A DNA stretch of 64,000 nucleotides from an uncultured Sphingomonadaceae bacterium (GTDB lineage: Bacteria; Pseudomonadota; Alphaproteobacteria; Sphingomonadales; Sphingomonadaceae): assembly GCA_947501695.1 (NCBI GenBank), contig CANMWO010000001.1, forward strand, positions 1,054,001-1,118,000, written 5' to 3'. Shown piece by piece: positions 1 to 64,000 of the stretch. A program made the translations under genes and the position numbers. Position 1 is the stretch's first letter; each line of letters opens with the position of its first letter. Under the pieces are notes generated by a model, which made no database searches, was not told the DNA's origin, and was given only the letters and a program-made list of their open reading frames with translations.

Positions 1-1074
1 TTTGATCCAAGCAAACGGGTTGATCACAAGGTCCAGCGTCAAGTTGATCCGTTCATTGTCTACGGCATTGATGCCGCCGGACAGGCATTGGAAGATGCTG
101 GCCTGACGGAAATGACTGACGAAGAAAAGCTGCGTGTGGGTTGCTCCATTGGTTCAGGCATTGGCGGATTACCGGGGATTGAAAAAGAATCTCTGGTTCT
201 TCACGAGCGTGGACCGGCCCGGGTTAGTCCGCATTTTGTCCATGGCCGCCTGATCAACCTGATCTCGGGTCAGGTTTCGATCAAATATGGATTGATGGGT
301 CCTAATCACGCGGTTGTGACTGCTTGTTCCACGGGTGCGCACAGCATTGGCGATGCGGCGCGGATGATTGCACTGGATGATGCCGATGTCATGCTGGCTG
401 GCGGAGCAGAGGCAACGATTTGCCCAATAGGCATTGCTGGCTTTGCTCAAGCGAAGGCGCTCTCCACGAACAATGACAATCCGGAAGCAGCGTCACGCCC
501 TTATGACAAAAACCGCGATGGTTTTGTGATGGGTGAGGGTGCAGGTGTTGTGGTTCTTGAAGAATATGAGCGCGCCAAAGCGCGCGGTGCGACCATCTAT
601 GCGGAAGTTGTAGGCTATGGCCTTTCCGGAGATGCTCACCACGTGACCGCACCTCACCCCGATGGTGTCGGTGCCTATCGCTCAATGGAAATGGCGCTGA
701 AACGCTCAGGCCTCAGTACGGCAGACATAGATTATGTGAATGCCCATGGTACATCAACAATGGCCGATGTCCTTGAACTGGCAGCAGTGCGCCGTTTGTT
801 CGGTGATGATATTGCTAACATGTCCATGAGTTCAACCAAATCTGCGATCGGCCATTTGCTGGGCGGAGCAGGAGCTGTGGAAGCGATTTTCTGTATTTTG
901 GCCCTTCGCGATCAGATTGTTCCACCGACATTGAATCTCGATGATCCGGAAGATAGCTGTGAAGGCGTTGATCTGGTGCCACATGTCGCCAAAAAGCGCG
1001 AAGTGAAAGCCGTGCTGAGCAATAGCTTCGGTTTCGGTGGCACCAATGCCAGTATCATCATGAAGGCGGTATAG
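1..1074 (+). CDS. fabF: beta-ketoacyl-ACP synthase II (FabF), 3' part
   Basis: Elongating condensing enzyme of fatty acid synthesis: joins malonyl-ACP to a growing acyl-ACP in the cytoplasm. The reading frame is open from base 1, so the start lies upstream of the window. The thiolase-fold catalytic triad is intact: the nucleophilic Cys in TACSTG (codon at 325-327), the His of NAHGTST and the His of KSAIGHLLGGAG, followed by the C-terminal GFGGTN loop. The stop is 7 bases before mltG, so the two are probably co-transcribed; fabF-mltG adjacency is common in proteobacteria. HGTST is followed by MAD instead of the commoner PLGD. Confidence 0.95.
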   Translation, partial: FDPSKRVDHKVQRQVDPFIVYGIDAAGQALEDAGLTEMTDEEKLRVGCSIGSGIGGLPGIEKESLVLHERGPARVSPHFVHGRLINLISGQVSIKYGLMGPNHAVVTACSTGAHSIGDAARMIALDDADVMLAGGAEATICPIGIAGFAQAKALSTNNDNPEAASRPYDKNRDGFVMGEGAGVVVLEEYERAKARGATIYAEVVGYGLSGDAHHVTAPHPDGVGAYRSMEMALKRSGLSTADIDYVNAHGTSTMADVLELAAVRRLFGDDIANMSMSSTKSAIGHLLGGAGAVEAIFCILALRDQIVPPTLNLDDPEDSCEGVDLVPHVAKKREVKAVLSNSFGFGGTNASIIMKAV

Positions 1075-1081
1075 CGTTATC

Positions 1082-2053
1082 ATGCGGCGCTTCGGTTGCC
1101 TGATCCTCATAATAGCAGCGGTTATTGTCGGCCTTGTGGCGACTAATTTTATCTATGGATGGAATGCCAGTGGACCGTTGGAAACTGAGCAGCAAATAAT
1201 CGTCAAGTCAGGCTCAAGCCTTGGCATGGCGGCCAAATCTCTCGAAGACGATGGCGTAATCGAATCTGCTGATGCGTTTCTAACTCGGGCTAGAGTTTTT
1301 GGTGGATCAGAACCGATCAAGGCGGGGGAATTCATCATTCCTGCAGGCGCAAGCAACGCGACAATATTGAACATATTGCAGGGCGGGAAAACAGTCCAAC
1401 GGCTGATAACTATTCCAGAAGGAACGCCATCAATCATCGTCCACGAAAAATTGATGGCCGAAAAGCTTCTAACTGGAGAGGTCCCGATACCAACTGAAGG
1501 CTCAATATTACCGGACAGCTATAGTTTTGAACGCGGCGAAGCGCGGTCTGCAGTGGTGGCGCGCATGCAAAAGGCGATGAAAGATACCATTGCTGAGCTA
1601 TGGCCAAAGAAAACTGCGGCTAGCGTTGTGAAAACTCCGGAAGAGGCGATCATATTGGCGGCGATTGTCGAAAAAGAAACAGCTCTGGCTCGCGAGCGGC
1701 GGACTGTCGCTGCGGTATATAGTAACCGGGTTACACGCAATATGATGTTGCAGGCTGATCCGACGATTATCTATCCGATTACAAAGGGCAAGCCGTTGGG
1801 ACGCCGCATAAGACAATCCGAAATTGCCGCGGTAAACGACTATAATACATATTCGATGGTTGGGTTGCCCAAAGGCCCCATTGCCAATCCTGGTCGTGCG
1901 TCGATTGAAGCCGTGCTCAACCCGGCCAAAAGTGATTTTCTGTTCTTTGTGGCAGACGGCAAAGGCGGGCATGTCTTTGCCAAAACACTAGCTGAGCACA
2001 ATGCCAATGTCGAAAAATGGTTCGCCATCCGCCGTGAACGCGGTGAGATGTAA
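1082..2053 (+). CDS. mltG: endolytic murein transglycosylase MltG
   Basis: Inner-membrane lytic transglycosylase that cuts nascent glycan strands and is thought to end peptidoglycan polymerisation. One N-terminal TM helix (residues 4-25) is followed by a periplasmic YceG domain. The catalytic Glu is visible in the family motif VEKET (Glu197), with LQADPTIIY and the GLPKGPIANPGRAS block near the C-terminus. The 323-aa length is normal. It starts 7 bases after the fabF stop; the only purine-rich stretch (GGCGG) lies about 13 bases upstream of the ATG. Confidence 0.95.
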   Translation: MRRFGCLILIIAAVIVGLVATNFIYGWNASGPLETEQQIIVKSGSSLGMAAKSLEDDGVIESADAFLTRARVFGGSEPIKAGEFIIPAGASNATILNILQGGKTVQRLITIPEGTPSIIVHEKLMAEKLLTGEVPIPTEGSILPDSYSFERGEARSAVVARMQKAMKDTIAELWPKKTAASVVKTPEEAIILAAIVEKETALARERRTVAAVYSNRVTRNMMLQADPTIIYPITKGKPLGRRIRQSEIAAVNDYNTYSMVGLPKGPIANPGRASIEAVLNPAKSDFLFFVADGKGGHVFAKTLAEHNANVEKWFAIRRERGEM

Positions 2054-2062
2054 GGAAATATT

Positions 2063-2497
2063 ATGGCTGGTTTTTTAGCTAATAGTTTGATGCTCTCGAT
2101 GCTAGTGCTTTCAGGCCCTCAATCTGGTAAAGATGCTGGAGAAGCAGCAGAAACAGTGCAAACTGTTCCGGAAGGGCAAATGGTTGCCCTCAGAGGAAAG
2201 CTGCTAGGACGCTATAATCTGCGCGGCGTAATGGAAACCGCTTCCGGCCTCGAATTGTCGGACGACGGCAGTTTCAGGTGGTATCTGGTGGTTGGTGGCC
2301 TCGATGCCTTTTCCGGAGGCAGTTGGGAATATGGTGATGATCAAGTCACATTGGTCTTTGATCCTCCTGCAGAAGGCGCGCGCTATGATCCCATTGGCAC
2401 TGTGGTCATGCAAATTGATGGGGAAAATCTTTTGCCGCCACGAAATTTTGGCGGTGGCGCTTATGTTAAGGTACAGCCCCGTCCAGAGAACAAATAG
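2063..2497 (+). CDS. hypothetical exported protein
   Basis: 144 aa, no family recognised. A short hydrophobic N-terminus (FLANSLMLSMLVLSG) suggests export or a membrane anchor. The remainder looks like a small beta-rich domain: RGKLLGRYNLRGVMETASG, then DDGSFRWYL, GSWEY and QVTLVF, a rhythm typical of lipocalin-like or YD-type beta folds. It starts 9 bases after mltG with a good ribosome site (AAGGAAA), so it is probably the last gene of the fabF-mltG unit. No catalytic motif seen. Confidence 0.7.
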   Translation: MAGFLANSLMLSMLVLSGPQSGKDAGEAAETVQTVPEGQMVALRGKLLGRYNLRGVMETASGLELSDDGSFRWYLVVGGLDAFSGGSWEYGDDQVTLVFDPPAEGARYDPIGTVVMQIDGENLLPPRNFGGGAYVKVQPRPENK

Positions 2498-2503
2498 TTC
2501 GGT

Positions 2504-3094
2504 TCACCCTTCCGGGCTGTAAACATCCGCAACGACCATGATAAGCCCCGCGTCGACTATTTTCTGATCATCTTGACCGCCTGTTGGCATTACCACCATT
2601 CTCATTTCAGACATTCCATCGTCTAACGGTTCTCGCCAAGATGTTGTGTAAAGTGGCGAAAATACTTCCGGCAAGCTGTTTTCTGTCATGCCCACGGCGT
2701 CAGCGCGCTTGGTCAGTCGTTTTAGAAAACCCGCCCGTTTCACTCCGAGCATCATGGGTTTGTCAGAAGGTCGGGACGTAAGAAGGATGCAATAACGGTC
2801 CTGGTTATCCTCACCCCAAGCGACGACATAGCGATCGGAAAAAAGGTGATAAACCGGCCCACTTTTAGTATAGCGCGCGCGCAGCGTATCTTTGCCTTTG
2901 GTGGTGATTGGCAATAGTGACAAATCTCTAAACGGCACTATATCCTTTTTGATAAAGCCGATGCAATCGTCGAAAATAATCCGCATGACCAACGGCTCAT
3001 GATCTTCGATGATTTGTGGTTCGGATGCGAAAGCCGAGGGAGCAGACAGAAGTAACGCCAACAGGGATAATCCTGCCCACTTTGCTTTTTGCAT
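2504..3094 (-). CDS. hypothetical secreted protein
   Basis: 196 aa with a clear Sec signal peptide: basic MQKAK, hydrophobic LSLLALLLS and probable cleavage at AFA-SEP, so the mature protein is periplasmic or outside. Only two cysteines remain in the mature part (FDDCIGF and RYCILL), which could form one disulfide. No domain recognised. The ATG at 3094 has a ribosome site GGAGTG at suitable distance. It converges with the preceding gene, the stops being 6 bases apart. Confidence 0.7.
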   Translation of the reverse strand: MQKAKWAGLSLLALLLSAPSAFASEPQIIEDHEPLVMRIIFDDCIGFIKKDIVPFRDLSLLPITTKGKDTLRARYTKSGPVYHLFSDRYVVAWGEDNQDRYCILLTSRPSDKPMMLGVKRAGFLKRLTKRADAVGMTENSLPEVFSPLYTTSWREPLDDGMSEMRMVVMPTGGQDDQKIVDAGLIMVVADVYSPEG

Positions 3095-3139
3095 ATCAAT
3101 TTCACTCCATGCCCGGTAGCGAGCAAATCATAGTGCTGA

Positions 3140-4111
3140 TCAGTAGTTAAACCGAGTAGCCAAGCTATCCCGTGCTTCCTGATATTCAGAAATCAGGATA
3201 TCGACCATGTCCTGAACCGAGCGCACTTCGTCGATGGCGCCAATGCCTTGGCCGCTGCCCCAGATGTCTTTCCATGCTTTTTTGTCGGTATTGCCGCCAG
3301 AACCGAAGTTCATGGTCTTATAGTCGCCCTGTGGTAGATCATCTGGATCAAGACCGGCACTTTCAATGGAACCACGCAGATAGTTTCCGCTAACACCGGT
3401 GAACAGATCAGAATAAACGATATCCTTGGCGCGGCCTTCGACAATCCCGTCTTTATAGCCTTGGTCCGCATTGGCTTCCTTGGTCGCAATAAATGCAGAA
3501 CCCATATAGCCGAAATCAGCACCCATGGCTTGCGCGCCCAAGATGGATGCGCCGCAACCGATAGAACCAGATAGCGCGACGGGACCGTCGAACCATTGGC
3601 GAATTTCCTGCATCAATGCGAACGGTGAGATCACACCGGCATGGCCGCCAGCGCCAGCAGCGACAGGGATTAGGCCGTCCGCACCTTTTTCAATCGCTTT
3701 GTGAGCAAAACGGTCGTTGATAATATCGTGCATCGTGATCCCGCCCCAACCGTGAACAGCGGTGTTGAGGTCTTCGATCGCACCCAATGACGTGATGATC
3801 AGTGGTACTTTCCACTTTTCGCAGGTCGCCATATCCTGATCGAGGCGATCATTAGACTTGTGGACGATCTGGTTCACCGCAAAAGGCGCTGCCGGTTTGT
3901 CCGGATTATCCCGGTTCCAAGCGGCCAGTTCTTCGGTAATCTGATGCATCCACTCATCAAGCAGTGTCTGTGGTCGAGCGTTGAGGGCAGGGAAGGAACC
4001 GACGATGCCAGCCTTACATTGCGCTATGACTAATTCTGGACCTGAAACGATGAATAGCGGGGAACCGATGAGCGGTAGGCGAAGATTGTCGAACAATGCA
4101 GGTAAAGTCAT
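3140..4111 (-). CDS. nitronate monooxygenase-like FMN flavoprotein
   Basis: TIM-barrel FMN enzyme of the nitronate monooxygenase (2-nitropropane dioxygenase) family, which oxidises alkyl nitronates such as propionate-3-nitronate. Visible family features are the N-terminal LIGSPLFIVSGPELV, the phosphate-binding GAGGHAG block, and LSGSIGCGASILGAQAMGADFGYMGSAF, which holds the second FMN phosphate loop. Its 323-aa length is normal. It stands alone on the minus strand between an unknown secreted protein and leuA, with no pathway partner. Substrate is inferred from family only. Confidence 0.88.
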   Translation of the reverse strand: MTLPALFDNLRLPLIGSPLFIVSGPELVIAQCKAGIVGSFPALNARPQTLLDEWMHQITEELAAWNRDNPDKPAAPFAVNQIVHKSNDRLDQDMATCEKWKVPLIITSLGAIEDLNTAVHGWGGITMHDIINDRFAHKAIEKGADGLIPVAAGAGGHAGVISPFALMQEIRQWFDGPVALSGSIGCGASILGAQAMGADFGYMGSAFIATKEANADQGYKDGIVEGRAKDIVYSDLFTGVSGNYLRGSIESAGLDPDDLPQGDYKTMNFGSGGNTDKKAWKDIWGSGQGIGAIDEVRSVQDMVDILISEYQEARDSLATRFNY

Positions 4112-4201
4112 AAATTCCCCATTCTAAAAAGGTGATAACCCGCCATAGCCTAAGCACAGGTGGATTCCACTGTTATTTTAATCGATTGCTTAATCTGGTC
4201 G

Positions 4202-5860
4202 CTAAATTCGATTTACCGCGCTGAGCAAGGCTTCAACTGAAGCCCGAGAGACATCACTATTGATTCCGACCCCATAAAATTCCTGACCATCACCAGTCTT
4301 GCATTCAACATAGGCAGCAGCCTTTGCATCTTTGCCCGAACCAAGCGCATGTTCCTGATAATCTATAATCTCCAACGTGATGCCAAGAGATGAGGCAAGG
4401 GCATCGACAACACTCGATATCAGGCCATTACCCCGGCCGCTGACTGAATTTTCGCCTTCAGGACCCTTCACTTTACCAACAAATATACGGTCGCCGCCAG
4501 TTTGGCTTTCCTGATAATCGATCAGGCTATATTGCCCGCCGCCGTCAAGGTGATAGCGTTTTTGGAAAGCATCCCAGATATCTTCGGAAGATAGTTCTCG
4601 GCTTGTCTGGTCCGCTAGCTCTTGGACGGTCCGGCTGAAATTGGCTTGCAAGCGCTTGGGCAGTTTCAGCCCCTGGTCCTGTTCCAATATCCATGCAATC
4701 CCGCCTTTACCAGACTGGCTGTTGACGCGGATGACAGCTTCGTAATCTCGGCCAATGTCACGAGGATCAATCGGCAGATAAGGCACGTTCCACAGTTCAT
4801 CATTTCGCTGCTCTTGCGCGGTAAAGCCCTTTTTGATTGCGTCCTGATGAGACCCGGAAAAAGCAGTGAAGACCAGCTCTCCGGCATAAGGATGGCGCTC
4901 CGGCACCGGGAGTTGATTGCAATATTCCACTGTTTTGACAATTTCATCCATGTTGGAAAAATCAATCTCTGGATCAACGCCTTGCGTGTACATATTGAGG
5001 CCAAGCGTCACCAGATCGACGTTGCCGGTGCGCTCGCCATTGCCGAATAGACAGCCCTCGACCCTGTCCGCACCCGCCATTAAGCCGAGCTCCGATGCAG
5101 CGATTCCCGAGCCGCGATCATTGTGCGTATGAAGGCTGATCACAACATGCTCGCGATTGCTAATATGTTTGCACATCCATTCCACTTGGTCGGCATAGAC
5201 ATTCGGTGTAGACGCTTCGACCGTTGCAGGCAGATTTAAGATCAGCGGTTTTTCGGCAGTCGGTTCCAAAATTTCCATCACAACTTCGCAAACTTCAAGA
5301 CTGAAATCGATTTCAGCGGTGGAGAAGGTTTCCGGAGAATATTCGAAATGCCAGTCAGTATCTGGATATTTCTCTGCTTGTTCGCGAAGAATAGTCGCAC
5401 CTTCTTTGGCAATGTCCTTCACGCCTTCTTTGCCCACCTTGAAGACCACATCACGCCATGCCGGCGATACCGCGTTATAGAGATGGACGATGGCCTGCTT
5501 GGCGCCTTCCAGGCTAGCAAAGCTTGTTTCTATTAGATCGCGGCGCGACTGGGTCAGGACCTGCACCATGACGTCATCGGGAATGCTGCCCGATTTGACC
5601 AGACCGCTAATGAAATCAAAGTCGGTCGCTCCTGCTGACGGGAAGCCGACTTCTATTTCCTTGATTCCGATCTTTATAAGAAGATCAAAGAAACGTTGTT
5701 TTTTCTGCGCATCCATCGGATCGATGAGTGCCTGATTGCCGTCACGCAGGTCGGTTGAAAGCCAGCGAGGTGCTTTATCAATCACACGGGAAGGCCATTG
5801 GCGGTCCGGCAATTCAATCTGGCCGAAGGGACGATATTTTTGAGATGGTATTGGATGCAT
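4202..5860 (-). CDS. leuA: 2-isopropylmalate synthase (LeuA, long type)
   Basis: First committed step of leucine synthesis: condenses acetyl-CoA with 2-oxoisovalerate. The catalytic DRE-TIM barrel begins at RWLSTDLRDGNQAL and the metal-binding HTHNDRG motif is present; the C-terminal LeuA dimer/allosteric domain follows (SQTGGDRIFVGKVKG to the end). The yeast/mycobacterial-like start MHPIPSQKYRPF marks the long form. The ATG at 5860 was chosen over an in-frame TTG at 5896 because the protein similarity begins there. A leader peptide and a terminator-type hairpin upstream indicate attenuation by leucine. Confidence 0.95.
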   Translation of the reverse strand: MHPIPSQKYRPFGQIELPDRQWPSRVIDKAPRWLSTDLRDGNQALIDPMDAQKKQRFFDLLIKIGIKEIEVGFPSAGATDFDFISGLVKSGSIPDDVMVQVLTQSRRDLIETSFASLEGAKQAIVHLYNAVSPAWRDVVFKVGKEGVKDIAKEGATILREQAEKYPDTDWHFEYSPETFSTAEIDFSLEVCEVVMEILEPTAEKPLILNLPATVEASTPNVYADQVEWMCKHISNREHVVISLHTHNDRGSGIAASELGLMAGADRVEGCLFGNGERTGNVDLVTLGLNMYTQGVDPEIDFSNMDEIVKTVEYCNQLPVPERHPYAGELVFTAFSGSHQDAIKKGFTAQEQRNDELWNVPYLPIDPRDIGRDYEAVIRVNSQSGKGGIAWILEQDQGLKLPKRLQANFSRTVQELADQTSRELSSEDIWDAFQKRYHLDGGGQYSLIDYQESQTGGDRIFVGKVKGPEGENSVSGRGNGLISSVVDALASSLGITLEIIDYQEHALGSGKDAKAAAYVECKTGDGQEFYGVGINSDVSRASVEALLSAVNRI

Positions 5861-5927
5861 GGACGTTACTCTTATGCTGCAAGCGATTTCGCGCAAGGAC
5901 GAAATTGCTAATTAATTTCAATTTTTT

Positions 5928-5988
5928 GGAAAAATAATCCCTTAGGCGGGGCCGCTGCATCAAGCAGCAGCGCAGCTACGCCTAAGGG
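5928..5988 (-). terminator. leuA transcription attenuator hairpin
   Basis: On the minus strand a perfect 10-bp inverted repeat, CCCTTAGGCG at 5988-5979 and CGCCTAAGGG at 5948-5939, encloses a GC-rich 30-base loop region and is followed by ATTATTTTTCC. It begins at the stop codon of the leader peptide and ends about 70 bases before the leuA ATG. Position and form fit an attenuator terminator that ribosome stalling on the leader could prevent. Confidence 0.75.
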
Positions 5989-6041
5989 CGCATAAGTCGG
6001 TGAAGCTCTAGGTTTGAGACACTTGCCATGGCGATGTTCAT
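5982..6041 (-). CDS. leuA leader peptide (19 aa)
   Basis: Small ORF directly before the attenuator, encoding MNIAMASVSNLELHRLMRP and stop. Three Leu codons lie within six codons (CTA, CTT, CTT) near the end, and the stop codon overlaps the first arm of the terminator hairpin, the classic arrangement of amino-acid biosynthetic attenuators. The ribosome site is weak; an internal ATG at 6029 is an alternative start that keeps all three Leu codons. A tRNA-Leu(UAG), which would read CUA, is encoded at 25.4 kb. Function is inferred from architecture. Confidence 0.72.
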   Translation of the reverse strand: MNIAMASVSNLELHRLMRP

Positions 6042-6201
6042 ATCTGTTGCGGTGCAAAAATCAACCATGCTGGTGATTTTATTTTGCATTGGGTGAAACC
6101 TTTTCGCGCGGTCTTGCGAAACCATCAACGAGCATGACGGCTCAACGAAATTATTTTTTACACTGAATCACATGAACTTAAATCTTACCAAGGAACTGAA
6201 A

Positions 6202-6687
6202 ATGAAAAATTTTATCATGCCATTGGCCCTTGCACTTGCAGCGACCACCGGAACCTTCGCCCTTCCAATTGATGCGGCCATTGCCGGTCCAACCTATACC
6301 GGCGTTAAAGGTGGAAACACTGCCGTTGGTGGTTACGATGTTACCTCTTACTTCACTGGAAACGGTGTTCCTGTCAAAGGAAGCAAGGCTCATAAAGTAA
6401 CGTATAAAGGTGCTGCATATTTTTTCAGCAACGCCGCTAACGCTAAAAAATTTAAAGAGAAGCCAGCTCAGTTTGCACCGCAATATGGTGGCCACTGTGC
6501 ATGGGCCCTGTCTCGTGGTTCTTTAGCACCGGGCGATCCACTGGTCTACAAACTGGTCAATGGAAAACTCTATTTCAACGTCAACAAACAGGTTCAGAAA
6601 ACCTGGCTGACGGACATTGCCGGGTTCATCAAAAAGGCCGACATCCAATGGCCAAAATTCCCGGATAACGCCAAATTTGGCGGTTAA
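6202..6687 (+). CDS. exported YHS-domain protein (first copy)
   Basis: 161 aa. The ATG at 6202 was chosen over 6172 because it follows AAGGA at proper spacing and opens a signal peptide (MKNFIMPLALALAATTG, probable cleavage at AIA-GPT), giving a periplasmic protein. The mature part is a YHS-family domain: VGGYDVTSYF, VTYKGAAYFFSNAANAKKFKEKP, then YGGHCAWALSRG with the conserved His-Cys pair; homologues are often called YHS domain (seleno)proteins. YHS domains are linked to heavy-metal handling. A close paralogue lies 0.5 kb downstream with a cysteine-rich gene between them. Confidence 0.88.
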   Translation: MKNFIMPLALALAATTGTFALPIDAAIAGPTYTGVKGGNTAVGGYDVTSYFTGNGVPVKGSKAHKVTYKGAAYFFSNAANAKKFKEKPAQFAPQYGGHCAWALSRGSLAPGDPLVYKLVNGKLYFNVNKQVQKTWLTDIAGFIKKADIQWPKFPDNAKFGG

Positions 6688-6748
6688 TCCGACACCTTAT
6701 TCGTCACGTGTATTTTTAACTTAAACACTATTATCAAAGGAAACTATC

Positions 6749-7039
6749 ATGAATAACCAACGTAAACTCTCCGCAATGCTCTCCGTGATGGGCGGCCTTG
6801 CCCTCGCAACACCTTCCGCTGCGCTGGCTACTTGCACCGCAGCGCCAGCAACACAATCAGCTTGCAGCGCCTGTTCAGCCTCTGCTTGTGCGGCCGCTTG
6901 CGGAGCTTGCGCAGCGGCATCTTGTGCTGCGGCTTGTGGCGCTTGTGCTGCAGCTACTTGCGCGGCTGATTGCAGTGCCGCTGCCCCGGCAGCTTGCGCA
7001 GCACAACCAGCAGCCTGTGGCGCCTGTGCACCAGAATAA
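6749..7039 (+). CDS. exported Ala/Cys-rich repeat protein
   Basis: 96 aa with a signal peptide (MNNQRKLSAMLSVMGGLALATPSAALA). The mature ~69 residues are almost only Ala, Cys, Ser, Gly, Pro, Thr and contain 14 Cys. A 12-residue unit CAAACGACAAA(S/T) occurs twice in tandem and then decays. Codons differ between the units, so the repeat is kept at protein level. The ribosome site AAAGGA is good. The Cys density and periplasmic targeting suggest soft-metal (Cu, Zn, Hg) or thiol-redox binding, by analogy only; no family recognised and no RiPP-modifying enzyme is adjacent. Confidence 0.8.
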   Translation: MNNQRKLSAMLSVMGGLALATPSAALATCTAAPATQSACSACSASACAAACGACAAASCAAACGACAAATCAADCSAAAPAACAAQPAACGACAPE

Positions 7040-7077
7040 GATCGCAAATTAACTACGGCCATTCAGACACTTGGCCA

Positions 7078-7108
7078 GGGAGGGGTTTTCAATTAGAAAG
7101 CCCCTCCC
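7078..7108 (+). terminator. strong hairpin between Cys-rich gene and second YHS gene
   Basis: A 13-bp stem (GGGAGGGGTTTTC with GAAAGCCCCTCCC, one G-U pair) closes a 5-base loop AATTA. The U-tract behind it is poor (AACTTATTTG). It ends 28 bases before the ATG of the second YHS gene. It may be a partial terminator or mRNA-stabilising hairpin that lowers downstream expression relative to the Cys-rich gene. Confidence 0.65.
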
Positions 7109-7136
7109 AACTTATTTGTGGAAAGAGGATGTGCTA

Positions 7137-7718
7137 ATGAGAAAGACTTTAATCCCTGCCATTTTAATGGCGGCCCTCCCTATAGCCTGTTCCGGACAAG
7201 GTTCTGGTGACGAAGCGTCCGGTACCGAGGCAAGCAATACATCGGGAGATATGATGCCGGGCACTGAAATGCCGATGTCCGATTTCGCCGAAGTTACGGA
7301 TGATATGACTGGTCCGGTCTTTATTAATCCAGATGGTCCCGCTGGTGTTGCCGTTAGTGGATATGACACCGTCAGCTATTTTGAAGGTGATGGTACGCCC
7401 GTTAAAGGCTCCGAAGAATTTGGCGTGACCTATAATGACGTCGACTATCATTTCTCGAGCGCTGAAAATGCCGCTAAGTTTGAAGCAGAACCTGGAAAAT
7501 ATGCTCCACAATATGGCGGCCATTGCGCATGGGCAATGTCGCGCGGTCGATTGGCATCTGGCGATCCAATCTACTATAAAGTGGTTGATGGTAAGCTATA
7601 TCTGAACTTCAACAAGCAAGTGCAGGAAATGTGGTTGAAAGATATTCCCGGTTTTATCGAGAAAGCCGACGCTGCATGGCCTTCCGTTCCAGAAGGCGCC
7701 ACATTCGATAATCAGTAA
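7137..7718 (+). CDS. YHS-domain protein, probable lipoprotein (second copy)
   Basis: 193 aa. The ATG at 7137 has GAAAGAGG upstream and begins a signal sequence MRKTLIPAILMAALPIAC; the Cys followed by SGQGSGDE looks like a lipidation site, although the lipobox (PIAC) is not ideal. A ~55-residue low-complexity acidic linker precedes a YHS domain very similar to the first copy: VSGYDTVSYFEGDGTPVKGS, FSSAENAAKFEAEPGKYAPQ and the same YGGHCAWAMSRGRLASGDP block, ending in WLKDIPGFIEKADAAWP. Probably a membrane-tethered partner of the soluble first copy. A terminator follows the gene. Confidence 0.85.
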   Translation: MRKTLIPAILMAALPIACSGQGSGDEASGTEASNTSGDMMPGTEMPMSDFAEVTDDMTGPVFINPDGPAGVAVSGYDTVSYFEGDGTPVKGSEEFGVTYNDVDYHFSSAENAAKFEAEPGKYAPQYGGHCAWAMSRGRLASGDPIYYKVVDGKLYLNFNKQVQEMWLKDIPGFIEKADAAWPSVPEGATFDNQ

Positions 7719-7723
7719 AATCA

Positions 7724-7757
7724 AAAAAGGCGGCAGTAATATCTCTGCCGCCTTTTT
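7724..7757 (+). terminator. rho-independent terminator after YHS cassette
   Basis: Stem AAAAAGGCGGCAG / CTGCCGCCTTTTT around an 8-base loop, with a T run, 5 bases after the stop of the second YHS gene. It closes the YHS-Cys-YHS transcription unit. Confidence 0.9.
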
Positions 7758-7826
7758 ACTTTTGATAGCGCAAAATTAACGGTTGCCCCTTAACCTGACG
7801 CACCTTGGGTTTTAATAGGGTAGTTC

Positions 7827-8225
7827 ATGTTCAGGCTCGTTTACATTAGCACACCAAAGCGAGATATCAGCCGAGCAGATGTCGCGAGCATTTTGCGGGC
7901 AGGCCGCAAGAATAATGTAGAAAACGGAATTACGGGTCTATTGATCCAAGACGGACGGCGTTTTCTTCAATATCTTGAAGGTGACGAGGATAAAGTGCAG
8001 CAAACATTTGCTCGCATATCGAATGACAAACGTCATTCTGCGATCATTCCACTGAAAAGCGGATACATCTTTCGTCGGCAATTTCCAAAATGGGAAATGG
8101 CCTCGCGATATGTTGATGCAGATTCCAGTCTGCTCTCAGCGGTCAAAGACCTCGTAACCGACTGTGACCGCGATGTGGCCAGTGAGTTAATGAGCTTTGC
8201 CGAAGCTCGAGACCGCGCCGCATAG
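7827..8225 (+). CDS. short BLUF-domain blue-light sensor
   Basis: 132 aa, a single FAD-binding BLUF domain with little else. The flavin-pocket residues are present: Tyr6 (RLVYIS), Asn29/Asn30 before GITGLL, Gln48 in FLQYLEG and Trp89 in FPKWEM. In short BLUF proteins light reorganises hydrogen bonds around the flavin through this Tyr-Gln pair and the signal passes to a separate partner. No effector is fused, and neighbours (YHS cassette, ilvC) do not reveal the partner; a GGDEF-EAL protein lies 42 kb away. The ribosome site is weak. Confidence 0.9.
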   Translation: MFRLVYISTPKRDISRADVASILRAGRKNNVENGITGLLIQDGRRFLQYLEGDEDKVQQTFARISNDKRHSAIIPLKSGYIFRRQFPKWEMASRYVDADSSLLSAVKDLVTDCDRDVASELMSFAEARDRAA

Positions 8226-8268
8226 CTTTTGATAAGCTAACACGGGCGCGGCCATTATTACAGCAGAC

Positions 8269-9297
<1,029 letters not shown>

Positions 9298-9382
9298 TTA
9301 TATTCAAATGATTAGAGCTGTCAGTGTGGTGTTTTTGATGCGGGGCACTATGATCCTGTTAGGATGGAGAGCAGCGTGCCGC

Positions 9383-9898
9383 TCATGCCGAATCTGGTCC
9401 ACGGCCAATAGCAACAACGCCAGTTCGGCCTACTTCAACCAAGCCAACTTCGCGCATCAGGCCGACAAATGTCTGAATTTTGTCCGGCGCGCCGGTAATC
9501 TCAAACACAAAACTTTCGGTGGTCGCATCAACAACACGTGCGCGATAGACGTCGGCTAAGCGCATCGCTTCAATACGGTTCTCGCCCTTGCCAGCAACTT
9601 TGACCAAGGCCAGTTCGCGTTGCACATGGGGACCGGCTTCGGTCAGATCACGGACGCTGTGGACGGGCACCAGCCGGTCGAGTTGAGCGATAATCTGTTC
9701 AATCACATGGGGTGGGCCGTTGGTGGCAATGGTAATCCTGCTAATCGCATGGTCAGCGCTGATATCAGCCACAGTCAGGCTTTCGATATTATAGCCGCGT
9801 GCGGTGAACATACCTGCGATCCGCGCCAAAATGCCGGCTTCATTATCGACCAGAACCGCGAGAACGTGGCGTTCGACTTGCTCTTCTTTGATATGCAT
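9383..9898 (-). CDS. ilvN: acetolactate synthase small regulatory subunit
   Basis: 171 aa. The N-terminal ACT domain (HVLAVLVDNEAGILARIAGMFTARGYNIESLTVA) binds valine for feedback inhibition and stimulates the catalytic subunit; the C-terminal ALS_ss_C domain follows. Its start overlaps the ilvB stop by one base, implying translational coupling and a balanced subunit ratio. Confidence 0.96.
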   Translation of the reverse strand: MHIKEEQVERHVLAVLVDNEAGILARIAGMFTARGYNIESLTVADISADHAISRITIATNGPPHVIEQIIAQLDRLVPVHSVRDLTEAGPHVQRELALVKVAGKGENRIEAMRLADVYRARVVDATTESFVFEITGAPDKIQTFVGLMREVGLVEVGRTGVVAIGRGPDSA

Positions 9899-11661
9899 TA
9901 AACAAGCGCCTTTGCGTTATCATCCATTGTGCCTTTGACGTCTTCCGGTGTTAGCAGCATTTCGGTATGCGACGCGCCGGACGGGATCATTGGAAAGCAA
10001 TTGGCGAGTTTAGCCACGCGGCAATCCACCAAAACCGGACCATCAGTTTCGATCATTTTTGTAATGCCCGCTTCTAATTCAGCTGGTTCATCGATCAATA
10101 TGCCGGTCCAGCCATAGCTTTCAGCAAGCTTAATAAAATCTGGTAGACTATCGCTATAACTATTTGAATATCGGCTTTCATAGGTCAGTTCCTGCCATTG
10201 CCGGACCATGCCCATATATTCATTGTTGACGATGAAAATCTTGACGGGCAGGCGATATTGACTGGCCGTCGCTAACTCCTGAATATTCATCTGGATAGAT
10301 GCTTCGCCAGCAATATCGATAACCAGCGCATCGGGATCGCCCAGTTGCGCGCCGATGGCGGCGGGTAGACCATAGCCCATGGTACCAAGGCCGCCGCTGG
10401 TCAGCCATTTATTAGGTTTCTCAAAATCAAAATGCTGCGCCGCCCACATCTGGTGCTGGCCGACCTCGGTGGTGATGATCGGGTCGCGTTCATGCGTTGC
10501 TTCCCATAGCTTGCGAATGGCCAATTGTGGCATGATCTCGGTTTTACTTTCCGGGAAGGCAAGGCAATCGGTTGCGCGCCAGCCTTTGATGCGTGACCAC
10601 CATTCTTCATAGTCGGGGGCATTGAACTTGCGGCCCTTTAACACAGCAAGCAGCTGTTCCATCACCCGGCCTACATCCCCGATAACTGGCAAATCGACAC
10701 GGACCGTTTTATTGACCGATGATCGATCAATATCGACATGAATTTTCTTACTGTTGGGTGAAAAGGCATCAAGCCGGCCTGTAATACGGTCGTCAAAGCG
10801 CGCTCCAAGGCAGACGACCAAGTCTGCCCGGTTCATAGCCATATTGGCTTCATAGGTGCCATGCATGCCCAGCATACCAAGCCATTGGTCGGAAGAAGCT
10901 GGAAAGGCGCCCAAACCCATCAGGGTGGATGTAACCGGTGCACCGAGTAATTCCGCCAGTTGGCGTAATGTTTCACTGGCCTTCGGGCCGCTATTGATGA
11001 TGCCGCCACCCGTATAGAGAATAGGAGCCTTGGCCTGCATGATCATCTCGGCAGCTTCGTTAATGGCTTTGAAGTCGCCGTCAACTTGCGGCTGATAGCG
11101 GGAGTTTTTCAATCCGTTATGTGAACTAAATTCGGCCGCAGCGACTTGAACATTTTTGGGAATATCCACGACAACCGGTCCCGGACGACCTTGAGTTGCG
11201 ATATGGAAGGCTTCGGTTAGAACACCAGCAAGCTCAGATGGCTGCTTCACGAGATAATTATGCTTGGTACAGTGACGGGTAATACCAACCGTGTCTGCTT
11301 CCTGAAATGCGTCAGAACCAATTAAATTTGTCGCAACCTGTCCGGTAATAACAACCATGGGGATTGAATCCATCAATGCGTCCGTAATACCGGTCACGGC
11401 ATTGGTCGCGCCGGGCCCTGAAGTTACAAGAACGACGCCAGGCTTACCAGTGGCGCGCGCATAGCCTTCTGCGGCATGGGTGGCCGCCTGTTCGTGGCGA
11501 ACGAGAATATGTTTGATCTTCGGATGATCATAAAGCGCATCGTAAATCGGCAGTACTGCACCACCCGGATAACCGAATACGGTATCGACACCCAGATCAA
11601 GCAGGGTTTGAACCAATATTTCTGCACCGCTTTTCTCGGCCACTTTAAGCTCCATCATCAT
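9898..11661 (-). CDS. ilvB: acetolactate synthase large catalytic subunit
   Basis: ThDP/FAD enzyme making acetolactate or acetohydroxybutyrate from pyruvate. The three ThDP-fold domains run in order: Pyr domain with GYPGGAVLPIYD and the catalytic Glu of RHEQAATHAAEGYARA; the central FAD domain; and the PP domain with GDPDALVIDIAGEASIQMN and NNEYMGMVRQWQ. Start taken at the ATG triplet run 11661-11653, since the extension to 11715 has no similarity to the family. A TTGACA at 11770-11765 in an AT-rich stretch may be the -35 of a promoter, but no convincing -10 was found. Confidence 0.96.
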   Translation of the reverse strand: MMMELKVAEKSGAEILVQTLLDLGVDTVFGYPGGAVLPIYDALYDHPKIKHILVRHEQAATHAAEGYARATGKPGVVLVTSGPGATNAVTGITDALMDSIPMVVITGQVATNLIGSDAFQEADTVGITRHCTKHNYLVKQPSELAGVLTEAFHIATQGRPGPVVVDIPKNVQVAAAEFSSHNGLKNSRYQPQVDGDFKAINEAAEMIMQAKAPILYTGGGIINSGPKASETLRQLAELLGAPVTSTLMGLGAFPASSDQWLGMLGMHGTYEANMAMNRADLVVCLGARFDDRITGRLDAFSPNSKKIHVDIDRSSVNKTVRVDLPVIGDVGRVMEQLLAVLKGRKFNAPDYEEWWSRIKGWRATDCLAFPESKTEIMPQLAIRKLWEATHERDPIITTEVGQHQMWAAQHFDFEKPNKWLTSGGLGTMGYGLPAAIGAQLGDPDALVIDIAGEASIQMNIQELATASQYRLPVKIFIVNNEYMGMVRQWQELTYESRYSNSYSDSLPDFIKLAESYGWTGILIDEPAELEAGITKMIETDGPVLVDCRVAKLANCFPMIPSGASHTEMLLTPEDVKGTMDDNAKALV

Positions 11662-11776
11662 AGTTAAACCCGCAAAGGGCGGGCGTTTGATAGGCGATGC
11701 TGCACTGCAAGGCAATGCGTAAGACCGACCTGAACTGGGCGGCGCTACATATTTATATATAATGTGTCAAGGTTAT

Positions 11777-12709
11777 TTATTGTAATAATCTAACAATAAT
11801 ATGAAGATTATCGTTATTTATTATCTCTTCATAGCGTGACCAATTATCAGGACACTGATTGCGGAACCATGTGAATTGGCGCTTGGCATATTGGCGAGTA
11901 GCCGCTGACGCTTGAGCCTGTGCGTCCTCCAGCGTTTTCTTGCCCTGTATCCAAGCACCTATTTCTCGGACGCCTATTGCCCGCATAACGGGACAATCTG
12001 CGGGTAATTTTCTTTCCAAAAGCCTCGAAACTTCGTCGCTTGCACCGCTGTTGAGCATGATCTGGAATCGACGATCACAACGCTCATACAGCCAGTCACG
12101 CGGTGGCAGCAAAATTAATGGATGTAGGACAATGTCCTCGGCGATGCCGCCCGTCATATGCGCATGCCAGTGATCCAATGGTTTGCCAGTCGACCGGGCA
12201 ACTTCCAACGCACGTTTGATCCGGGTCGAATCTCTCGCATTTAATCGCGCTGCAGAAGCCGGATCTTCTTTGCATAGGGCTTCATAAGCATCATCGACAT
12301 CCATAGCTCGAATCTCTGCGCGTATCGCGGGATCAATCTCGGGTATCGGAGCAATGCCGTCGAGCAATGTGCGAACATAGAGGCCGGTTCCACCCACTAA
12401 TATCGGCAAGATATCACTATCATGGGCGGCGGCAATTTCCGCCTTGGCGTCGCTGGCCCAACGTGCGGCAGAGCACGGTTCTGCGCCGTCTATATAACCA
12501 TAGAGACGATGGCTTATGCCATCCATTTCTGTCTCGCTGGGCCGGGCACTCAATATTTGAAGGTCTGAATATACCTGAGCACTGTCTGCATTGATGATTA
12601 CAGAGGGTTGCTTTTTGGCGAGCTCCAGTGCCAATGCGGATTTACCACTGGCCGTAGGGCCGATGATCAAGGCCACGTCTTTTGTTTTGTTCGGAGAATT
12701 TATGCTCAT
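11777..12709 (-). CDS. miaA: tRNA dimethylallyltransferase
   Basis: Transfers the isopentenyl group of DMAPP to A37 of tRNAs reading UNN codons. The P-loop GPTASGKSALALELAK and the DSAQVYSDLQILSARP and GGTGLYVRTLLDGI blocks are typical, as is the C-terminal TRQYAKRQFTWFRNQ. The start is the ATG at 12709 or a GTG two codons earlier (12715); neither has a good ribosome site. Its 5' end overlaps that of divergent serB by 8 bases. Many proteobacteria place miaA beside serB or ilvB. Confidence 0.94.
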   Translation of the reverse strand: MSINSPNKTKDVALIIGPTASGKSALALELAKKQPSVIINADSAQVYSDLQILSARPSETEMDGISHRLYGYIDGAEPCSAARWASDAKAEIAAAHDSDILPILVGGTGLYVRTLLDGIAPIPEIDPAIRAEIRAMDVDDAYEALCKEDPASAARLNARDSTRIKRALEVARSTGKPLDHWHAHMTGGIAEDIVLHPLILLPPRDWLYERCDRRFQIMLNSGASDEVSRLLERKLPADCPVMRAIGVREIGAWIQGKKTLEDAQAQASAATRQYAKRQFTWFRNQCPDNWSRYEEIINNDNLHIIVRLLQ

Positions 12710-13583
12710 TGCCACGCTAATAGCAGCAGATCAGCTGGAAAAGGGAGAGCTAAGTTCGGCTGCTGATAGATTAGCGGATGCTGGCGGTCAGATCGAACGC
12801 ATTGGCGACATTGTTGACGGCAAGGCGGCAGACATATTCTTTGACGGCGATTTGGTAGCGGCGCGACAAGCCTTCCTGGATGAAAGCGCTGCGATAGATT
12901 TTGTGTTCCAACCAGAAGAGAATCGCGAGAAAAAGCTGCTGATATCAGACATGGACAGCACCATGATCACGGTAGAGTGTATCGATGAACTCGCCGGCTA
13001 TGCCGGTATCAAAGACCAAATTGCTGAGATTACCGAACAGGCGATGCTGGGGGAGCTTGATTTTGAGGAAGCGCTGCGGGGCAGGGTGGCCTTGCTTGCG
13101 GACCTGGAACTCTCGGCGATTGACCGGTGTCTAGATGAAAAGGTCGAAATCATGCCGGGCGCAAAAACTCTGGTGCAAACCATGGCCTTGCGCGGCGCGA
13201 AGACGATTTTAGTGTCTGGTGGTTTCACCAGATTCGCAGATCCAGTGGCGAAAGCGATAGGATTTGACAGCGCAAAGGCTAATATATTGGCAGAAGCGGA
13301 CGGACAATTGACTGGAAAATTAGACGGTCCGGTTGTGGATGCGCAACGTAAAGCCGAATTGCTTAGACATAGCGCTAAATCGTCTGGACTCTCGCTCGAC
13401 CAATGTATGGCTGTGGGTGACGGCGCCAATGATATTCCAATGATTGCAATCGCGGGAATGGGCGTAGCCTATCATGCTAAACCAAAGGCCGCTGCTGCCG
13501 CTGATGCGGCGATCAGATATAATGATCTGACTGCCTTGTTGTATATACAGGGCGTAGCTTCTGAAAACTGGGCGACAAGCTAA
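12702..13583 (+). CDS. serB: phosphoserine phosphatase SerB
   Basis: Last step of serine synthesis: dephosphorylates phosphoserine. HAD-superfamily enzyme with motif I DMDSTMITVECIDE (nucleophile Asp), motif II in LVSGGFT, and motif III/IV in VGDGANDIPMI, preceded by a ~75-aa ACT-like N-terminal region. The ATG at 12702 was chosen over the ORF start at 12591 because it follows GGAGA and because earlier codons are antisense to miaA. Divergent from miaA with overlapping 5' ends. Confidence 0.94.
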   Translation: MLIATLIAADQLEKGELSSAADRLADAGGQIERIGDIVDGKAADIFFDGDLVAARQAFLDESAAIDFVFQPEENREKKLLISDMDSTMITVECIDELAGYAGIKDQIAEITEQAMLGELDFEEALRGRVALLADLELSAIDRCLDEKVEIMPGAKTLVQTMALRGAKTILVSGGFTRFADPVAKAIGFDSAKANILAEADGQLTGKLDGPVVDAQRKAELLRHSAKSSGLSLDQCMAVGDGANDIPMIAIAGMGVAYHAKPKAAAAADAAIRYNDLTALLYIQGVASENWATS

Positions 13584-13602
13584 ACTGCCCGAGTAAACGA
13601 AA

Positions 13603-14622
13603 TTATCGCGACTTTACGATACAGTCATTGCCAGAAGCTTTGACGGTGCTGCACAACTTGCTAGCCTGAGCTTTGGTAGCGAATGGACCGGTTTGCAATC
13701 GCGTCACGGAACCGGCTGCGACCAGATAGGGTTGCATACCGTTCAAGGCTGGAACCCGTTTTTCTAAATTGTTCCAAAGCGACTTGGCCTTGTTCTGGTT
13801 GCCAAAAGCGCCCAATTGAACACGCCAATTGCCCGAAGCTGCCGTACGCACTGGCGCTGGGGCAGGGGCGGTTTTTACCACTGGGGGCGCTGCAACCACA
13901 GCAGGAGCTGACTTGACGACCGGTGGAGCAACCGGTTTTGGTGTCGGAACCGGTGTTACCGCCTTTGAGGCAGGTAATTGTGCTGTTTGGATCGCTCCGG
14001 AAGATGGGGCTGGGCGCAAACCACCGACTTGTGCAGTGCGAACGCGCTTTTCATTTTCTTCCATTTGGCCTGCTAAGGCAATGGCGCTGCGGCGTTGATC
14101 AAGCGGAATATACTTATCCATTTGCGCCATATTGGATGTCGCCTGTGGCAAGCCAGCGGCCGATGCGCGCGTCATCAAGGCATAGGCCTTGATCCAGTCT
14201 TTCTCGACAAAATCGCCATTGAAATGGCCAGTGCCTAAGACATATTGCGCGCGTGGCTCGCCGCGATTGGCCGATGCTTGCAAATAGGGCAAGGCCTCTT
14301 TCTGGCGCTTTTTCTGAAATAGGATCAGTCCGTAATTGTCATTGGCCTGCAGGTGTCCCTGATCGGCTGCCATCTTATAATAGCGTTCCGCTTGCGCCAA
14401 ATCCGCGGGCACACCGCGACCAAGCTTATAGGCCTGCGCCATATTAAACTGCGCGTCTGCGTCTCCGGCAGCGGCAGGCCCACGCCATTCTGATACGGCT
14501 GCTTTATAATCTCCACGACCCCAAGCATCCACGCCTGCCTTTACATCGGCTAGCGCGGGTGATGTGAATCCTAAAATCGCTGATACCAACAAAAGTTGGC
14601 GTGCTATTTTTGAATGTCTCAT
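13603..14622 (-). CDS. Sel1-repeat protein with C-terminal SPOR domain
   Basis: 339 aa exported protein: signal peptide ending SPALA, Sel1/TPR-like repeats (DADAQFNMAQAYKLGRGVPADLAQAERYYKMAADQ and following, residues ~50-190), a Pro/Val/Ala-rich linker, and a SPOR domain (residues ~265-339, WRVQLGAFGNQNKAKSLW to the C-terminus). SPOR domains bind denuded glycan strands at the septum, so a periplasmic role in division or wall remodelling is likely. A second SPOR protein is encoded 1.8 kb away on the other strand, on the far side of the ParA gene. Confidence 0.88.
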   Translation of the reverse strand: MRHSKIARQLLLVSAILGFTSPALADVKAGVDAWGRGDYKAAVSEWRGPAAAGDADAQFNMAQAYKLGRGVPADLAQAERYYKMAADQGHLQANDNYGLILFQKKRQKEALPYLQASANRGEPRAQYVLGTGHFNGDFVEKDWIKAYALMTRASAAGLPQATSNMAQMDKYIPLDQRRSAIALAGQMEENEKRVRTAQVGGLRPAPSSGAIQTAQLPASKAVTPVPTPKPVAPPVVKSAPAVVAAPPVVKTAPAPAPVRTAASGNWRVQLGAFGNQNKAKSLWNNLEKRVPALNGMQPYLVAAGSVTRLQTGPFATKAQASKLCSTVKASGNDCIVKSR

Positions 14623-14885
14623 GGTTTGGCCCTTAGTCTGCTAAAATTGGTAAAAGCATCTTATGCGTAATTTCGTCTTAACGCCAATTTGCAAATTATT
14701 CGTAACTATAGCCGATATTTGTGAGCATCGACCGAACCTAATTTCTAACGCCGTGTAAAATAAATTCATGCCGTCAAAAAACATCACATGTTTGTTAACC
14801 CTATTTTAGCCCTGTTCTGTCAGAGAAGGCGGTGAATGAAATTCAGACGTCCTGATTAACCCGTGATGAGACTAAGGGGAATAGA

Positions 14886-15608
14886 GTGCGAGTTCTAGCA
14901 ATGGCATCCCAAAAAGGTGGCTCCGGCAAAACAACTTTGTCGGGTCATTTGGCCGTACAAGCACAACTGGCCGGTGCCGGTCCAGTTGTCCTGATCGATA
15001 TTGATCCTCAAGGCTCTTTAGCTGATTGGTGGAACGAACGCGAAGCAGAACTGCCTGCTTTTGCGCAAACAACAGTCTCTCGTTTAGCGGCGGATCTGGC
15101 CATTTTGCGGCAGCAAGGTTTTAAGCTAGCTGTTATCGATACGCCGCCCGCTATTACAATGGCGATCCAGTCGGTTATTTCGGTTGCCGAGCTTATTGTT
15201 ATTCCAACACGCCCAAGTCCGCATGATCTACGTGCTGTGGGTGCGACTGTAGATCTGTGCGAGCGTGCAGGTAAACCGCTGTTGTTTGTTGTTAATGGCG
15301 CTACACCAAAAGCCAAAATCACTTCGGAAGCTGCTGTGGCATTGTCGCAGCATGGTACCGTTGCCCCTATTACGGTCCATCACCGGACGGATTTCGCCGG
15401 CTCTATGATTGACGGGCGTACCGTTATGGAAGTTGATCCTCAGGGTCGTTCTTCTCAAGAAATCCAACAACTCTGGGGCTATATTTCCGATCGGTTGGAG
15501 AAGAATTTCCGCCGCACAGTATTTTCGTCACCTGCCATAGCACCGACTGCCAATGTTGGCGTTCCGCGACCTGGAAGCAATTTTGGTCGCCGGGTCATTG
15601 GGTCTTAA
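14886..15608 (+). CDS. ParA-family ATPase
   Basis: 240 aa. Deviant Walker A SQKGGSGKTT at the N-terminus, Walker A' Asp in LIDIDPQGS and Walker B in VIDTPP define the ParA/MinD class. GTG start at 14886 with AAGGGGA upstream. No parB follows; the next gene is an RHH-like protein and then a TPR-SPOR lipoprotein, so this is probably an orphan ParA that positions a cargo other than the chromosome origin. Stop and next upstream frame overlap, indicating an operon. A TTAA-N7-TTAG sequence at 14795-14809 resembles a CtrA site. Confidence 0.9.
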   Translation: MRVLAMASQKGGSGKTTLSGHLAVQAQLAGAGPVVLIDIDPQGSLADWWNEREAELPAFAQTTVSRLAADLAILRQQGFKLAVIDTPPAITMAIQSVISVAELIVIPTRPSPHDLRAVGATVDLCERAGKPLLFVVNGATPKAKITSEAAVALSQHGTVAPITVHHRTDFAGSMIDGRTVMEVDPQGRSSQEIQQLWGYISDRLEKNFRRTVFSSPAIAPTANVGVPRPGSNFGRRVIGS

Positions 15609-15625
15609 TGGGAGGAGCAGAGAAT

Positions 15626-16363
15626 ATGAGTGAACCTAAACCATTAGCATCCCTGTCATCCTCTCTTCTGGCGCGTAAAGGCGGAGCAAAACCCGCTATG
15701 CGACGTCAAGGTATGGCATTTCCAGCCGAGCAAGATCACGAAACTGAAGATCTGGGCTGGAATGATATGGGATATGATACCAATCCTGATCATGAGACAG
15801 CTCAAGCGGACACGCAGGGACCTGTTGAAGCAGATCAGTATCATTATAATCCATTAGCAGGTGCGATTCCTGACGTTGTTCCTGCGGTTAAGAAACAGCA
15901 GGAAGAAATTGCCGCCAAATTGAGCCAGCATCCTAAGCGTGAAAAAGAAGTCGTGGTTGAGCCAGAGCCAGAACCAGCACAAAAGGCACAGACGGTTGTA
16001 GCAGAACCACCCGTTGTAACAGAACCGACGGTTCCAGTTCCACTTTCCATATCACGCGAAGTAGCGCCTGTAGTTGAGAATTCAAGCATTGGCGTTGCAC
16101 CACCACCACGCCGCAAAAAAACGGCTGAAGTCAAACAACCCGCTAAGACGCGTCGTCCAGCACAAAAGTCACGGACACGTAAAGCCAAGGCCGCGTTTAC
16201 CTTACGTTTGGACGCTGACAGGCACTTAAAACTGCGATTGGCGACGGCCGTGAAGAATGTTTCGGCACAGCAGTTGGTAACCAAAGCCGTGGACGAATAT
16301 TTGAGGTCTATCCCCGAACTTGAAGACTTAGCAGAACGCATTCCGTCACGCGGCGCTGCATAA
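15626..16363 (+). CDS. disordered protein with C-terminal RHH-like segment
   Basis: 245 aa; ATG at 15626 preceded by GGAGGAG, chosen over 15608. The N-terminal ~180 residues are low complexity (Pro/Glu/Val-rich, then a basic KTAEVKQPAKTRRPAQKSRTR stretch). The C-terminal ~55 residues, AAFTLRLDADRHLKLRLATA then SAQQLVTKAVDEYL, look like a ribbon-helix-helix fold (beta strand plus two helices), suggesting DNA binding or dimerisation. As the gene after a ParA ATPase it may be its ParG/ParB-like partner or a polar adaptor; that role is inference. Confidence 0.78.
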   Translation: MSEPKPLASLSSSLLARKGGAKPAMRRQGMAFPAEQDHETEDLGWNDMGYDTNPDHETAQADTQGPVEADQYHYNPLAGAIPDVVPAVKKQQEEIAAKLSQHPKREKEVVVEPEPEPAQKAQTVVAEPPVVTEPTVPVPLSISREVAPVVENSSIGVAPPPRRKKTAEVKQPAKTRRPAQKSRTRKAKAAFTLRLDADRHLKLRLATAVKNVSAQQLVTKAVDEYLRSIPELEDLAERIPSRGAA

Positions 16364-16399
16364 ACTTACGATATTGAATTTAATTGCGAGGGCATTGAT

Positions 16400-17824
16400 A
16401 TGAAACGCGATATGATACTGAAATTGGCCGCATCGACTATGATCATTTCTACAACCTTAACTGGCTGTGGTCCTTTTGGAGGAGGTTCGGTCGCATCTTC
16501 TTCGAGCAAACCTGCTACGGTCAAAGACGGCGCAAAATACGCCAAAAAGGCTGAAAAAGCACTTGCGAAAGGTAAAATCGAAAACGCGATTGTTTATGCC
16601 GAACGTTCTGTTGCAGGTGTTGGCAACGACCCTGAAACACGGGCGTTGCTTGGTCAGTCTTACTTAGCCGCTGGCCGGTTTTATTCGGCAGAGCGCAGTT
16701 TTATTGACGCTATGGAGCTCGGTAAAAACGATGCGCGCACCGTATTGAGCCTGAGCTTGGCGCAATTGGGCCAAGGCAAAGCGAATAAAGCGAAGCAGCT
16801 TATTGAAGCCAATCGTCAATTTATTCCAACCGCTGATTATGGTCTGGCATTAGCACTGACCGGAGATTCCAAAGCCGCTATTGATGTTCTGGAGAATGCG
16901 ATCCGTTCTAACAGCGCCTCTGGCCGCACCCGTCAAAACTTGGGTCTGGCTTATGCTTTGGATGGCCGTTGGAAAGAAGCGAAGTTGATGGCGATGCAGG
17001 ATATAAGTCCTGCAACTGTAGACAATCGCATCATGCAATGGGCACAAATGGCTCGTCCAGGTGCTTATGAAGTGCGTGTAGCTTCGTTGCTGAACGTAAA
17101 ACCAATTGCCAATGACCCGGGTCAACCGGTTGGTTTGGCGCTGAACGCAGCTCCATCAATGCCAGCTGTTGCAAGTCCAGCAGAAGATTATAGCCGCGAA
17201 GTTGCTAGCTTTGACCGTGATACCCCGCTCCCAGCGGTCGGCCCTGCACCGGTTGCTGATTCCGAAGTGGATTTCATGGCGAAAGAAAACAACGTCAAGG
17301 TGATCAAGGTCGCTGTTCCGGCAAGCAAGCCAGCAGTAAAGAAACCAGCTGCAAAACCTGCACCTGAAGCACCGAAAAAGACCTTCATCGTTGAAGCGTC
17401 CGAAACACCTGTGCCAGCAGCAAAGGCCGTTCCAGTGAAAAGCGCTGCGGTCCAAGCGATCTCAGCTGTAAAGCCGATCATGCAGAAAGTGGCATTCACG
17501 CCGCGCGCACGGTCTATGTCGAACGGCAAGCATTTGGTACAGCTCGGTGTCTTTTCTTCACCTGAGAATGTGAAGCGCGCTTGGGGTATACTATCCTCGC
17601 AGAATACAGATCTGGCATCCTTCCAATATGCAAGTTCTGCTATCGAGCGGAACGGTAAAACGCTTTATCGGTTAGCCGCTATGGGCTTTGGCAACGAAGA
17701 GTCTGCTAAAGATATGTGCGCCGGCATAAAAGCGAAAGGCGGAGCCTGCATCGTACGTAACGTCAAAGCAGTACGTCCAACGCAAATGGTAAGCAACGCA
17801 CCGCGGGAACTCGCTGCGCGCTAA
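16400..17824 (+). CDS. TPR lipoprotein with C-terminal SPOR domain
   Basis: 474 aa. A lipobox (LTGC, Cys at about residue 23) marks an exported lipoprotein. TPR-like helices occupy residues ~45-215 (AKKAEKALAKGKIENAIVYAERSVA, LGQSYLAAGRFYSAERSFIDAMELG), with a TadD-like look. A long Pro/Ala/Lys linker leads to a SPOR domain (residues ~375-460, KHLVQLGVFSSPENVKRAW). It closes the ParA-RHH unit, so a ParA-guided, septum-associated envelope function is plausible. A bidirectional terminator follows. Confidence 0.87.
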   Translation: MKRDMILKLAASTMIISTTLTGCGPFGGGSVASSSSKPATVKDGAKYAKKAEKALAKGKIENAIVYAERSVAGVGNDPETRALLGQSYLAAGRFYSAERSFIDAMELGKNDARTVLSLSLAQLGQGKANKAKQLIEANRQFIPTADYGLALALTGDSKAAIDVLENAIRSNSASGRTRQNLGLAYALDGRWKEAKLMAMQDISPATVDNRIMQWAQMARPGAYEVRVASLLNVKPIANDPGQPVGLALNAAPSMPAVASPAEDYSREVASFDRDTPLPAVGPAPVADSEVDFMAKENNVKVIKVAVPASKPAVKKPAAKPAPEAPKKTFIVEASETPVPAAKAVPVKSAAVQAISAVKPIMQKVAFTPRARSMSNGKHLVQLGVFSSPENVKRAWGILSSQNTDLASFQYASSAIERNGKTLYRLAAMGFGNEESAKDMCAGIKAKGGACIVRNVKAVRPTQMVSNAPRELAAR

Positions 17825-17849
17825 AACCTATACAATTTACTAAAATATG

Positions 17850-17886
17850 GGGCGGGAAAGCTAAAGGGCTTTTCCGCCCTTATATA
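17850..17886. terminator. bidirectional terminator between TPR-SPOR gene and pyrC'
   Basis: 12-bp stem GGGCGGGAAAGC / GCTTTTCCGCCC with one wobble, loop TAAAGG, then TTATATAT. It overlaps the 3' end of the minus-strand pyrC' gene (stop at 17861-17863) and can serve both converging units. Confidence 0.75.
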
Positions 17887-19081
17887 TGGCGCGTACCCTG
17901 CCTTGAACCGGTAGTTTGTCAAACGGTGTGTTGCCGGCGGCGGCTGTCATCTTGCGAGTATCCACCTGCCATGGAGCTTCAAGATCGATTAAAATGAGAT
18001 CGGCTTCAAATCCTTTTGTAATTTGACCGGCTTCTAAACCCAATATTCGCGCAGGAGTTGCGGATAGTAATTCGAACAATCGGGATAAATTAATTAGTCC
18101 GTCTCGAACGAGATTAAGCGATAGAGCCAATAATGTCTCTGCTCCGGCCATACCCGATTCTGCTTCGGCGAAGGGCAAGCGCTTGTCTTCCGGACCGCGC
18201 GGGTCATGACCCGACGATATCACATCAATAGTACCATCTTTTATGGCCTCAAGGCATGCCAAACGGTCTTCTTCGCTTCTAAGGGGGGGTGATAGCTTCG
18301 CAAAGGTTCGGAAATCGCTGATCGCAATATCAGACAGAAAGAGGTGGGCAGGCGTAACCCCGCACGTAACTGGCAATCGGTCTGATTTTGCCTGACGAAT
18401 CAGATCCAGACCTTGCGCAGTAGTCACTTGTCGAAAATGGACGTGCGCGCCACTTTCGCGCACCAGCGCGATATCGCGAGCGATTGCCAATGCTTCTGCT
18501 GACGCTGGAGCGCTAGATAGACCCAAACGTGTGGCTGTTTCACCGGCGGTCGCAACTGCACCTCGCGTGAGGCCGCTATCTTCGCTGTGCACTATTACAG
18601 GCATATCCAGAGACCGGCAGTAGTGGAGCAACTTCAGCATGATACCACTATCGGCAATCCAGTTTCTTCCGGTCGCGACAGCCCGCGCGCCTGCTTGCTT
18701 CATCAAGCCGATTTCTGCCAACTCGGTGCCACCGAGTCCTTTCGTCGCAGCGGCAAGGGGATGGGACCACAAGTCAGGTTTTCCCTCCGACGCGTTATGT
18801 TTGATCATTGCCGGCAGATCGAGCACGGGAGACTGATCTGGCATCAATGCCGCGCGGGTAACCCCGCCATAGTGAAAAGCGGGCTTGTCTATTGCAAAAA
18901 CACCAAGATCGATGATGCCAGGAGCCAATATGGCGCCTTTGCAGTCAATATTCTTCTGATCCTGGGACGGCGCTTGGTCACTGATACTGGCAATGCGATC
19001 ACCGTCGGTGACTACGTTTAGGGGGCGCGTTGCCTTCTCTCCAGGAATCAAAACCTGTGCATTGGAGAAAATTTGTTTCAT
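17861..19081 (-). CDS. pyrC: dihydroorotase homologue, probably non-catalytic (PyrC')
   Basis: 406 aa amidohydrolase-fold protein from ATG 19081. Active dihydroorotases have an HxH metal motif after the first strand (PGxIDxHVH); here that site reads [12 protein letters not shown], with no His. The Asp-containing TDHAPH motif near the C-terminus reads SSGHDPRGP, also lacking the catalytic Asp. This matches the PyrC' class seen with PyrB in Pseudomonas, an inactive subunit needed to assemble aspartate transcarbamoylase. Its ATG overlaps the pyrB stop (ATGA), fitting 1:1 synthesis. A true dihydroorotase must be elsewhere. Confidence 0.88.
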
Positions 19082-20094
19082 GACCAGCCCTTCACGCCAC
19101 GAGATCTTCGGGTCAGAACGTCTAGGCATGCCATTCGGACGGCGACCCCCATTTCAACTTGTTCGGTAATGGTCGATCGATCGGGATCGTCGGCTATATC
19201 ACTGCTAATCTCGACGCCGCGATTCATAGGTCCGGGGTGCATCACCAATGCATCAGGTTTTGCCACAGCAAGGCGTTCTCTGGTCAAACCATAAAGGTGA
19301 TGAAATTCTCTTGGGCTGGGAATAAAATCACCGTTCATACGTTCGCTTTGAAGCCGGAGCATCATCACAACATCTGCACCTTCAAGAGCTTGATCGAAAT
19401 TTGAAAAAGCTTCAACATTCATGCGATCGAGAGCTGTTGGCAAAAGCGAGGTTGGCGCGCACACTCTTACCTTTGCGCCCAAGGTCGTCAGGCAATAGAT
19501 ATTAGAGCGGGCCACGCGGCTATGCATAACATCACCGCAAATAGTCACGGTCAGGCCGCTAATATCCCCTTTGCGGCGCTGGATAGTAAGCGCGTCGAGC
19601 AGGGCTTGTGTGGGATGCTCATGACTACCATCGCCAGCATTGAGGACAGGGCAGTCCACTTTGTCAGCAATCAGCTGCACCGCGCCAGAGCTGGCATGGC
19701 GAATCACGATAGCATCGGCACGCATCGCATTGAGCGTTACCGCTGTATCAATCAAAGTTTCGCCCTTTTTAACGCTGGATTGCGCTGCATGCATATTGAC
19801 CACATCCGCGCCCATTCTTTTGCCGGCAATCTCGAAAGACAGCAGCGTGCGCGTACTATTCTCGAAAAAAGCATTGATGACCGTCAGGCCGTCAAGCCGG
19901 CCTGAATGTTTGATCGATTTACGATTGAGATCGACCCATTGTTCAGCCTCTTTCAGGAGAAATAATATCTCCCAGGGCTGTAATCCCGCGATACCCAATA
20001 GATGGCGATGAGGAAAAGCGTCCGACCCTGCTGGAAACTGATGCCCGGCGGTCTGCCCTGTGGTTGGTGGTGAACCTGTTTGATCAATTGTCAT
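19078..20094 (-). CDS. pyrB: aspartate carbamoyltransferase catalytic subunit
   Basis: Joins carbamoyl phosphate to aspartate in pyrimidine synthesis. The carbamoyl-phosphate site [13 protein letters not shown], the SSVKKGET loop Lys, RHASSGAV and [16 protein letters not shown] are all present. Length 338 aa, with an N-terminal extension of ~25 residues before HLLGIAGLQ, as in the class with a PyrC' partner. Third gene of the DUF3089-ruvX-pyrB-pyrC' unit; overlaps pyrC' by 4 bases. No pyrI regulatory gene nearby. Confidence 0.96.
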
Positions 20095-20116
20095 TAAAGC
20101 CAGCCCTATAGAGGCA

Positions 20117-20578
20117 TCACTCTATCGCGGCAAGCCCGTCAATCGCTCCTTGCAGAATATAAGCGGCGGCCATTTGATCGACCACTTCGCTGCGCCGTTT
20201 GCGACTGACGTCAGCAGCGATTAGATCGCGTGTGACCGCCTGGGTGCTCCAGCGCTCGTCCCACAGCAAAATCGGCAGGCCGACGGGGCGCAAATTTTGC
20301 GCGAAGGATTTGGCTGCCTGCGTCTGTTTGCTTTGACTTCCGTCAAGATTGAGCGGCAGGCCAACAACAAATCCTGTAACATATTGATCGGTGATGATTG
20401 CCTTGATTCTCTCCAGATCTTTTGAAAACTTGCGTCGTTCGATTGTTTCTGCGGCAGTCGCAATCATCCATTGGGCATCACATAGCGCCATGCCAACGGT
20501 CTTGGTGCCGACATCAAGGCCGAGCAAGCGCCCGCCGTTGGGCAGGGCTGCACGAAAGGCCGTCCGGTCGTCTGTCAT
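20117..20578 (-). CDS. ruvX: Holliday junction resolvase-like protein RuvX/YqgF
   Basis: 153 aa RNase H-fold protein of the YqgF/RuvX family, implicated in 16S rRNA 5' processing and possibly junction resolution. The first motif [16 protein letters not shown], the middle [12 protein letters not shown] and the acidic [10 protein letters not shown] near the C-terminus are present. Its start overlaps the upstream DUF3089 stop (TAATG) and pyrB follows after 22 bases. Confidence 0.93.
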
Positions 20579-21702
20579 TAACGGGAGAGAAATGCAGTCA
20601 TCCTTTTCATCACGTCCGCCCGAACATTACGCCAGAACAGGCTGTAATCATAGACGTGATAATTGTTGCCGGGAAGGGTGTAAGGACCCAAGTCAGGCGG
20701 ATCTCCGATTAGCAGAAACCCACGATCATCGCAGCGCGCCGGCACAGCACCCTCAACCAGCGTAGCATCGCTGAGTTCATCATTGGGAACCAAGGTGCCT
20801 AGATTAAGTTCTGCCGCCGATTCGGAATTGATATCGCCGTTAATCGGATTGGTGCACAGTAACTGCGTATCTTTGCGCGGCTCGCCGTTGAATCCGATGG
20901 TTGTATCATAAACTTCGATGATACGGCCATAATCTGCGGGCTCCGCAAAGCTCTCCCAACTCAACAGGCAATTGGTTTGGTCCGCTGCCTCGCAGACATC
21001 GAGGCCCAAGGCGGGAACATCGGCTTCTATCGAAACAGGCCAACCAACGACATAGGCAGCGACAATCCGGTTGGCCAATGGCGTTCCTGCAACCCGGTCC
21101 TTTAGCAGATTGGTCAGATGCAAGCTGCCCTGACTATGTCCTGCCAATATGATCGGGCGATCGTCAGGTACTTCGCGAATGAAATAGTCGAACGCTATCA
21201 GGACATCCTGATAGGCAGCATCCAATGCTTGTTGTCCTTCTTTCTTCTCGGTGAGAAAGGCGCCCAGTGTGGCCTGACGGTAACGTGGGGCCCATACATC
21301 ACCTGCTTTGTTAAAGGCACTTGCTTGTCCGCGCAGGAAAATTTTCGTCCTATCCTCTGTTTCTTTGTGCCCCAGAGGTGCGTTCCATTTATCCTTGTCG
21401 ATAAATGAAGTCGGGTGGACAAAGAATATCGCGGCCCGTTGATCTGCTTTGGGGTTGTTTCCTTTGGGCTCATAGCCCTGCGGCAACCACAATGCCGGAT
21501 TTCCTTTTTTAATCTCAGGGCGCGCATACCACATTGAAATATCAGCATAAATGCTGTCTTCGAGAACGTCCTGTGCCTGAAATTCAGTGTCCGGAACAAA
21601 CACGACTTCGGCCAATTCTTCTCCATAGATGTTCAGGACAAATGCGCCCGCAATGAACAATACGACCATGGCTGCTACGAAATAGAGAAACTTACGTGCC
21701 AA
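20578..21702 (-). CDS. DUF3089 alpha/beta-hydrolase-fold protein
   Basis: 374 aa with one N-terminal TM helix ([23 protein letters not shown]), so probably anchored and facing the periplasm. The nucleophile elbow GHSQGSLHL and the upstream [11 protein letters not shown] strand are typical of DUF3089 hydrolases; LLSWESF and the C-terminal [15 protein letters not shown], with a possible catalytic His, follow. Substrate unknown. First gene of the ruvX-pyrB-pyrC' unit and divergent from gatC, with about 130 bases between. Confidence 0.88.
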
Positions 21703-21832
21703 ATATTTTGCTCCAATTTGGGTTATAGCCGCTCATTCAACTTGAAGCGGCCTCGCGCCAATGCTAGCGGCGCGAAGTAGAGAATTTTCATATCCCTTAC
21801 CCGATAAAAGATGAACTCATAAAGAATGAAAC

Positions 21833-22120
21833 ATGTCAGTCGATAAAGAAACCGTCAAAAAGATCGCAAGCCTGTCTCGGATCGCCGTAACTGAGGCAGA
21901 AGCCGACGCATTGGTGCCAGAGCTCAACAACATCCTGGGATGGGTAGAACAATTGAGCGAAGTGGATTGTTCCAACGTCGAGCCCATGACAGCGGTGATC
22001 CCCAACAAGCTGCGTTTGCGCGACGATGTCGTGACCGATGGCAATGTCCGTGACAAGGTGCTCGCTAACGCGCCGGTGGCCGATCATGGCTTTTTTGCTG
22101 TGCCGAAGGTGATTGAATAA
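21833..22120 (+). CDS. gatC: Asp/Glu-tRNA amidotransferase subunit C
   Basis: 95-aa small subunit that wraps GatA and GatB in the tRNA-dependent amidotransferase making Gln-tRNA(Gln) and/or Asn-tRNA(Asn). Typical sequence: [41 protein letters not shown] and LRDDVVTDG. The stop overlaps the gatA ATG (TAATG), coupling their translation. Confidence 0.96.
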
Positions 22121-23604
22121 TGGCTGAGATTTTTGAACTAGGCATATCTGGCATCCGCAGCGGTATCGCATCTGGCGACTTTTCCGCCAAGGAAGTAGCC
22201 GAGACGTTTATCGCGCGGGTTAGCGCTGCGAAATCACTAAATGCTGTTCTGGTGGAGACGCCGGATCACGCGCTGGCGGCGGCGGAAGCCACCGACAAAG
22301 CGAAAGCAGCAGGTGAAACGCTTGGCAAAATGGCTGGCGTGCCAATTGGTATGAAAGATCTGTTTTGTACCGAAGGTGTTGCGACAACAGCAGGCAGTCT
22401 CATTCTGGAAGGTTTCACACCACAATATGAGTCTACAGTGTCGTCTAATCTGTTCAAGGCTGGCGCTGGTATGCTCGGCAAGTTGAATATGGATCAGTTT
22501 GCAATGGGCTCGTCCAATGAGACCAGTGCTTTTGGCAACGTAATTTCGCCGTGGCGTCGCAACGATGGCGGAAACACCGATTTGGCGCCCGGTGGTTCTT
22601 CTGGAGGCAGCGCAGCGGTTGTTGCTGGCCGTATCGCGCCAGCTGCGACGGGCACAGACACTGGCGGCTCTATCCGTCAACCTGCCGCGTTCGTGGGCAT
22701 TACCGGATTTAAACCAACTTACGGCCGTTGCTCACGCTGGGGCACGATTGCTTTTGCCAGTTCGCTCGATCAGGCAGGCCCTATGGCTCATGATGTGCGC
22801 GATTGCGCGATCATGCTTGAAGCTATGTCCGGCTTTGATCCCAAAGACTCGACCTCGCTCGATTTGCCGGTTCCCGAATGGGAAGCAGGCCTGAAGAGCG
22901 ATTTGGCCGGCAAACGCATTGGTATACCGAAGGAATATCGCGTCGATAATATGCCGCCAGAAATTGAAGCTCTGTGGCAGCAAGGCATAGAGTGGCTAAA
23001 AGATGCTGGCGCGAAAATCGTCGAAGTGTCGTTGCCGCATACGAAATATGCGCTTCCCGCTTATTATATCATCGCACCAGCAGAGGCATCGTCAAACCTC
23101 GCGCGTTATGATGGTGTGCGTTACGGGATGCGCGATCTGCCAGATGGGGCGGGGCTGCAGGACATGTATGCTGCAACCCGCGAATCCGGCTTTGGCCCCG
23201 AGGTAAAGCGCAGGATCATGATCGGCACTTACGTACTGTCCGCCGGCTATTATGACGCCTATTACACACAAGCGCAGAAAGTACGGACGTTGATTTCACA
23301 GGATTTCGACAAGGCTTGGGAAAGCTGTGACCTCTTACTGACGCCAACCGCACCGAGTGCAGCCTTTGGATTGGGCGAGAAAAGCGACGATCCACTGGCT
23401 ATGTATCTGAACGATGTGTTCACCGTGCCAAGTAGCTTGGCTGGATTACCCGCCATCTCGGTACCGGCAGGATTGGACGGGCAGGGGCTTCCCTTGGGAT
23501 TACAGGTAATTGGCAAGGCGTTGGACGAGCAGAGCGTTTTTAATGCAGGTCTGGCCTTGGAAGAACGAGCCGGATTTGTTGCCAAACCGGAGCAGTGGTG
23601 GTGA
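22120..23604 (+). CDS. gatA: Asp/Glu-tRNA amidotransferase subunit A
   Basis: 494-aa glutamine amidase of the amidase-signature family; releases ammonia for transfer to the misacylated tRNA. The Ser-cisSer-Lys centre is visible: Lys in [11 protein letters not shown], cis-Ser in [13 protein letters not shown] and the nucleophile Ser in [14 protein letters not shown]. Confidence 0.97.
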
Positions 23605-23635
23605 TTTGCAGGGAATATTTGAGTTTGTTTTAGAA

Positions 23636-23815
23636 ATGACATTCCGCATAATTGCGGAGTTTGTGCTTGAAGGATTTATTCGAACGATATTTGGCAAAGG
23701 GAAAGGCGGCTATCGCGTTTCAGCAAAACGCCAAGCGCGTTACGACAATGCAATAAAACGAGCCGAGGTGCTCCGTAAGCGAAGAATCGATCGGAAGAAC
23801 AGGAAGCGTAAGTAG
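23636..23815 (+). CDS. small basic hypothetical protein between gatA and gatB
   Basis: 59 aa from ATG 23636, or 69 aa from a TTG at 23606 just after the gatA stop. A short hydrophobic/amphipathic helix ([17 protein letters not shown]) is followed by a strongly basic tail ([31 protein letters not shown]). Its stop is one base before the gatB ATG, filling the gap between two coupled genes. The real start and its expression are uncertain. Confidence 0.5.
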
Positions 23816-23816
23816 A

Positions 23817-25313
23817 ATGACGGAATCAACATATCGTATCCAGGGTGGAACCGGTGAGTGGGAGGTTGTCATCGGCCTCGAAGTCCATGCGCAAATAACC
23901 ACCAACGCTAAGCTCTTTTCGGGCGCTTCGACAGAATTTGGTGCGGAACCCAACACACAGGTCAGTCTTGTGGACGCGGCCATGCCCGGAATGTTACCGG
24001 TATTGAACAAGGAATGTGTCCGTCAAGCGGTGCGTACCGGCCTTGCCATCAATGCGCAGATCAACAAATATTCGCGTTTTGATCGCAAAAACTATTTCTA
24101 TGCTGATTTGCCGCAGGGTTATCAGATTTCTCAGCTGTATCATCCGATTGTGGGTGAAGGGAAAATCGAGATATCCCTCGATGAGAAAGATCCCGATGCC
24201 CATGGCAAGACCATTGGCGTTGAACGTATCCATATTGAGCAGGATGCCGGCAAGTTGATGCATGATCAGCATCCAACGATGAGCTATGTCGATCTCAACC
24301 GCTGCGGTGTGGCGTTGATGGAAATTGTGTCCATGCCGGATATGACTTCGCCTAAAGAAGCAGCAGCCTATGTCCGTAAGTTAAGATCAGTTCTTCGCTA
24401 TGTCGGCAGCTGTGACGGTAATATGGAACAGGGCTCCATGCGCGCCGATGTGAATGTTTCCGTTCGCAAGCCGGGCGATGAACTGGGCACGCGGACAGAA
24501 ACCAAAAACGTGAATTCTCTGCGCTATATTCAGCAAGTGATTGAATATGAGGCCCAGCGGCAGGTCGATGTAATCGAAAGCGGCGGCGATATTGTTCAGG
24601 AAACCCGCTTATTTGACCCGGATAAGAACGAGACGCGTTCCATGCGGTCTAAAGAAGATGCGCATGATTACCGTTATTTCCCTGATCCGGATCTACTGCC
24701 GTTGGAACTTGAAGATGATTATATCTTCGATTGTAAGGCAAGCCTGCCAGAGCTGCCGGACGAAAAACGGGCGCGTTACAAAAATGTTTTGGGCCTCAGT
24801 GCCTATAATGCGGCGGTTCTGACGGCAGAGCATGAAACCGCCATCTGGTTCGAAGAATTGCTCGAAACCACCGATGAACCAGAGAAGATCGCCAGTTCCG
24901 CCGCCAATTGGCTAACATCGGAGCTTTTTGGTGCCCTCAATAAAATGGGTTTATCGATCGAGAAAAGCCCCGTCTCGCCGCAGCAAGCGGCTGAGCTTCT
25001 GGGTTTGATCGCAGACGGTACGATCTCCGGTAAAATCGCCAAACAGGTATTCGAAATCATGCTCGAAACCGGCGATGGTGCAACTAAAATTGTCGAGGAA
25101 AAGGGCTTGAAACAGGAGTCCGACACTGGCGCGATCGAGAAAGTCATCGCTGACGTCATGGCGGCAAATGAAGATAAGGTCGCTCAATATCGCGGTGGTA
25201 AGGACAAATTGTTCGGTTTCTTCGTCGGTCAAACGATGAAAGCGATGCAAGGCAAAGCCAATCCGCAGGTAGTCAACGAGCTGCTTAAAAAGACGCTGGG
25301 TGACGCCGGGTAA
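23817..25313 (+). CDS. gatB: Asp/Glu-tRNA amidotransferase subunit B
   Basis: 498-aa subunit that binds the misacylated tRNA, activates the side chain with ATP and uses GatA's ammonia. Conserved blocks: [54 protein letters not shown] and TETKNVNS; the C-terminal YqeY-like tail ends [13 protein letters not shown]. Completes gatCAB. Confidence 0.97.
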
Positions 25314-25414
25314 ATTAGCGACGCAAACGCGCAAAGCGGGCTTGCCCTTTGGGCATTGATCCGCTAGGCGCACGCGTCAATCAAAATTCGATATAGTTTG
25401 ACGGTGTAACTCGT

Positions 25415-25499
25415 GCGGGCGTGGCGGAATTGGTAGACGCGCCAGATTTAGGTTCTGGTATCTTAGGGTGTGGGGGTTCGAGTCCCTTCGCCCGCACCA
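25415..25499 (+). tRNA. tRNA-Leu (anticodon UAG)
   Basis: 85-nt class II tRNA. Acceptor stem GCGGGCG pairs with CGCCCGC, followed by discriminator A and an encoded CCA. The anticodon stem CCAGA/TCTGG holds loop TTTAGGT with anticodon TAG at 25449-25451; there is a long variable arm and the GGTTCGAGTCC T-arm. Reads CUA and other CUN codons, including those of the leuA leader peptide. Confidence 0.96.
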
Positions 25500-25551
25500 A
25501 AACACCGAAAACAAGTCGAAATAGAAATTATGAAGGCATTAAAGGGTAATC

Positions 25552-27105
25552 ATGCAGATTGTTGAAACGCTGAACGAAGGTCTGAAACGGGCCTATGACA
25601 TCAAAATCACCGCGAAGGACATTGAAACCCGGGTCGATAATGAGGTCAAGAAACTGGCTCCGCAGGTCAATATGCCCGGTTTCCGCAAAGGCAAGGTTCC
25701 AGTTAACCTGGTACGTAAGATGCACAATGACGCATTGTTGCAAGATGCCCTAAGCAGCACCGTTCAGGAAAGCGTTGAAAAAACTATCGCTGACAACAAA
25801 CTGCGTCCAGCTATGCAACCTAGTGTTACGCTGGCTGACGGTTATGAAGCTGGCAAGGATGCTGCGGTTAAGGTTGAACTCGAGATTCTTCCTGAAGTCC
25901 CCACGCCGTCGGTTGACGATATCAAGCTGGAACGTCTGCAGGTAGAAGCAGACAAGAAAACAGTTGAAGAATCACTGCAGAAATTTGCCGAGAGCCAAAA
26001 GCAGTTTGAAACGGCTGCAAAGAGCCACAAAGCAAAAATCGGTGACCAGTGCCTGATCGACTTTGAAGGCAAAGTAGACGGCGTGCCATTTGATGGTGGC
26101 AAAGGTGAGGGCATGGCGATTGAGCTTGGCTCTGGCCGCTTGATCCCTGGATTTGAAGATCAACTCGTTGGCAAGAAAGCCAATGACGAAGTGCTCGTGA
26201 AAGTTACTTTCCCTGAAGATTATAATGTTGATACCCTGAAAGGCAAAGACGCGACATTTGATGTGGTTGTTGGCGAAGTTCAAACGGCGAAAGCCGCAAA
26301 AGCCGACGACGAAATGGCTAAGTCCATGGGTCTTGAAGGTCTTGAGCAACTTACTGAGTTGTTGAAAGGCCAGATTGAGCAAGAGCTTAATGGCCTGACC
26401 CGCACCCATATGAAGCGCAAATTGCTTGACCAATTGGCTGCATCTCACGATTTTGAAGTGCCACCAACCATGGTTGAAGCTGAATTCAACCAGATTTGGC
26501 AGCAGCTGGAACAGGAAGCCGCTCAGGAAGAAGATCCAGAAGCTGCGAAGAAAGAGATGGAAGACGAGAAGGACGAGTATCGCGAGATTGCCGTCCGCCG
26601 GGTTCGCCTTGGTCTGCTCCTTTCCGAAATTGGCCAAGCCAACGGTGTGGAAGTCAGCCAGCAGGAAATGTCCATGTTGATCCAGCAGGCTGCCCAGCAA
26701 TATCGCGAAGAAGACCGTCAGCGGTTCGTGGAATATATCCAGCAAGACCAGATGGCTGCTGCCCAGCTTCGTGCACCAATGTACGAAGACAAGGTCGTCG
26801 ACTTCCTGTTCGAAAAAGCGGAAATTACCGACAAGAAGGTAACCCGTGACGAGTTGGAAGCCGCAATTGAAGCGGAAGACGAATCAGAAGCCAAGCCAGC
26901 CAAGAAAAAGGCTCCGGCAAAGAAAGCTGCTGCTAAAAAGCCCGCTGCCAAGAAACCGGCAGCCAAGAAGCCTGCAGCAAAAAAACCAGCGGCAAAAGCC
27001 GAGCCAGCGAAAAAAGCTGCTGCAAAGGCACCGGCCAAAAAGGCGCCGGCTAAAAAGCCCGCTGCAAAGAAACCAGCAGCTAAAAAGCCAGCAGCTAAAA
27101 AATAG
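25552..27105 (+). CDS. tig: trigger factor with Lys/Ala/Pro-rich C-terminal tail
   Basis: Ribosome-bound chaperone and peptidyl-prolyl isomerase. The ribosome-binding signature is GFRKGKVP (residues ~44-51), followed by an FKBP-type domain (GDQCLIDFEGKVDGVPFDGG) and the helical chaperone domain. At 517 aa it is ~70-80 residues longer than the usual ~430-450: residues ~448-517 are a repetitive KPAAKK/APAKK tail like histone H1, of strong positive charge. The tail is in frame and ends just before a terminator, so it is real. Converges with a clpP gene. Confidence 0.95.
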   Translation: MQIVETLNEGLKRAYDIKITAKDIETRVDNEVKKLAPQVNMPGFRKGKVPVNLVRKMHNDALLQDALSSTVQESVEKTIADNKLRPAMQPSVTLADGYEAGKDAAVKVELEILPEVPTPSVDDIKLERLQVEADKKTVEESLQKFAESQKQFETAAKSHKAKIGDQCLIDFEGKVDGVPFDGGKGEGMAIELGSGRLIPGFEDQLVGKKANDEVLVKVTFPEDYNVDTLKGKDATFDVVVGEVQTAKAAKADDEMAKSMGLEGLEQLTELLKGQIEQELNGLTRTHMKRKLLDQLAASHDFEVPPTMVEAEFNQIWQQLEQEAAQEEDPEAAKKEMEDEKDEYREIAVRRVRLGLLLSEIGQANGVEVSQQEMSMLIQQAAQQYREEDRQRFVEYIQQDQMAAAQLRAPMYEDKVVDFLFEKAEITDKKVTRDELEAAIEAEDESEAKPAKKKAPAKKAAAKKPAAKKPAAKKPAAKKPAAKAEPAKKAAAKAPAKKAPAKKPAAKKPAAKKPAAKK

Positions 27106-27124
27106 TCTTATCTAGGTTATGATA

Positions 27125-27164
27125 CGGGCCGGACATGCTTGGCATGATCCGGCCCGTTTCGTTT
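27125..27164. terminator. terminator between tig and clpP paralogue
   Basis: Stem CGGGCCGGA / TCCGGCCCG extended by an inner CATGC/GCATG stem, one bulged A, followed on the plus strand by TTTCGTTTT. It lies 20 bases after tig and 10 bases before the stop of the converging clpP gene. Confidence 0.85.
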
Positions 27165-27173
27165 TAGTGGCTC

Positions 27174-27785
27174 TTAGAAGCTAACTTCGCTCGCCTTTTT
27201 GATGACGGTGCCGAGAATGCCATAATCTTTGGCTTCGTCCGTCGACATCCAGTAATCGCGATCGATATCCTTAAGCACGCGGTCGATTTTTTGACCCGTT
27301 GCTTCGGCTATTTTCTGGGCGATTCGTTCCCGCATTTTGACGATTTCTTCGGCTTGAATCGCGATATCTGAAGCTTTGCCGCCCGCTCCACCAGAGGGTT
27401 GATGGATAAGAAAGCGCGTATTTGGCAAGCAAAACCGCTGTTTCGCGGGAACACCAAGGAAGATATGAGTCGCTATGCTGGCCACCCAACCCGTTCCAAT
27501 CGCGGCAACTGGGGCGCTGATATAGTCAATAAGGTCATGAATGGTATCGCCCGATTCGACGTGACCGCCAGGGGAGTTGATGAGCAGACGGATCGGTTCA
27601 TCGCTGACATGATCCAGATATAACATCTGTGCTGAAACCCTTTCGGCCAGCTTTTGATCAACACCACCAAAGATCATCACCGTTCGTGTTTCCAGCAGCC
27701 GTTTCATCATGAAGGCCATGGGATCCGCCGCTCCATTTTCTTCTTCAGCTTGAAAATGGGGGATAGACGGTGAAAATGTGGACAT
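27174..27785 (-). CDS. ClpP-family serine protease, second copy
   Basis: 203 aa from ATG 27785, which follows AGGAG; an ORF extension to 27830 is less likely. ClpP fold with the triad Ser103 (GWVASIATHIF), His128 (RFLIHQPSGG) and Asp177 (DIDRDYWM). The oxyanion segment around the Ser differs from the canonical GQAASMGS seen in the neighbouring clpP. Divergent from the main clpP-clpX pair with ~220 bases between. It may form a mixed or specialised peptidase; partner ATPase unknown. Confidence 0.9.
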   Translation of the reverse strand: MSTFSPSIPHFQAEEENGAADPMAFMMKRLLETRTVMIFGGVDQKLAERVSAQMLYLDHVSDEPIRLLINSPGGHVESGDTIHDLIDYISAPVAAIGTGWVASIATHIFLGVPAKQRFCLPNTRFLIHQPSGGAGGKASDIAIQAEEIVKMRERIAQKIAEATGQKIDRVLKDIDRDYWMSTDEAKDYGILGTVIKKASEVSF

Positions 27786-27898
27786 AAACTTCTCCTGCAA
27801 AACTTGTTTATTGTGATCTTTATTGCTCATAGCCTTGGGTTAATTGATGCGCAACGGCATCAAATTGCCGATTTGGACTTGAAAAAATACTTAACCGA

Positions 27899-27927
27899 CT
27901 TGAACATTGCGGAAGATACACCGATGT
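27899..27927 (+). promoter_or_regulatory. possible sigma32 promoter of clpP
   Basis: CTTGAA at 27899-27904, then 16 bases, then CCGATGT at 27921-27927, resembling the RpoH consensus CTTGAA...CCCCATNT (one mismatch in the last seven). It reads toward clpP, about 70 bases before its ATG. rpoH itself is in this window. Confidence 0.5.
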
Positions 27928-28006
27928 AGGGCTCAATGGATGGGGAGTCCATTAAACGGCAGCTCCTTTTCCTACACTGAATTTTCACAGAAGGCTCCAA
28001 AATACT

Positions 28007-28630
28007 ATGCATGATCCGATCGTCGACGCCCTTGTTCCCGTCGTTATTGAGCAATCCAACCGCGGAGAGCGTAGCTTTGACATTTTCTCACGGTTGCTGC
28101 GGGAGCGCATTGTTTTCGTAACCGGGCCGGTAGAGGATGGGATGGCTTCGATCATTACAGCGCAATTGCTGTTTCTGGAGTCGGAAAATCCGAAGAAAGA
28201 CATTTATCTCTACATCAACTCCCCCGGCGGAGTCGTAACTGCTGGCATGGCGATCCACGATACTATGCAATATATCCGACCTCGCGTTGGTACGGTCTGT
28301 GTTGGTCAGGCTGCTTCTATGGGCAGTTTCCTGCTAGCATCCGGTGAACCGGGCATGCGTATGGCTACAACCAATGCCCGCATCATGGTGCACCAACCTT
28401 CTGGTGGCGCACAAGGCATGGCATCTGATATTGAAATTCAGGCCAAAGAAATTCTTCGTATCCGAAGCCGGATGAATGAGCTTTATGCCAAATATACAGG
28501 CAAGCCGATCAAAGAGATCGAGAAGGCCATGGACCGCGATACGTTTCTTGAGGCTGATGAGGCCAAAGCTTTTGGCCTTGTCGACGAAGTTTATGACAAA
28601 CGGCCAAAGCCTGCAGAAGATGATAAATAA
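28007..28630 (+). CDS. clpP: ATP-dependent Clp protease proteolytic subunit
   Basis: 207-aa canonical ClpP. Triad Ser104 in [11 protein letters not shown], His129 in IMVHQPSGG and Asp178 in MDRDTF. It forms the 14-mer chamber fed by ClpX, encoded 140 bases downstream. In Caulobacter ClpXP degrades CtrA at the G1-S transition. A sigma32-like promoter precedes it. Confidence 0.97.
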
Positions 28631-28770
28631 GGCATTATCGCGGCCCTAAACGAAAATTAAGCTGCTTTTGATAGACTTACCATACGCCATATATGACGCT
28701 GAAAAAAGCGGTGGCATTTTGTATTTTGAGGGTTAGATTACAATATCTAGCCTAGTTTTAAGGACTTTAT

Positions 28771-30042
28771 ATGACGAAATTGACGGGATCTGATTCGAAG
28801 AGCACGCTTTACTGCTCGTTCTGCGGAAAATCCCAACATGAAGTCCGCAAGCTGATTGCTGGACCAACCGTGTTCATTTGCGATGAATGTGTTGAGCTTT
28901 GCAATGACATTATTCGTGAAGAAACCAAAGGCGCGATTACCGGCAAAAAAGACGGTGAAGTGCCAACACCACAGGAAATCTGTGACGTATTGAATGATTA
29001 TGTAATTGGTCAGGATCGGGCGAAGCGTGTTTTGTCAGTTGCGGTACACAATCACTATAAGCGTCTGAACCATGCCGCGAAATCCGGTGAAATTGAGTTG
29101 GCCAAATCCAACATCCTGCTCGTGGGACCAACTGGCTGCGGTAAAACGCTTTTGGCTCAGACTTTAGCCAAAACCTTCGATGTGCCGTTTACAATGGCTG
29201 ATGCCACGACATTGACTGAAGCTGGCTATGTGGGTGAAGATGTCGAGAATATCATCCTCAAACTGCTCCAATCGTCTGACTATAATGTCGAGAAGGCACA
29301 GCGCGGCATCGTTTATATCGATGAGATCGACAAAATTAGCCGCAAAGCGGAAAATCCATCCATTACCCGTGACGTATCGGGTGAAGGCGTTCAGCAGGCC
29401 TTGTTGAAGCTTATGGAGGGCACAACCGCCAGTGTTCCACCGCAGGGTGGCCGTAAGCATCCACAGCAGGAATTTCTGCAAGTCGATACAACCAACATCC
29501 TATTCATTTGCGGCGGCGCGTTTGCTGGTCTTGAAAAGATTATTGGTGATCGATTGGAAGCAAAATCCATTGGCTTCGGAGCCCATGTATCTGCTCCCGA
29601 AGAACGCAGAATTGGTAAAACGCTGCAGCAGGGCGAACCGGAAGATTTGCTGAAATTCGGCCTTATCCCAGAATTTGTCGGTCGTTTGCCGGTTATAGCG
29701 ACGCTCGAAGACCTTGATATCGACGCGTTGGTTACGATTTTGCAGGAACCGAAAAATGCGTTGGTCAAACAATATGCAAAATTGTTCGAACTGGAGGATG
29801 TCGCTCTGACGTTCACAGAGGACGCTTTGATTGCAATCGGTAAGAAAGCGATCGAACGGAAAACCGGCGCCCGTGGCCTGCGGTCTATCGTTGAGAATAT
29901 CTTGCTCGACACCATGTTCGATCTTCCCGATCTGGAAGGCGTTGACGAGATTGTTATCGACAAAGACGTTGTTGCCGGAACGAAAGAACCGGTGAAGGTG
30001 ATTGCGAAGAGCAGCAAAGCCAAGAAAGAAGACGCGGCTTAA
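28771..30042 (+). CDS. clpX: Clp protease ATP-binding subunit ClpX
   Basis: 423-aa AAA+ unfoldase. N-terminal zinc-binding domain with CSFCGK and CDECVELC; Walker [13 protein letters not shown], Walker B YIDEIDKI, the pore-loop GYVGED and sensor II GARGLRS. Delivers tagged or adaptor-bound substrates to ClpP. Confidence 0.98.
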
Positions 30043-30096
30043 GCTATTTTAGTGCATTTCGATTTAGTGGCTAGACGTTGTCTGGCGCTATTTAGG

Positions 30097-30112
30097 TGTC
30101 CGCAATATCCCG
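30097..30112. repeat. half copy of palindromic repeat (type B)
   Basis: TGTCCGCAATATCCCG, identical to the first 16 bases of the full type B element at 36105; the second arm is missing. Lies in the 112-base gap after clpX. Confidence 0.6.
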
Positions 30113-30154
30113 TGATACTTGGCATCATTGGGCACTCTAAATCTTTATGGCGGT

Positions 30155-30607
30155 CTATAATCCTGCGAAAATTGAGTAGTATGAACGTACTGATTTAATG
30201 CGCTGGTCCGAAAACTTCACAGAGTAGGATATGTGACCGCCGTTTTCGGAGGTGATTGCAACAGACCATTCATCTTGTCCCCTGAGATATTGGCGCATAT
30301 CTTGAGAAACACGAGAATTTTCTGTGAGGTAAAACCTTGTTCTATATTCAGGCGCTGCCATTGGTAATATAAACGGAGACCGTTGAGTTGATAGCGCGTC
30401 AATTGCCGAGCGCTTTGACTGGTTGATCGTAAATGGTCCGACAGTTCCGGTGCTATATTCTTGGGAAAACCCGAATAACCCATCATCTATTGAAAATAGT
30501 GCGGCGATATCAGCTCGGGAGCGTCCAACATGCCTACTCATCATATGGATGACGATAACTGTGAATATCAAAACGAGAATGCCCAAGATTAAATATGTTC
30601 GCTTCAT
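30155..30607 (-). CDS. hypothetical membrane-anchored protein
   Basis: 150 aa, one N-terminal TM helix (TYLILGILVLIFTVIVIHMM), then a ~120-residue presumably periplasmic part without a recognised domain. It appears more AT-rich than its neighbours and sits between palindromic repeats at 30097 and 30641, so it may be an accessory insertion between clpX and mtgA. Confidence 0.6.
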   Translation of the reverse strand: MKRTYLILGILVLIFTVIVIHMMSRHVGRSRADIAALFSIDDGLFGFSQEYSTGTVGPFTINQSKRSAIDALSTQRSPFILPMAAPEYRTRFYLTENSRVSQDMRQYLRGQDEWSVAITSENGGHISYSVKFSDQRIKSVRSYYSIFAGL

Positions 30608-30640
30608 ATAGAGAGGCTAACACACATTAAAACGCAAATC

Positions 30641-30674
30641 TAACGTCCGCTTTTGCACCTAAAGTAGGCATTAA
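30641..30674. repeat. palindromic repeat, degenerate type A
   Basis: AACGTCCGCTTTTGCACC then TAAAGTAGGCATTAA: clear type A family member (TTTTGCGCCC core) whose right arm has decayed. Confidence 0.65.
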
Positions 30675-30689
30675 CCCAAACCAATTGAG

Positions 30690-31400
30690 CTAATTATAAA
30701 CGCAACCATCCAAACCTTCACGCTTCACCACATTAATCCTTGCAGCAATCGTATTGCCATAGCGCCGCGTAAAGCCGCTGGCTCCTGTTACGGCTCGTTT
30801 CTTTGGTAAGGGTAGGGCAGCGGCAATGCGTGCCGCTTCGATCTTCGTCAGTTCCGAGGCGTCCTTCTTAAAATAGCGTTGTGCCCCGGCCTGCGCGCCA
30901 TAAGTCCCAATGCCGGTCTCCGCGACGTTGAGATAGACTTCCATGATCCGTTTCTTGCCCCAGATTTTCTCGATCAGAAACGTAAAATAAGCCTCCAGTC
31001 CTTTACGGAAATAACCGCCGCCTTGCCAAAGGAATACGTTTTTTGCGGTTTGTTGGGATATTGTTGAACCACCGCGTATGCGGCCGCCTTTGGCATTGCG
31101 TTTAATCGCTGAGCGGATGGCCTCGCGATCAAAGCCGTCATGGCTGCAGAATTTGCTGTCTTCGGCAGCGATTACGGCGCGCGCGAGGTTAGGGGAGATG
31201 GATTCAAGCGATTCCCAATCTTTGGTGATGCTATTGTCGTCCATGATCATCGTAGCGGTGATCGGTGGCGGTACGAATGCCATGAGTCCAACCCACGCAA
31301 CGGTGATCAGCAGGAAATAGAATATCAGCTTGAAAAACAGCTTTATGAGGCGTGAGGGCAGGCCCTTTGTTTTTCGGTGTGATTTTGCCGGCATTGTCAT
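30690..31400 (-). CDS. mtgA: monofunctional peptidoglycan glycosyltransferase
   Basis: 236-aa GT51 enzyme polymerising lipid II into glycan chains. One N-terminal TM helix (residues ~22-45); GT51 motifs AVIAAEDSKFCSHDGFD with the catalytic Glu, RGGSTISQQTAKNVFLW with the second Glu region replaced by the QQ-containing motif normal to the family, and IWGKKRIMEVYLNVAE. No transpeptidase domain. Follows rpoH on the same strand but is separated by a terminator. Confidence 0.95.
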   Translation of the reverse strand: MTMPAKSHRKTKGLPSRLIKLFFKLIFYFLLITVAWVGLMAFVPPPITATMIMDDNSITKDWESLESISPNLARAVIAAEDSKFCSHDGFDREAIRSAIKRNAKGGRIRGGSTISQQTAKNVFLWQGGGYFRKGLEAYFTFLIEKIWGKKRIMEVYLNVAETGIGTYGAQAGAQRYFKKDASELTKIEAARIAAALPLPKKRAVTGASGFTRRYGNTIAARINVVKREGLDGCVYN

Positions 31401-31410
31401 GAGATAATCA

Positions 31411-31449
31411 AAAAGCGCCCCGAAAACAAATGCTGTTTCGAGGCGCTAA
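31411..31449 (-). terminator. terminator after rpoH
   Basis: On the minus strand AGCGCCTCGAAA pairs with TTTTCGGGGCGCT (one wobble, small offset) around a CAGCATTTG loop, then TTTTTGATT. Lies between the rpoH stop and the mtgA start. Confidence 0.8.
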
Positions 31450-31479
31450 ATTCTTTAGAATGTTTAAGAAGTTGAAGAA

Positions 31480-32388
31480 TCAACCCGCTGTAAGCAGTTG
31501 TTTTTCTCCAGCAATGCGAAGCATCGCCTTTTGCAGTTTCTCAAACGCACGGACTTCAATCTGACGAATCCGCTCACGGCTGACTTCGTAGACCTTGCTC
31601 AGGTCTTCCAGCGTCTTTGGATCTTCTGACAAACGCCGTTCAGCAAGAATATGCTGTTCGCGTTCGTTGAGCGATCCCATTGCTTCGGTCAGCATATCGT
31701 GACGGAAATCGGCTTCCTGTGCATCAGCAATCTGCTGATCATGCAGCGGGCCGTCATCTTCGAGTGTATCCTGCCATTGGCCGCCATCGCCATCTTCTGA
31801 CAATGGCACGTTCAGCGAGGCATCTCCGCCCATCGACATACGGCGGTTCATATTGACCACTTCATGCTCGGCAACACCTAGGTCGGTGGAAATCTTGTTC
31901 ACGTCTTCGGGTGACAAATCGCCATCTTCAAACGCTTCGAGATTGTTTTTCATCCGGCGCAGGTTGAAGAAAAGCTTCTTCTGTGCGGCGGTTGTACCCA
32001 TTTTCACGAGGCTCCAGCTGCGCAATACATATTCCTGTATCGACGCGCGGATCCACCACATGGCATAGGTTGCCAGGCGGAAACCTCTATCGGGTTCAAA
32101 TTTCTTCACGCCCTGCATCAGGCCGACATTGCCTTCGGAAATCAGATCCGAGACGGGCAGGCCATAGCCGCGAAAGCCCATGGCAATTTTGGCCACGAGT
32201 CGCAGGTGAGACGTTACTAGCTGAGCAGCCGCTTCCTGATCTTTATGTTCAGAATAGCGTTTCGCCAGCATATATTCTTGTTCAGGTTTCAATAACGGAA
32301 ATTTGCGGACTTCCGATAGGTATCGATTCAGGCTCGCATCCCCCCCTAAAGCAGGGATTTTTGCCGGAACATTGCTTCCATTAGCCAT
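31480..32388 (-). CDS. rpoH: heat-shock sigma factor sigma32
   Basis: 302 aa from ATG 32388 (AAGGA 7 bases before), chosen over the longer ORF start at 32430. Sigma70-family region 2 (TSHLRLVAKIAMGFRGYGLPVSDLISEGNVGLMQ and FATY-like RLATYAMWWIRASIQEYVLRSWSLVK), the RpoH box QKKLFFNLRRMK, and region 4 HTH (LEDLSKVYEVSRERIRQIEVRAFEKL). Directs heat-shock genes such as clpP; a matching promoter-like site lies before clpP. Confidence 0.97.
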   Translation of the reverse strand: MANGSNVPAKIPALGGDASLNRYLSEVRKFPLLKPEQEYMLAKRYSEHKDQEAAAQLVTSHLRLVAKIAMGFRGYGLPVSDLISEGNVGLMQGVKKFEPDRGFRLATYAMWWIRASIQEYVLRSWSLVKMGTTAAQKKLFFNLRRMKNNLEAFEDGDLSPEDVNKISTDLGVAEHEVVNMNRRMSMGGDASLNVPLSEDGDGGQWQDTLEDDGPLHDQQIADAQEADFRHDMLTEAMGSLNEREQHILAERRLSEDPKTLEDLSKVYEVSRERIRQIEVRAFEKLQKAMLRIAGEKQLLTAG

Positions 32389-32462
32389 TTTAGTTCCTTC
32401 TCTGGTTTGCCGCAGGGCCTCATCAAGCACCCGTTGGTCTCATTCCATATAGTATCTTATAT

Positions 32463-33416
32463 CTATACACGCAACTTACTGAATAGTTCCTGCATATCGG
32501 GTGGAAAGTTACAGTTAAATAACAATTTTTTTCCCGTTATGGGGTGAACAAATCCAAGAATAGCAGCATGTAGCGCCTGCCGGCAAAATCGAATATCTTT
32601 TCTGCCGGAAAGCAATGATTTTCGACGAGTACCATATAGCGGATCACCGATAAGACTATACCCGATATGGGACATATGGACCCGCACCTGATGAGTGCGT
32701 CCAGTTTCCAGCGTACATTCAACCAAAGTGGCGCCATTTAGCGCTTCTTTGGTCGTATAATGGGTCATCGCTGGCTTGCCTTTATCATCACCGACCACGG
32801 CCATCTTTTTGCGATCAACGTTACTGCGCCCGATATTGCCTTCAATTGTCGCAGAATGAGGATTCGGACGACCATTGCAAATCGCGAGATAGCGCCGTTC
32901 AATGTCATGGGCGGCAAATAACGCGCTTAATCCTTGATGGGCTTTGTCCGTTTTGGCCGCGACCATCAATCCGGAAGTATCCTTATCTATTCGGTGAACA
33001 ATACCGGGGCGGGTCACGCCGCCAATGCCGGATAACTGGCCTTTGCAATGATGCAACAGGGCGTTGACCAGCGTTCCATCGGGATGGCCCGCAGCGGGAT
33101 GCACCACCAAACCTGCCGGTTTGTTCACGACAATCAAGTGATCATCTTCAAACACTACGTCGAGTGGTATATCCTGCGGTTGGGCAGGGCCTTCTATAGG
33201 TGCTGGTACGGTCAGTGCGAAATTCTTGCCCGCGCATTTTTTTGATGCAGGATCGGTGCAAGTGGATCCGTCGATTAGCAAATGGCCGCTTGTAATCAAA
33301 TTCTTGATCCGCTCTCGCGACAGATCATCGAGAAAGCCCGCAAGCGCTGCATCGAGTCGCTTTTTTTTCTCGGTTTCGGGCACTATGCCGGATTTTATGG
33401 ATTGCCCCGCTGTCAT
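32463..33416 (-). CDS. rluD: RluA/RluD-family 23S rRNA pseudouridine synthase
   Basis: 317 aa. N-terminal S4 RNA-binding domain (RLDAALAGFLDDLSRERIKNLITSGHLLIDG) and a catalytic domain with HRIDKDTSGLMV, carrying the catalytic Asp. The length and S4 domain fit RluD (helix 69) but RluC cannot be excluded. Upstream of rpoH on the same strand; divergent from the JAMM-family gene with only ~16 bases between starts. Confidence 0.9.
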   Translation of the reverse strand: MTAGQSIKSGIVPETEKKKRLDAALAGFLDDLSRERIKNLITSGHLLIDGSTCTDPASKKCAGKNFALTVPAPIEGPAQPQDIPLDVVFEDDHLIVVNKPAGLVVHPAAGHPDGTLVNALLHHCKGQLSGIGGVTRPGIVHRIDKDTSGLMVAAKTDKAHQGLSALFAAHDIERRYLAICNGRPNPHSATIEGNIGRSNVDRKKMAVVGDDKGKPAMTHYTTKEALNGATLVECTLETGRTHQVRVHMSHIGYSLIGDPLYGTRRKSLLSGRKDIRFCRQALHAAILGFVHPITGKKLLFNCNFPPDMQELFSKLRV

Positions 33417-33432
33417 CGCCTAGATGTGGGCT

Positions 33433-33864
33433 ATGACACTGGTCTTATCAAGCGCGATATTGGATGAATTGCAGCAACTGGCCCATCAATCGGCGCCAGA
33501 GGAAGCTTGCGGTCTTCTATTTGGTAATAATGGGACAGTTTCTGGCTTTTTGGCGACGAAAAATATCGCGAGAAATCCCTTACGCCATTTTGAAATCAAT
33601 CCCGCTGACCTAATCGGAGCCGAGCGAGCGATGCGCGACGGTGGTCCCGAAATTATAGGTTATTATCATTCGCATCCATCTGGCAGCGTATCTCCTTCCA
33701 AAACAGATGCCGCCATGGCAGCATCAGATGATCGGATCTGGCTTATAATCAACGGTCAGGAAGCCGCAGCATGGCAAGCCGTTGCAAATGGCGAAATATA
33801 TGGTCGGTTTGATCCAATCACCCTTGATTGCCAAAGCACAAACGGCCAAACAGCGGACAATTGA
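33433..33864 (+). CDS. JAMM/MPN-family metallopeptidase
   Basis: 143 aa from ATG 33433 (33424 is an alternative). Complete JAMM zinc motif: Glu in APEEACGLLFG and HSHPSGSVSPSKTDAAMA (HxH-x7-Ser-x2-Asp). Bacterial stand-alone JAMM proteins of this size cleave isopeptide-like bonds or process sulfur-carrier (ThiS/MoaD-like) proteins; no such carrier is adjacent. Followed 27 bases later by chpT. Confidence 0.88.
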   Translation: MTLVLSSAILDELQQLAHQSAPEEACGLLFGNNGTVSGFLATKNIARNPLRHFEINPADLIGAERAMRDGGPEIIGYYHSHPSGSVSPSKTDAAMAASDDRIWLIINGQEAAAWQAVANGEIYGRFDPITLDCQSTNGQTADN

Positions 33865-33891
33865 TTTTTCACAAGTTAAGGGCCCATTCCC

Positions 33892-34530
33892 ATGTCTCAA
33901 TCCGGTGTCGATCTTGCTGCGTTGCTTTGTTCGAAATTATGCCATGATCTGCTCAGCCCGGTTGGTGCGATTAACAATGGTTTGGAATTGCTTGAAGATG
34001 AGACTGATCCAGAAATGCGCGAGCGCTGCATGGATTTGCTCGCCGACAGCGCAAGGGCCTCAGCGGATAAGCTGAAGTATTTTCGTCTGGCCTTTGGCGC
34101 AGCTGGCGGATTTGGCGATGAAGTTGATCCTGCCGAAGCCAAGCAACTGGTTGAAAGCCTGGTCGGCGATCAGGGGAAGATCACTTTAGGTTGGGCGGTT
34201 CAGAGCGAAACATTGCCGAAAAAAGCGATCAAGATATTACTCAACCTCGCCTTGATTGCCCGAGAGGCGCTGGTACGCGGTGGAAAATTGGATGTTGGAG
34301 CGGAACAAGGCGACAATGGCATCGAAGTCGTGATTCGCGCCGAGGGCGCCAAAATTGCTTTGGATGACGGTATCCGTGCGGCTCTGGAGGGCAGTTTGCC
34401 CCAGTCAGAATTAACCGCTCGGACCGCTGCAGCTTGGATGTCTCGTGAACTATCTATTGAAAATGGCGGCGATTTACGAGTGTCTCCACCGTCTGATACA
34501 GAACTTTTACTGGGCGCAATTGTCGCCTGA
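33892..34530 (+). CDS. chpT: histidine phosphotransferase ChpT
   Basis: 212 aa. A DHp-like helical hairpin carries the phosphoacceptor His18 in LCSKLCHDLLSPVGAINNGLELLEDE; the C-terminal domain resembles a degenerate HATPase without nucleotide motifs. In Caulobacter ChpT passes phosphate from CckA to CtrA and CpdR, controlling the cell cycle and, through CpdR, ClpXP proteolysis. Here it is 4 kb from clpX. Confidence 0.88.
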   Translation: MSQSGVDLAALLCSKLCHDLLSPVGAINNGLELLEDETDPEMRERCMDLLADSARASADKLKYFRLAFGAAGGFGDEVDPAEAKQLVESLVGDQGKITLGWAVQSETLPKKAIKILLNLALIAREALVRGGKLDVGAEQGDNGIEVVIRAEGAKIALDDGIRAALEGSLPQSELTARTAAAWMSRELSIENGGDLRVSPPSDTELLLGAIVA

Positions 34531-34557
34531 TCAAGGATAGAAGGAGAGGGCACTGCC

Positions 34558-35250
34558 GTGGACATGATCTGGACGCCTTCCCCCAATTTCGACGAGCGCA
34601 AGCTGCCGGTCAGCATATTGGTCATGCATTATACTGGCATGAAGGATGCGGCCTCAGCGATAAATTGGCTCGCCAATCCCGAGGCAAAAGTTTCCGCCCA
34701 TTATGTTGTTACCGAAGACGGTCAAGTTGTCAGCATGGTCAAGGAAGAGCAGCGCGCTTGGCATGCCGGGCGCGGCCAATGGCGTGGTATTGGAGATGTT
34801 AATAGTGCCAGTATCGGAATTGAGATTGTCAATCCGGGTCACGAGTGGGGCTATGTTCCGTTTCCCGAAGAACAGATGGATGCGGTGACACGGTTGGCGC
34901 ATGATATCGTCAAACGGCATGATATAGTGCCATCTAATGTCATTGGACATAGCGATCTTGCGCCAGCACGAAAGCAGGACCCCGGCGAATTATTCGATTG
35001 GGATCGGCTCGCGAAACACGGTATTGCATTAAAAAAACCGCCTTTAAACCTTGGCGATCCGCCTTGGACGGATGGCGGTTTCATGCTGGCTCTTGAACGA
35101 TTTGGCTATGACATTACCGCCGAGACAGACGCAGTCGTTGCGTTTCAGCGGCGGTTCCGTCCCGATAACATAGATGGCGTGATCGACGGTGAATGCCGCG
35201 CGATATTATTGTCTTTAATGCTCGACAGAGAGCGCGGAATCTCTAAATAG
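34558..35250 (+). CDS. N-acetylmuramoyl-L-alanine amidase (AmpD type)
   Basis: 230 aa from GTG 34558, which has GGAGAGG 8 bases upstream (the ATG at 34564 is too far). Amidase_2 fold with zinc ligands in VMHYTGM (His), RAWHAGRGQWRG and GHSDLAPARKQDPGELFDW; a C-terminal peptidoglycan-binding-like segment (ERFGYDITAETDAVVAFQRRFRPDNIDGVID) follows. No signal peptide, so probably cytoplasmic muropeptide recycling. The stop is 5 bases before the 5' stem of rnpB. Confidence 0.9.
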   Translation: MDMIWTPSPNFDERKLPVSILVMHYTGMKDAASAINWLANPEAKVSAHYVVTEDGQVVSMVKEEQRAWHAGRGQWRGIGDVNSASIGIEIVNPGHEWGYVPFPEEQMDAVTRLAHDIVKRHDIVPSNVIGHSDLAPARKQDPGELFDWDRLAKHGIALKKPPLNLGDPPWTDGGFMLALERFGYDITAETDAVVAFQRRFRPDNIDGVIDGECRAILLSLMLDRERGISK

Positions 35251-35255
35251 AGCGC

Positions 35256-35631
35256 ACCAGAGGGTCGGCCAGTCGCGGGAATATGCAAATATTTTCGAGG
35301 AAAGTCCGGGCTCCACGATTTAAAGGTGCCGGATAACGTCCGGCGGGCAGGGGAGAGATCGCCTGTTCAGGGACAGTGCAACAGAAAGCAGGTCGCGACG
35401 GCTTCGGCCCCGTGACGTTGAAAGGGTGCGGTAAGAGCGCACCGCGGGTCTGGCAACAGCCCCGGCACGGCAAACCCCACCTGGAGCAAAACCAAATAGG
35501 GGCGGCATATGGCTATTTCGGCCTGCAGCCCGGGTTGGTCGCTAGAGCGGCGCAGCAATGCATCGCCGAGATGAATGACTGGCTATTCTTCGCAAGAAGA
35601 TGGACAGAACCCGGCTTACAGACCCTCTGGT
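35256..35631 (+). ncRNA. rnpB: RNase P RNA (class A)
   Basis: 376 nt by its closing P1 helix: ACCAGAGGGTC (35256-35266) pairs with GACCCTCTGGT (35621-35631). Internal landmarks in order: GAGGAAAGTCCGGGCTCC (CR-I), GGGACAGTGCAACAGAAAGC, GGTAAGAGCGCACCGCG, and GATGAATGACTGG then ACAGAACCCGGCTTACAGACC at the 3' end. Catalytic RNA that trims the 5' ends of pre-tRNAs. It abuts the amidase gene, so its promoter must lie inside that gene or it is processed from a joint transcript. Confidence 0.97.
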
Positions 35632-35680
35632 ATTCTCGGCCAAAACGCCATTTTGAATCAGTAGTACATCTTCGAAACCA

Positions 35681-35711
35681 ATGACCGCTATATCCCGAAA
35701 GCGGACATTAG
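35681..35711. repeat. palindromic repeat, type B
   Basis: ATGACCGCTATATCCCGAAA followed by GCGGACATTAG; differs from the 36105 copy at a few left-arm positions. 50 bases after rnpB. Confidence 0.75.
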
Positions 35712-35750
35712 AATTTGATCCAAAAATCAACTTTCTTGTGTCTTCATTGC

Positions 35751-35987
35751 CTACCATAAAAAATAACCACAAATGACTAGAAACAGGGGAATACATGTCT
35801 GCAGGAAAGAGGATTTGTTGAGTTCGTTGTTGGAAAGAGGCTCATTAGTCTTGGCATCTATGACAGGCTTCCCAAAAGCATAGTGCGATAATAGCATGGT
35901 GACTGTAATTATTAGACCCAATGATCCAACTGCCATCATAAAACCGGCGATTATTGGAACAAAGCTTGAGAGAAAAAATTCAACCAT
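35751..35987 (-). CDS. hypothetical small membrane protein
   Basis: 78 aa with two TM helices (residues ~7-35, FVPIIAGFMMAVGSLGLIITVTMLL, and ~63-78, TCIPLFLVICGYFLW) and a short polar loop between. No family recognised; the ribosome site is weak. Low-GC relative to neighbours and flanked on both sides by palindromic repeats, so it looks like accessory DNA. Confidence 0.5.
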   Translation of the reverse strand: MVEFFLSSFVPIIAGFMMAVGSLGLIITVTMLLSHYAFGKPVIDAKTNEPLSNNELNKSSFLQTCIPLFLVICGYFLW

Positions 35988-36068
35988 AAGTCATAATAAT
36001 CCATCTAGATATGATTGCCAATCTTAGCAATTGGGGTGGAAGCTGAATGGCAGCCGCTGCTTTCTTAC

Positions 36069-36100
36069 AGTCCGTTTTTGCGCCCAAAACAGACATTAGC
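36069..36100. repeat. palindromic repeat, degenerate type A
   Basis: AGTCCGTTTTTGCGCCC then AAAACAGACATTAGC. Type A core with both arms altered but still mostly pairing (GTCCGTTTT with AAAACAGAC, one mismatch). Confidence 0.7.
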
Positions 36101-36104
36101 GCTG

Positions 36105-36134
36105 TGTCCGCAATATCCCGAAAGCGGACATTAG
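36105..36134. repeat. palindromic repeat, type B (reference copy)
   Basis: Arms TGTCCGC and GCGGACA pair perfectly around a 12-base spacer containing AATATCCCGAAA, followed by TTAG. It lies 4 bases after a type A copy, forming a tandem pair. Confidence 0.8.
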
Positions 36135-36254
36135 CTTTAATACTCTTAGGAAGCGATCTTAAGTCAAAACTTCCTTTTGCGTGGGATAGGACTATTGGAT
36201 TAACACCTTAAGGCCGCAACAACATGGCCATCCAGCGCCGAAAAAGGAACAATA

Positions 36255-36440
36255 ATGATACCCTTCGTCACCTTAACGGACAAACGCGGCAATGAAATCT
36301 CGGTGAATCCTGAAATCGTTCAATTTGTGCGGTTGGTCGACAATTTAGATGACGAATGCCTGATCGTATTTGGCAAGGACCAACTGCTACGCGTTCGTGG
36401 TTCTTTGGAAGAAGTCACCGACATATTGCGGGACGGGTGA
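36255..36440 (+). CDS. small hypothetical protein (FlbD-like appearance)
   Basis: 61 aa with AAGGA well placed before ATG 36255. Pattern MIPFVTLTDKRGNEISVNPE, then VQFVRLVDNLDDECLIVFGKDQLLRVRGS, then EEVTDILR resembles the small FlbD-type proteins (a strand-rich N-terminal half followed by a helix). No flagellar gene is nearby, so the similarity may be only of fold. Surrounded by palindromic repeats. Confidence 0.65.
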   Translation: MIPFVTLTDKRGNEISVNPEIVQFVRLVDNLDDECLIVFGKDQLLRVRGSLEEVTDILRDG

Positions 36441-36484
36441 CGGCGATACTCGCTGCAAACTACATCAATTTCTGCGTATTTCTA

Positions 36485-36515
36485 GCGTCCGCTTTTGCCC
36501 TACCCTAGCGGACGC
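36485..36515. repeat. palindromic repeat, type A with compensated arms
   Basis: GCGTCCGC and GCGGACGC (8 bp, perfect) around a TTTTGCCCTACCCTA spacer. Relative to the usual TGTCCGC/GCGGACA arms both ends changed (T to C, A to G), keeping the pair. 45 bases after a small ORF. Confidence 0.8.
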
Positions 36516-36688
36516 CGGGAACTGTTATTTCAAACAGAAAGGCGGCTTGTCCAAACTTGCGCGATTGCAGAGATATTGGATGAGCAACGAAAATTAAGCG
36601 ATCCAACTGACTATTGGGTGTAACCAAATTGAATCTTCCTACGAAGCAGATGTTATCTGGGTGTTGTTTAGCGGGGAAGAGGTTTAAA

Positions 36689-36838
36689 ATGCACAAAATG
36701 GATGAGTTACCTGAAGCCGTCCAATCGCTGCGGGATATATTGCATCAACTGGACGAGTGGGAGTTAAGGCTTCCGGCAATTAAGATTAATGAAGCTATAG
36801 AAGCCTTGATACAATCCGACCAACAGGCTGATCGGTGA
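36689..36838 (+). CDS. small hypothetical protein
   Basis: 49 aa from ATG 36689 with GAAGAGG 8 bases before it. Entirely helical-looking and acidic (DELPEAVQSLRDILHQLDEWE, then INEAIEALIQSD). No family recognised. Located between two palindromic repeats. Confidence 0.5.
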   Translation: MHKMDELPEAVQSLRDILHQLDEWELRLPAIKINEAIEALIQSDQQADR

Positions 36839-36896
36839 CAATTGACCGATGTTAACCCAGTATCTGATGCTGCGTTGATAATTATTTCCCAATCCG

Positions 36897-36925
36897 ATGT
36901 CCGCTTTTGCGCCCATAGCGGACAT
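36897..36925. repeat. palindromic repeat, type A (reference copy)
   Basis: ATGTCCGC and GCGGACAT pair perfectly (8 bp) around TTTTGCGCCCATA. 50 bases before the J-domain gene. Confidence 0.8.
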
Positions 36926-36974
36926 CATAAAATTACCGCTGGCAGTGATCCCGTAGCCTTGCTAAAAGTCGCAA

Positions 36975-37511
36975 ATGCCAAAAGCAAAACGATCCGACAA
37001 TTGGGGGTTTCCCCGCTGGGGCAGCTATGAAAGCTCTCGTGAAGCGCAGCAGGTCAAGCTGTGCGACCGCCATGGTTGTAACGAGGCCGGTAATTGCCCT
37101 GCGCCCAAGTCACCAAATAGCCCGGAAAAATGGTTTTTCTGCCAAACTCACGCAGCCGAATATAACCGCGGTTGGGATTATTTCGAAGGCTTGGACAAAG
37201 AAGAACGTAAAAAGCGTGAAGCCGACGAACAGCGCGATGCCAATGCTTATCAGGAAGCGAAACATTATAGCTGGATGGGATCAGGCGATGGCAGCCGCTC
37301 TCGCGATGAAATGACCGCGCTGGAAATTTTTGACCTGACACCCGATGTTGATTTCGAAGCGGTGAAAAAAGCCTGGCGCGCTATGGCCAAGGAATTTCAT
37401 CCTGACGTTAATCCGGGTGATGAAGAGGCTGCGAAAAAGTTTCAAGCAGCGCAGGCGGCTTTTGATGTCTTGAAAATTGCCGAAGAACGGCGGGTCTGGA
37501 AGCCGGTTTAA
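36975..37511 (+). CDS. J-domain protein with N-terminal Cys/His cluster
   Basis: 178 aa. The C-terminal ~60 residues are a J domain (ALEIFDLTPDVDFEAVKKAWRAMAKEFHPDVNPGD, with the HPD tripeptide) that would stimulate a DnaK-type ATPase. The N-terminal part has a Cys/His cluster (LCDRHGCNEAGNCPAP and WFFCQTHAAEYN), a likely zinc site. No G/F or C-terminal substrate domains, so it is a specialised J protein. Converges with the SecD-P1-like gene, stops overlapping by 4 bases. Confidence 0.88.
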   Translation: MPKAKRSDNWGFPRWGSYESSREAQQVKLCDRHGCNEAGNCPAPKSPNSPEKWFFCQTHAAEYNRGWDYFEGLDKEERKKREADEQRDANAYQEAKHYSWMGSGDGSRSRDEMTALEIFDLTPDVDFEAVKKAWRAMAKEFHPDVNPGDEEAAKKFQAAQAAFDVLKIAEERRVWKPV

Positions 37512-37918
37512 GGTTCCTCAGATATCTCGGTATTTTTGTTCATCCGGCTTTGTAATTCGGTGATCTCTTCTATCGTATATCCGCCAGAAACCTGTGCCGT
37601 TCGCCCGTATATATACTCATTTAATACGGGCGTACTCAACAGCTTATCTTCGAAGCAAAAGGCAAATTTCTTCCCAATGCGGCCTTTCTGAACGGCGGCA
37701 AATTTGTCGTAACCGGTCTCAGAAAATTCGATGTTTAATACAGGTTCGTTCGAATATGAACCAAAGCCTATCCCGGCATATTTGATATCTGAAGCGACAA
37801 GCCGAAGCTCGAAATTCCGAACGGGTTGCGCCGAACAGTCATGCTCATAACCGGGTTCTTCTACTTCAACATCTGAAGCATCTGGTCCTGCCATAAGGAG
37901 CAATGCAGTCCAAATCAT
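37508..37918 (-). CDS. orphan SecD-P1-head-like protein
   Basis: 136 aa. A short hydrophobic N-terminus (MIWTALLLMAG) may be an export signal. The region PVLNIEFSETGYDKFAAVQ, GRIGKKFAFCFEDKLLSTPVLNEYI and QVSGGYTIEEITELQSRM closely follows the P1-head subdomain of SecD (which reads like GKxxAIVLDGxVxSAPxIxxxI...ISGGFTxEEAxxL). All membrane helices of SecD are absent. Its ATG overlaps the sufE stop (ATGA), so it is translated with sufE. Function unknown. Confidence 0.7.
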   Translation of the reverse strand: MIWTALLLMAGPDASDVEVEEPGYEHDCSAQPVRNFELRLVASDIKYAGIGFGSYSNEPVLNIEFSETGYDKFAAVQKGRIGKKFAFCFEDKLLSTPVLNEYIYGRTAQVSGGYTIEEITELQSRMNKNTEISEEP

Positions 37919-38322
37919 GACTTATATCGTTCCGCCGTTTCATTGATCAGTGCGATCATGTTCGGTATGCCTTGGGTGCGATTAGAACTGAGCTGGTTTT
38001 TCAAATCAAACGGAGCCAGTTTTTCCGCAATATCTGTTTTAAGAACAGCATCAATCCCTTGATCCTGAACGGTTTCGAGGACCAGTGCGATAATACCCTT
38101 AGTAATGGCGGCATTGCTGTCGGCGAGAAAATGCAACCGGCCATCGTCTAATATAGTGGGATATACCCAAACGGAGGCAGAGCATCCGCGCACTAAAGTT
38201 GCATCGGTTTTGAGGGCGTCTGGCATTGTTTCCAGCTCTTTGCCCAAATCAATCAAAAGCCGGTATCTGTCATCGGCTTCGAGAAATTCATATTCTTCAA
38301 CAAGATCGTCTATTTTGCTCAT
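37915..38322 (-). CDS. sufE: SufE-type cysteine desulfurase activator
   Basis: 135 aa. Accepts persulfide sulfur from SufS during Fe-S cluster assembly. The active Cys lies in TLVRGCSASVWVYP; the DDRYRLLIDLGKELETMPD N-terminus and FLADSNAAITKGIIALV block are typical. No other suf gene in the window. Confidence 0.93.
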   Translation of the reverse strand: MSKIDDLVEEYEFLEADDRYRLLIDLGKELETMPDALKTDATLVRGCSASVWVYPTILDDGRLHFLADSNAAITKGIIALVLETVQDQGIDAVLKTDIAEKLAPFDLKNQLSSNRTQGIPNMIALINETAERYKS

Positions 38323-38386
38323 CCTCGCCCGCTAGCAGGGCAAAGGATTCGCGTCATCCCTTTTTGCGCCCTTTCAGGCGGGATTA

Positions 38387-38617
38387 TTAAAGCTCTACTC
38401 CAGCGGCAATTGCTTCCAACTTGCGGATGCGCTCTTTAAGGTCCGCTACTTCGATCCTTGACGATGCGCTAGGCGGATTTTCTGCGCGATGCTGATCCAA
38501 TTCCTTGGTCTTCAAAGCAATCCAATCACGCCAACCACGCAAGGCGATAAGGGAGACCGCCGTTAGGCCAATTAGAGTAAATGCAGCAGTCATCAGGTAA
38601 AAACTGGGTTCTGGCAT
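38387..38617 (-). CDS. PspB-like small coiled-coil protein A
   Basis: 76 aa, last of the array. TM helix (residues ~7-27, YLMTAAFTLIGLTAVSLIALRG), a polar linker, then the shared C-terminal motif in short form: ADLKERIRKLEAIA. Lacks the EIExLRD tail of proteins B-F. Ribosome site AAGGA. Confidence 0.75.
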   Translation of the reverse strand: MPEPSFYLMTAAFTLIGLTAVSLIALRGWRDWIALKTKELDQHRAENPPSASSRIEVADLKERIRKLEAIAAGVEL

Positions 38618-38661
38618 GATGCTATCCTTCTTCTCTTCCTGCTTCTTATTCGGGAACTGGT

Positions 38662-38922
38662 TCAGTTATCCCGCAATTTCTCAATTTCATTTTCGAGATC
38701 GCGTGCGCCGCGATCATCAGTGGCGATTTTTTCCAGAACGGCGACGCGTTCTTTTAGATATTTGACTTCATCACGAAGGCGTCCGGCGTCGGGATCGACC
38801 AAAGTCACAGGGTTGCCGTCTTCGTCCGACGCAATGCCATGTTTGGCCTGAACGCGGGTGTTGACCACTTTGCCAACCGTGATGACGATGATGATGGCAA
38901 CAACCATTTCAAATGGATTCAT
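38662..38922 (-). CDS. PspB-like small coiled-coil protein B
   Basis: 86 aa. N-terminal TM helix (FEMVVAIIIVITVGKVV), linker with AKHGIASDEDGNPVTL, then VKYLKERVAVLEKIATD and ENEIEKLRD, the array's signature. Ribosome site GGAGGG. Confidence 0.78.
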   Translation of the reverse strand: MNPFEMVVAIIIVITVGKVVNTRVQAKHGIASDEDGNPVTLVDPDAGRLRDEVKYLKERVAVLEKIATDDRGARDLENEIEKLRDN

Positions 38923-38950
38923 TTATTCTTTTCCCTCCAATTATGTATTT

Positions 38951-39217
38951 CTAGATGTCTTTCAGCTTCGCTATTTCACTCTCAAGTTCGCGTGCACCAC
39001 GTTCATCGGTTACGATTTTTTCCAATGTCGCTACGCGTTCTTTCAGATATTTCATGTCCTCATTCATCCGCCGGCCGTCTTCGTTTTGAGGGACGTTTTT
39101 GCCGAGCAGCAGCAATTCTTTCTGTTTGTCGACCATCTTGCTTTGGTGCCGTGTCCATATCCACAGACCACCTAGTCCGAATGGTGCAAGGGGAATCAAA
39201 TAACCAAGCCAATCCAT
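38951..39217 (-). CDS. PspB-like small coiled-coil protein C
   Basis: 88 aa. TM helix (WLGYLIPLAPFGLGGLWIW), basic stretch, then MKYLKERVATLEKIVTDERG and ESEIAKLKD, nearly identical to protein B in the motif. Its ATG overlaps the stop of protein D by one base. Confidence 0.8.
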   Translation of the reverse strand: MDWLGYLIPLAPFGLGGLWIWTRHQSKMVDKQKELLLLGKNVPQNEDGRRMNEDMKYLKERVATLEKIVTDERGARELESEIAKLKDI

Positions 39218-39498
39218 CAGTTTAATTCCTTTGTTTCTGGTTCGTCGCGAAGGTCTTCGATCTGCCCAGCTAAGTCGGCCCCTTTGTCGGTAATAATGCG
39301 TTCCAACACCCGGACGCGTTTCTCCAACCGCTCTGTATGTGCTCCATATTGTGCTGCTTTTTCGGCAGTCATCTGCGTCTGCACTTTCAACTGCTCTTGC
39401 TTATATTTGATCCATGGCTTTACAAAGACGCCGCCAATAACCGCTAATACGCCGCAAGAAATTCCGAGGATCGGGATTATTAGCGGGTTGAGTTCCAT
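39217..39498 (-). CDS. PspB-like small coiled-coil protein D
   Basis: 93 aa. TM helix (PLIIPILGISCGVLAVIGGVFV), then a helix KPWIKYKQEQLKVQTQMT, then TERLEKRVRVLERIITDKG and GQIEDLRDE. Ribosome site GGAGA before ATG 39498. Confidence 0.8.
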   Translation of the reverse strand: MELNPLIIPILGISCGVLAVIGGVFVKPWIKYKQEQLKVQTQMTAEKAAQYGAHTERLEKRVRVLERIITDKGADLAGQIEDLRDEPETKELN

Positions 39499-39512
39499 AT
39501 CGATATCTCCGA

Positions 39513-39842
39513 TCAGTTTGCGCGCTTGTCGCGCAGGGATTCAATTTCATTGGTAAGGCGGTGGCTATCGTCAGTCACAATGCGTTCGACATTCGCCAGT
39601 CGGTCTTTCATCGATCCAACTTCAGCGCGAAGTTCAGCATTTTCTGTGGTCAGCAATTTTACCCGTTCGACAGCTTCCTGATCCGTCTTAGGATGAAGCG
39701 CTTTGCCCCAGCTGCTTTCTAAGGGATATCCGTTTTTGATCCGCATCCAGGTGGTGACTACCCAACCGCCAACTGCAAAGGCGGCAATAACGGCTGCATA
39801 AGGTAGAATTTCCAAAACAAACGCTGCTTTATCCGGTTCCAT
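39513..39842 (-). CDS. PspB-like small coiled-coil protein E
   Basis: 109 aa. TM helix (ILPYAAVIAAFAVGGWVVTTW), then KNGYPLESSWGKALHP, a segment shared with protein F, and MKDRLANVERIVTDDSH followed by NEIESLRDK. AAGGA ribosome site. Confidence 0.82.
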   Translation of the reverse strand: MEPDKAAFVLEILPYAAVIAAFAVGGWVVTTWMRIKNGYPLESSWGKALHPKTDQEAVERVKLLTTENAELRAEVGSMKDRLANVERIVTDDSHRLTNEIESLRDKRAN

Positions 39843-39852
39843 ATTTTCGTCC

Positions 39853-40146
39853 TTAATCTCTCAGGGCTTCAATTTCTTCAGCGGTGCGTTTTGCAGGATC
39901 GGTAGCGATCCGTTCCAGCACTGCGAGCCGTTCTTGCAAGCGATCGATTTTTCCAACCAATTCTTCGTTTTCGCTGGATAGAAGCTCAATTTTACGTTCG
40001 GCCTTGGGATCACCTTTTTCGGTCGTACCACCCCATTCATTTTCTAGCGGATAGCCATGTTTGGCTCTGATCCAGTTGTTAATGATATAGCCAGCATAGC
40101 AAACTGCGATGATAGCGATAACAAATCCCGGTCCACCCCAATTCAT
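39853..40146 (-). CDS. PspB-like small coiled-coil protein F
   Basis: 97 aa. TM helix (FVIAIIAVCYAGYIINNW), AKHGYPLENEWGG like protein E, then LQERLAVLERIATDPAK and EEIEALRD. GGAGA ribosome site. Directly follows pspC in the operon. Confidence 0.82.
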   Translation of the reverse strand: MNWGGPGFVIAIIAVCYAGYIINNWIRAKHGYPLENEWGGTTEKGDPKAERKIELLSSENEELVGKIDRLQERLAVLERIATDPAKRTAEEIEALRD

Positions 40147-40174
40147 AACTAATCTCCTTCAGTATCTCTTATCT

Positions 40175-40555
40175 TTAGCGCAGTTTCTCAATTTCATTGG
40201 AAAGCGCGCTGTTGTTGCTGGTGTAATACATTTCCATATCAGCGAGTCGGCGGTCAATTTCGCGAAATCTCGATCTGACATCTCGTGTGGCCCTCCGAGG
40301 TGATTGACGAACACCCTGCCAAAATTCTCGCTCCGACGCATCGCCATAAAGTTCGATCGGTTTTGGGTCGAATGATTTTGCTGCGATCCAGTAAGCGATA
40401 AATGTGATTGGAAAAGGAACTGCAAAAGTTGCGAATACAGCGGCTACTCTGACCCAAAACAATTTCATTCCTGTGTAATCGGCTATCCCTGCGCAAACAC
40501 CACTCCATTTAGCGCGTTGTTTATCAAGATAAAATCTGGTGCGGGTCGAAGACAT
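40175..40555 (-). CDS. pspC: PspC-family envelope stress protein
   Basis: 126 aa. The PspC domain is at the N-terminus (YLDKQRAKWSGVCAGIADYTGMKLFWVRVAAVFATF with a TM hairpin to about residue 62). The C-terminal cytoplasmic tail ends FREIDRRLADMEMYYTSNNSALSNEIEKLR, carrying a version of the motif of proteins B-F. Two bases after pspB. In E. coli PspB and PspC sense membrane stress and relieve PspA inhibition of PspF. Confidence 0.93.
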   Translation of the reverse strand: MSSTRTRFYLDKQRAKWSGVCAGIADYTGMKLFWVRVAAVFATFAVPFPITFIAYWIAAKSFDPKPIELYGDASEREFWQGVRQSPRRATRDVRSRFREIDRRLADMEMYYTSNNSALSNEIEKLR

Positions 40556-40557
40556 GA

Positions 40558-40857
40558 TTAGCGCCTTTCTTTCAAAAGATTGTCAAAATTTTCAAGCGTT
40601 GGTTTGGGCTCAGTCGTCGCATCTGATAAAGCTGACTGGCGCCAATTCGGATTGTCTGCTGCCATAATCCGTTCGATTGTTTCCATACGGTCATCCAGCT
40701 TGCGGGCCATGATGCGCAGCTCATCCAGCAAGGATTCATCTTCATTGGTGATGGTTGCTGCGGTTTTCCATTTGGTAACATAGTGAAAAATCAACCATGG
40801 CAATCCAATAAACAGTGTACCCATCACTATGGGAATGATGATCAGTTCTTCTTGCAT
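40558..40857 (-). CDS. pspB: phage shock protein B
   Basis: 99 aa, the canonical PspB slot between pspA and pspC. One TM helix (IIIPIVMGTLFIGLPWLIFHYV) and a coiled coil LDELRIMARKLDDRMETIERIMAADNPNW, the normal PspB signature, with a longer than usual tail. Its start overlaps the pspA stop. Confidence 0.92.
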   Translation of the reverse strand: MQEELIIIPIVMGTLFIGLPWLIFHYVTKWKTAATITNEDESLLDELRIMARKLDDRMETIERIMAADNPNWRQSALSDATTEPKPTLENFDNLLKERR

Positions 40858-41528
40858 TATTTGTCACCTTTTTTCATGGCCGCCTTCATGGCTTCCAGTT
40901 CATCATCTACCTTGTCGCTGCTTTCGAGTGCTGCAATCTGGCTTTCCAGGGTTTCCGGTTCACCGCCCATGGTTAGGGCATCGGCACGGCCTTCTGCATG
41001 ATCAACCTGGCGTTCGAGATATTCAAATTTTGAAAATGCATCATGAACTTTGTCGCCATTATACATTTCGCGAATTTTATACCGGTTTTCGGCGCTCTCA
41101 AGGCGGTTGACCAAGCTACTCTGGCGAGAGCGGGCTTCCTGCAATTTCTTTTGCAGTTTCGAGATGTCACCTTCAGAAGCGCGCAATGCATCGTCCAATA
41201 CTTGGATTTCGACGGTTAGCTGTTCCGCCATGTCTGACGCCTTCCGTTTTTCGATCAGTGCTGCCTTAGCGAGATCTTCGCGATCCTTGGAAAGCGCCAG
41301 TTGCGCTTTTTCATTCCAGTCTTCGGTCAGCTGGTTGAGCTTATCAATATGCCGGCGCATTTCCTTTTGATCAGCAATCGTGCGAGCAGCAGAGGCGCGA
41401 ACTTCGACGAGGGTTTCTTCCATTTCCAGGATGATCATGCGGATCAGTTTTGACGGGTCCTCCGCTTTGTCCAGCATGTCTGTGACATTGGCGGCGATGA
41501 TATCGCGTGTTCTTGAAAAAATACCCAT
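40857..41528 (-). CDS. pspA: phage shock protein A
   Basis: 223 aa from ATG 41528 (GGAG before it), starting MGIFSRTRDIIAANV. ESCRT-III/Vipp1-like helical protein: the amphipathic N-terminal helix binds stressed membrane, the coiled coil (ADQKEMRRHIDKLNQLTEDWNEKA and on) oligomerises, and the protein inhibits PspF when free. Second gene of the sigma54-driven operon. Confidence 0.97.
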   Translation of the reverse strand: MGIFSRTRDIIAANVTDMLDKAEDPSKLIRMIILEMEETLVEVRASAARTIADQKEMRRHIDKLNQLTEDWNEKAQLALSKDREDLAKAALIEKRKASDMAEQLTVEIQVLDDALRASEGDISKLQKKLQEARSRQSSLVNRLESAENRYKIREMYNGDKVHDAFSKFEYLERQVDHAEGRADALTMGGEPETLESQIAALESSDKVDDELEAMKAAMKKGDK

Positions 41529-41677
41529 TGTTAAACTCCGGTAGTTGCTAGCGTTGTGCCTGGAATGGTTCGAACGTTCAGGCTGGTCTTCAATAAATTC
41601 TACGTCTTCAATCTGGAAAGGTGGCCGGGACCTTACTTCGGCAAGGGGGAATGAAGGGGTCCCGGCCATTTCGCCTG

Positions 41678-41860
41678 TCACGCTTTATAGCTGACAGTAG
41701 GGGAAATTGTACCATCTTCTGAGATGGTCGGGCCTTGCGCTTCGGCAGGGCCAACGGCGCTGATCAAAATCGTCAGACTAAACAGCAGGACGGAAATAAC
41801 CGCAGAAACATCGGTTCTGCTTAAATTTGCGAATTTGCCTGTTTTCGTGGTTGCTGACAT
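41678..41860 (-). CDS. small exported peptide, first gene of the psp operon
   Basis: 60 aa with a very strong ribosome site (GGAGGA) before ATG 41860. A signal peptide covers most of it: basic start, VSAVISVLLFSLTILISAVGPAEA, cleavage probable after AEA, leaving an 18-residue mature peptide QGPTISEDGTISPTVSYKA minus the first residue or so. It lies between the sigma54 promoter and pspA, so it should be induced with the psp genes. No family recognised. Confidence 0.68.
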   Translation of the reverse strand: MSATTKTGKFANLSRTDVSAVISVLLFSLTILISAVGPAEAQGPTISEDGTISPTVSYKA

Positions 41861-41912
41861 TTTGTCCTCCGTTTGGTCGATTTCTAGTCCCTTGCAGGTT
41901 CGAAACTAACAT

Positions 41913-41928
41913 TGCAGGAGGCGTGCCA
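41913..41928 (-). promoter_or_regulatory. sigma54 promoter of the psp operon
   Basis: On the minus strand TGGCAC (41928-41923) then GCCTCC and TGCA (41916-41913): the -24 GG and -12 GC are at correct spacing (consensus TGGCAC-N5-TTGCA, one mismatch). It faces the small peptide gene and pspA, and divergent pspF encodes the matching activator. Confidence 0.85.
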
Positions 41929-41938
41929 GTTTTATAAC

Positions 41939-42005
41939 CTATTGAAAAATAGAGATATTACAATTTAATGCAAAAATGAACATGGTATTAATTGCTATTT
42001 AATAG
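41939..42005. promoter_or_regulatory. candidate PspF/IHF region with two short palindromes
   Basis: AT-rich DNA between the sigma54 promoter and pspF. CTATT-GAAA-AATAG at 41939-41952 and CTATT-T-AATAG at 41995-42005 repeat the same half sites. The position upstream of a sigma54 promoter fits activator binding sites and an IHF-bend region, but no exact match to known PspF sites was established. Confidence 0.35.
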
Positions 42006-42027
42006 GAATTCACACTATATATTGGTC

Positions 42028-43077
42028 ATGGATCGCGAAAATAAATTTATCGGTGAGTCCGGGGCTTTCCTCGATGCGGTAGAAAAAGCGAGCCGTGCGG
42101 CCGCTTTGGACCGTCCCGTTCTTGTTATAGGGGAGCGCGGCACAGGTAAAGAGCTGATCGCAGAACGGCTCCACCGCCTAAGCCCGCGGTGGGATGGCCC
42201 ACTCATTACATTAAACTGTGCAGCGATGCCGGAAACACTGATTGAAGCGGAGTTATTCGGTCATGAGGCAGGCGCCTTTACCGGTGCGACGAAAAACCGG
42301 GTAGGGCGGTTTGAAGAAGCTGATGGTGGCACCTTGTTCCTCGATGAACTGGGAACTTTGTCCTCAGCGGCACAGGAACGATTACTTCGTGCGGTCGAAT
42401 ATGGCGAAATTACCCGCATTGGCTCTTCCCGCCCACAGCGCGTTGATGTGCGCATCGTCGCCGCGACAAATGCTGACCTTCCGAAAATGGCCGATGAAGG
42501 GACTTTCCGAGCCGATTTGTTAGATCGCTTATCGTTCGAGGTCGTAACTCTCCCACCGCTGCGATATCGCGAGGGTGATATTCCCGTGCTGGCCGATTAT
42601 TTCGGACGGCGTATGGCGGCCGAGCTGGAGTGGGAGCAATGGCCGGGCTTTGGACAATTGGCATCCGAAGCGCTGCAACGGCATCAATGGCCGGGAAATG
42701 TCCGCGAACTGCGCAATGTGATCGAACGAGCCGTCTATCAGTGGAGCGATTATTCGCGTCCCGTGGATCATATTGTCTTCGACCCATTTGAATCGCCTTG
42801 GAAACCGCAAGTCCGGCCATCGCGACAAACCCAATCGGTCGAGCCTGATAGTGCACCCGAGCAAGTAGCCGTCACCCCTGCACCCGCACCTGTTGTAACC
42901 GAACCGGCCTTTGGGGCCGTTGATGACATGAAAGAGGCGGTCGAGGCATTTGAGAAACGCATATTGGAATCGGCATTGGCAAAATCGCGCTATAACCAGC
43001 GACAAACTGCCAAGGCGCTCAATCTAACCTATGACCAGTTGCGCCATTCGCTAAAGCGTCACGATCTCTTGGGATAG
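42028..43077 (+). CDS. pspF: psp operon transcriptional activator PspF
   Basis: 349 aa from ATG 42028, matching the E. coli start. Sigma54 AAA+ domain directly at the N-terminus with no receiver domain: Walker A IGERGTGKE, the GAFTGA sigma54-contact loop, Walker B GGTLFLDELG and the arginine-finger region FRADLLDRLSFEV. A Pro/Val linker of ~50 residues leads to a Fis-type HTH (NQRQTAKALNLTYDQLRHSLKRH). Held inactive by PspA in the known system. Confidence 0.96.
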   Translation: MDRENKFIGESGAFLDAVEKASRAAALDRPVLVIGERGTGKELIAERLHRLSPRWDGPLITLNCAAMPETLIEAELFGHEAGAFTGATKNRVGRFEEADGGTLFLDELGTLSSAAQERLLRAVEYGEITRIGSSRPQRVDVRIVAATNADLPKMADEGTFRADLLDRLSFEVVTLPPLRYREGDIPVLADYFGRRMAAELEWEQWPGFGQLASEALQRHQWPGNVRELRNVIERAVYQWSDYSRPVDHIVFDPFESPWKPQVRPSRQTQSVEPDSAPEQVAVTPAPAPVVTEPAFGAVDDMKEAVEAFEKRILESALAKSRYNQRQTAKALNLTYDQLRHSLKRHDLLG

Positions 43078-43181
43078 CTTTTGTTAGTATTATCACCCTA
43101 GCACATAGGTTCGGTTTCTCTTGAACCATGTGGTGCAGTGGTTACCTAAATAGCTATAACATTGGGATGAGAGGGCAAGAT

Positions 43182-44540
43182 ATGAGCGAGCGCGAGGCGA
43201 AAGCGGCGAAACGGACTTTATGGTCCAGGGCTGAGGAAATGGCCCTCAAAGCGCCGCCAGAACGCAATCGTTATGTCGATTTCCTGCGCGCTTTTTCCAT
43301 TCTCGCCGTTGTTATTGGCCACTGGTTGGTAGCAGCACCTTATATCGAAGACGGCGCAGTGCAAGGCGGTCATCTGCTTGGCATATTGCCGTGGACGCAA
43401 TGGTTGACCTGGGGCTTTCAGGTGATGCCGATCTTCTTTCTCGTCGGCGGTTTTTCTCATGCTTTATCATGGTCAGCAAACCAGCGGAATGAAGGCAGCT
43501 ATTCTGGCTGGTTTACAGGACGTTTGCGCCGTCTCATCAATCCTGTCTTGCCATTATTTTTGATCTGGACGTTATTCGCGTTGTTCGGAACCGCTATGGG
43601 TGTTGATCGCAAAATTGTAGAGCTTGCCACGCAATTGGCCTTGATTCCGGTCTGGTTTCTGGCCGTCTACCTGATGGTTGGTGCGGTGGTACCGATTACA
43701 CATGAAGCGTGGAAGCGTTTTGGTATGGCTTCGTTTTGGGGGTTGGTCGCGGGTGCGGTAGCGATCGACGCGGCAACTTTTATTTTAAAAATACCGCATG
43801 TGAATTTTGTGAACTTTGCCTTTATCTGGCTTGCCGTACACCAGTTGGGATATGCTTGGAGCGAAGGCTATTTTTCAAAACAAACGCGCGCGCTGACTTG
43901 GGGCATTAGCGGTCTTGTTGCGCTGGGGCTTTTAGTTGGCTTTGGCCCTTATCCGGTTGCGATGATCGGTGTGCCGGGAGAAGCGGTTAGCAATAGCATG
44001 CCGCCGACCATAGCTTTGTTAGCTCTTGGTATTGCGCAAACCGGTTTTGCTCTGGCGCTGGAACCAGCCGCACGACGCATGCTCGACAATATCAAGATCT
44101 GGACGGGTGTGGTTCTTCTCAACGGAATGATTATGACAACCTATCTTTGGCACCTGACCGCTTTTGTTTTGGTGATGGTTGCAGCTTGGTTGCTTGGCGG
44201 GATTGGTTTGGAAGTGGCGCCCGGGAGTGGGGCATGGTGGTTGGCCCGTCCGATTTGGTTCATACTCTATATAGCGGCGCTGTTACCGCTGATCATGATT
44301 TTTGCGAAATATGAGCAAGCAGGAACCGGCGGGCAGGGTGTTCGAGCAGATCTCCCACATTGGCGGTTGATTGTCGGGTTGCTATTCGTTTGTGCCGGTC
44401 TGGCTGCGACGGCAGCCATCAGCATTGCTAGCCCACTAGGTGTCACTGGCGTCCGTCTGTGGGTTGTAGCCATGCCGTTTATAGGTGCAGCCTTTATTGG
44501 CTTTGGGCCTGCACATAAGCTCGCGCGGAGGCTCCGTTAG
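43182..44540 (+). CDS. acyltransferase family 3 membrane protein
   Basis: 452 aa from ATG 43182 (GAGAGGG before it). Ten or so TM helices; the catalytic His region RYVDFLRAFSILAVVIGHWLVAA and the FFLVGGFS motif fit OafA/AcyP-type acyltransferases that O-acylate surface polysaccharides or lipids. Substrate not evident from neighbours (pspF and a urate-oxidase-N-like protein). Confidence 0.87.
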   Translation: MSEREAKAAKRTLWSRAEEMALKAPPERNRYVDFLRAFSILAVVIGHWLVAAPYIEDGAVQGGHLLGILPWTQWLTWGFQVMPIFFLVGGFSHALSWSANQRNEGSYSGWFTGRLRRLINPVLPLFLIWTLFALFGTAMGVDRKIVELATQLALIPVWFLAVYLMVGAVVPITHEAWKRFGMASFWGLVAGAVAIDAATFILKIPHVNFVNFAFIWLAVHQLGYAWSEGYFSKQTRALTWGISGLVALGLLVGFGPYPVAMIGVPGEAVSNSMPPTIALLALGIAQTGFALALEPAARRMLDNIKIWTGVVLLNGMIMTTYLWHLTAFVLVMVAAWLLGGIGLEVAPGSGAWWLARPIWFILYIAALLPLIMIFAKYEQAGTGGQGVRADLPHWRLIVGLLFVCAGLAATAAISIASPLGVTGVRLWVVAMPFIGAAFIGFGPAHKLARRLR

Positions 44541-44555
44541 CTTCGGTAAGGCAAT

Positions 44556-44585
44556 AAAAAAGAGGGCCGTTAAGCCCTCTTTTTC
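44556..44585. terminator. bidirectional terminator
   Basis: AAAAGAGGG / CCCTCTTTT stem with loop CCGTTAAG between the acyltransferase stop and the converging minus-strand gene at 44606. Confidence 0.9.
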
Positions 44586-44605
44586 TTTGTTGAATAGATT
44601 GTGCC

Positions 44606-45169
44606 TTAGCCGTGGTTGGCATTCACCATCGTGTAGAACATCGGTAATGACAGCAATGTGTTGGTACGTGAGGCCATCATGGCTAGTTTTGCAGCAGCAG
44701 CTTTTGCCTCATCGGTCGCCTCGACAATGCCGAGAACTTTCTTCTGGTTGGGCCAAATGATGAACCAGACATTGGCTGCCATCACGATAGCGATCCACAT
44801 GCCAACGCCAATCATTGTAAATGGAGCCTGCAAAATCATCGCCTGATGTACATAACCGCTTAGATAAGCCACCAACAGGCCGGTGATGACGGTGAACAAA
44901 GCAGCCCAGCGGAAATAGAACAAAGCGCTAGGTGCGATATGTTTTGTCACTGCTGGCTTCGCTTCAGCCGGAATGTTCGGCATTTGTGGCACTTGCACAA
45001 AGTTGAAATAATAGAGCAAACCAATCCAGAGAACGCCAAAGAACAGGTGGAGCCAACGCATGATACTATTGGCATCAACAAGGCCCTGATGCAGGCCGAA
45101 CATCGTCAATAATGCGAGTATTAACCCTCCAAACATTACCAAATTCAAATTTCCAAAAAACTTCGCCAT
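44606..45169 (-). CDS. urate-oxidase-N-like integral membrane protein
   Basis: 187 aa, about five TM helices. IMRWLHLFFGVLWIGLLYYFNFVQVP and the C-terminal NTLLSLPMFYTMVNANHG resemble the Urate_ox_N (PuuD) membrane domain, but the cytochrome c domain of full PuuD is missing and no purine-degradation gene is nearby. Probably a haem-binding or electron-transfer membrane protein of unknown substrate. Confidence 0.8.
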   Translation of the reverse strand: MAKFFGNLNLVMFGGLILALLTMFGLHQGLVDANSIMRWLHLFFGVLWIGLLYYFNFVQVPQMPNIPAEAKPAVTKHIAPSALFYFRWAALFTVITGLLVAYLSGYVHQAMILQAPFTMIGVGMWIAIVMAANVWFIIWPNQKKVLGIVEATDEAKAAAAKLAMMASRTNTLLSLPMFYTMVNANHG

Positions 45170-45345
45170 TGTTATCTTCCCCCAAAAATAAGTTGTAACG
45201 TGCGGTAATATTATGCCTTTGCGCCATTTTTGTCACGGAAAAACGCTGTAATCTGGACATACGCTCTAATGGGTAGTTGCTGAGACATCCTTTTGTCACC
45301 ATATGCGCTGTCTGAAAGTCATTATAACCATGGAGAAAACCCTCA

Positions 45346-45951
45346 ATGTCCTTTGAACTTCCCTCGCTTCCTTATTCTAAAACATCTTTCGGTGAGCTCA
45401 TCTCTGAAGCCACCTTTAATTTCCACCACGGCAAGCATCACAACGCCTATGTGACCAAAACCAACGACGCGATCGCTGGTACGGATCATGAGGGCAAGAA
45501 ACTGTCCGACATTATCAAAGCGTCTGATGGCGGATTGTTTAACAACGCTGCTCAAGTATGGAACCACAGCTTTTACTGGTTGTGCCTTAGTCCTGAAAAG
45601 AAAGACATGCCGGCTGAATTAAAAAGCCGCATAGAAGCGGATTTTGGTTCGGTTGAAGAATTTAAAGAAAAATTCAAAGCCGAAGCGACCGGTCACTTTG
45701 CCAGCGGTTGGGCTTGGTTGGTGCTAAACGGCGACAAGTTGGAAATCACATCCCTGCATGATGCCGACAGTCCGGTTGCCCATGGCATGAAGCCATTGCT
45801 GACCATCGATGTCTGGGAGCATGCTTATTATCTCGATTATCAGAATGCGCGGCCAGATTATGTTTCCGCTTTGCTGGATAGCGCGATTGACTGGGACTTT
45901 GTTGCTCAAAACCTTGATGGCGAAGGTGTAAGCCGCGCTGACCAGGGCTAA
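45346..45951 (+). CDS. sodB: Fe-type superoxide dismutase
   Basis: 201 aa. Metal ligands His in FHHGKHHNAYV and NHSFYW, and Asp/His in DVWEHAYYLDYQN. FNNAAQVWNHSFYW with Gln in the outer sphere marks the iron/cambialistic type. Cytoplasmic: no signal peptide. A terminator follows. Confidence 0.95.
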   Translation: MSFELPSLPYSKTSFGELISEATFNFHHGKHHNAYVTKTNDAIAGTDHEGKKLSDIIKASDGGLFNNAAQVWNHSFYWLCLSPEKKDMPAELKSRIEADFGSVEEFKEKFKAEATGHFASGWAWLVLNGDKLEITSLHDADSPVAHGMKPLLTIDVWEHAYYLDYQNARPDYVSALLDSAIDWDFVAQNLDGEGVSRADQG

Positions 45952-45976
45952 GCGCCTTACTCCTAAGAGTTAAATG

Positions 45977-46009
45977 CCGCGCTCCATTTTCGATGGGGCG
46001 CGGTTTTTA
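45977..46009. terminator. terminator between sodB and ispZ
   Basis: Stem CCGCGCTCCA / TGGGGCGCGG (one wobble) with loop TTTTCGA, then TTTTTATTT on the plus strand. It overlaps the 3' end of the converging ispZ gene. Confidence 0.85.
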
Positions 46010-46621
46010 TTTGGGGGAAACTTCTTCTGCTTCTTCGTCCTGGCCAAGGTCTAGGCCGTGCCGCATCAGCATTGGGACGTTTGCGATTGCGAAGATGAAC
46101 GACAATATGGTGATGCCCCAGACTTTCAGCGTCAGCCATAGGTCAAAGGTCAAGGTCATCCGCATGGCTTCATTGAGCAAAGCCATAGCAACAAAGAAGA
46201 TCGCCCAATTGCGCGACAATTTCAGCCAGCCTTCGTCTGATAAACCTTCATATGCGGCCTGCAGAAGATATTTCAGCATAGCCTTACCGCGCAATAGTCC
46301 AACACCCAAGATCACCGCAAACCCGGTATAGATAATCGTCGGTTTGATCTGGATGAAGCGCGGGTCGTTGAAATAGATGGTGAGCGCGCCAAAGCCGATC
46401 ACAAGAACAGCAGATAGCCAGAGCATCGGAGAGATTTTCCCGATTTTCCATTTGGATATTACCACGGCAATCAGAATGGCAGCCATGAAGGCGGCCGTCC
46501 CGGCTATGATGCCGAGGAACTTATAAGCCAAGAAAAAGACCAGCAATGGTCCGAAATCAAGCGCGAAGCCCAAGCCCTTGTTTTCCTTTTTCGGTTCTAC
46601 ATTGATGACATCATCACTCAT
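46007..46621 (-). CDS. ispZ: intracellular septation protein IspZ/YciB family
   Basis: 204 aa, five to six TM helices. The C-terminal block LSDEGWLKLSRNWAIFFVAMALLNEA with following TFDLWLTLKVWG is the family signature. Homologues influence septation and envelope integrity. Last gene of the dapF-mtaB-ftsY-ispZ unit, overlapping ftsY by 4 bases. Confidence 0.92.
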   Translation of the reverse strand: MSDDVINVEPKKENKGLGFALDFGPLLVFFLAYKFLGIIAGTAAFMAAILIAVVISKWKIGKISPMLWLSAVLVIGFGALTIYFNDPRFIQIKPTIIYTGFAVILGVGLLRGKAMLKYLLQAAYEGLSDEGWLKLSRNWAIFFVAMALLNEAMRMTLTFDLWLTLKVWGITILSFIFAIANVPMLMRHGLDLGQDEEAEEVSPK

Positions 46622-47547
46622 TCTTCAATTCCTGCTATGGCTGCGGCCAGATCATTGGCGTCAAAGGGACGTAAATCTTCCATCGTCTCTCCTACACCGA
46701 TTGCATGAATAGGCATTGCAAATTGCTTGGCAGCCGCGACAAGAACGCCGCCGCGCGCCGTGCCATCCAACTTTGTCATGATTAAGCCCGTAACCTTTGC
46801 CACTTCCTTAAACACTTCGATTTGAGACAAGGCGTTTTGTCCGGTCGTCGCATCCAATACGAGAACCACATCATGCGGCGCTTCTGGATTCAGTCGACCC
46901 AGCACGCGCCGGATCTTGTCGAGTTCATCCATAAGTTCGGTACGGTTTTGTAGCCGTCCGGCTGTATCGACAATTAACACATCAATGCCGGTGGCCGTCG
47001 CCTGTTTAACACCTTCATAGACGATACTAGCGCTGTCACCGCCTTCTTTACCGCTGATGATAGGAACACCAAGCCGCTCGGCCCAGACTTTTAACTGTCC
47101 GATTGCCGCTGCGCGGAACGTATCACCAGCAGCCAGCATCACGCCATAATCTTGTTCCAGAAACAAATGCGCTAGCTTGGCAATGGTTGTCGTTTTGCCC
47201 GAGCCATTGACGCCAATTACAAGAATTACCTGCGGGCGAGGGAAGGCGTCAATCTCCAAAGGAACCGCCACCGGTTCCAATATGCCGGCAATTTCAGACT
47301 GGATGATTTCCCGGACAGCATCTTCGCTAAGGCCTTTTTCAAACCTCTCCTTGGAGAGCTTTTCGCGGATCGAGGCCGCAGTTGCCGGGCCAAGGTCCGA
47401 CATGATCAAAGCATCTTCGATATCATCGAGTGTCGCGTCGTCCAGTTTTGCCTTGGTGACAAGCCCTGTAAGGTTTTCGGTAAGCTTCCCTGATGTCTTG
47501 CTGAAGCCGCCAAACAGACGATCCTTCCAGCCCGGTTTTTCACTCAT
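46618..47547 (-). CDS. ftsY: signal recognition particle receptor FtsY
   Basis: 309 aa, without the long acidic A domain of E. coli FtsY. NG domain: G1 GVNGSGKTTTIAKLAHLF, LAAGDTFRAAA, G3 DTAGRLQN and G4 TKLDGTARGG. Membrane receptor of the Ffh-ribosome complex; ffh is encoded 4 kb away. 4-base overlaps with both neighbours. Confidence 0.97.
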   Translation of the reverse strand: MSEKPGWKDRLFGGFSKTSGKLTENLTGLVTKAKLDDATLDDIEDALIMSDLGPATAASIREKLSKERFEKGLSEDAVREIIQSEIAGILEPVAVPLEIDAFPRPQVILVIGVNGSGKTTTIAKLAHLFLEQDYGVMLAAGDTFRAAAIGQLKVWAERLGVPIISGKEGGDSASIVYEGVKQATATGIDVLIVDTAGRLQNRTELMDELDKIRRVLGRLNPEAPHDVVLVLDATTGQNALSQIEVFKEVAKVTGLIMTKLDGTARGGVLVAAAKQFAMPIHAIGVGETMEDLRPFDANDLAAAIAGIEE

Positions 47548-48809
47548 ACTATTTTTCTTCCGATCAGTTTTTGGCCATCGGAGGAGATGACTTCAACAGG
47601 GATGATCTGGCCTTCTGGCATGGTTTCTTCAAAACTAATATGGGCAAAATTCTCGGCATATCCAGCTTTGCCGTTCAACTCGCACAAGATATTTTGTTGG
47701 GTACCAACCAGATTGTCGCGCCAGAATTGTGCCTTTGCGGCCAGCTTCTGTCTTAACAGCTTGGCGCGTTGCTTTATAATCGAGCCGTTAACTTGCGGCA
47801 TATTAGCTGCTGGCGTGCCTTCCCGCTGTGAATAGGGGAATATATGGCCGTGGATGATGTCGCATTGATCGACAATATCCATGCTATTGGCAAACATCTC
47901 GTCGGTTTCTGTCGGGAATCCGGCGATGATATCGGCACCGATCGCGATTTCAGGACGTTTCTCTTTGAGCCGCGTTACCAATTCTATCGCTTGTTCCCGA
48001 CTATGCCGACGCTTCATCCGTTTAAGGATCATATTATCACCAGATTGAAGTGACAGATGTACATGCGGCATCATCCGCTGTTCGCCGGTTAGGATATCAA
48101 AAAGCCGCTCGTCAATCTCAACGCCATCGACAGAAGATAGTCTCAACCGTTTCAAGTCAGGAACATGTTTCAACACACGCTCAACCAGTTGGCCCAAGCT
48201 TGGATTACCAGGCAGATCGGGACCATAGCTGGTGACATCAACGCCGGTTAGGACAACCTCGTTAAAACCTTTGTCAACCAACGCCTGAACCTGCTCGACA
48301 ACTTGGCCGGCCGGAACAGAGCGACTGTTGCCGCGGCCATAGGGAATGATACAAAATGTGCAGCGATGGTCGCAGCCATTTTGCACCTCGACAAAGGCCC
48401 GGGAACGCTCGGCAAAAGCGCTGACCATATGCGGGGCTGTTTCTCTGACCTGCATGATGTCGGACACGCGGATGTCTGGCTTGTTGGTTTCAAGCCCGAA
48501 TTTGAAATTATCGGCGTCATATTTGTCGAAATTACCGACCACTCCGGATGTTTCCGGCATGGTATCGAACATGGCGGGATCGATTTGCGCGGCACAGCCG
48601 GTTACCACGACCTTCTTATCGGGATTGTCCCGCTTTGCTCGCCGGATCGCCTGACGAGTCTGGCGCACGGCTTCATTGGTCACAGCACAGCTGTTGACGA
48701 TTACCAGTTGATCCGCGTCCACTTTCGACGCTGCAATGCTTTGTCTGATCGCTTCACTCTCTGCGATATTCAGGCGGCATCCCATGCTGATAATATCTGG
48801 GCCGCTCAT
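47544..48809 (-). CDS. mtaB: tRNA t6A37 methylthiotransferase MtaB
   Basis: 421 aa radical SAM enzyme converting t6A37 to ms2t6A in ANN-decoding tRNAs. N-terminal UPF0004 domain with Cys (GCRLN, NSCAVT, TGCAAQ), radical-SAM CxxxCxxC in CDHRCTFCIIPYGRG, then a short C-terminal TRAM-like part. Overlaps dapF and ftsY by 4 bases each. Confidence 0.93.
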   Translation of the reverse strand: MSGPDIISMGCRLNIAESEAIRQSIAASKVDADQLVIVNSCAVTNEAVRQTRQAIRRAKRDNPDKKVVVTGCAAQIDPAMFDTMPETSGVVGNFDKYDADNFKFGLETNKPDIRVSDIMQVRETAPHMVSAFAERSRAFVEVQNGCDHRCTFCIIPYGRGNSRSVPAGQVVEQVQALVDKGFNEVVLTGVDVTSYGPDLPGNPSLGQLVERVLKHVPDLKRLRLSSVDGVEIDERLFDILTGEQRMMPHVHLSLQSGDNMILKRMKRRHSREQAIELVTRLKEKRPEIAIGADIIAGFPTETDEMFANSMDIVDQCDIIHGHIFPYSQREGTPAANMPQVNGSIIKQRAKLLRQKLAAKAQFWRDNLVGTQQNILCELNGKAGYAENFAHISFEETMPEGQIIPVEVISSDGQKLIGRKIV

Positions 48810-49624
48810 TCAAAATCGTCCCAGTTTGTTTCGCCGGAAAACACATAAGTGGTCGGGCCTTGCATCATGATCGGGCTATCAGGCTGCCAAGATAGAATCA
48901 GTTTTCCGCCCGGCAGATGAACGTTGACTGGGCTCTGGACCAATCCTCGCTTGATTGCTGCCACAGCGGTTGCGCAAGCACCCGTGCCGCAAGCGTGCGT
49001 CAAACCGACGCCGCGTTCCCAAACCCTTAAGTGGATGTCGCCATCTTTAACATGCGCGACGTTTACATTCACGCGTGCTGGGAAAAGTGGATCTACTTCA
49101 ATCAATGGTCCTAAGCGATCGAGTTCGACGGCTTCGCTATCGGGAACAAAGAAAATCACATGAGGATTACCAACATTAACAGCTGCGGGGTCTTGCAGGT
49201 CTTCCCAGCCTACGGGCATATGCTGGCTGTCCATAGCATAGGCGAGGGGGATGGCGTTCCATTCAAAACGCGGTTCGCCCATATCGACAATAGCGCCTTC
49301 TTCTGTAACATGACCAGAAATCATACCACCATCGGTTTCAATCGATGTGCCGTCGCCCAGCAACTTGACGACGCAGCGCGTGGCGTTGCCGCAAGCTTCA
49401 ACTTCACCGCCATCGGCATTGTAGATTTGCATGCGGACATCGGCTTTGTCGGATGGCCTCAGGATAATCAGTTGATCGCATCCTATGCCGCTGTGCCGGT
49501 TAGCAATTGCAGCAGCTTTCCCACTCGGCATTGTCCAACTATCAGATATTTCAGGCGCACGCGCATCGATTATGACAAAGTCATTGCCCAATCCATGCAT
49601 TTTGTGAAATTGCCCGCGTGTCAT
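48806..49624 (-). CDS. dapF: diaminopimelate epimerase
   Basis: 272 aa. Converts LL- to meso-diaminopimelate for lysine and peptidoglycan. The two catalytic Cys are in VEACGNATRCV and THACGTGACAT; N-terminal FHKMHGLGNDFVIID typical. First gene of an overlapping four-gene unit. Confidence 0.96.
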   Translation of the reverse strand: MTRGQFHKMHGLGNDFVIIDARAPEISDSWTMPSGKAAAIANRHSGIGCDQLIILRPSDKADVRMQIYNADGGEVEACGNATRCVVKLLGDGTSIETDGGMISGHVTEEGAIVDMGEPRFEWNAIPLAYAMDSQHMPVGWEDLQDPAAVNVGNPHVIFFVPDSEAVELDRLGPLIEVDPLFPARVNVNVAHVKDGDIHLRVWERGVGLTHACGTGACATAVAAIKRGLVQSPVNVHLPGGKLILSWQPDSPIMMQGPTTYVFSGETNWDDFE

Positions 49625-49715
49625 ATTGGGCGATTTAGGGGCGCGCGCTTAGCAAGTCCAGCATTTCGAACGCGGGTAAGAGATCATCCACTACTGATAC
49701 TGGAATTTCCTGAGC

Positions 49716-51383
49716 TTAACCGGCTTTTCGCTGTGTTTCTGCCAGTGGTATAATCTTTTCCTCAGTGGCTTCTTCAACGCTAGCCTCAGGTTGCTGAGGC
49801 AGCAAATTGCGCTCAGTCAATAATTTAACAGCCTGCTGGGTGGACAGCGGGCGACCGTAATGCCAGCCCTGACCTTTGGAACAACCGATATTGCGCAGTT
49901 CATCTTCAATCGCTTTATCTTCAATGCCTTCAGCAGTGATAGGCATACCAAGGCTCTCGCCAAGGCCGGTAATGGCTTTTACAATGGCAGCGCTTTCGGA
50001 GTTTTCCAGAATCGACGTCACAAAGCTGCGGTCAATCTTAATCCGGTCAAACGGCAGAGCGCGAAGGTGAGCTAGCGAACTATAACCAGTGCCGAAATCA
50101 TCAAGCGCGATGCGGATACCCTGGTTTTTCAAACTTCCTACAATCGACTGGGCGAGGCTAAGATTCTCGAACAACGAGCTTTCGGTAATCTCGATTTCCA
50201 GACGGCTCGGCGGAAAGCCGGTTTCTACCAGTAGTTTAACGATTTTCTGGGCGAGCCAAGGATCAAGCAGCTGGATGGGAGAAATGTTTACCGAAACGGA
50301 CAAACTTGGATCCCAAAGTTTTGCACTTTCAAAGCATTGGCGCATGACGCTGAGCGACAAGTCGCCGATCATGCCAGTTTCTTCTGCGATAGGAATGAAC
50401 ACTTCTGGTGAAACAAGGCCTTGCGTAGGTGACTCCCAGCGGGCGAGCATCTCAAAGCCGGTTAGCTTTCCGGTCGCAAGATCAATCTGTTGTTCATAAT
50501 AAGGAACAAATTCACCTGCCGGAATGCCTTTGCGCATACCGGATTCAATGGTGTTGCGTGTCTGAAGCTCTTGCTCCATCGAAACATCAAACCAGCAGAA
50601 ACGATTCCGACCCTGTTTTTTCGCGCTATACATAGCGATGTCGGCACGTTTCATGAGAACATCGACGCTTTCGGTTTCATAATCAAAACGCGAGAGACCT
50701 ATTGATGTCGTTACCACCAGATGATTGCCATTTTCGACAATTGGTATGGCAATACCTTCAATCAAGTCGTCAGCAATACGATCAACTAGCTCCGGTTGGT
50801 CCGGGTCAAAGACAAATGCGCAAGCAAACTCATCACCACCAAGGCGCGCTAACAAATTATTTGGCGGTATAACCTTGGAAATTCGGTTAGCGACTTCTTT
50901 CAATACGATGTCACCAGCGCTATGGCCGTGGACATCATTTACGGTTTTGAAATTGTCGAGGTCGAGCATCAAGAAAGCCGTGCTCTTGTTCTTGCGCTGA
51001 GCCGTCGCGATCATGTCCGATGTTTCTTTGGTCAAGGTGCGACGATTTAGAAAGCCCGTAAGAGGGTCTGTTACTGCAAGGGAATGCGCGCGCTCTTCTG
51101 CTGCTGCACGTTCGGTCACTTCTTCTGATAGATCGCGATAGCGCCGCCAGCCAAATAATATGAGTGCAATGTTGAGTAGAAATGCAGAGACAAGCATTTT
51201 GTCGCTGCCGCCACCATATCCCGATAGAGAAGCAATCGCTTCGGTGATAACGGTGCTGCCAGTCCCGACGAACATAAGAATTGCAAAGATGACGATTAAG
51301 CTCGTTACGACATCACGCCGAGCGGATACCGCATGCTTGTTGTTCGACTTTACGTTAATTTCTTCCGACATAATTTGCCCCAT
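49716..51383 (-). CDS. GGDEF-EAL membrane protein (c-di-GMP)
   Basis: 555 aa. Two TM helices (residues ~26-48 and ~60-78) and a short coiled coil, then a GGDEF domain (ARLGGDEFACAF, intact) and an EAL domain (FEMLARWESP as the signature, plus EITESSL, DDFGTGYSSL and KIDRSFV). EML replaces EAL; E-x-L is kept, so both synthesis and breakdown activity are possible. The sensor part is minimal, so the signal is unknown. A second ATG at 51371 is an alternative start. Confidence 0.92.
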   Translation of the reverse strand: MGQIMSEEINVKSNNKHAVSARRDVVTSLIVIFAILMFVGTGSTVITEAIASLSGYGGGSDKMLVSAFLLNIALILFGWRRYRDLSEEVTERAAAEERAHSLAVTDPLTGFLNRRTLTKETSDMIATAQRKNKSTAFLMLDLDNFKTVNDVHGHSAGDIVLKEVANRISKVIPPNNLLARLGGDEFACAFVFDPDQPELVDRIADDLIEGIAIPIVENGNHLVVTTSIGLSRFDYETESVDVLMKRADIAMYSAKKQGRNRFCWFDVSMEQELQTRNTIESGMRKGIPAGEFVPYYEQQIDLATGKLTGFEMLARWESPTQGLVSPEVFIPIAEETGMIGDLSLSVMRQCFESAKLWDPSLSVSVNISPIQLLDPWLAQKIVKLLVETGFPPSRLEIEITESSLFENLSLAQSIVGSLKNQGIRIALDDFGTGYSSLAHLRALPFDRIKIDRSFVTSILENSESAAIVKAITGLGESLGMPITAEGIEDKAIEDELRNIGCSKGQGWHYGRPLSTQQAVKLLTERNLLPQQPEASVEEATEEKIIPLAETQRKAG

Positions 51384-51560
51384 GACGGTTACCCCACAAA
51401 ATTCAACGTTCCTATTGGCTTAACAATCCTCAATTTCTGGTTAAGATTGTTGAATTTAGGGGATTTATGGGGTTGCGAGGAAATGTTGGATAGACTAAGG
51501 AACTGCCAATTCCGAGGCGAATAGCGTTGGTATTTCAGTTTCGAGTTCAAAAAACTCACA

Positions 51561-51596
51561 CGTCGGTTAGCGAGGTTTCGCCCACCGGCGTTTTTT
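51561..51596 (+). terminator. terminator-like hairpin upstream of ffh
   Basis: CGTCGGT / ACCGGCG outer stem with an inner GCGA/TCGC stem, then T6. It lies 65 bases before the ffh ATG with no gene ending nearby on the plus strand; it may end a short leader transcript. The rest of 51384-51661 shows nothing else recognisable. Confidence 0.5.
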
Positions 51597-51661
51597 GCGT
51601 TGCCCGGTTTTTGGGTCTGTTTTAGGCTGATTTCAGCCAGTTTGAGAGAAAGGAAGACGCC

Positions 51662-53125
51662 ATGTTTGACAAGTTAAGCGACCGGCTCGGCGGCGTCTTT
51701 GACAAGCTGCGTGGTCGCGGCGCGCTGAAAGAAGAAGATGTTCGCGGTGCGATGCGGGAAGTGCGCATTGCTTTGCTGGAGGCCGATGTTGCGCTTCCGG
51801 TTGTAAAGGATTTCGTTGAGAAGGTTACCGAGCAAGCGGTTGGCCAGTCCGTTCTCAAGTCGATCACACCGGGCCAGCAAGTCGTAAAGATCGTCAATGA
51901 CGGCATTGCAGACATGCTGGGGGCGGAAGTCAGCGGCCTTAACCTGGCCGTTACACCTCCAGCGATCATCATGATGGTGGGTCTGCAAGGTTCTGGTAAA
52001 ACGACTACGACTGCCAAGATCGCGAAACGGCTAAAAGACAAAGAGAATAAGAAGGTCATGATGGCCTCGCTCGATGTCAATCGTCCGGCGGCGCAAGAAC
52101 AATTGGCCGTTCTGGGCGAGCAGATCAGTGCCGCGACATTGCCGATTGTTGAAGGCCAACAGCCGGTTGAGATTGCAAAACGTGCTTTGCAGGCCGCGAA
52201 GTTACAGGGTTTCGACGTTCTAATGCTCGATACCGCAGGCCGTCTGCACGTCGATCAGCAATTGATGGACGAGATGAAGGCTGTTGCCGATGTCTCGAAA
52301 CCACAGGAAACATTGCTAGTTGTAGATGCTCTGACCGGTCAGGATGCGGTCAATGTTGCGTCTAATTTCTCCGAGCAGGTTGATCTTAGCGGTGTGATCC
52401 TCACTCGTATGGACGGTGATGCACGCGGTGGTGCGGCACTTTCGATGCGGGCTGTCACCGGCAAGCCGATAAAATTTGTCGGTATCGGCGAGAAAATTGA
52501 CGCGCTGGAAGAATTTCACCCCGAGCGCGTTGCGGGCCGTATCCTTGGCATGGGCGACGTTGTTAGCTTGGTTGAAAAAGCTGCAGAATCTGTCGACAAG
52601 GAAGAGTCCGAAGCGCTGGCCGAGAAGATGGCCAAGGGGCAATTCGATCTGAACGACTTGCGCTCTCAACTGCGCCAGATGACCAAAATGGGCGGCCTTG
52701 GTGCGCTAGCCTCGATGATGCCGGGGATGAAAAAAGCCAAGGCAGCCATGGCTGGCGGCGCGATGGACGACAAGGTTCTGGTGCGCATGGACGCGATTAT
52801 CGGGTCTATGACCAAACAAGAGCGGGTTCGCCCGGGCTTGCTCAATGCCAAACGGAAAGTGCGTGTCGCAAAAGGCTCTGGCACAACCGTGCAGGATGTG
52901 AACAAGCTCCTGAAAATGCATCAGGAAATGTCCAAGGCGATGAAGAAGATCAAGAAAATGGGGGGTTTGAAAGGGCTGGCATCCATGTTCGGCGGAGGCG
53001 GCGGCGCTGCTGGCGCGGGCATGGGCGGTCAAAATGGCGGTATGGGCGGAATGCCTGGGCTGCCGGATATGTCCCCTGGCGGACTACCACCGGACTTAGC
53101 GAATTTGTTGAATAAGAAGAAATAG
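51662..53125 (+). CDS. ffh: signal recognition particle protein Ffh
   Basis: 487 aa. N domain, G domain (GLQGSGKTTTTAKIAKRL, LDVNRPAAQEQL, DTAGRLHVD, TRMDGDARGG) and a Met-rich M domain that binds 4.5S RNA and signal peptides (from about residue 320), ending in a Gly-rich tail with many Met. Begins the ffh-rpsP-rimM-trmD-rplS segment. Confidence 0.97.
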   Translation: MFDKLSDRLGGVFDKLRGRGALKEEDVRGAMREVRIALLEADVALPVVKDFVEKVTEQAVGQSVLKSITPGQQVVKIVNDGIADMLGAEVSGLNLAVTPPAIIMMVGLQGSGKTTTTAKIAKRLKDKENKKVMMASLDVNRPAAQEQLAVLGEQISAATLPIVEGQQPVEIAKRALQAAKLQGFDVLMLDTAGRLHVDQQLMDEMKAVADVSKPQETLLVVDALTGQDAVNVASNFSEQVDLSGVILTRMDGDARGGAALSMRAVTGKPIKFVGIGEKIDALEEFHPERVAGRILGMGDVVSLVEKAAESVDKEESEALAEKMAKGQFDLNDLRSQLRQMTKMGGLGALASMMPGMKKAKAAMAGGAMDDKVLVRMDAIIGSMTKQERVRPGLLNAKRKVRVAKGSGTTVQDVNKLLKMHQEMSKAMKKIKKMGGLKGLASMFGGGGGAAGAGMGGQNGGMGGMPGLPDMSPGGLPPDLANLLNKKK

Positions 53126-53169
53126 TTTTAGAAATTAAGTTTATTATATTGTTTTAGAAAGGTTTATTT

Positions 53170-53730
53170 ATGTCAGTAGCAATGAGAATGGCCCGCGGTG
53201 GCTCCAAGAAACGTCCCTATTATAAAATCGTGATCGCGGATATCCGCGCTCCACGGGACGGCAAGTTTATCGAGCGTATCGGTAGCTATAACCCGCTACT
53301 CGCCAAAGATGACGAAAAGCGCGTTATTTTGGATCTGGATCGTGCGAAACATTGGTTGAGCGTTGGTGCCCAGCCTTCCGATCGTGTTTCTCGTTTCCTG
53401 GATGCCGCCGGTTTGATGAAGCGCGAAGCGCGTAACAACCCGAATAAAGCCAAGCCAGGCGAGAAAGCCACTGAGCGTTTGGAAGAAAAAGCTGAAAAAG
53501 CTGCTGCTGCAGAAGAAGCGGCGAAAGAAGCGGCTGCTGCCCCTGCAGAAGAAGCTCCAGCTGAAGAAGCCGCAGCGGAAACACCAGCAGAAGAAACACC
53601 GGCTGCTGAAGAAGCTGCTGCTGAAGCGCCAGCTGAAGAAGTTAAGGCCGAAGAAGCACCTGCAGAAGAAGCGAAAGCTGAAGAAGCACCTGCTGAAGAC
53701 AAGGCTGCCGAAGAAAAGTCCGAGGGTTAA
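53170..53730 (+). CDS. rpsP: ribosomal protein bS16 with long acidic tail
   Basis: 186 aa, against ~80 for E. coli S16. Residues 1-85 are normal bS16 ([37 protein letters not shown]). From about residue 95 the protein is a repetitive Ala/Glu/Pro extension ([18 protein letters not shown] and so on), strongly acidic. Alphaproteobacterial S16 often has a shorter extension of this kind. Confidence 0.95.
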
Positions 53731-53733
53731 TCC

Positions 53734-54222
53734 TTGGTCGACGTTGATCCGGACACGTCTGTCCCCCTTGCTGTCATTATAGGCGCGCATGGGGTGACCG
53801 GCGAGGTCCGGCTCAAACTTTTCTGTGAGAGTCTGGATAGTCTCAAGCAGCATAAGAATTTCAACGGCGGGAAGCTAACGCTGAAATCCGTCAAACCCCA
53901 TAAAATGGGCGCAATTGCGCGGATTTCCGAGATTACCGACCGCAATGGCGCAGAAGCTGCTCGCGGCACGGAACTCAGTGTTCCACGCTCTGCTTTGCCG
54001 GATCTCGATGAGGACGAATTCTACCATATCGATATTATTGGCCTGCGCTGTGTCTCCGACAATGGCGAAGAACTGGGCAAAATTTTTGCCATTTATGAAT
54101 TTGGTGCAGGTGATGTCATCGAAATCGAGCGCGCCAGTGGCAAGAAATTTATGGTGCCGGTAGGTGCTATTGATATGCGCAATGATCCGGCCATTGTTTT
54201 GGCGGATTTTGTCGAACCATGA
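53734..54222 (+). CDS. rimM: 16S rRNA processing protein RimM
   Basis: 162 aa from TTG 53734, three bases after the rpsP stop, with GAGGG 8 bases upstream; no better start exists. N-terminal RimM domain (VPLAVIIGAHGVTGEVRLKLF) and C-terminal PRC barrel (DEFYHIDIIGLRCVSDNGEELGKI). Needed for 30S head maturation with S19. Confidence 0.93.
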   Translation: MVDVDPDTSVPLAVIIGAHGVTGEVRLKLFCESLDSLKQHKNFNGGKLTLKSVKPHKMGAIARISEITDRNGAEAARGTELSVPRSALPDLDEDEFYHIDIIGLRCVSDNGEELGKIFAIYEFGAGDVIEIERASGKKFMVPVGAIDMRNDPAIVLADFVEP

Positions 54223-54509
54223 CCGGTCCGATATTCTTTATCGCTTTACTTGTTATCGTAGTTGCCTTGCCGGCTTTTGCAGGTTGGAAATTCAAGCGGA
54301 AATCGGATCAATTTGTCCGTATGGCCAGTACGATACTGGCAGGACAAGTCATCCTGACGCCTGGAATATTATGGCTCGCCTATTCCGAAGATCGCAATTT
54401 TGGTGATAATCCGCTGAAAGCTGTAATCATATATGCTGCCATGGGTTTGATGATTTCCATTATGACTTTTGTGATCATGGAGATCCGGAAAACGAGTCAG
54501 GATAAATGA
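54219..54509 (+). CDS. hypothetical membrane protein
   Basis: 96 aa, three predicted TM helices (residues ~4-22, ~38-53, ~70-87). Overlaps the rimM stop by 4 bases (ATGA), so it is translationally coupled to it. No family recognised; sits inside the conserved rimM-trmD interval. Confidence 0.75.
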   Translation: MTGPIFFIALLVIVVALPAFAGWKFKRKSDQFVRMASTILAGQVILTPGILWLAYSEDRNFGDNPLKAVIIYAAMGLMISIMTFVIMEIRKTSQDK

Positions 54510-54534
54510 TTATTAAGGCTGAGTTTTTGGAGCG

Positions 54535-54885
54535 ATGACCTACATCTATCTCGAAGATATTTTAATAGCCTCATTCGCTGTTGTAAACTCGCTACTAATT
54601 GCATCCGGGACCGCCGCATGGATAAACCTAAAGTACACAGACAAATCCAGCATATTTATCAAATTAGTGGCGAGTTGCTTTGGGATAATTCCTTACATCG
54701 GATTATTCCTTATTGAGCTAGCGGATCTTCAACAATGCCTAACAAGTGGCGGTGTGAACTCTCATTCTTTCTGCGCTTTCCCAGTTGGTACACTTAGGTG
54801 GAAAGTTGTGATTTTCGCTATTCCAATTGGATTCCCGATGGCATGGATAATGGCGCACTTGGCTCTGAGGCACCAAAACAAATGA
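54535..54885 (+). CDS. hypothetical membrane protein, atypical composition
   Basis: 116 aa, three TM helices (residues ~8-30, ~42-62, ~92-112) and two Cys in the loop ([18 protein letters not shown]). Codon use is richer in ATA/CTA/AAT than its neighbours, hinting at later insertion. Its stop overlaps the trmD ATG by 4 bases. No clear ribosome site. Confidence 0.65.
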
Positions 54886-55628
54886 CCTTTTCAGCCCAAA
54901 TCCTCACCCTCTACCCGGATATGTTCCCAGGGCCGCTTGGTGCGTCGCTGGCGGGCAGGGCGCTCGAAGAAGGCAAATGGTCCTGCAATGCTATTCAGAT
55001 GCGCGACTTCGCAACAGACAAGCATAAATCCGTCGATGACACGCCTGCAGGCGGAGGCGCTGGCATGGTTTTGCGCGCTGACGTCATGGCGTCAGCAGTC
55101 GATCATGCTCTGGAACAGCAACCAGACGCGCCTATCCTAGCGATGACACCGCGCGGAAAACCGCTGACACAGGCGCGTGTGCGGGATATTTCCGCTGGTC
55201 CGGGCGTCACGATTCTCTGCGGTCGTTTCGAAGGATTTGACGAACGGATTTTCGACGCACGGCCGATTGAACAAGTCTCCATTGGCGATTATATTCTCTC
55301 TGGCGGAGAAATGGGCGCTTTGGTGCTTTTAGACGCTTGCATTCGCCTGCTTCCCGGGGTAATGGGCGCGTCTTCTAGCGGAGATGACGAGAGTTTCGAA
55401 ACCGGACTTTTGGAATATCCGCAGTTTACCCGACCTCAGAAATGGGAAGGGCGTATTATCCCTGAAGTCTTGCGATCGGGGGATCATGCGAAAATAGCTG
55501 CTTGGCGGAAACAAAGGGCAGAGGAAGATACACGGCTAAGGCGGCCCGATTTATGGGAGCATCACAGGGATGCTCCGGATCAGTCGCCCTCTGGTGCGCA
55601 AGGACAGAAAAAGGAAGATCGGTCATGA
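54882..55628 (+). CDS. trmD: tRNA (guanine37-N1)-methyltransferase
   Basis: 248 aa from ATG 54882, since upstream codons overlap the preceding gene. SPOUT knot motifs: [38 protein letters not shown], the SAM-binding [13 protein letters not shown] and [20 protein letters not shown], and LEYPQFTRP. The m1G37 it makes prevents +1 frameshifting. Confidence 0.96.
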
Positions 55629-56014
55629 ACCTGATCCAGACACTTGAGAAAGAAGCTGTAGAAGCATTTGCAGCCTCTAAAGAAATACCGGAATTTCGCG
55701 CAGGCGATACTCTGAAAATCGGTGTTCGCGTCGTCGAAGGCGAGCGCGTTCGTACCCAGAATTTTGAAGGTGTGTGCATCGCACGTACCAATCGCGGCAT
55801 GGGCTCCAACTTCACCGTAAGAAAGATTTCTTTTGGCGAAGGCGTTGAGCGTGTGTTCCCGCTTTACTCACCGAATATTGAATCGATCACGGTGGTTCGT
55901 CGCGGTGTCGTTCGTCGTGCGAAACTTTACTATCTGCGCGGCCGTACAGGTAAACGGGCTCGTATTGCGGAACGCCGCTTGAACCAGCCTGCCAAAGGCG
56001 CTGAAGCGAAATAG
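55625..56014 (+). CDS. rplS: ribosomal protein bL19
   Basis: 129 aa from ATG 55625 (AAGGAAG before it; overlaps the trmD stop). Signature [26 protein letters not shown] and the basic C-terminus [18 protein letters not shown]. End of the rpsP operon, followed by a terminator. Confidence 0.97.
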
Positions 56015-56038
56015 GATTAGCTTCATAACAAATTCAGG

Positions 56039-56074
56039 CAGCCGGTTCTCCCCACAAGGATAACCGGCTGTTTT
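56039..56074 (+). terminator. terminator after rplS
   Basis: CAGCCGGTT / AACCGGCTG stem (9 bp), loop of 14 bases, then TTTT. Confidence 0.85.
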
Positions 56075-56098
56075 CATATTCAGCACAGGAAAAGTTTC

Positions 56099-57124
56099 AT
56101 GGGTTACAAAGTTGCAGTTGTTGGCGCGACCGGAAATGTCGGGCGCGAAATGCTGACCATCCTTGCCGAGCGCGAATTTCCAATAGATGAGATCGCAGCT
56201 GTGGCTTCTTCGCGGTCGCATGGGACCGAAGTCGAGCTGGGCGATACCGGCAAGATGCTGAAGGTTCAGAATATCGAACATTTCGATTTCGCCGGATGGG
56301 ACATGGCGCTTTTCGCAGCTGGTTCCGGCCCGACCAAGGAATATGCGCCTAAAGCCGCCGCTGCTGGCTGCGTAGTGATCGATAACAGCTCGCTTTACCG
56401 GATGGACCCCGATGTGCCGTTGATCGTTCCTGAAGTGAACCCGGATGCGATTGCAGGTTATAAAGCCCGCAATATCATCGCCAATCCCAATTGCTCGACT
56501 GCGCAGATGGTCGTGGCGCTAAAGCCGCTGCATGATGCTGCGACAATCAAGCGGGTTGTCGTATCGACTTATCAATCAGTTTCCGGTGCCGGTAAGAGCG
56601 GTATGGACGAGCTGTTCGAACAATCTCGCGCAATCTTCGTCGGTGATCCCAAGGAAAATCAGGTCTTTACCAAGCAGATTGCTTTCAACGTGATCCCGCA
56701 TATTGATGTTTTCCTCGACGATGGCTCGACCAAGGAAGAGTGGAAAATGGTCGTTGAGACCAAGAAAATACTCGATCCCAAAATCAAGCTTACGGCCACT
56801 TGCGTACGCGTGCCCGTCTTTGTTGGTCATAGCGAAGCCATCCACATCGAATTCGAGAATGAGATTTCTGCCAAGAAAGCACAGGAAATCCTTCGCGAAG
56901 CTCCGGGCATCATGCTCGTCGATAAGCGTGAAGATGGTGGCTACACCACGCCAGTGGAGAGCGCCGGCGACAGCGCAACCTACGTTAGCCGCGTCCGCGA
57001 AGACCCGACGGTTGAAAACGGCCTGATCATCTGGTGCGTGTCGGACAACCTGCGCAAAGGCGCGGCGCTCAACGCGGTGCAGATTGCGGAATTGCTGGGG
57101 CGGAAGCATTTGCAAAAGGGGTGA
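56099..57124 (+). CDS. asd: aspartate-semialdehyde dehydrogenase
   Basis: 341 aa. NADPH-dependent reduction of aspartyl phosphate, feeding lysine/DAP, methionine and threonine synthesis. Rossmann motif VVGATGNVGREML, catalytic Cys in NPNCSTAQMV and the substrate-binding SVSGAGKSGMDEL. AGGAAA ribosome site. With dapF, supplies meso-DAP for the wall. Confidence 0.96.
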   Translation: MGYKVAVVGATGNVGREMLTILAEREFPIDEIAAVASSRSHGTEVELGDTGKMLKVQNIEHFDFAGWDMALFAAGSGPTKEYAPKAAAAGCVVIDNSSLYRMDPDVPLIVPEVNPDAIAGYKARNIIANPNCSTAQMVVALKPLHDAATIKRVVVSTYQSVSGAGKSGMDELFEQSRAIFVGDPKENQVFTKQIAFNVIPHIDVFLDDGSTKEEWKMVVETKKILDPKIKLTATCVRVPVFVGHSEAIHIEFENEISAKKAQEILREAPGIMLVDKREDGGYTTPVESAGDSATYVSRVREDPTVENGLIIWCVSDNLRKGAALNAVQIAELLGRKHLQKG

Positions 57125-57209
57125 GCCAACGGATAAACTCCATTGGTCGCACCCATATTGAAAATGTAACAAAACTTCTTCAACCGCAGGGTGAGTGAAG
57201 GAGTTTACT

Positions 57210-58202
57210 ATGTTTGATGCGTTTATGACGTTGATCCGTGGCAGTTGCCTTTTTGTCCTCGCCTTTCACTTTTCCCAGCCCCTTCACGCGACGAATATCT
57301 CAAAACCCGTTTCCGAAGATTGGATATTCATCGGCGGCGATAATCCCGTGGATCATCTTGATTTGTTGAAGCGCTCCGATATTGCAGGCGTACAAGTCAT
57401 TCATAGCTGGAAGTCGCTCGAACCTGAAAAGGATCGCTATGATTTTTCCCGCATTGATCGCGATTTGGCGCTGCTCGAACCATTGGGCAAAAAGCTATTC
57501 CTGCAAATACAGGATCGCTTCTTCTTTCCAACCCATCGCCATATTCCCGATTATGTCTTGGCTGACCCCATATATAGCGGCGGCCTTGTGAGGCAGGATG
57601 ACAATGCTGGCGAAGGTAAAGAAAAGGGCTCTGGCTGGGTGACTATCCAGTGGGATCCTGATGTACGGGCGCGATTCCAGAAACTTCTAATGGCACTCGG
57701 TAAGAAATATGATGGCAAGGTTTTTGGGATTAATCTGCCGGAAACGGCGATTGAGGTGCAGGACAATCCGGATAATCAGGACTTTACCTGCGATTCCTAT
57801 TTCGATGCTGAAATAGAAAACCTCGGGATCGCCAAACAAGCATTCCCAACATCCCATGTCGTACAATATGTCAATTTCTGGCCATGTGAGTGGAATAATG
57901 ATCGCAAATATATGGAACGCACTTTTGAATTTGCCAAAAAGAACGGCATTGGATTGGGCGGTCCAGATATCGTTCCCTATCGCCGCGGTCAGATGAAAAA
58001 CTCTTATCCGTTTCTCAATAAATATCAGGACGATCTACCTTTAATCGCTATGGCGGTACAAGGCCCGACGCTTACCTATACCAACCCCAAAACCGGCAAT
58101 AAATTTACCCGCGCGGAGTTTCAGGACTATGCGGCGGACTATCTTGGTGTCGATATCATTTTCTGGACGGTGGAATCGTCTTGGCTGAAGGAAAAGCGTT
58201 AA
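57210..58202 (+). CDS. exported TIM-barrel (glycosidase-like) protein
   Basis: 330 aa from ATG 57210, which has AAGGAG 6 bases before (GTG 57195 rejected). Signal peptide ends near PLHA-TNIS. The pattern GVQVIHSWKSLEPEKDRYDFSRIDRDLALLEPLGKKLFLQIQ is typical of clan-A glycoside hydrolases (GH42/GH5-like). Candidate catalytic Glu residues are in GINLPETAIE and FWTVESSW. Family and substrate not determined. Confidence 0.72.
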   Translation: MFDAFMTLIRGSCLFVLAFHFSQPLHATNISKPVSEDWIFIGGDNPVDHLDLLKRSDIAGVQVIHSWKSLEPEKDRYDFSRIDRDLALLEPLGKKLFLQIQDRFFFPTHRHIPDYVLADPIYSGGLVRQDDNAGEGKEKGSGWVTIQWDPDVRARFQKLLMALGKKYDGKVFGINLPETAIEVQDNPDNQDFTCDSYFDAEIENLGIAKQAFPTSHVVQYVNFWPCEWNNDRKYMERTFEFAKKNGIGLGGPDIVPYRRGQMKNSYPFLNKYQDDLPLIAMAVQGPTLTYTNPKTGNKFTRAEFQDYAADYLGVDIIFWTVESSWLKEKR

Positions 58203-58276
58203 ACTGTTCTTGGCTTGCTATCCGTAATCCTGCCAACCATAAGAACGTCAAATAGGCGCAATATGGAGATTGGATT

Positions 58277-58924
58277 ATGACATTGCAGGCAGACGTATAT
58301 TGGTCGTTCCGATCCCCTTATAGTTATCTCGCTACGCGTCGATATGTCGCGCTGACACAGGAATATGATCTTCAGATCAATCAGCGCTTTGTTTATCCGC
58401 TGGCGATACGGGAACCTGATTTCTTCGAGAAAAACCATCCCAATTGGCTGGGCTATGTGTTCAAGGATATCTTCCGGGTGGCGCAGTTTATGGATATTCC
58501 CATGGCGCCGCCTAATCCCGATCCGATTGTGCAGGATATTGCAACCCGCAAAATTTCCGATGATCAACCGCATATCTTTCTGCTGACCCGTATGGGGCAG
58601 GCGGCGGCGCGGCGCGGAAAAGGACTGGAATTTGCTGACGAAGTGTCGCGCCTGATCTGGGGCGGTGTACAGGGCTGGAATGAAGGCGATCATCTGGAGC
58701 AGGCGGCTAAGCGTGCCGGATTGGATCTGGCGGAAATCAAAACAGAAGCAGAGGCACAGCCTGAGCAACTGGATGAAGAAGTAGCAGGCAACCAGAAAGC
58801 CTTGGAAGCCTCCGGTCATTGGGGTGTCCCGACTTTGGTGTTTGAGGGCGAACCATTTTTTGGACAGGATCGGATTGATCTGGCTGTGTGGCGGATGAAG
58901 CAAAAGGGCTTGGTGAAACGCTAG
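58277..58924 (+). CDS. 2-hydroxychromene-2-carboxylate isomerase-like (DsbA fold)
   Basis: 215 aa thioredoxin-fold protein of the HCCA isomerase/kappa-GST group: YWSFRSPYSYLATRR at the N-terminus with the catalytic Ser, and GHWGVPTLVFEGEPFFGQDRIDLAVW at the C-terminus. HCCA isomerases use glutathione in naphthalene-type degradation; no such pathway is adjacent, so it is a general GST-like enzyme until shown otherwise. Confidence 0.9.
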   Translation: MTLQADVYWSFRSPYSYLATRRYVALTQEYDLQINQRFVYPLAIREPDFFEKNHPNWLGYVFKDIFRVAQFMDIPMAPPNPDPIVQDIATRKISDDQPHIFLLTRMGQAAARRGKGLEFADEVSRLIWGGVQGWNEGDHLEQAAKRAGLDLAEIKTEAEAQPEQLDEEVAGNQKALEASGHWGVPTLVFEGEPFFGQDRIDLAVWRMKQKGLVKR

Positions 58925-59111
58925 AATATTAGGGTTTCCTACATTTGATGCAGGCGCTAGGTTTCGGCTATGTCGATGTGACAATCATTCACACTTTACA
59001 TGGCTGTATCAATTCCAACAGCTTAAGCAAGAAACGACAGAATTTAAGGCTTCCTTGGTGTGAAGTTAGTGAAGTTAGGAATTGGTTAGATCGCTAATGG
59101 AGGAGGGCTGC

Positions 59112-59555
59112 ATGAGTGAAACTTTTACTGGCGGCTGCCAATGTGGCGCCGTGCGCTACACATTTAGCGGCCCTGTTCCTCCTGCCTACGCTTGTCATTG
59201 CGGAGAGTGCAAGAAACAGAGCGCAAGCGCCTTTTCCATGTCGATTCCCTTTGCCTTTCAAGATTTAACCGTGACCGGAACGCCAACGCATTTCGAAACA
59301 ATCGCGCATAGCGGAAAGCGAAAATATAACTATTTCTGTGGAGATTGTGGCACACGGCTTTGGCACAGCGGGACGAACCCACCGACTGCCATCACTTTGA
59401 AGGTCGGAACATTGGATCACGCTATGGATATTGCACCGGTCGGGCATTTATGGATATCGAAAAAGCAAGCCGGCATCACGCTCGATCCGGCGAGCGATCA
59501 ACATCAGACACAGCCGGACGATGTGTTCGCTTGGCGCAATAATTTGGGACAGTAA
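59112..59555 (+). CDS. GFA-family zinc protein
   Basis: 147 aa from ATG 59112 (GGAGGAGG before it). GFA/Mss4-like zinc fold: Cys ligands in GGCQCGAVRY, CHCGECKK and FCGDCGTRLW. Named after glutathione-dependent formaldehyde-activating enzyme, but most members have unknown function. Confidence 0.9.
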   Translation: MSETFTGGCQCGAVRYTFSGPVPPAYACHCGECKKQSASAFSMSIPFAFQDLTVTGTPTHFETIAHSGKRKYNYFCGDCGTRLWHSGTNPPTAITLKVGTLDHAMDIAPVGHLWISKKQAGITLDPASDQHQTQPDDVFAWRNNLGQ

Positions 59556-59557
59556 TA

Positions 59558-60310
59558 ATGGAAGTAACGACTTGGGATTTGACATCCTTTGATGGTGTGA
59601 AGCTGAAAATTCACGAAATGGGAGAAGGACAAGCGGTGATCCTGCTCCATGGCCTGTTCTCCAATGCTGAAACCAATTGGATAAAATTCGGTCACGCTAC
59701 AACCTTGGCCAATGCGGGCTATCGCGTGATAATGCCAGACCTGCGCGCCCATGGAGAGAGCGAGGCCCCACATGATGCGTCCGCTTATCCGCAGGACGTG
59801 TTGATCAAGGACGCCTTGGCACTTATCGACCATCTGGATCTGCAGAGCTATGATCTTGCTGGATTTTCGCTGGGCGCACGGACGACGGCCAAATTACTCA
59901 CCGCTGATATAGCACCTGGAAAAGCGATCCTTGCAGGCATGGGACTGGAAGGTTTGGCAGGTTGGGACCGGCGTCAGGGCTTTTTCCTGAAAGCTATAGA
60001 GTTACGCGATACGGCGAAACGTGGAGAACCACATTGGATGGCGATTCAGTTTATGAAGAGTCAGAAGATTGACACGGTTGCTGCTGCGCATTTGCTGAAA
60101 ACTTTTTCCGATATGGAACCGGAAGCCATAGAAACAATCACAACGCGGACATTAGTTCTGTGCGGATCAGATGATCGTGACAATGGCGATCCGGTAGCGC
60201 TTGCAGAACTGTTACCGGACGGTCATCATGTGGCAGTACCGGGAACTCATATGAGCAGCGTTACGAAACCCGAGATGGGGCAAGAAATGCTACGTTTTCT
60301 GAACGCTTAA
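59558..60310 (+). CDS. alpha/beta hydrolase
   Basis: 250 aa. VILLHGLFSNAE (oxyanion region), nucleophile elbow GFSLGARTT (Ser), acidic residue near LVLCGSDDRDNG, and His in PGTHMSS. Cytoplasmic, two bases after the GFA gene and 14 before the membrane protein, so the three form a unit. Substrate unknown. Confidence 0.9.
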   Translation: MEVTTWDLTSFDGVKLKIHEMGEGQAVILLHGLFSNAETNWIKFGHATTLANAGYRVIMPDLRAHGESEAPHDASAYPQDVLIKDALALIDHLDLQSYDLAGFSLGARTTAKLLTADIAPGKAILAGMGLEGLAGWDRRQGFFLKAIELRDTAKRGEPHWMAIQFMKSQKIDTVAAAHLLKTFSDMEPEAIETITTRTLVLCGSDDRDNGDPVALAELLPDGHHVAVPGTHMSSVTKPEMGQEMLRFLNA

Positions 60311-60324
60311 TAAGGGGAAGGTTG

Positions 60325-60852
60325 ATGCCTAATTACATAAGTTGGCGCAATTTTTGGATATTTTGGCTGTGCGGTCTAGGCCTTTTCCTTTTCAATGTAG
60401 CAACCAGCGGACCGCTAATGACAGATGTCGCGCCGACTGGAATATTGGATCATCAAAGCGCAGGAACGGCCGAACGGGTCGACGCTATTCAGCAAAGTTG
60501 GGCAGCGGCAGGACAGATGAACTATGCCAAATGGTCGATGATCACCGACCTCGTCTTTATCGGACTCTATTCGATCGGAGGCATATTGGGTGGACGGCTG
60601 ATTTGGCAGGAGGCGCGTTCTCCATCGCTCAAGAAACTCGGACTCTTCATGGTCCTGATCTACTTTCTATTCGGGCTATTCGACTATATTGAAACGATCA
60701 GTCAAATCACGCAAGTGTTGCAGAATGAGGGCAGCGATATGTTGGCTGGAATAGCCGCAATTGCGCGGCCACCCAAAATACTAACCTGGATCATCGGGAC
60801 TGTGGGGATAATCGTCGCATTGATTTGGCGCAGCCGCGAAAGACGCGCTTGA
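60325..60852 (+). CDS. hypothetical membrane protein
   Basis: 175 aa from ATG 60325 with AAGGGGAAGG upstream. Four TM helices: NFWIFWLCGLGLFLFNVA, a pair around residues 70-120, and ILTWIIGTVGIIVALIW at the C-terminus. No family recognised. Third gene of the GFA-hydrolase unit. Confidence 0.75.
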   Translation: MPNYISWRNFWIFWLCGLGLFLFNVATSGPLMTDVAPTGILDHQSAGTAERVDAIQQSWAAAGQMNYAKWSMITDLVFIGLYSIGGILGGRLIWQEARSPSLKKLGLFMVLIYFLFGLFDYIETISQITQVLQNEGSDMLAGIAAIARPPKILTWIIGTVGIIVALIWRSRERRA

Positions 60853-60905
60853 CGGCCACGCAATAAAGTTTCAATTCATACTAAAATATAACAGAGGATA
60901 GACTT

Positions 60906-62756
60906 ATGAAAATAGCTGGGAAAACCACTGCTTCGATCATTGCTCTTGCCGCGATCGCGCTCAGCACCCCTGCTCATGCGAAACATCATGAAGGTGATGA
61001 AATGCAGGACAAGGCCAATCCTACGGCCGAAGATGCGAAGATGTTTATCGATAAAACCGAAAAAGAAATGTTCGATTTTTCGGTCGATGCGGGACGGATC
61101 TATTGGATTAATGCCACTTACATCAACGAGGACACGGATGCTCTGGCCGCAAAGGTCGGTGCCGAAGGGACCACGATGTCCGTACAGGCTGCCATTGATG
61201 CTGCCAAATATAAGGATGTGCAGGGTCTGGATGCAGTGACAACGCGCAAGCTTGATAAACTGCGCGGTGGTATCGTGCTTCCGGCACCGACCACAGAGGG
61301 CGCGTCGACAGAATTAAACACCATCGCGACAAAGCTCAACTCTGCCTATGGCAAAGGCAAGGGGATGTTGAACGGCAAAGAGATAAACGGCTCCGACATT
61401 GAAGCCGCCATGGGCACAAACCGAAACCCGGATGAATTGTCTGAAATGTGGGCAAGCTGGCACAGCAATGTCGGCGGGCCGATGAAAGATGATTATGCCC
61501 GGATGGTCGAAATCGCCAACGAAGGGGCGAAAGAATTGGGCTTTGCCGATGTCGGCGCAATGTGGCGCTCTGGCTATGATATGCCTGCCGATGATTTTGC
61601 CAAGCTGACTGACAAACTCTGGGGTCAGGTAAAGCCGCTGTATGACGAATTGCATTGCTATACGCGGGATAAGCTCAACGAGAAATATGGCGATGACGTA
61701 CAGGCCAAGACGGGCCCTATTCGTGCTGATTTGCTCGGCAACATGTGGGCACAGGAATGGGGTAATATCTATGAAATCGTAGCGCCCGAAGGGGCAGGCG
61801 ATATTGGTTTTGATACCACTGAATTGCTGACCTCCAAAGGCTATGATGCGATGAAGATGGTCAAGGCCGGAGAGCAGTTTTTCTCCTCCCTCGGCTTCGA
61901 ACCACTGCCTGACACGTTCTACACCAGGTCACAATTTACCAAGCCCGCAGACCGCGAAGTGGTTTGTCATGCCAGTGCCTGGGATATCGACAATGTCGAC
62001 GATATCCGCATCAAAATGTGCATCAAGGTCAATGGCGATGATTTTGTAACCATCCACCATGAACTGGGTCACAATTATTATCAGCGTGCCTATAACAAGC
62101 AGAGCTATCTTCATCTCGACGGCGCCAATGATGGTTTCCATGAAGCCATTGGTGATATGATCGCGCTGTCGATCACACCGGAATATATGGTGCAGGTCGG
62201 TTTGCTGGACGCGGACAAAGTGCCAAGCGCAGATAAGGATGTCGGCCTGTTGCTGCGTCAGGCGATGGACAAGGTTGCGTTCCTGCCCTTTGGCTTGCTG
62301 GTCGACAAATGGCGCTGGCAAGTTTTTTCCGGTGATATCACGCCAGAGCAATATACACCCGCCTGGCATGACCTGAAATTGCAATATCAAGGTATCACGC
62401 CGCCGGTTGATCGGCCCGCCGAAGCTTTTGACCCAGGCGCAAAATATCATATCCCGGGCAATACACCTTATTCGCGCTATTTCCTTGCGCGGATCCTGCA
62501 ATTCCAATTCTACAAAGCCGCCTGCGATGCCGCCGGTTGGGAAGGTCCGCTGCATCGCTGCTCGTTCTATGGAAACAAAGAAGTCGGTGCGAAGCTGAAC
62601 GCGATGCTGGAACTCGGAGCGTCCAAGCCGTGGCCCGACGCTCTGGAAGCCTTTACCGGCACGCGCGAAATGGATGGGTCAGCAATGATCAGCTATTTTG
62701 CGCCGTTGATGGATTGGTTGAAGGAAGAGAATAAAGGCAAATCCTGCGGATGGTAG
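60906..62756 (+). CDS. M2-family peptidyl-dipeptidase (ACE-like)
   Basis: 616 aa with a signal peptide ending at AHA-KHHEG, so periplasmic or secreted. Zinc site His385-Glu386-x-x-His389 in IHHELGHNYY, third ligand Glu in DGFHEAIGDMIALS. The layout DETxxxWxxW (DELSEMWASWHSNVG) and chloride/substrate regions match angiotensin-converting-enzyme homologues, which remove C-terminal dipeptides. A terminator follows. Confidence 0.94.
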   Translation: MKIAGKTTASIIALAAIALSTPAHAKHHEGDEMQDKANPTAEDAKMFIDKTEKEMFDFSVDAGRIYWINATYINEDTDALAAKVGAEGTTMSVQAAIDAAKYKDVQGLDAVTTRKLDKLRGGIVLPAPTTEGASTELNTIATKLNSAYGKGKGMLNGKEINGSDIEAAMGTNRNPDELSEMWASWHSNVGGPMKDDYARMVEIANEGAKELGFADVGAMWRSGYDMPADDFAKLTDKLWGQVKPLYDELHCYTRDKLNEKYGDDVQAKTGPIRADLLGNMWAQEWGNIYEIVAPEGAGDIGFDTTELLTSKGYDAMKMVKAGEQFFSSLGFEPLPDTFYTRSQFTKPADREVVCHASAWDIDNVDDIRIKMCIKVNGDDFVTIHHELGHNYYQRAYNKQSYLHLDGANDGFHEAIGDMIALSITPEYMVQVGLLDADKVPSADKDVGLLLRQAMDKVAFLPFGLLVDKWRWQVFSGDITPEQYTPAWHDLKLQYQGITPPVDRPAEAFDPGAKYHIPGNTPYSRYFLARILQFQFYKAACDAAGWEGPLHRCSFYGNKEVGAKLNAMLELGASKPWPDALEAFTGTREMDGSAMISYFAPLMDWLKEENKGKSCGW

Positions 62757-62762
62757 ACATTA

Positions 62763-62798
62763 AAAAACCGGCGGAAAATCAAAACTCCGCCGGTTTTT
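62763..62798. terminator. bidirectional terminator
   Basis: AAAAACCGGCGGA / TCCGCCGGTTTTT stem with a 10-base loop between the M2 peptidase and the converging peroxiredoxin gene. Confidence 0.92.
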
Positions 62799-62815
62799 AG
62801 ATTGTTTCTGCAGGC

Positions 62816-63292
62816 TTAAAGCTGGTCGAGCATATAATCGGCAGCGCTGACTTTGAAATCGCCAGGTGCTTCGACATTCAACTCTTCGACTACGCCATCA
62901 TTGATGATCATGGAGAAACGCTGACCACGGGTTCCAAGACCGAAACCGGAACCATCCATTTCAAGACCGCAAGCTTTAGCAAAGTCGCCATTGCCGTCAG
63001 CCAGCATGGTGACATCTTCTGAACCGGAATCTCTGTTCCAGGCGCCCAAAACAAATGCATCATTGACTGCGGTACAGGCGATTTCGTCAACGCCTTTGGC
63101 TTTAAGGTCGGCGGCTTTTTCAACATAGCCGGGCAAATGCTTAGCGGAGCAAGTTGGTGTGTAAGCACCGGGAACGGAGAAAAGGGCAACTTTCTTGCCA
63201 GCGAAATAATCAGAGGAGCTGACTTGCTCAGGGCCGTTATCTGTCGCTTTTACAAGGTTTACCTCGGGAATTTTATCGCCTTTGTTGATCAT
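62816..63292 (-). CDS. peroxiredoxin (Prx5 type)
   Basis: 158 aa. Peroxidatic Cys48 in VPGAYTPTCSAKHLPGY, the Prx5 signature, followed by Arg in RGQRFSMIINDGVVE. Another Cys at residue 72 (IACTAV) may resolve or be buried. Reduces H2O2 and organic peroxides with a thioredoxin or glutaredoxin donor. Divergent from yqgE. Confidence 0.94.
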   Translation of the reverse strand: MINKGDKIPEVNLVKATDNGPEQVSSSDYFAGKKVALFSVPGAYTPTCSAKHLPGYVEKAADLKAKGVDEIACTAVNDAFVLGAWNRDSGSEDVTMLADGNGDFAKACGLEMDGSGFGLGTRGQRFSMIINDGVVEELNVEAPGDFKVSAADYMLDQL

Positions 63293-63440
63293 GTTGTCGT
63301 TCCTTTTAGGGTTTTATTGGAATATCTTTATGTCCTATACATTTGTGGTGACAGGATCATGAAATTGCAAGCAATGTAATGATAATGCTAGTTTTATCGA
63401 ATTTGCGATGTGCATCAGGACATAAGGTGCTTATGTTGTC

Positions 63441-64000
63441 ATGATGGATGCTCCTCTATATTTCTCTGGCCAGTTTTTACTCGCAACACCGGGCATGGCT
63501 GATCCTCGTTTTGCTCGTTCAATCATAGCGATTTGCTCTCATGACGAACACGGCGCGCTGGGCATCAATATCGGAGAAACATCATCCGATATCAGCTTTC
63601 ACGGTATATTGGAGCAATTCGATATAGCGCCAGAGACGTTAGCGGACCGCAATGTTTTTGTTGGCGGACCAGTGGAGATGCAGCGGGGTTTCATTCTTCA
63701 CAGTCTGGATTTCAATTTATCAGACACGCTTCAGGTTGGTGATCGCTGGGGACTAAGCAGTTCCGTAGATATTTTGGGAGCAATCGCCAAAGACCGCGGT
63801 CCCAAAAAATGGATTGCCGCGCTTGGTTATTCGGGTTGGGGGGCAGGGCAACTGGAATATGAGCTGACCCAAAACGGATGGTCAGTGACGCAAGGCAAAC
63901 CAGATTGGCTTTACGAAACCAACGCAAAAGATAAATGGGAAATGGCTTGGGAGGCTCAAGGGATCGACCCGAATATGTTGTCTGGCCAATTTGGTAGCGC
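63441..64000 (+). CDS. YqgE/AlgH (UPF0301) family protein, 3' end cut
   Basis: 186 complete codons from the tandem ATG at 63441/63444; the frame is open to the end of the window, so the stop lies just beyond. Starts YFSGQFLLATPGM, then HGALGINIGE, VFVGGPVEMQRGFILHS and the GYSGWGAGQLEYE motif, all AlgH hallmarks. Function of the family is uncertain (AlgH affects alginate regulation in Pseudomonas). Confidence 0.92.
   Translation, partial: MMDAPLYFSGQFLLATPGMADPRFARSIIAICSHDEHGALGINIGETSSDISFHGILEQFDIAPETLADRNVFVGGPVEMQRGFILHSLDFNLSDTLQVGDRWGLSSSVDILGAIAKDRGPKKWIAALGYSGWGAGQLEYELTQNGWSVTQGKPDWLYETNAKDKWEMAWEAQGIDPNMLSGQFGS

Follow-up and report, generated by a model that had tools for sequence, protein, structure and literature searches.

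The phage-shock (psp) operon in the window, the whole 64,000-nucleotide stretch analysed here, does not end with pspA, pspB and pspC; it continues with six small genes, X1 to X6, whose products are related to one another and, at greater distance, to PspB and to the tail of PspC. This expanded set is not peculiar to the genome at hand and is conserved in the Sphingomonadaceae. We hold with moderate confidence that X1–X5 are single-pass inner-membrane Psp adaptors, acting as alternative membrane partners of PspA, and the set may represent a bank of membrane receptors for that protein. The observation in an earlier note that drew attention to these genes is confirmed, and its interpretation, an array of membrane sensors or scaffold subunits derived from a PspB-like unit, is partly supported.

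All genes of the operon lie on the minus strand. The first three exceed the cut-offs of their models: pspA (40857-41528; TIGR02977, 280 bits, cut-off 242.95), pspB (40558-40857; TIGR02976, 88.7 bits, cut-off 51.7) and pspC (40175-40555; TIGR02978, 115.6 bits, cut-off 104). Six genes follow, as had been described: X1 (39853-40146, 97 aa), X2 (39513-39842, 109 aa), X3 (39217-39498, 93 aa), X4 (38951-39217, 88 aa), X5 (38662-38922, 86 aa) and X6 (38387-38617, 76 aa). They are numbered by order of transcription, the reverse of the earlier letters A to F, which ascend by coordinate, so that A is X6 and F is X1. Gaps from pspA through X6 are only -1 to 44 bases, and one sigma54-type site, TGGCACGCCTCCTGCA (41913-41928, minus strand), precedes the operon, shuffled windows having a mean of 0.09 matches; both agree with the single sigma54-driven operon proposed before. 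A scan for sigma70 promoters and terminators yielded 4 and 9, respectively, against 6.1 and 6.0 expected, which is close to background. Membership of one operon with pspA, behind a sigma54 promoter, was taken as one mark of a Psp component and, judging from layout and sequence, the X genes appear to have it. The divergent ORF at 42028-43077 (plus strand, probable ATG start at 42028) we take to be pspF. Downstream of X6, after a gap of 64 bp, lies a presumably sufE-like gene (37915-38322, minus strand), a recurrent neighbour across the compared loci that was not counted as part of the set.

Each of the six proteins has one N-terminal hydrophobic (TM) stretch. The two-part C-terminal motif ascribed to five of them is present in X1–X5, and is their best conserved region; the earlier description of variable linkers and a fixed motif is supported. 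Its first half reads, in order, LQERLAVLERIATD, MKDRLANVERIVTD, LEKRVRVLERIITD, LKERVATLEKIVTD and LKERVAVLEKIATD, and its second half EIEALRD in X1, EIESLRD in X2 and EIEKLRD in X5, with slight departures from the consensus in X3 (QIEDLRD) and X4 (EIAKLKD). X6 retains only the first part, LKERIRKLEAIAAG, within a shortened motif and has a conserved end, ADLKERIRKLEAIAAGVEL, while the PspC tail at this locus carries its own copy (DRRLADMEMYYTSN...EIEKLR). A further motif, W[IM]RxKxGYPLExxWG, absent from the earlier note, is common to X1 and X2 beside the membrane stretch. AlphaFold2 predicted helices at 6-30 and 47-96 of X1, the only X protein whose helices were modelled, consistent with a membrane helix followed by a long motif-bearing helix (pTM 0.36, mean pLDDT 76.7; PspC, pTM 0.46 and 70.9); inputs were 55 of 81 X1 relatives and 53 of 80 PspC relatives, each with the window protein. 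The membrane side was judged from flanking charge alone, and the flanks of X1 and X5, neutral or negative, give no support for a cytoplasmic C-terminus. No structure for PspC was found in the PDB, in which the X1/X2 profile met nothing beyond generic coiled coils (E 0.15 or worse).

Relationships within the set are strong. When type profiles, made after removal of identical sequences and of four ORFs that were fragmentary or too long, were run against the 854 ORFs of the window, X1–X5 found one another at E 2.1e-5 to 1.3e-25, with weaker matches to X6, PspB and PspC; the sole outside match of any X, PspB or PspC profile was one unrelated ORF at E 0.48 (X2 profile). Tails compared with hhalign, after a 70-bit score limit and length limits had been applied, matched pairwise at E 3e-11 or better among X1–X5, and X6 is related to the X5 tail (probability 94%). 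Towards the known components, hhalign probabilities were 95% for X2 and 88% for X1 with the PspC tail, and 88% for X3 with PspB; X4 (35–44%) and X5 (36–79%) matched them weakly. Column-shuffled controls remained under 5%, except for one at 6% (X3 vs X5), one at 11% (X6) and two degenerate seeds at 99.8–99.9%, one of PspC (against X1–X5) and one of PspB (against X1–X6); the one degenerate case inspected (X1, PspB seed) had 8 aligned columns and 0 identities, and the others are assumed to resemble it.

No X protein passes the PspB or PspC cut-offs, or any Pfam cut-off. Against TIGR02976, X3 reached 18.5 bits (E 0.0018) and X4 16.3 bits, X1, X2, X5 and X6 having no match among those listed; against TIGR02978, X2 reached 20.8 bits (2.6e-4) over positions 50-121 of 121, and X3 13.8 bits. 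An ordinary PspB annotation is rejected on these scores, and X2 matches to the Pfam ZapB and bZIP families were dismissed as generic coiled coil. PspB (TIGR02976 / PF06667) does share with the X proteins a putative N-terminal TM helix, an R-[VI]-x-x-L-E-x-I coiled-coil core, a place in the psp operon and a similar size, but X1–X5 carry in addition the half motif TD-x(4-7)-EIExLR, X1 and X2 the GYPLE motif, and several types occur per genome. The PspC tail, at the end of TIGR02978, has the same two-part design, [LM]-E-x-[YI]-x-T-[SD] then E-I-x-x-L, whereas the PspC domain itself (PF04024) was matched by PspC only among the ten proteins scanned, and by none of X1–X6. By sequence, then, the shared end is as PspC-tail-like as it is PspB-like, X2 being best with the former and X3 with the latter, although all of this similarity is below cut-off and coiled coils can resemble each other. 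Chance resemblance of that kind is disfavoured by the 854-ORF search, by the shuffled controls and by the linkage to pspA in the family.

The family was sampled with one genome from each of 44 genera. Relatives of the X genes were found in 42 of 42 with a pspA match and in neither of the two without, and 147 of 148 matches were within 2.8 kb of pspA. Genera with the set include Sphingobium and Sphingomonas. Copy number, whose variation by clade the earlier note had proposed to check, does vary between genera, with 1 to 7 copies per genome, usually plus X6; ORF calls were mechanical, so counts at single loci may be off by one. Loci were assigned to the genus at PspA identity of at least 85%. 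One genome with pspA at a contig edge (G002) was left as first fetched, a locus without room downstream of pspA (L067) was counted as zero, and an additional PspA from one family genome (L055) was counted among the 20 rows for other families. Among order members without pspA, 0 of 8 had pspC over cut-off (one partial match). In the tree the types group across genera, so most of the duplications look old and the paralogues seem to have been kept as distinct genes; X4 nests together with X5, and additional copies occur in some genomes. The tandem duplication put forward earlier thus stands as a duplicated family, albeit mostly an old one and with no closer tie to PspB than to the PspC tail. The tree speaks against recent tandem amplification for X1, X2, X3 and X5, while X4 does look younger. 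Median omega values of 0.03–0.14 (4–8 pairs per gene) indicate purifying selection, and are only rough because dS is near saturation for several genes.

Outside the family the relatives are orphan genes, separated from pspA by 79 kb or more or located on a different contig, and it is the X5 profile that finds them. With a threshold of E 1e-5, they were detected in 27 of the 57 genomes whose pspA passes its cut-off and in 0 of the 322 others (31 of which have weaker PspA-family matches), counts that are not phylogenetically independent; at the looser E 1e-3 the figures are 28 of 57 and 4 of 322, those four being weak and in open frames of 229-1185 aa. The orphans belong to seven families, all among the 13 with pspA. 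Homologues away from psp genes had been named beforehand as evidence against the earlier interpretation, and such homologues exist, but their restriction at E 1e-5 or better to pspA genomes favours a link to PspA more than it refutes one. Occurrence only with pspA, a further mark of a Psp component, was thus found both in the family sample and, at this threshold, outside it. No X gene was detected in 30 of the 57 pspA genomes, so PspA does not need X. For all nine full-length orphans the top NCBIfam match was a PspB or PspC model, always below cut-off (best TIGR02976 score 40.7 bits), and all nine align to TIGR02978, from positions 42–83 to 120–121 of 121. A hand-written sigma54 matrix gives 14.5 or higher for 83 of the 91 regions upstream of pspA. 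Scores of at least 12 precede 7 of 38 orphans and 4 of 135 background genes (one-sided p 0.0025, computed for this threshold alone); at thresholds 8, 10, 12 and 14 the counts are 13, 10, 7 and 3 of 38 against 17, 10, 4 and 1 of 135. Several orphans show no such site, and their co-regulation is only suggestive.

If X1–X5 are PspA adaptors, the membrane helix and linker of each would be followed by a helical rod, probably cytoplasmic, ending in a coiled-coil motif common to PspB and the PspA-binding tail of PspC. By this motif they would contact PspA, directly or through pairing with PspB or PspC, and under stress would divide the labour of docking it at different membrane sites or states. Docking would pull PspA off PspF and so switch on the X genes' own operon; X6 may be a shorter partner or cap. 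In the passages available from two papers, the leucine-zipper region of E. coli PspC is needed for binding PspA and not PspB (PMC3068692), and PspA is bound by the C-terminal cytoplasmic domain of PspC when the system is on (PMC5596341).

A less probable arrangement is one in which PspB or PspC, and not PspA, is what the X proteins contact: coiled-coil pairing would adjust or silence the PspBC switch, with extra copies serving as decoys or threshold setters. The PspB-like tail of X3 fits this, as does the work of Flores-Kim and Darwin from 2016, in which the cytoplasmic domains of Yersinia PspB and PspC reportedly interact to silence the system; that the orphans track pspA and line up with the last part of the PspC model speaks weakly against it. 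It is unlikely, though still conceivable, that the X proteins are effectors and not sensors, induced with PspA and building a coiled-coil scaffold at the inner membrane, where they would stabilise it or gather polymers of PspA into clusters, without taking part in signalling. Their position after pspABC and their varying number would suit such a role, and the orphans recall E. coli PspG, described in the text available as a PspF-controlled effector encoded elsewhere (PMC3068692, PMC9239133), but the separate maintenance of distinct types across genera suggests more than bulk scaffold. PspG and PspD are likewise small psp-response proteins, yet neither model was among the X matches listed. That the set arose recently by duplicating a single small gene in tandem, through dosage or drift, with little individual function, is very improbable: copy number does vary, and there are shortened copies at two loci (L042, L066) and doubled types at a third (L048), but the old paralogy, the purifying selection and the relatives in 42 of 42 pspA genomes of the family sample all run counter to it.

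To our knowledge, the Psp field has yet to settle the membrane binding target of PspA and the means by which a single response detects many stresses. More tentatively than the adaptor reading, it could be speculated that the X proteins belong to a hitherto unrecognised superfamily of membrane receptors for PspA, in which a PspC-type PspA-binding coiled coil is carried on varied helices and linkers. The psp operon of sphingomonads would house an old bank of such receptors, none of them redundant, allowing one PspA-PspF switch to read several kinds of membrane damage, and some other proteobacteria with PspA would keep one or two orphans. Up to seven small, single-pass putative partners, together with orphans that track pspA, offer a direct test for several PspA receptors.

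No study of the X genes was found in the literature searched. The earlier statement that no such system had been described was too strong, since Ravi et al. 2024 (PMC11237479) already mention duplicates of PspB within the psp operon, AOL22920.1 being one example, and also state that fusion of a divergent PspB to PspC can occur. In the portion of that paper available the duplicates take up one clause, and the types, motif, copy-number range, duplication age and pspA-linked orphans given here go beyond it. A psp neighbourhood survey, in the text available, labelled neighbours by HMMscan domain models (PMC9239133), an approach expected to miss the X genes because their products reach no Pfam cut-off. 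The available passages record that pspABC go up under ethanol in Zymomonas (PMC3495753), and in a Novosphingobium paper PspC appears only as a table heading (PMC5443232). Finally, the first ORF past the promoter (41678-41860, minus strand), between the latter and pspA, encodes 60 aa with one hydrophobic stretch; a similar intact ORF is present at 12 of the 15 same-genus loci inspected, and it is a possible extra member of the X set.

The observation that six extra small genes with a shared C-terminal motif follow pspABC stands, both in the gene layout and in the mutual profile matches of their products. A sigma54-type site (41913-41928, minus strand) is followed on the same strand by a 60-aa ORF with one hydrophobic stretch (41678-41860), and then by pspA, pspB, pspC and the six genes, termed X1 to X6 in order of transcription, the spacing between neighbours from pspA to X6 being -1 to 44 bases. 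The next gene on the minus strand, 64 bases beyond X6, is presumably sufE-like (37915-38322), and the gene divergent from the operon is taken to be pspF. PspA, PspB and PspC pass the cut-offs of their curated NCBIfam models, and none of X1-X6 reaches any of these. A similar, intact counterpart of the 60-aa ORF was seen in 12 of 15 same-genus loci inspected, and a different short hydrophobic ORF occupies this position in some other genera; in Zymomonas, PMC3495753 numbers a hypothetical gene, ZMO1062, between the psp gene ZMO1061 and pspA (ZMO1063). For the sufE-like gene, 36 of the 41 other-genus loci of the Sphingomonadaceae and 13 of the 20 rows from other families have a relative no more than 5.5 kb downstream of pspA. 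In some operons (loci L053, L119, L059, L033 and L039), the full PspC adjoins a second PspC-like protein that lacks the C-terminal tail.

Profiles made for each X gene from same-genus and same-family relatives were compared with the 854 stop-to-stop window ORFs of at least 40 residues. Those of X1-X5 matched one another at E 2.1e-5 or better, with X6, PspB and PspC as weaker matches, and a single unrelated ORF was matched by X profiles (E 0.48). The motif is the best-conserved part of X1-X5 (mean identity 0.85-0.96, against 0.56-0.87 for the linkers). In profile-profile comparisons of the tails, X1-X5 matched mutually at E 3e-11 or better and X6 matched X5 at 94%; values for the PspC tail were 95% (X2), 88% (X1), 79% (X5), 78% (X3), 35% (X4) and 3% (X6), and for PspB 88% (X3), 78% (X2), 71% (X1), 44% (X4), 36% (X5) and 1% (X6). 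By these percentages the shared end is PspB/PspC-like, neither being clearly nearer. The earlier note's interpretation is right in part.

In a tree of 73 proteins the six groups required 5 changes, the minimum possible, where shuffles averaged 44. X2 and X4 each form one side of a supported branch, X4 nests with X5, and single origins of X1, X3 and X5 are compatible with the tree. Five outside proteins were placed beside X3 on long branches, their placement unsure, yet the orphans (X relatives encoded away from pspA) were found by the X5 profile. Since the tree rests on 101 columns only and many forks are open, it does not give the order of duplications; the X types nevertheless predate the genera sampled. 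In the predicted model of X1, residues 6-30 form a TM helix, which a short linker joins to a single 50-residue helix (47-96), with pLDDT of about 79-93 from residue 51 on. The leucine zipper of E. coli PspC is required for binding PspA and not PspB (PMC3068692), and in the on state PspA is bound by the PspC C-terminal domain and PspF is set free (PMC5596341). The X proteins join a PspC-type end to different membrane anchors. Read most simply, they would serve PspA, or PspB/PspC, as alternative membrane partners through putative binding steps, and the distinct, long-kept types may answer to different membrane states.

pspA was present in 54 of 60 relatives (own genome counted). Thirty same-genus loci carried five (18 loci), four (7), six (2), seven (1) or three (1) X1-X5-type genes, the remaining one being a cut contig. 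X genes are shortened in the same-genus loci L042 and L066, which means that single copies can be lost. An even sample of the family comprised 44 genomes, each from a different genus; pspA was matched in 42 (41 over the cut-off) and X genes occurred in exactly those 42; 147 of 148 X matches lay within 2,822 bases of pspA, and the other was an orphan. The family orphan (locus L142, 1694-1924, genome G265) is 1.3 Mb from pspA. Among the 41 other-genus loci, 1, 2, 3, 4, 5, 6 and 7 X1-X5-type genes were found in 7, 3, 14, 10, 5, 1 and 1, respectively, and X6 in 35. The same layout was seen in 80 named loci, the best of 518 confirmed and thus a non-random sample; they include Sphingomonas, Sphingobium, Sphingopyxis and Sphingorhabdus. 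The X set is real and conserved. A literature search, with most subscription papers outside its reach, found no paper on these genes. The set is under-described rather than wholly unknown. Ravi et al. 2024 (PMC11237479) note that psp operons can contain PspB duplicates and that a PspB-like piece can be fused to PspC, and a 2022 survey labelled neighbours by HMMscan domain models (PMC9239133).

In other families of the order, 17 of 19 loci (L055 left out) had a psp operon without an X gene and two had one. An X1/X2 profile matched 269 of the 296 order genomes, its matches outside the family being weak, and 8 of the 289 class genomes, four of them from the family; the X5-type profile matched in 8 of the 289 (again four from the family) and in 51 of 398 phylum genomes. 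A PspA scan of the same 398 gave 76 over the cut-off and 31 further with weaker matches. With the 19 family genomes left out, X was found at E 1e-5 or better in 27 of 57 genomes with pspA over the cut-off, the other 30 having no such match, versus 0 of 322 without (Fisher p 9e-26, uncorrected for relatedness of genomes). At E 1e-3 the counts were 28 of 57 versus 4 of 322, those four in long open frames; the search scores limited candidates per genome, and absences are softer than presences. Thirteen of 36 outside X genes were on contigs other than that of pspA and 23 were separated from pspA by 79,732 bases or more. Neither PspA nor PspF was found in 20 stretches around orphans, each about 10 kb long, that were inspected in 16 genomes. 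Location in the psp operon is thus chiefly a trait of the Sphingomonadaceae (excepting the two single-X loci in another family of the order), and the tie to pspA is wider. Directly after the orphan X gene in L258, L260 and L262, loci of three gammaproteobacterial-looking genomes, there is a conserved ORF of 64-66 aa starting MKLIM[RK][ST]E[FY]D.
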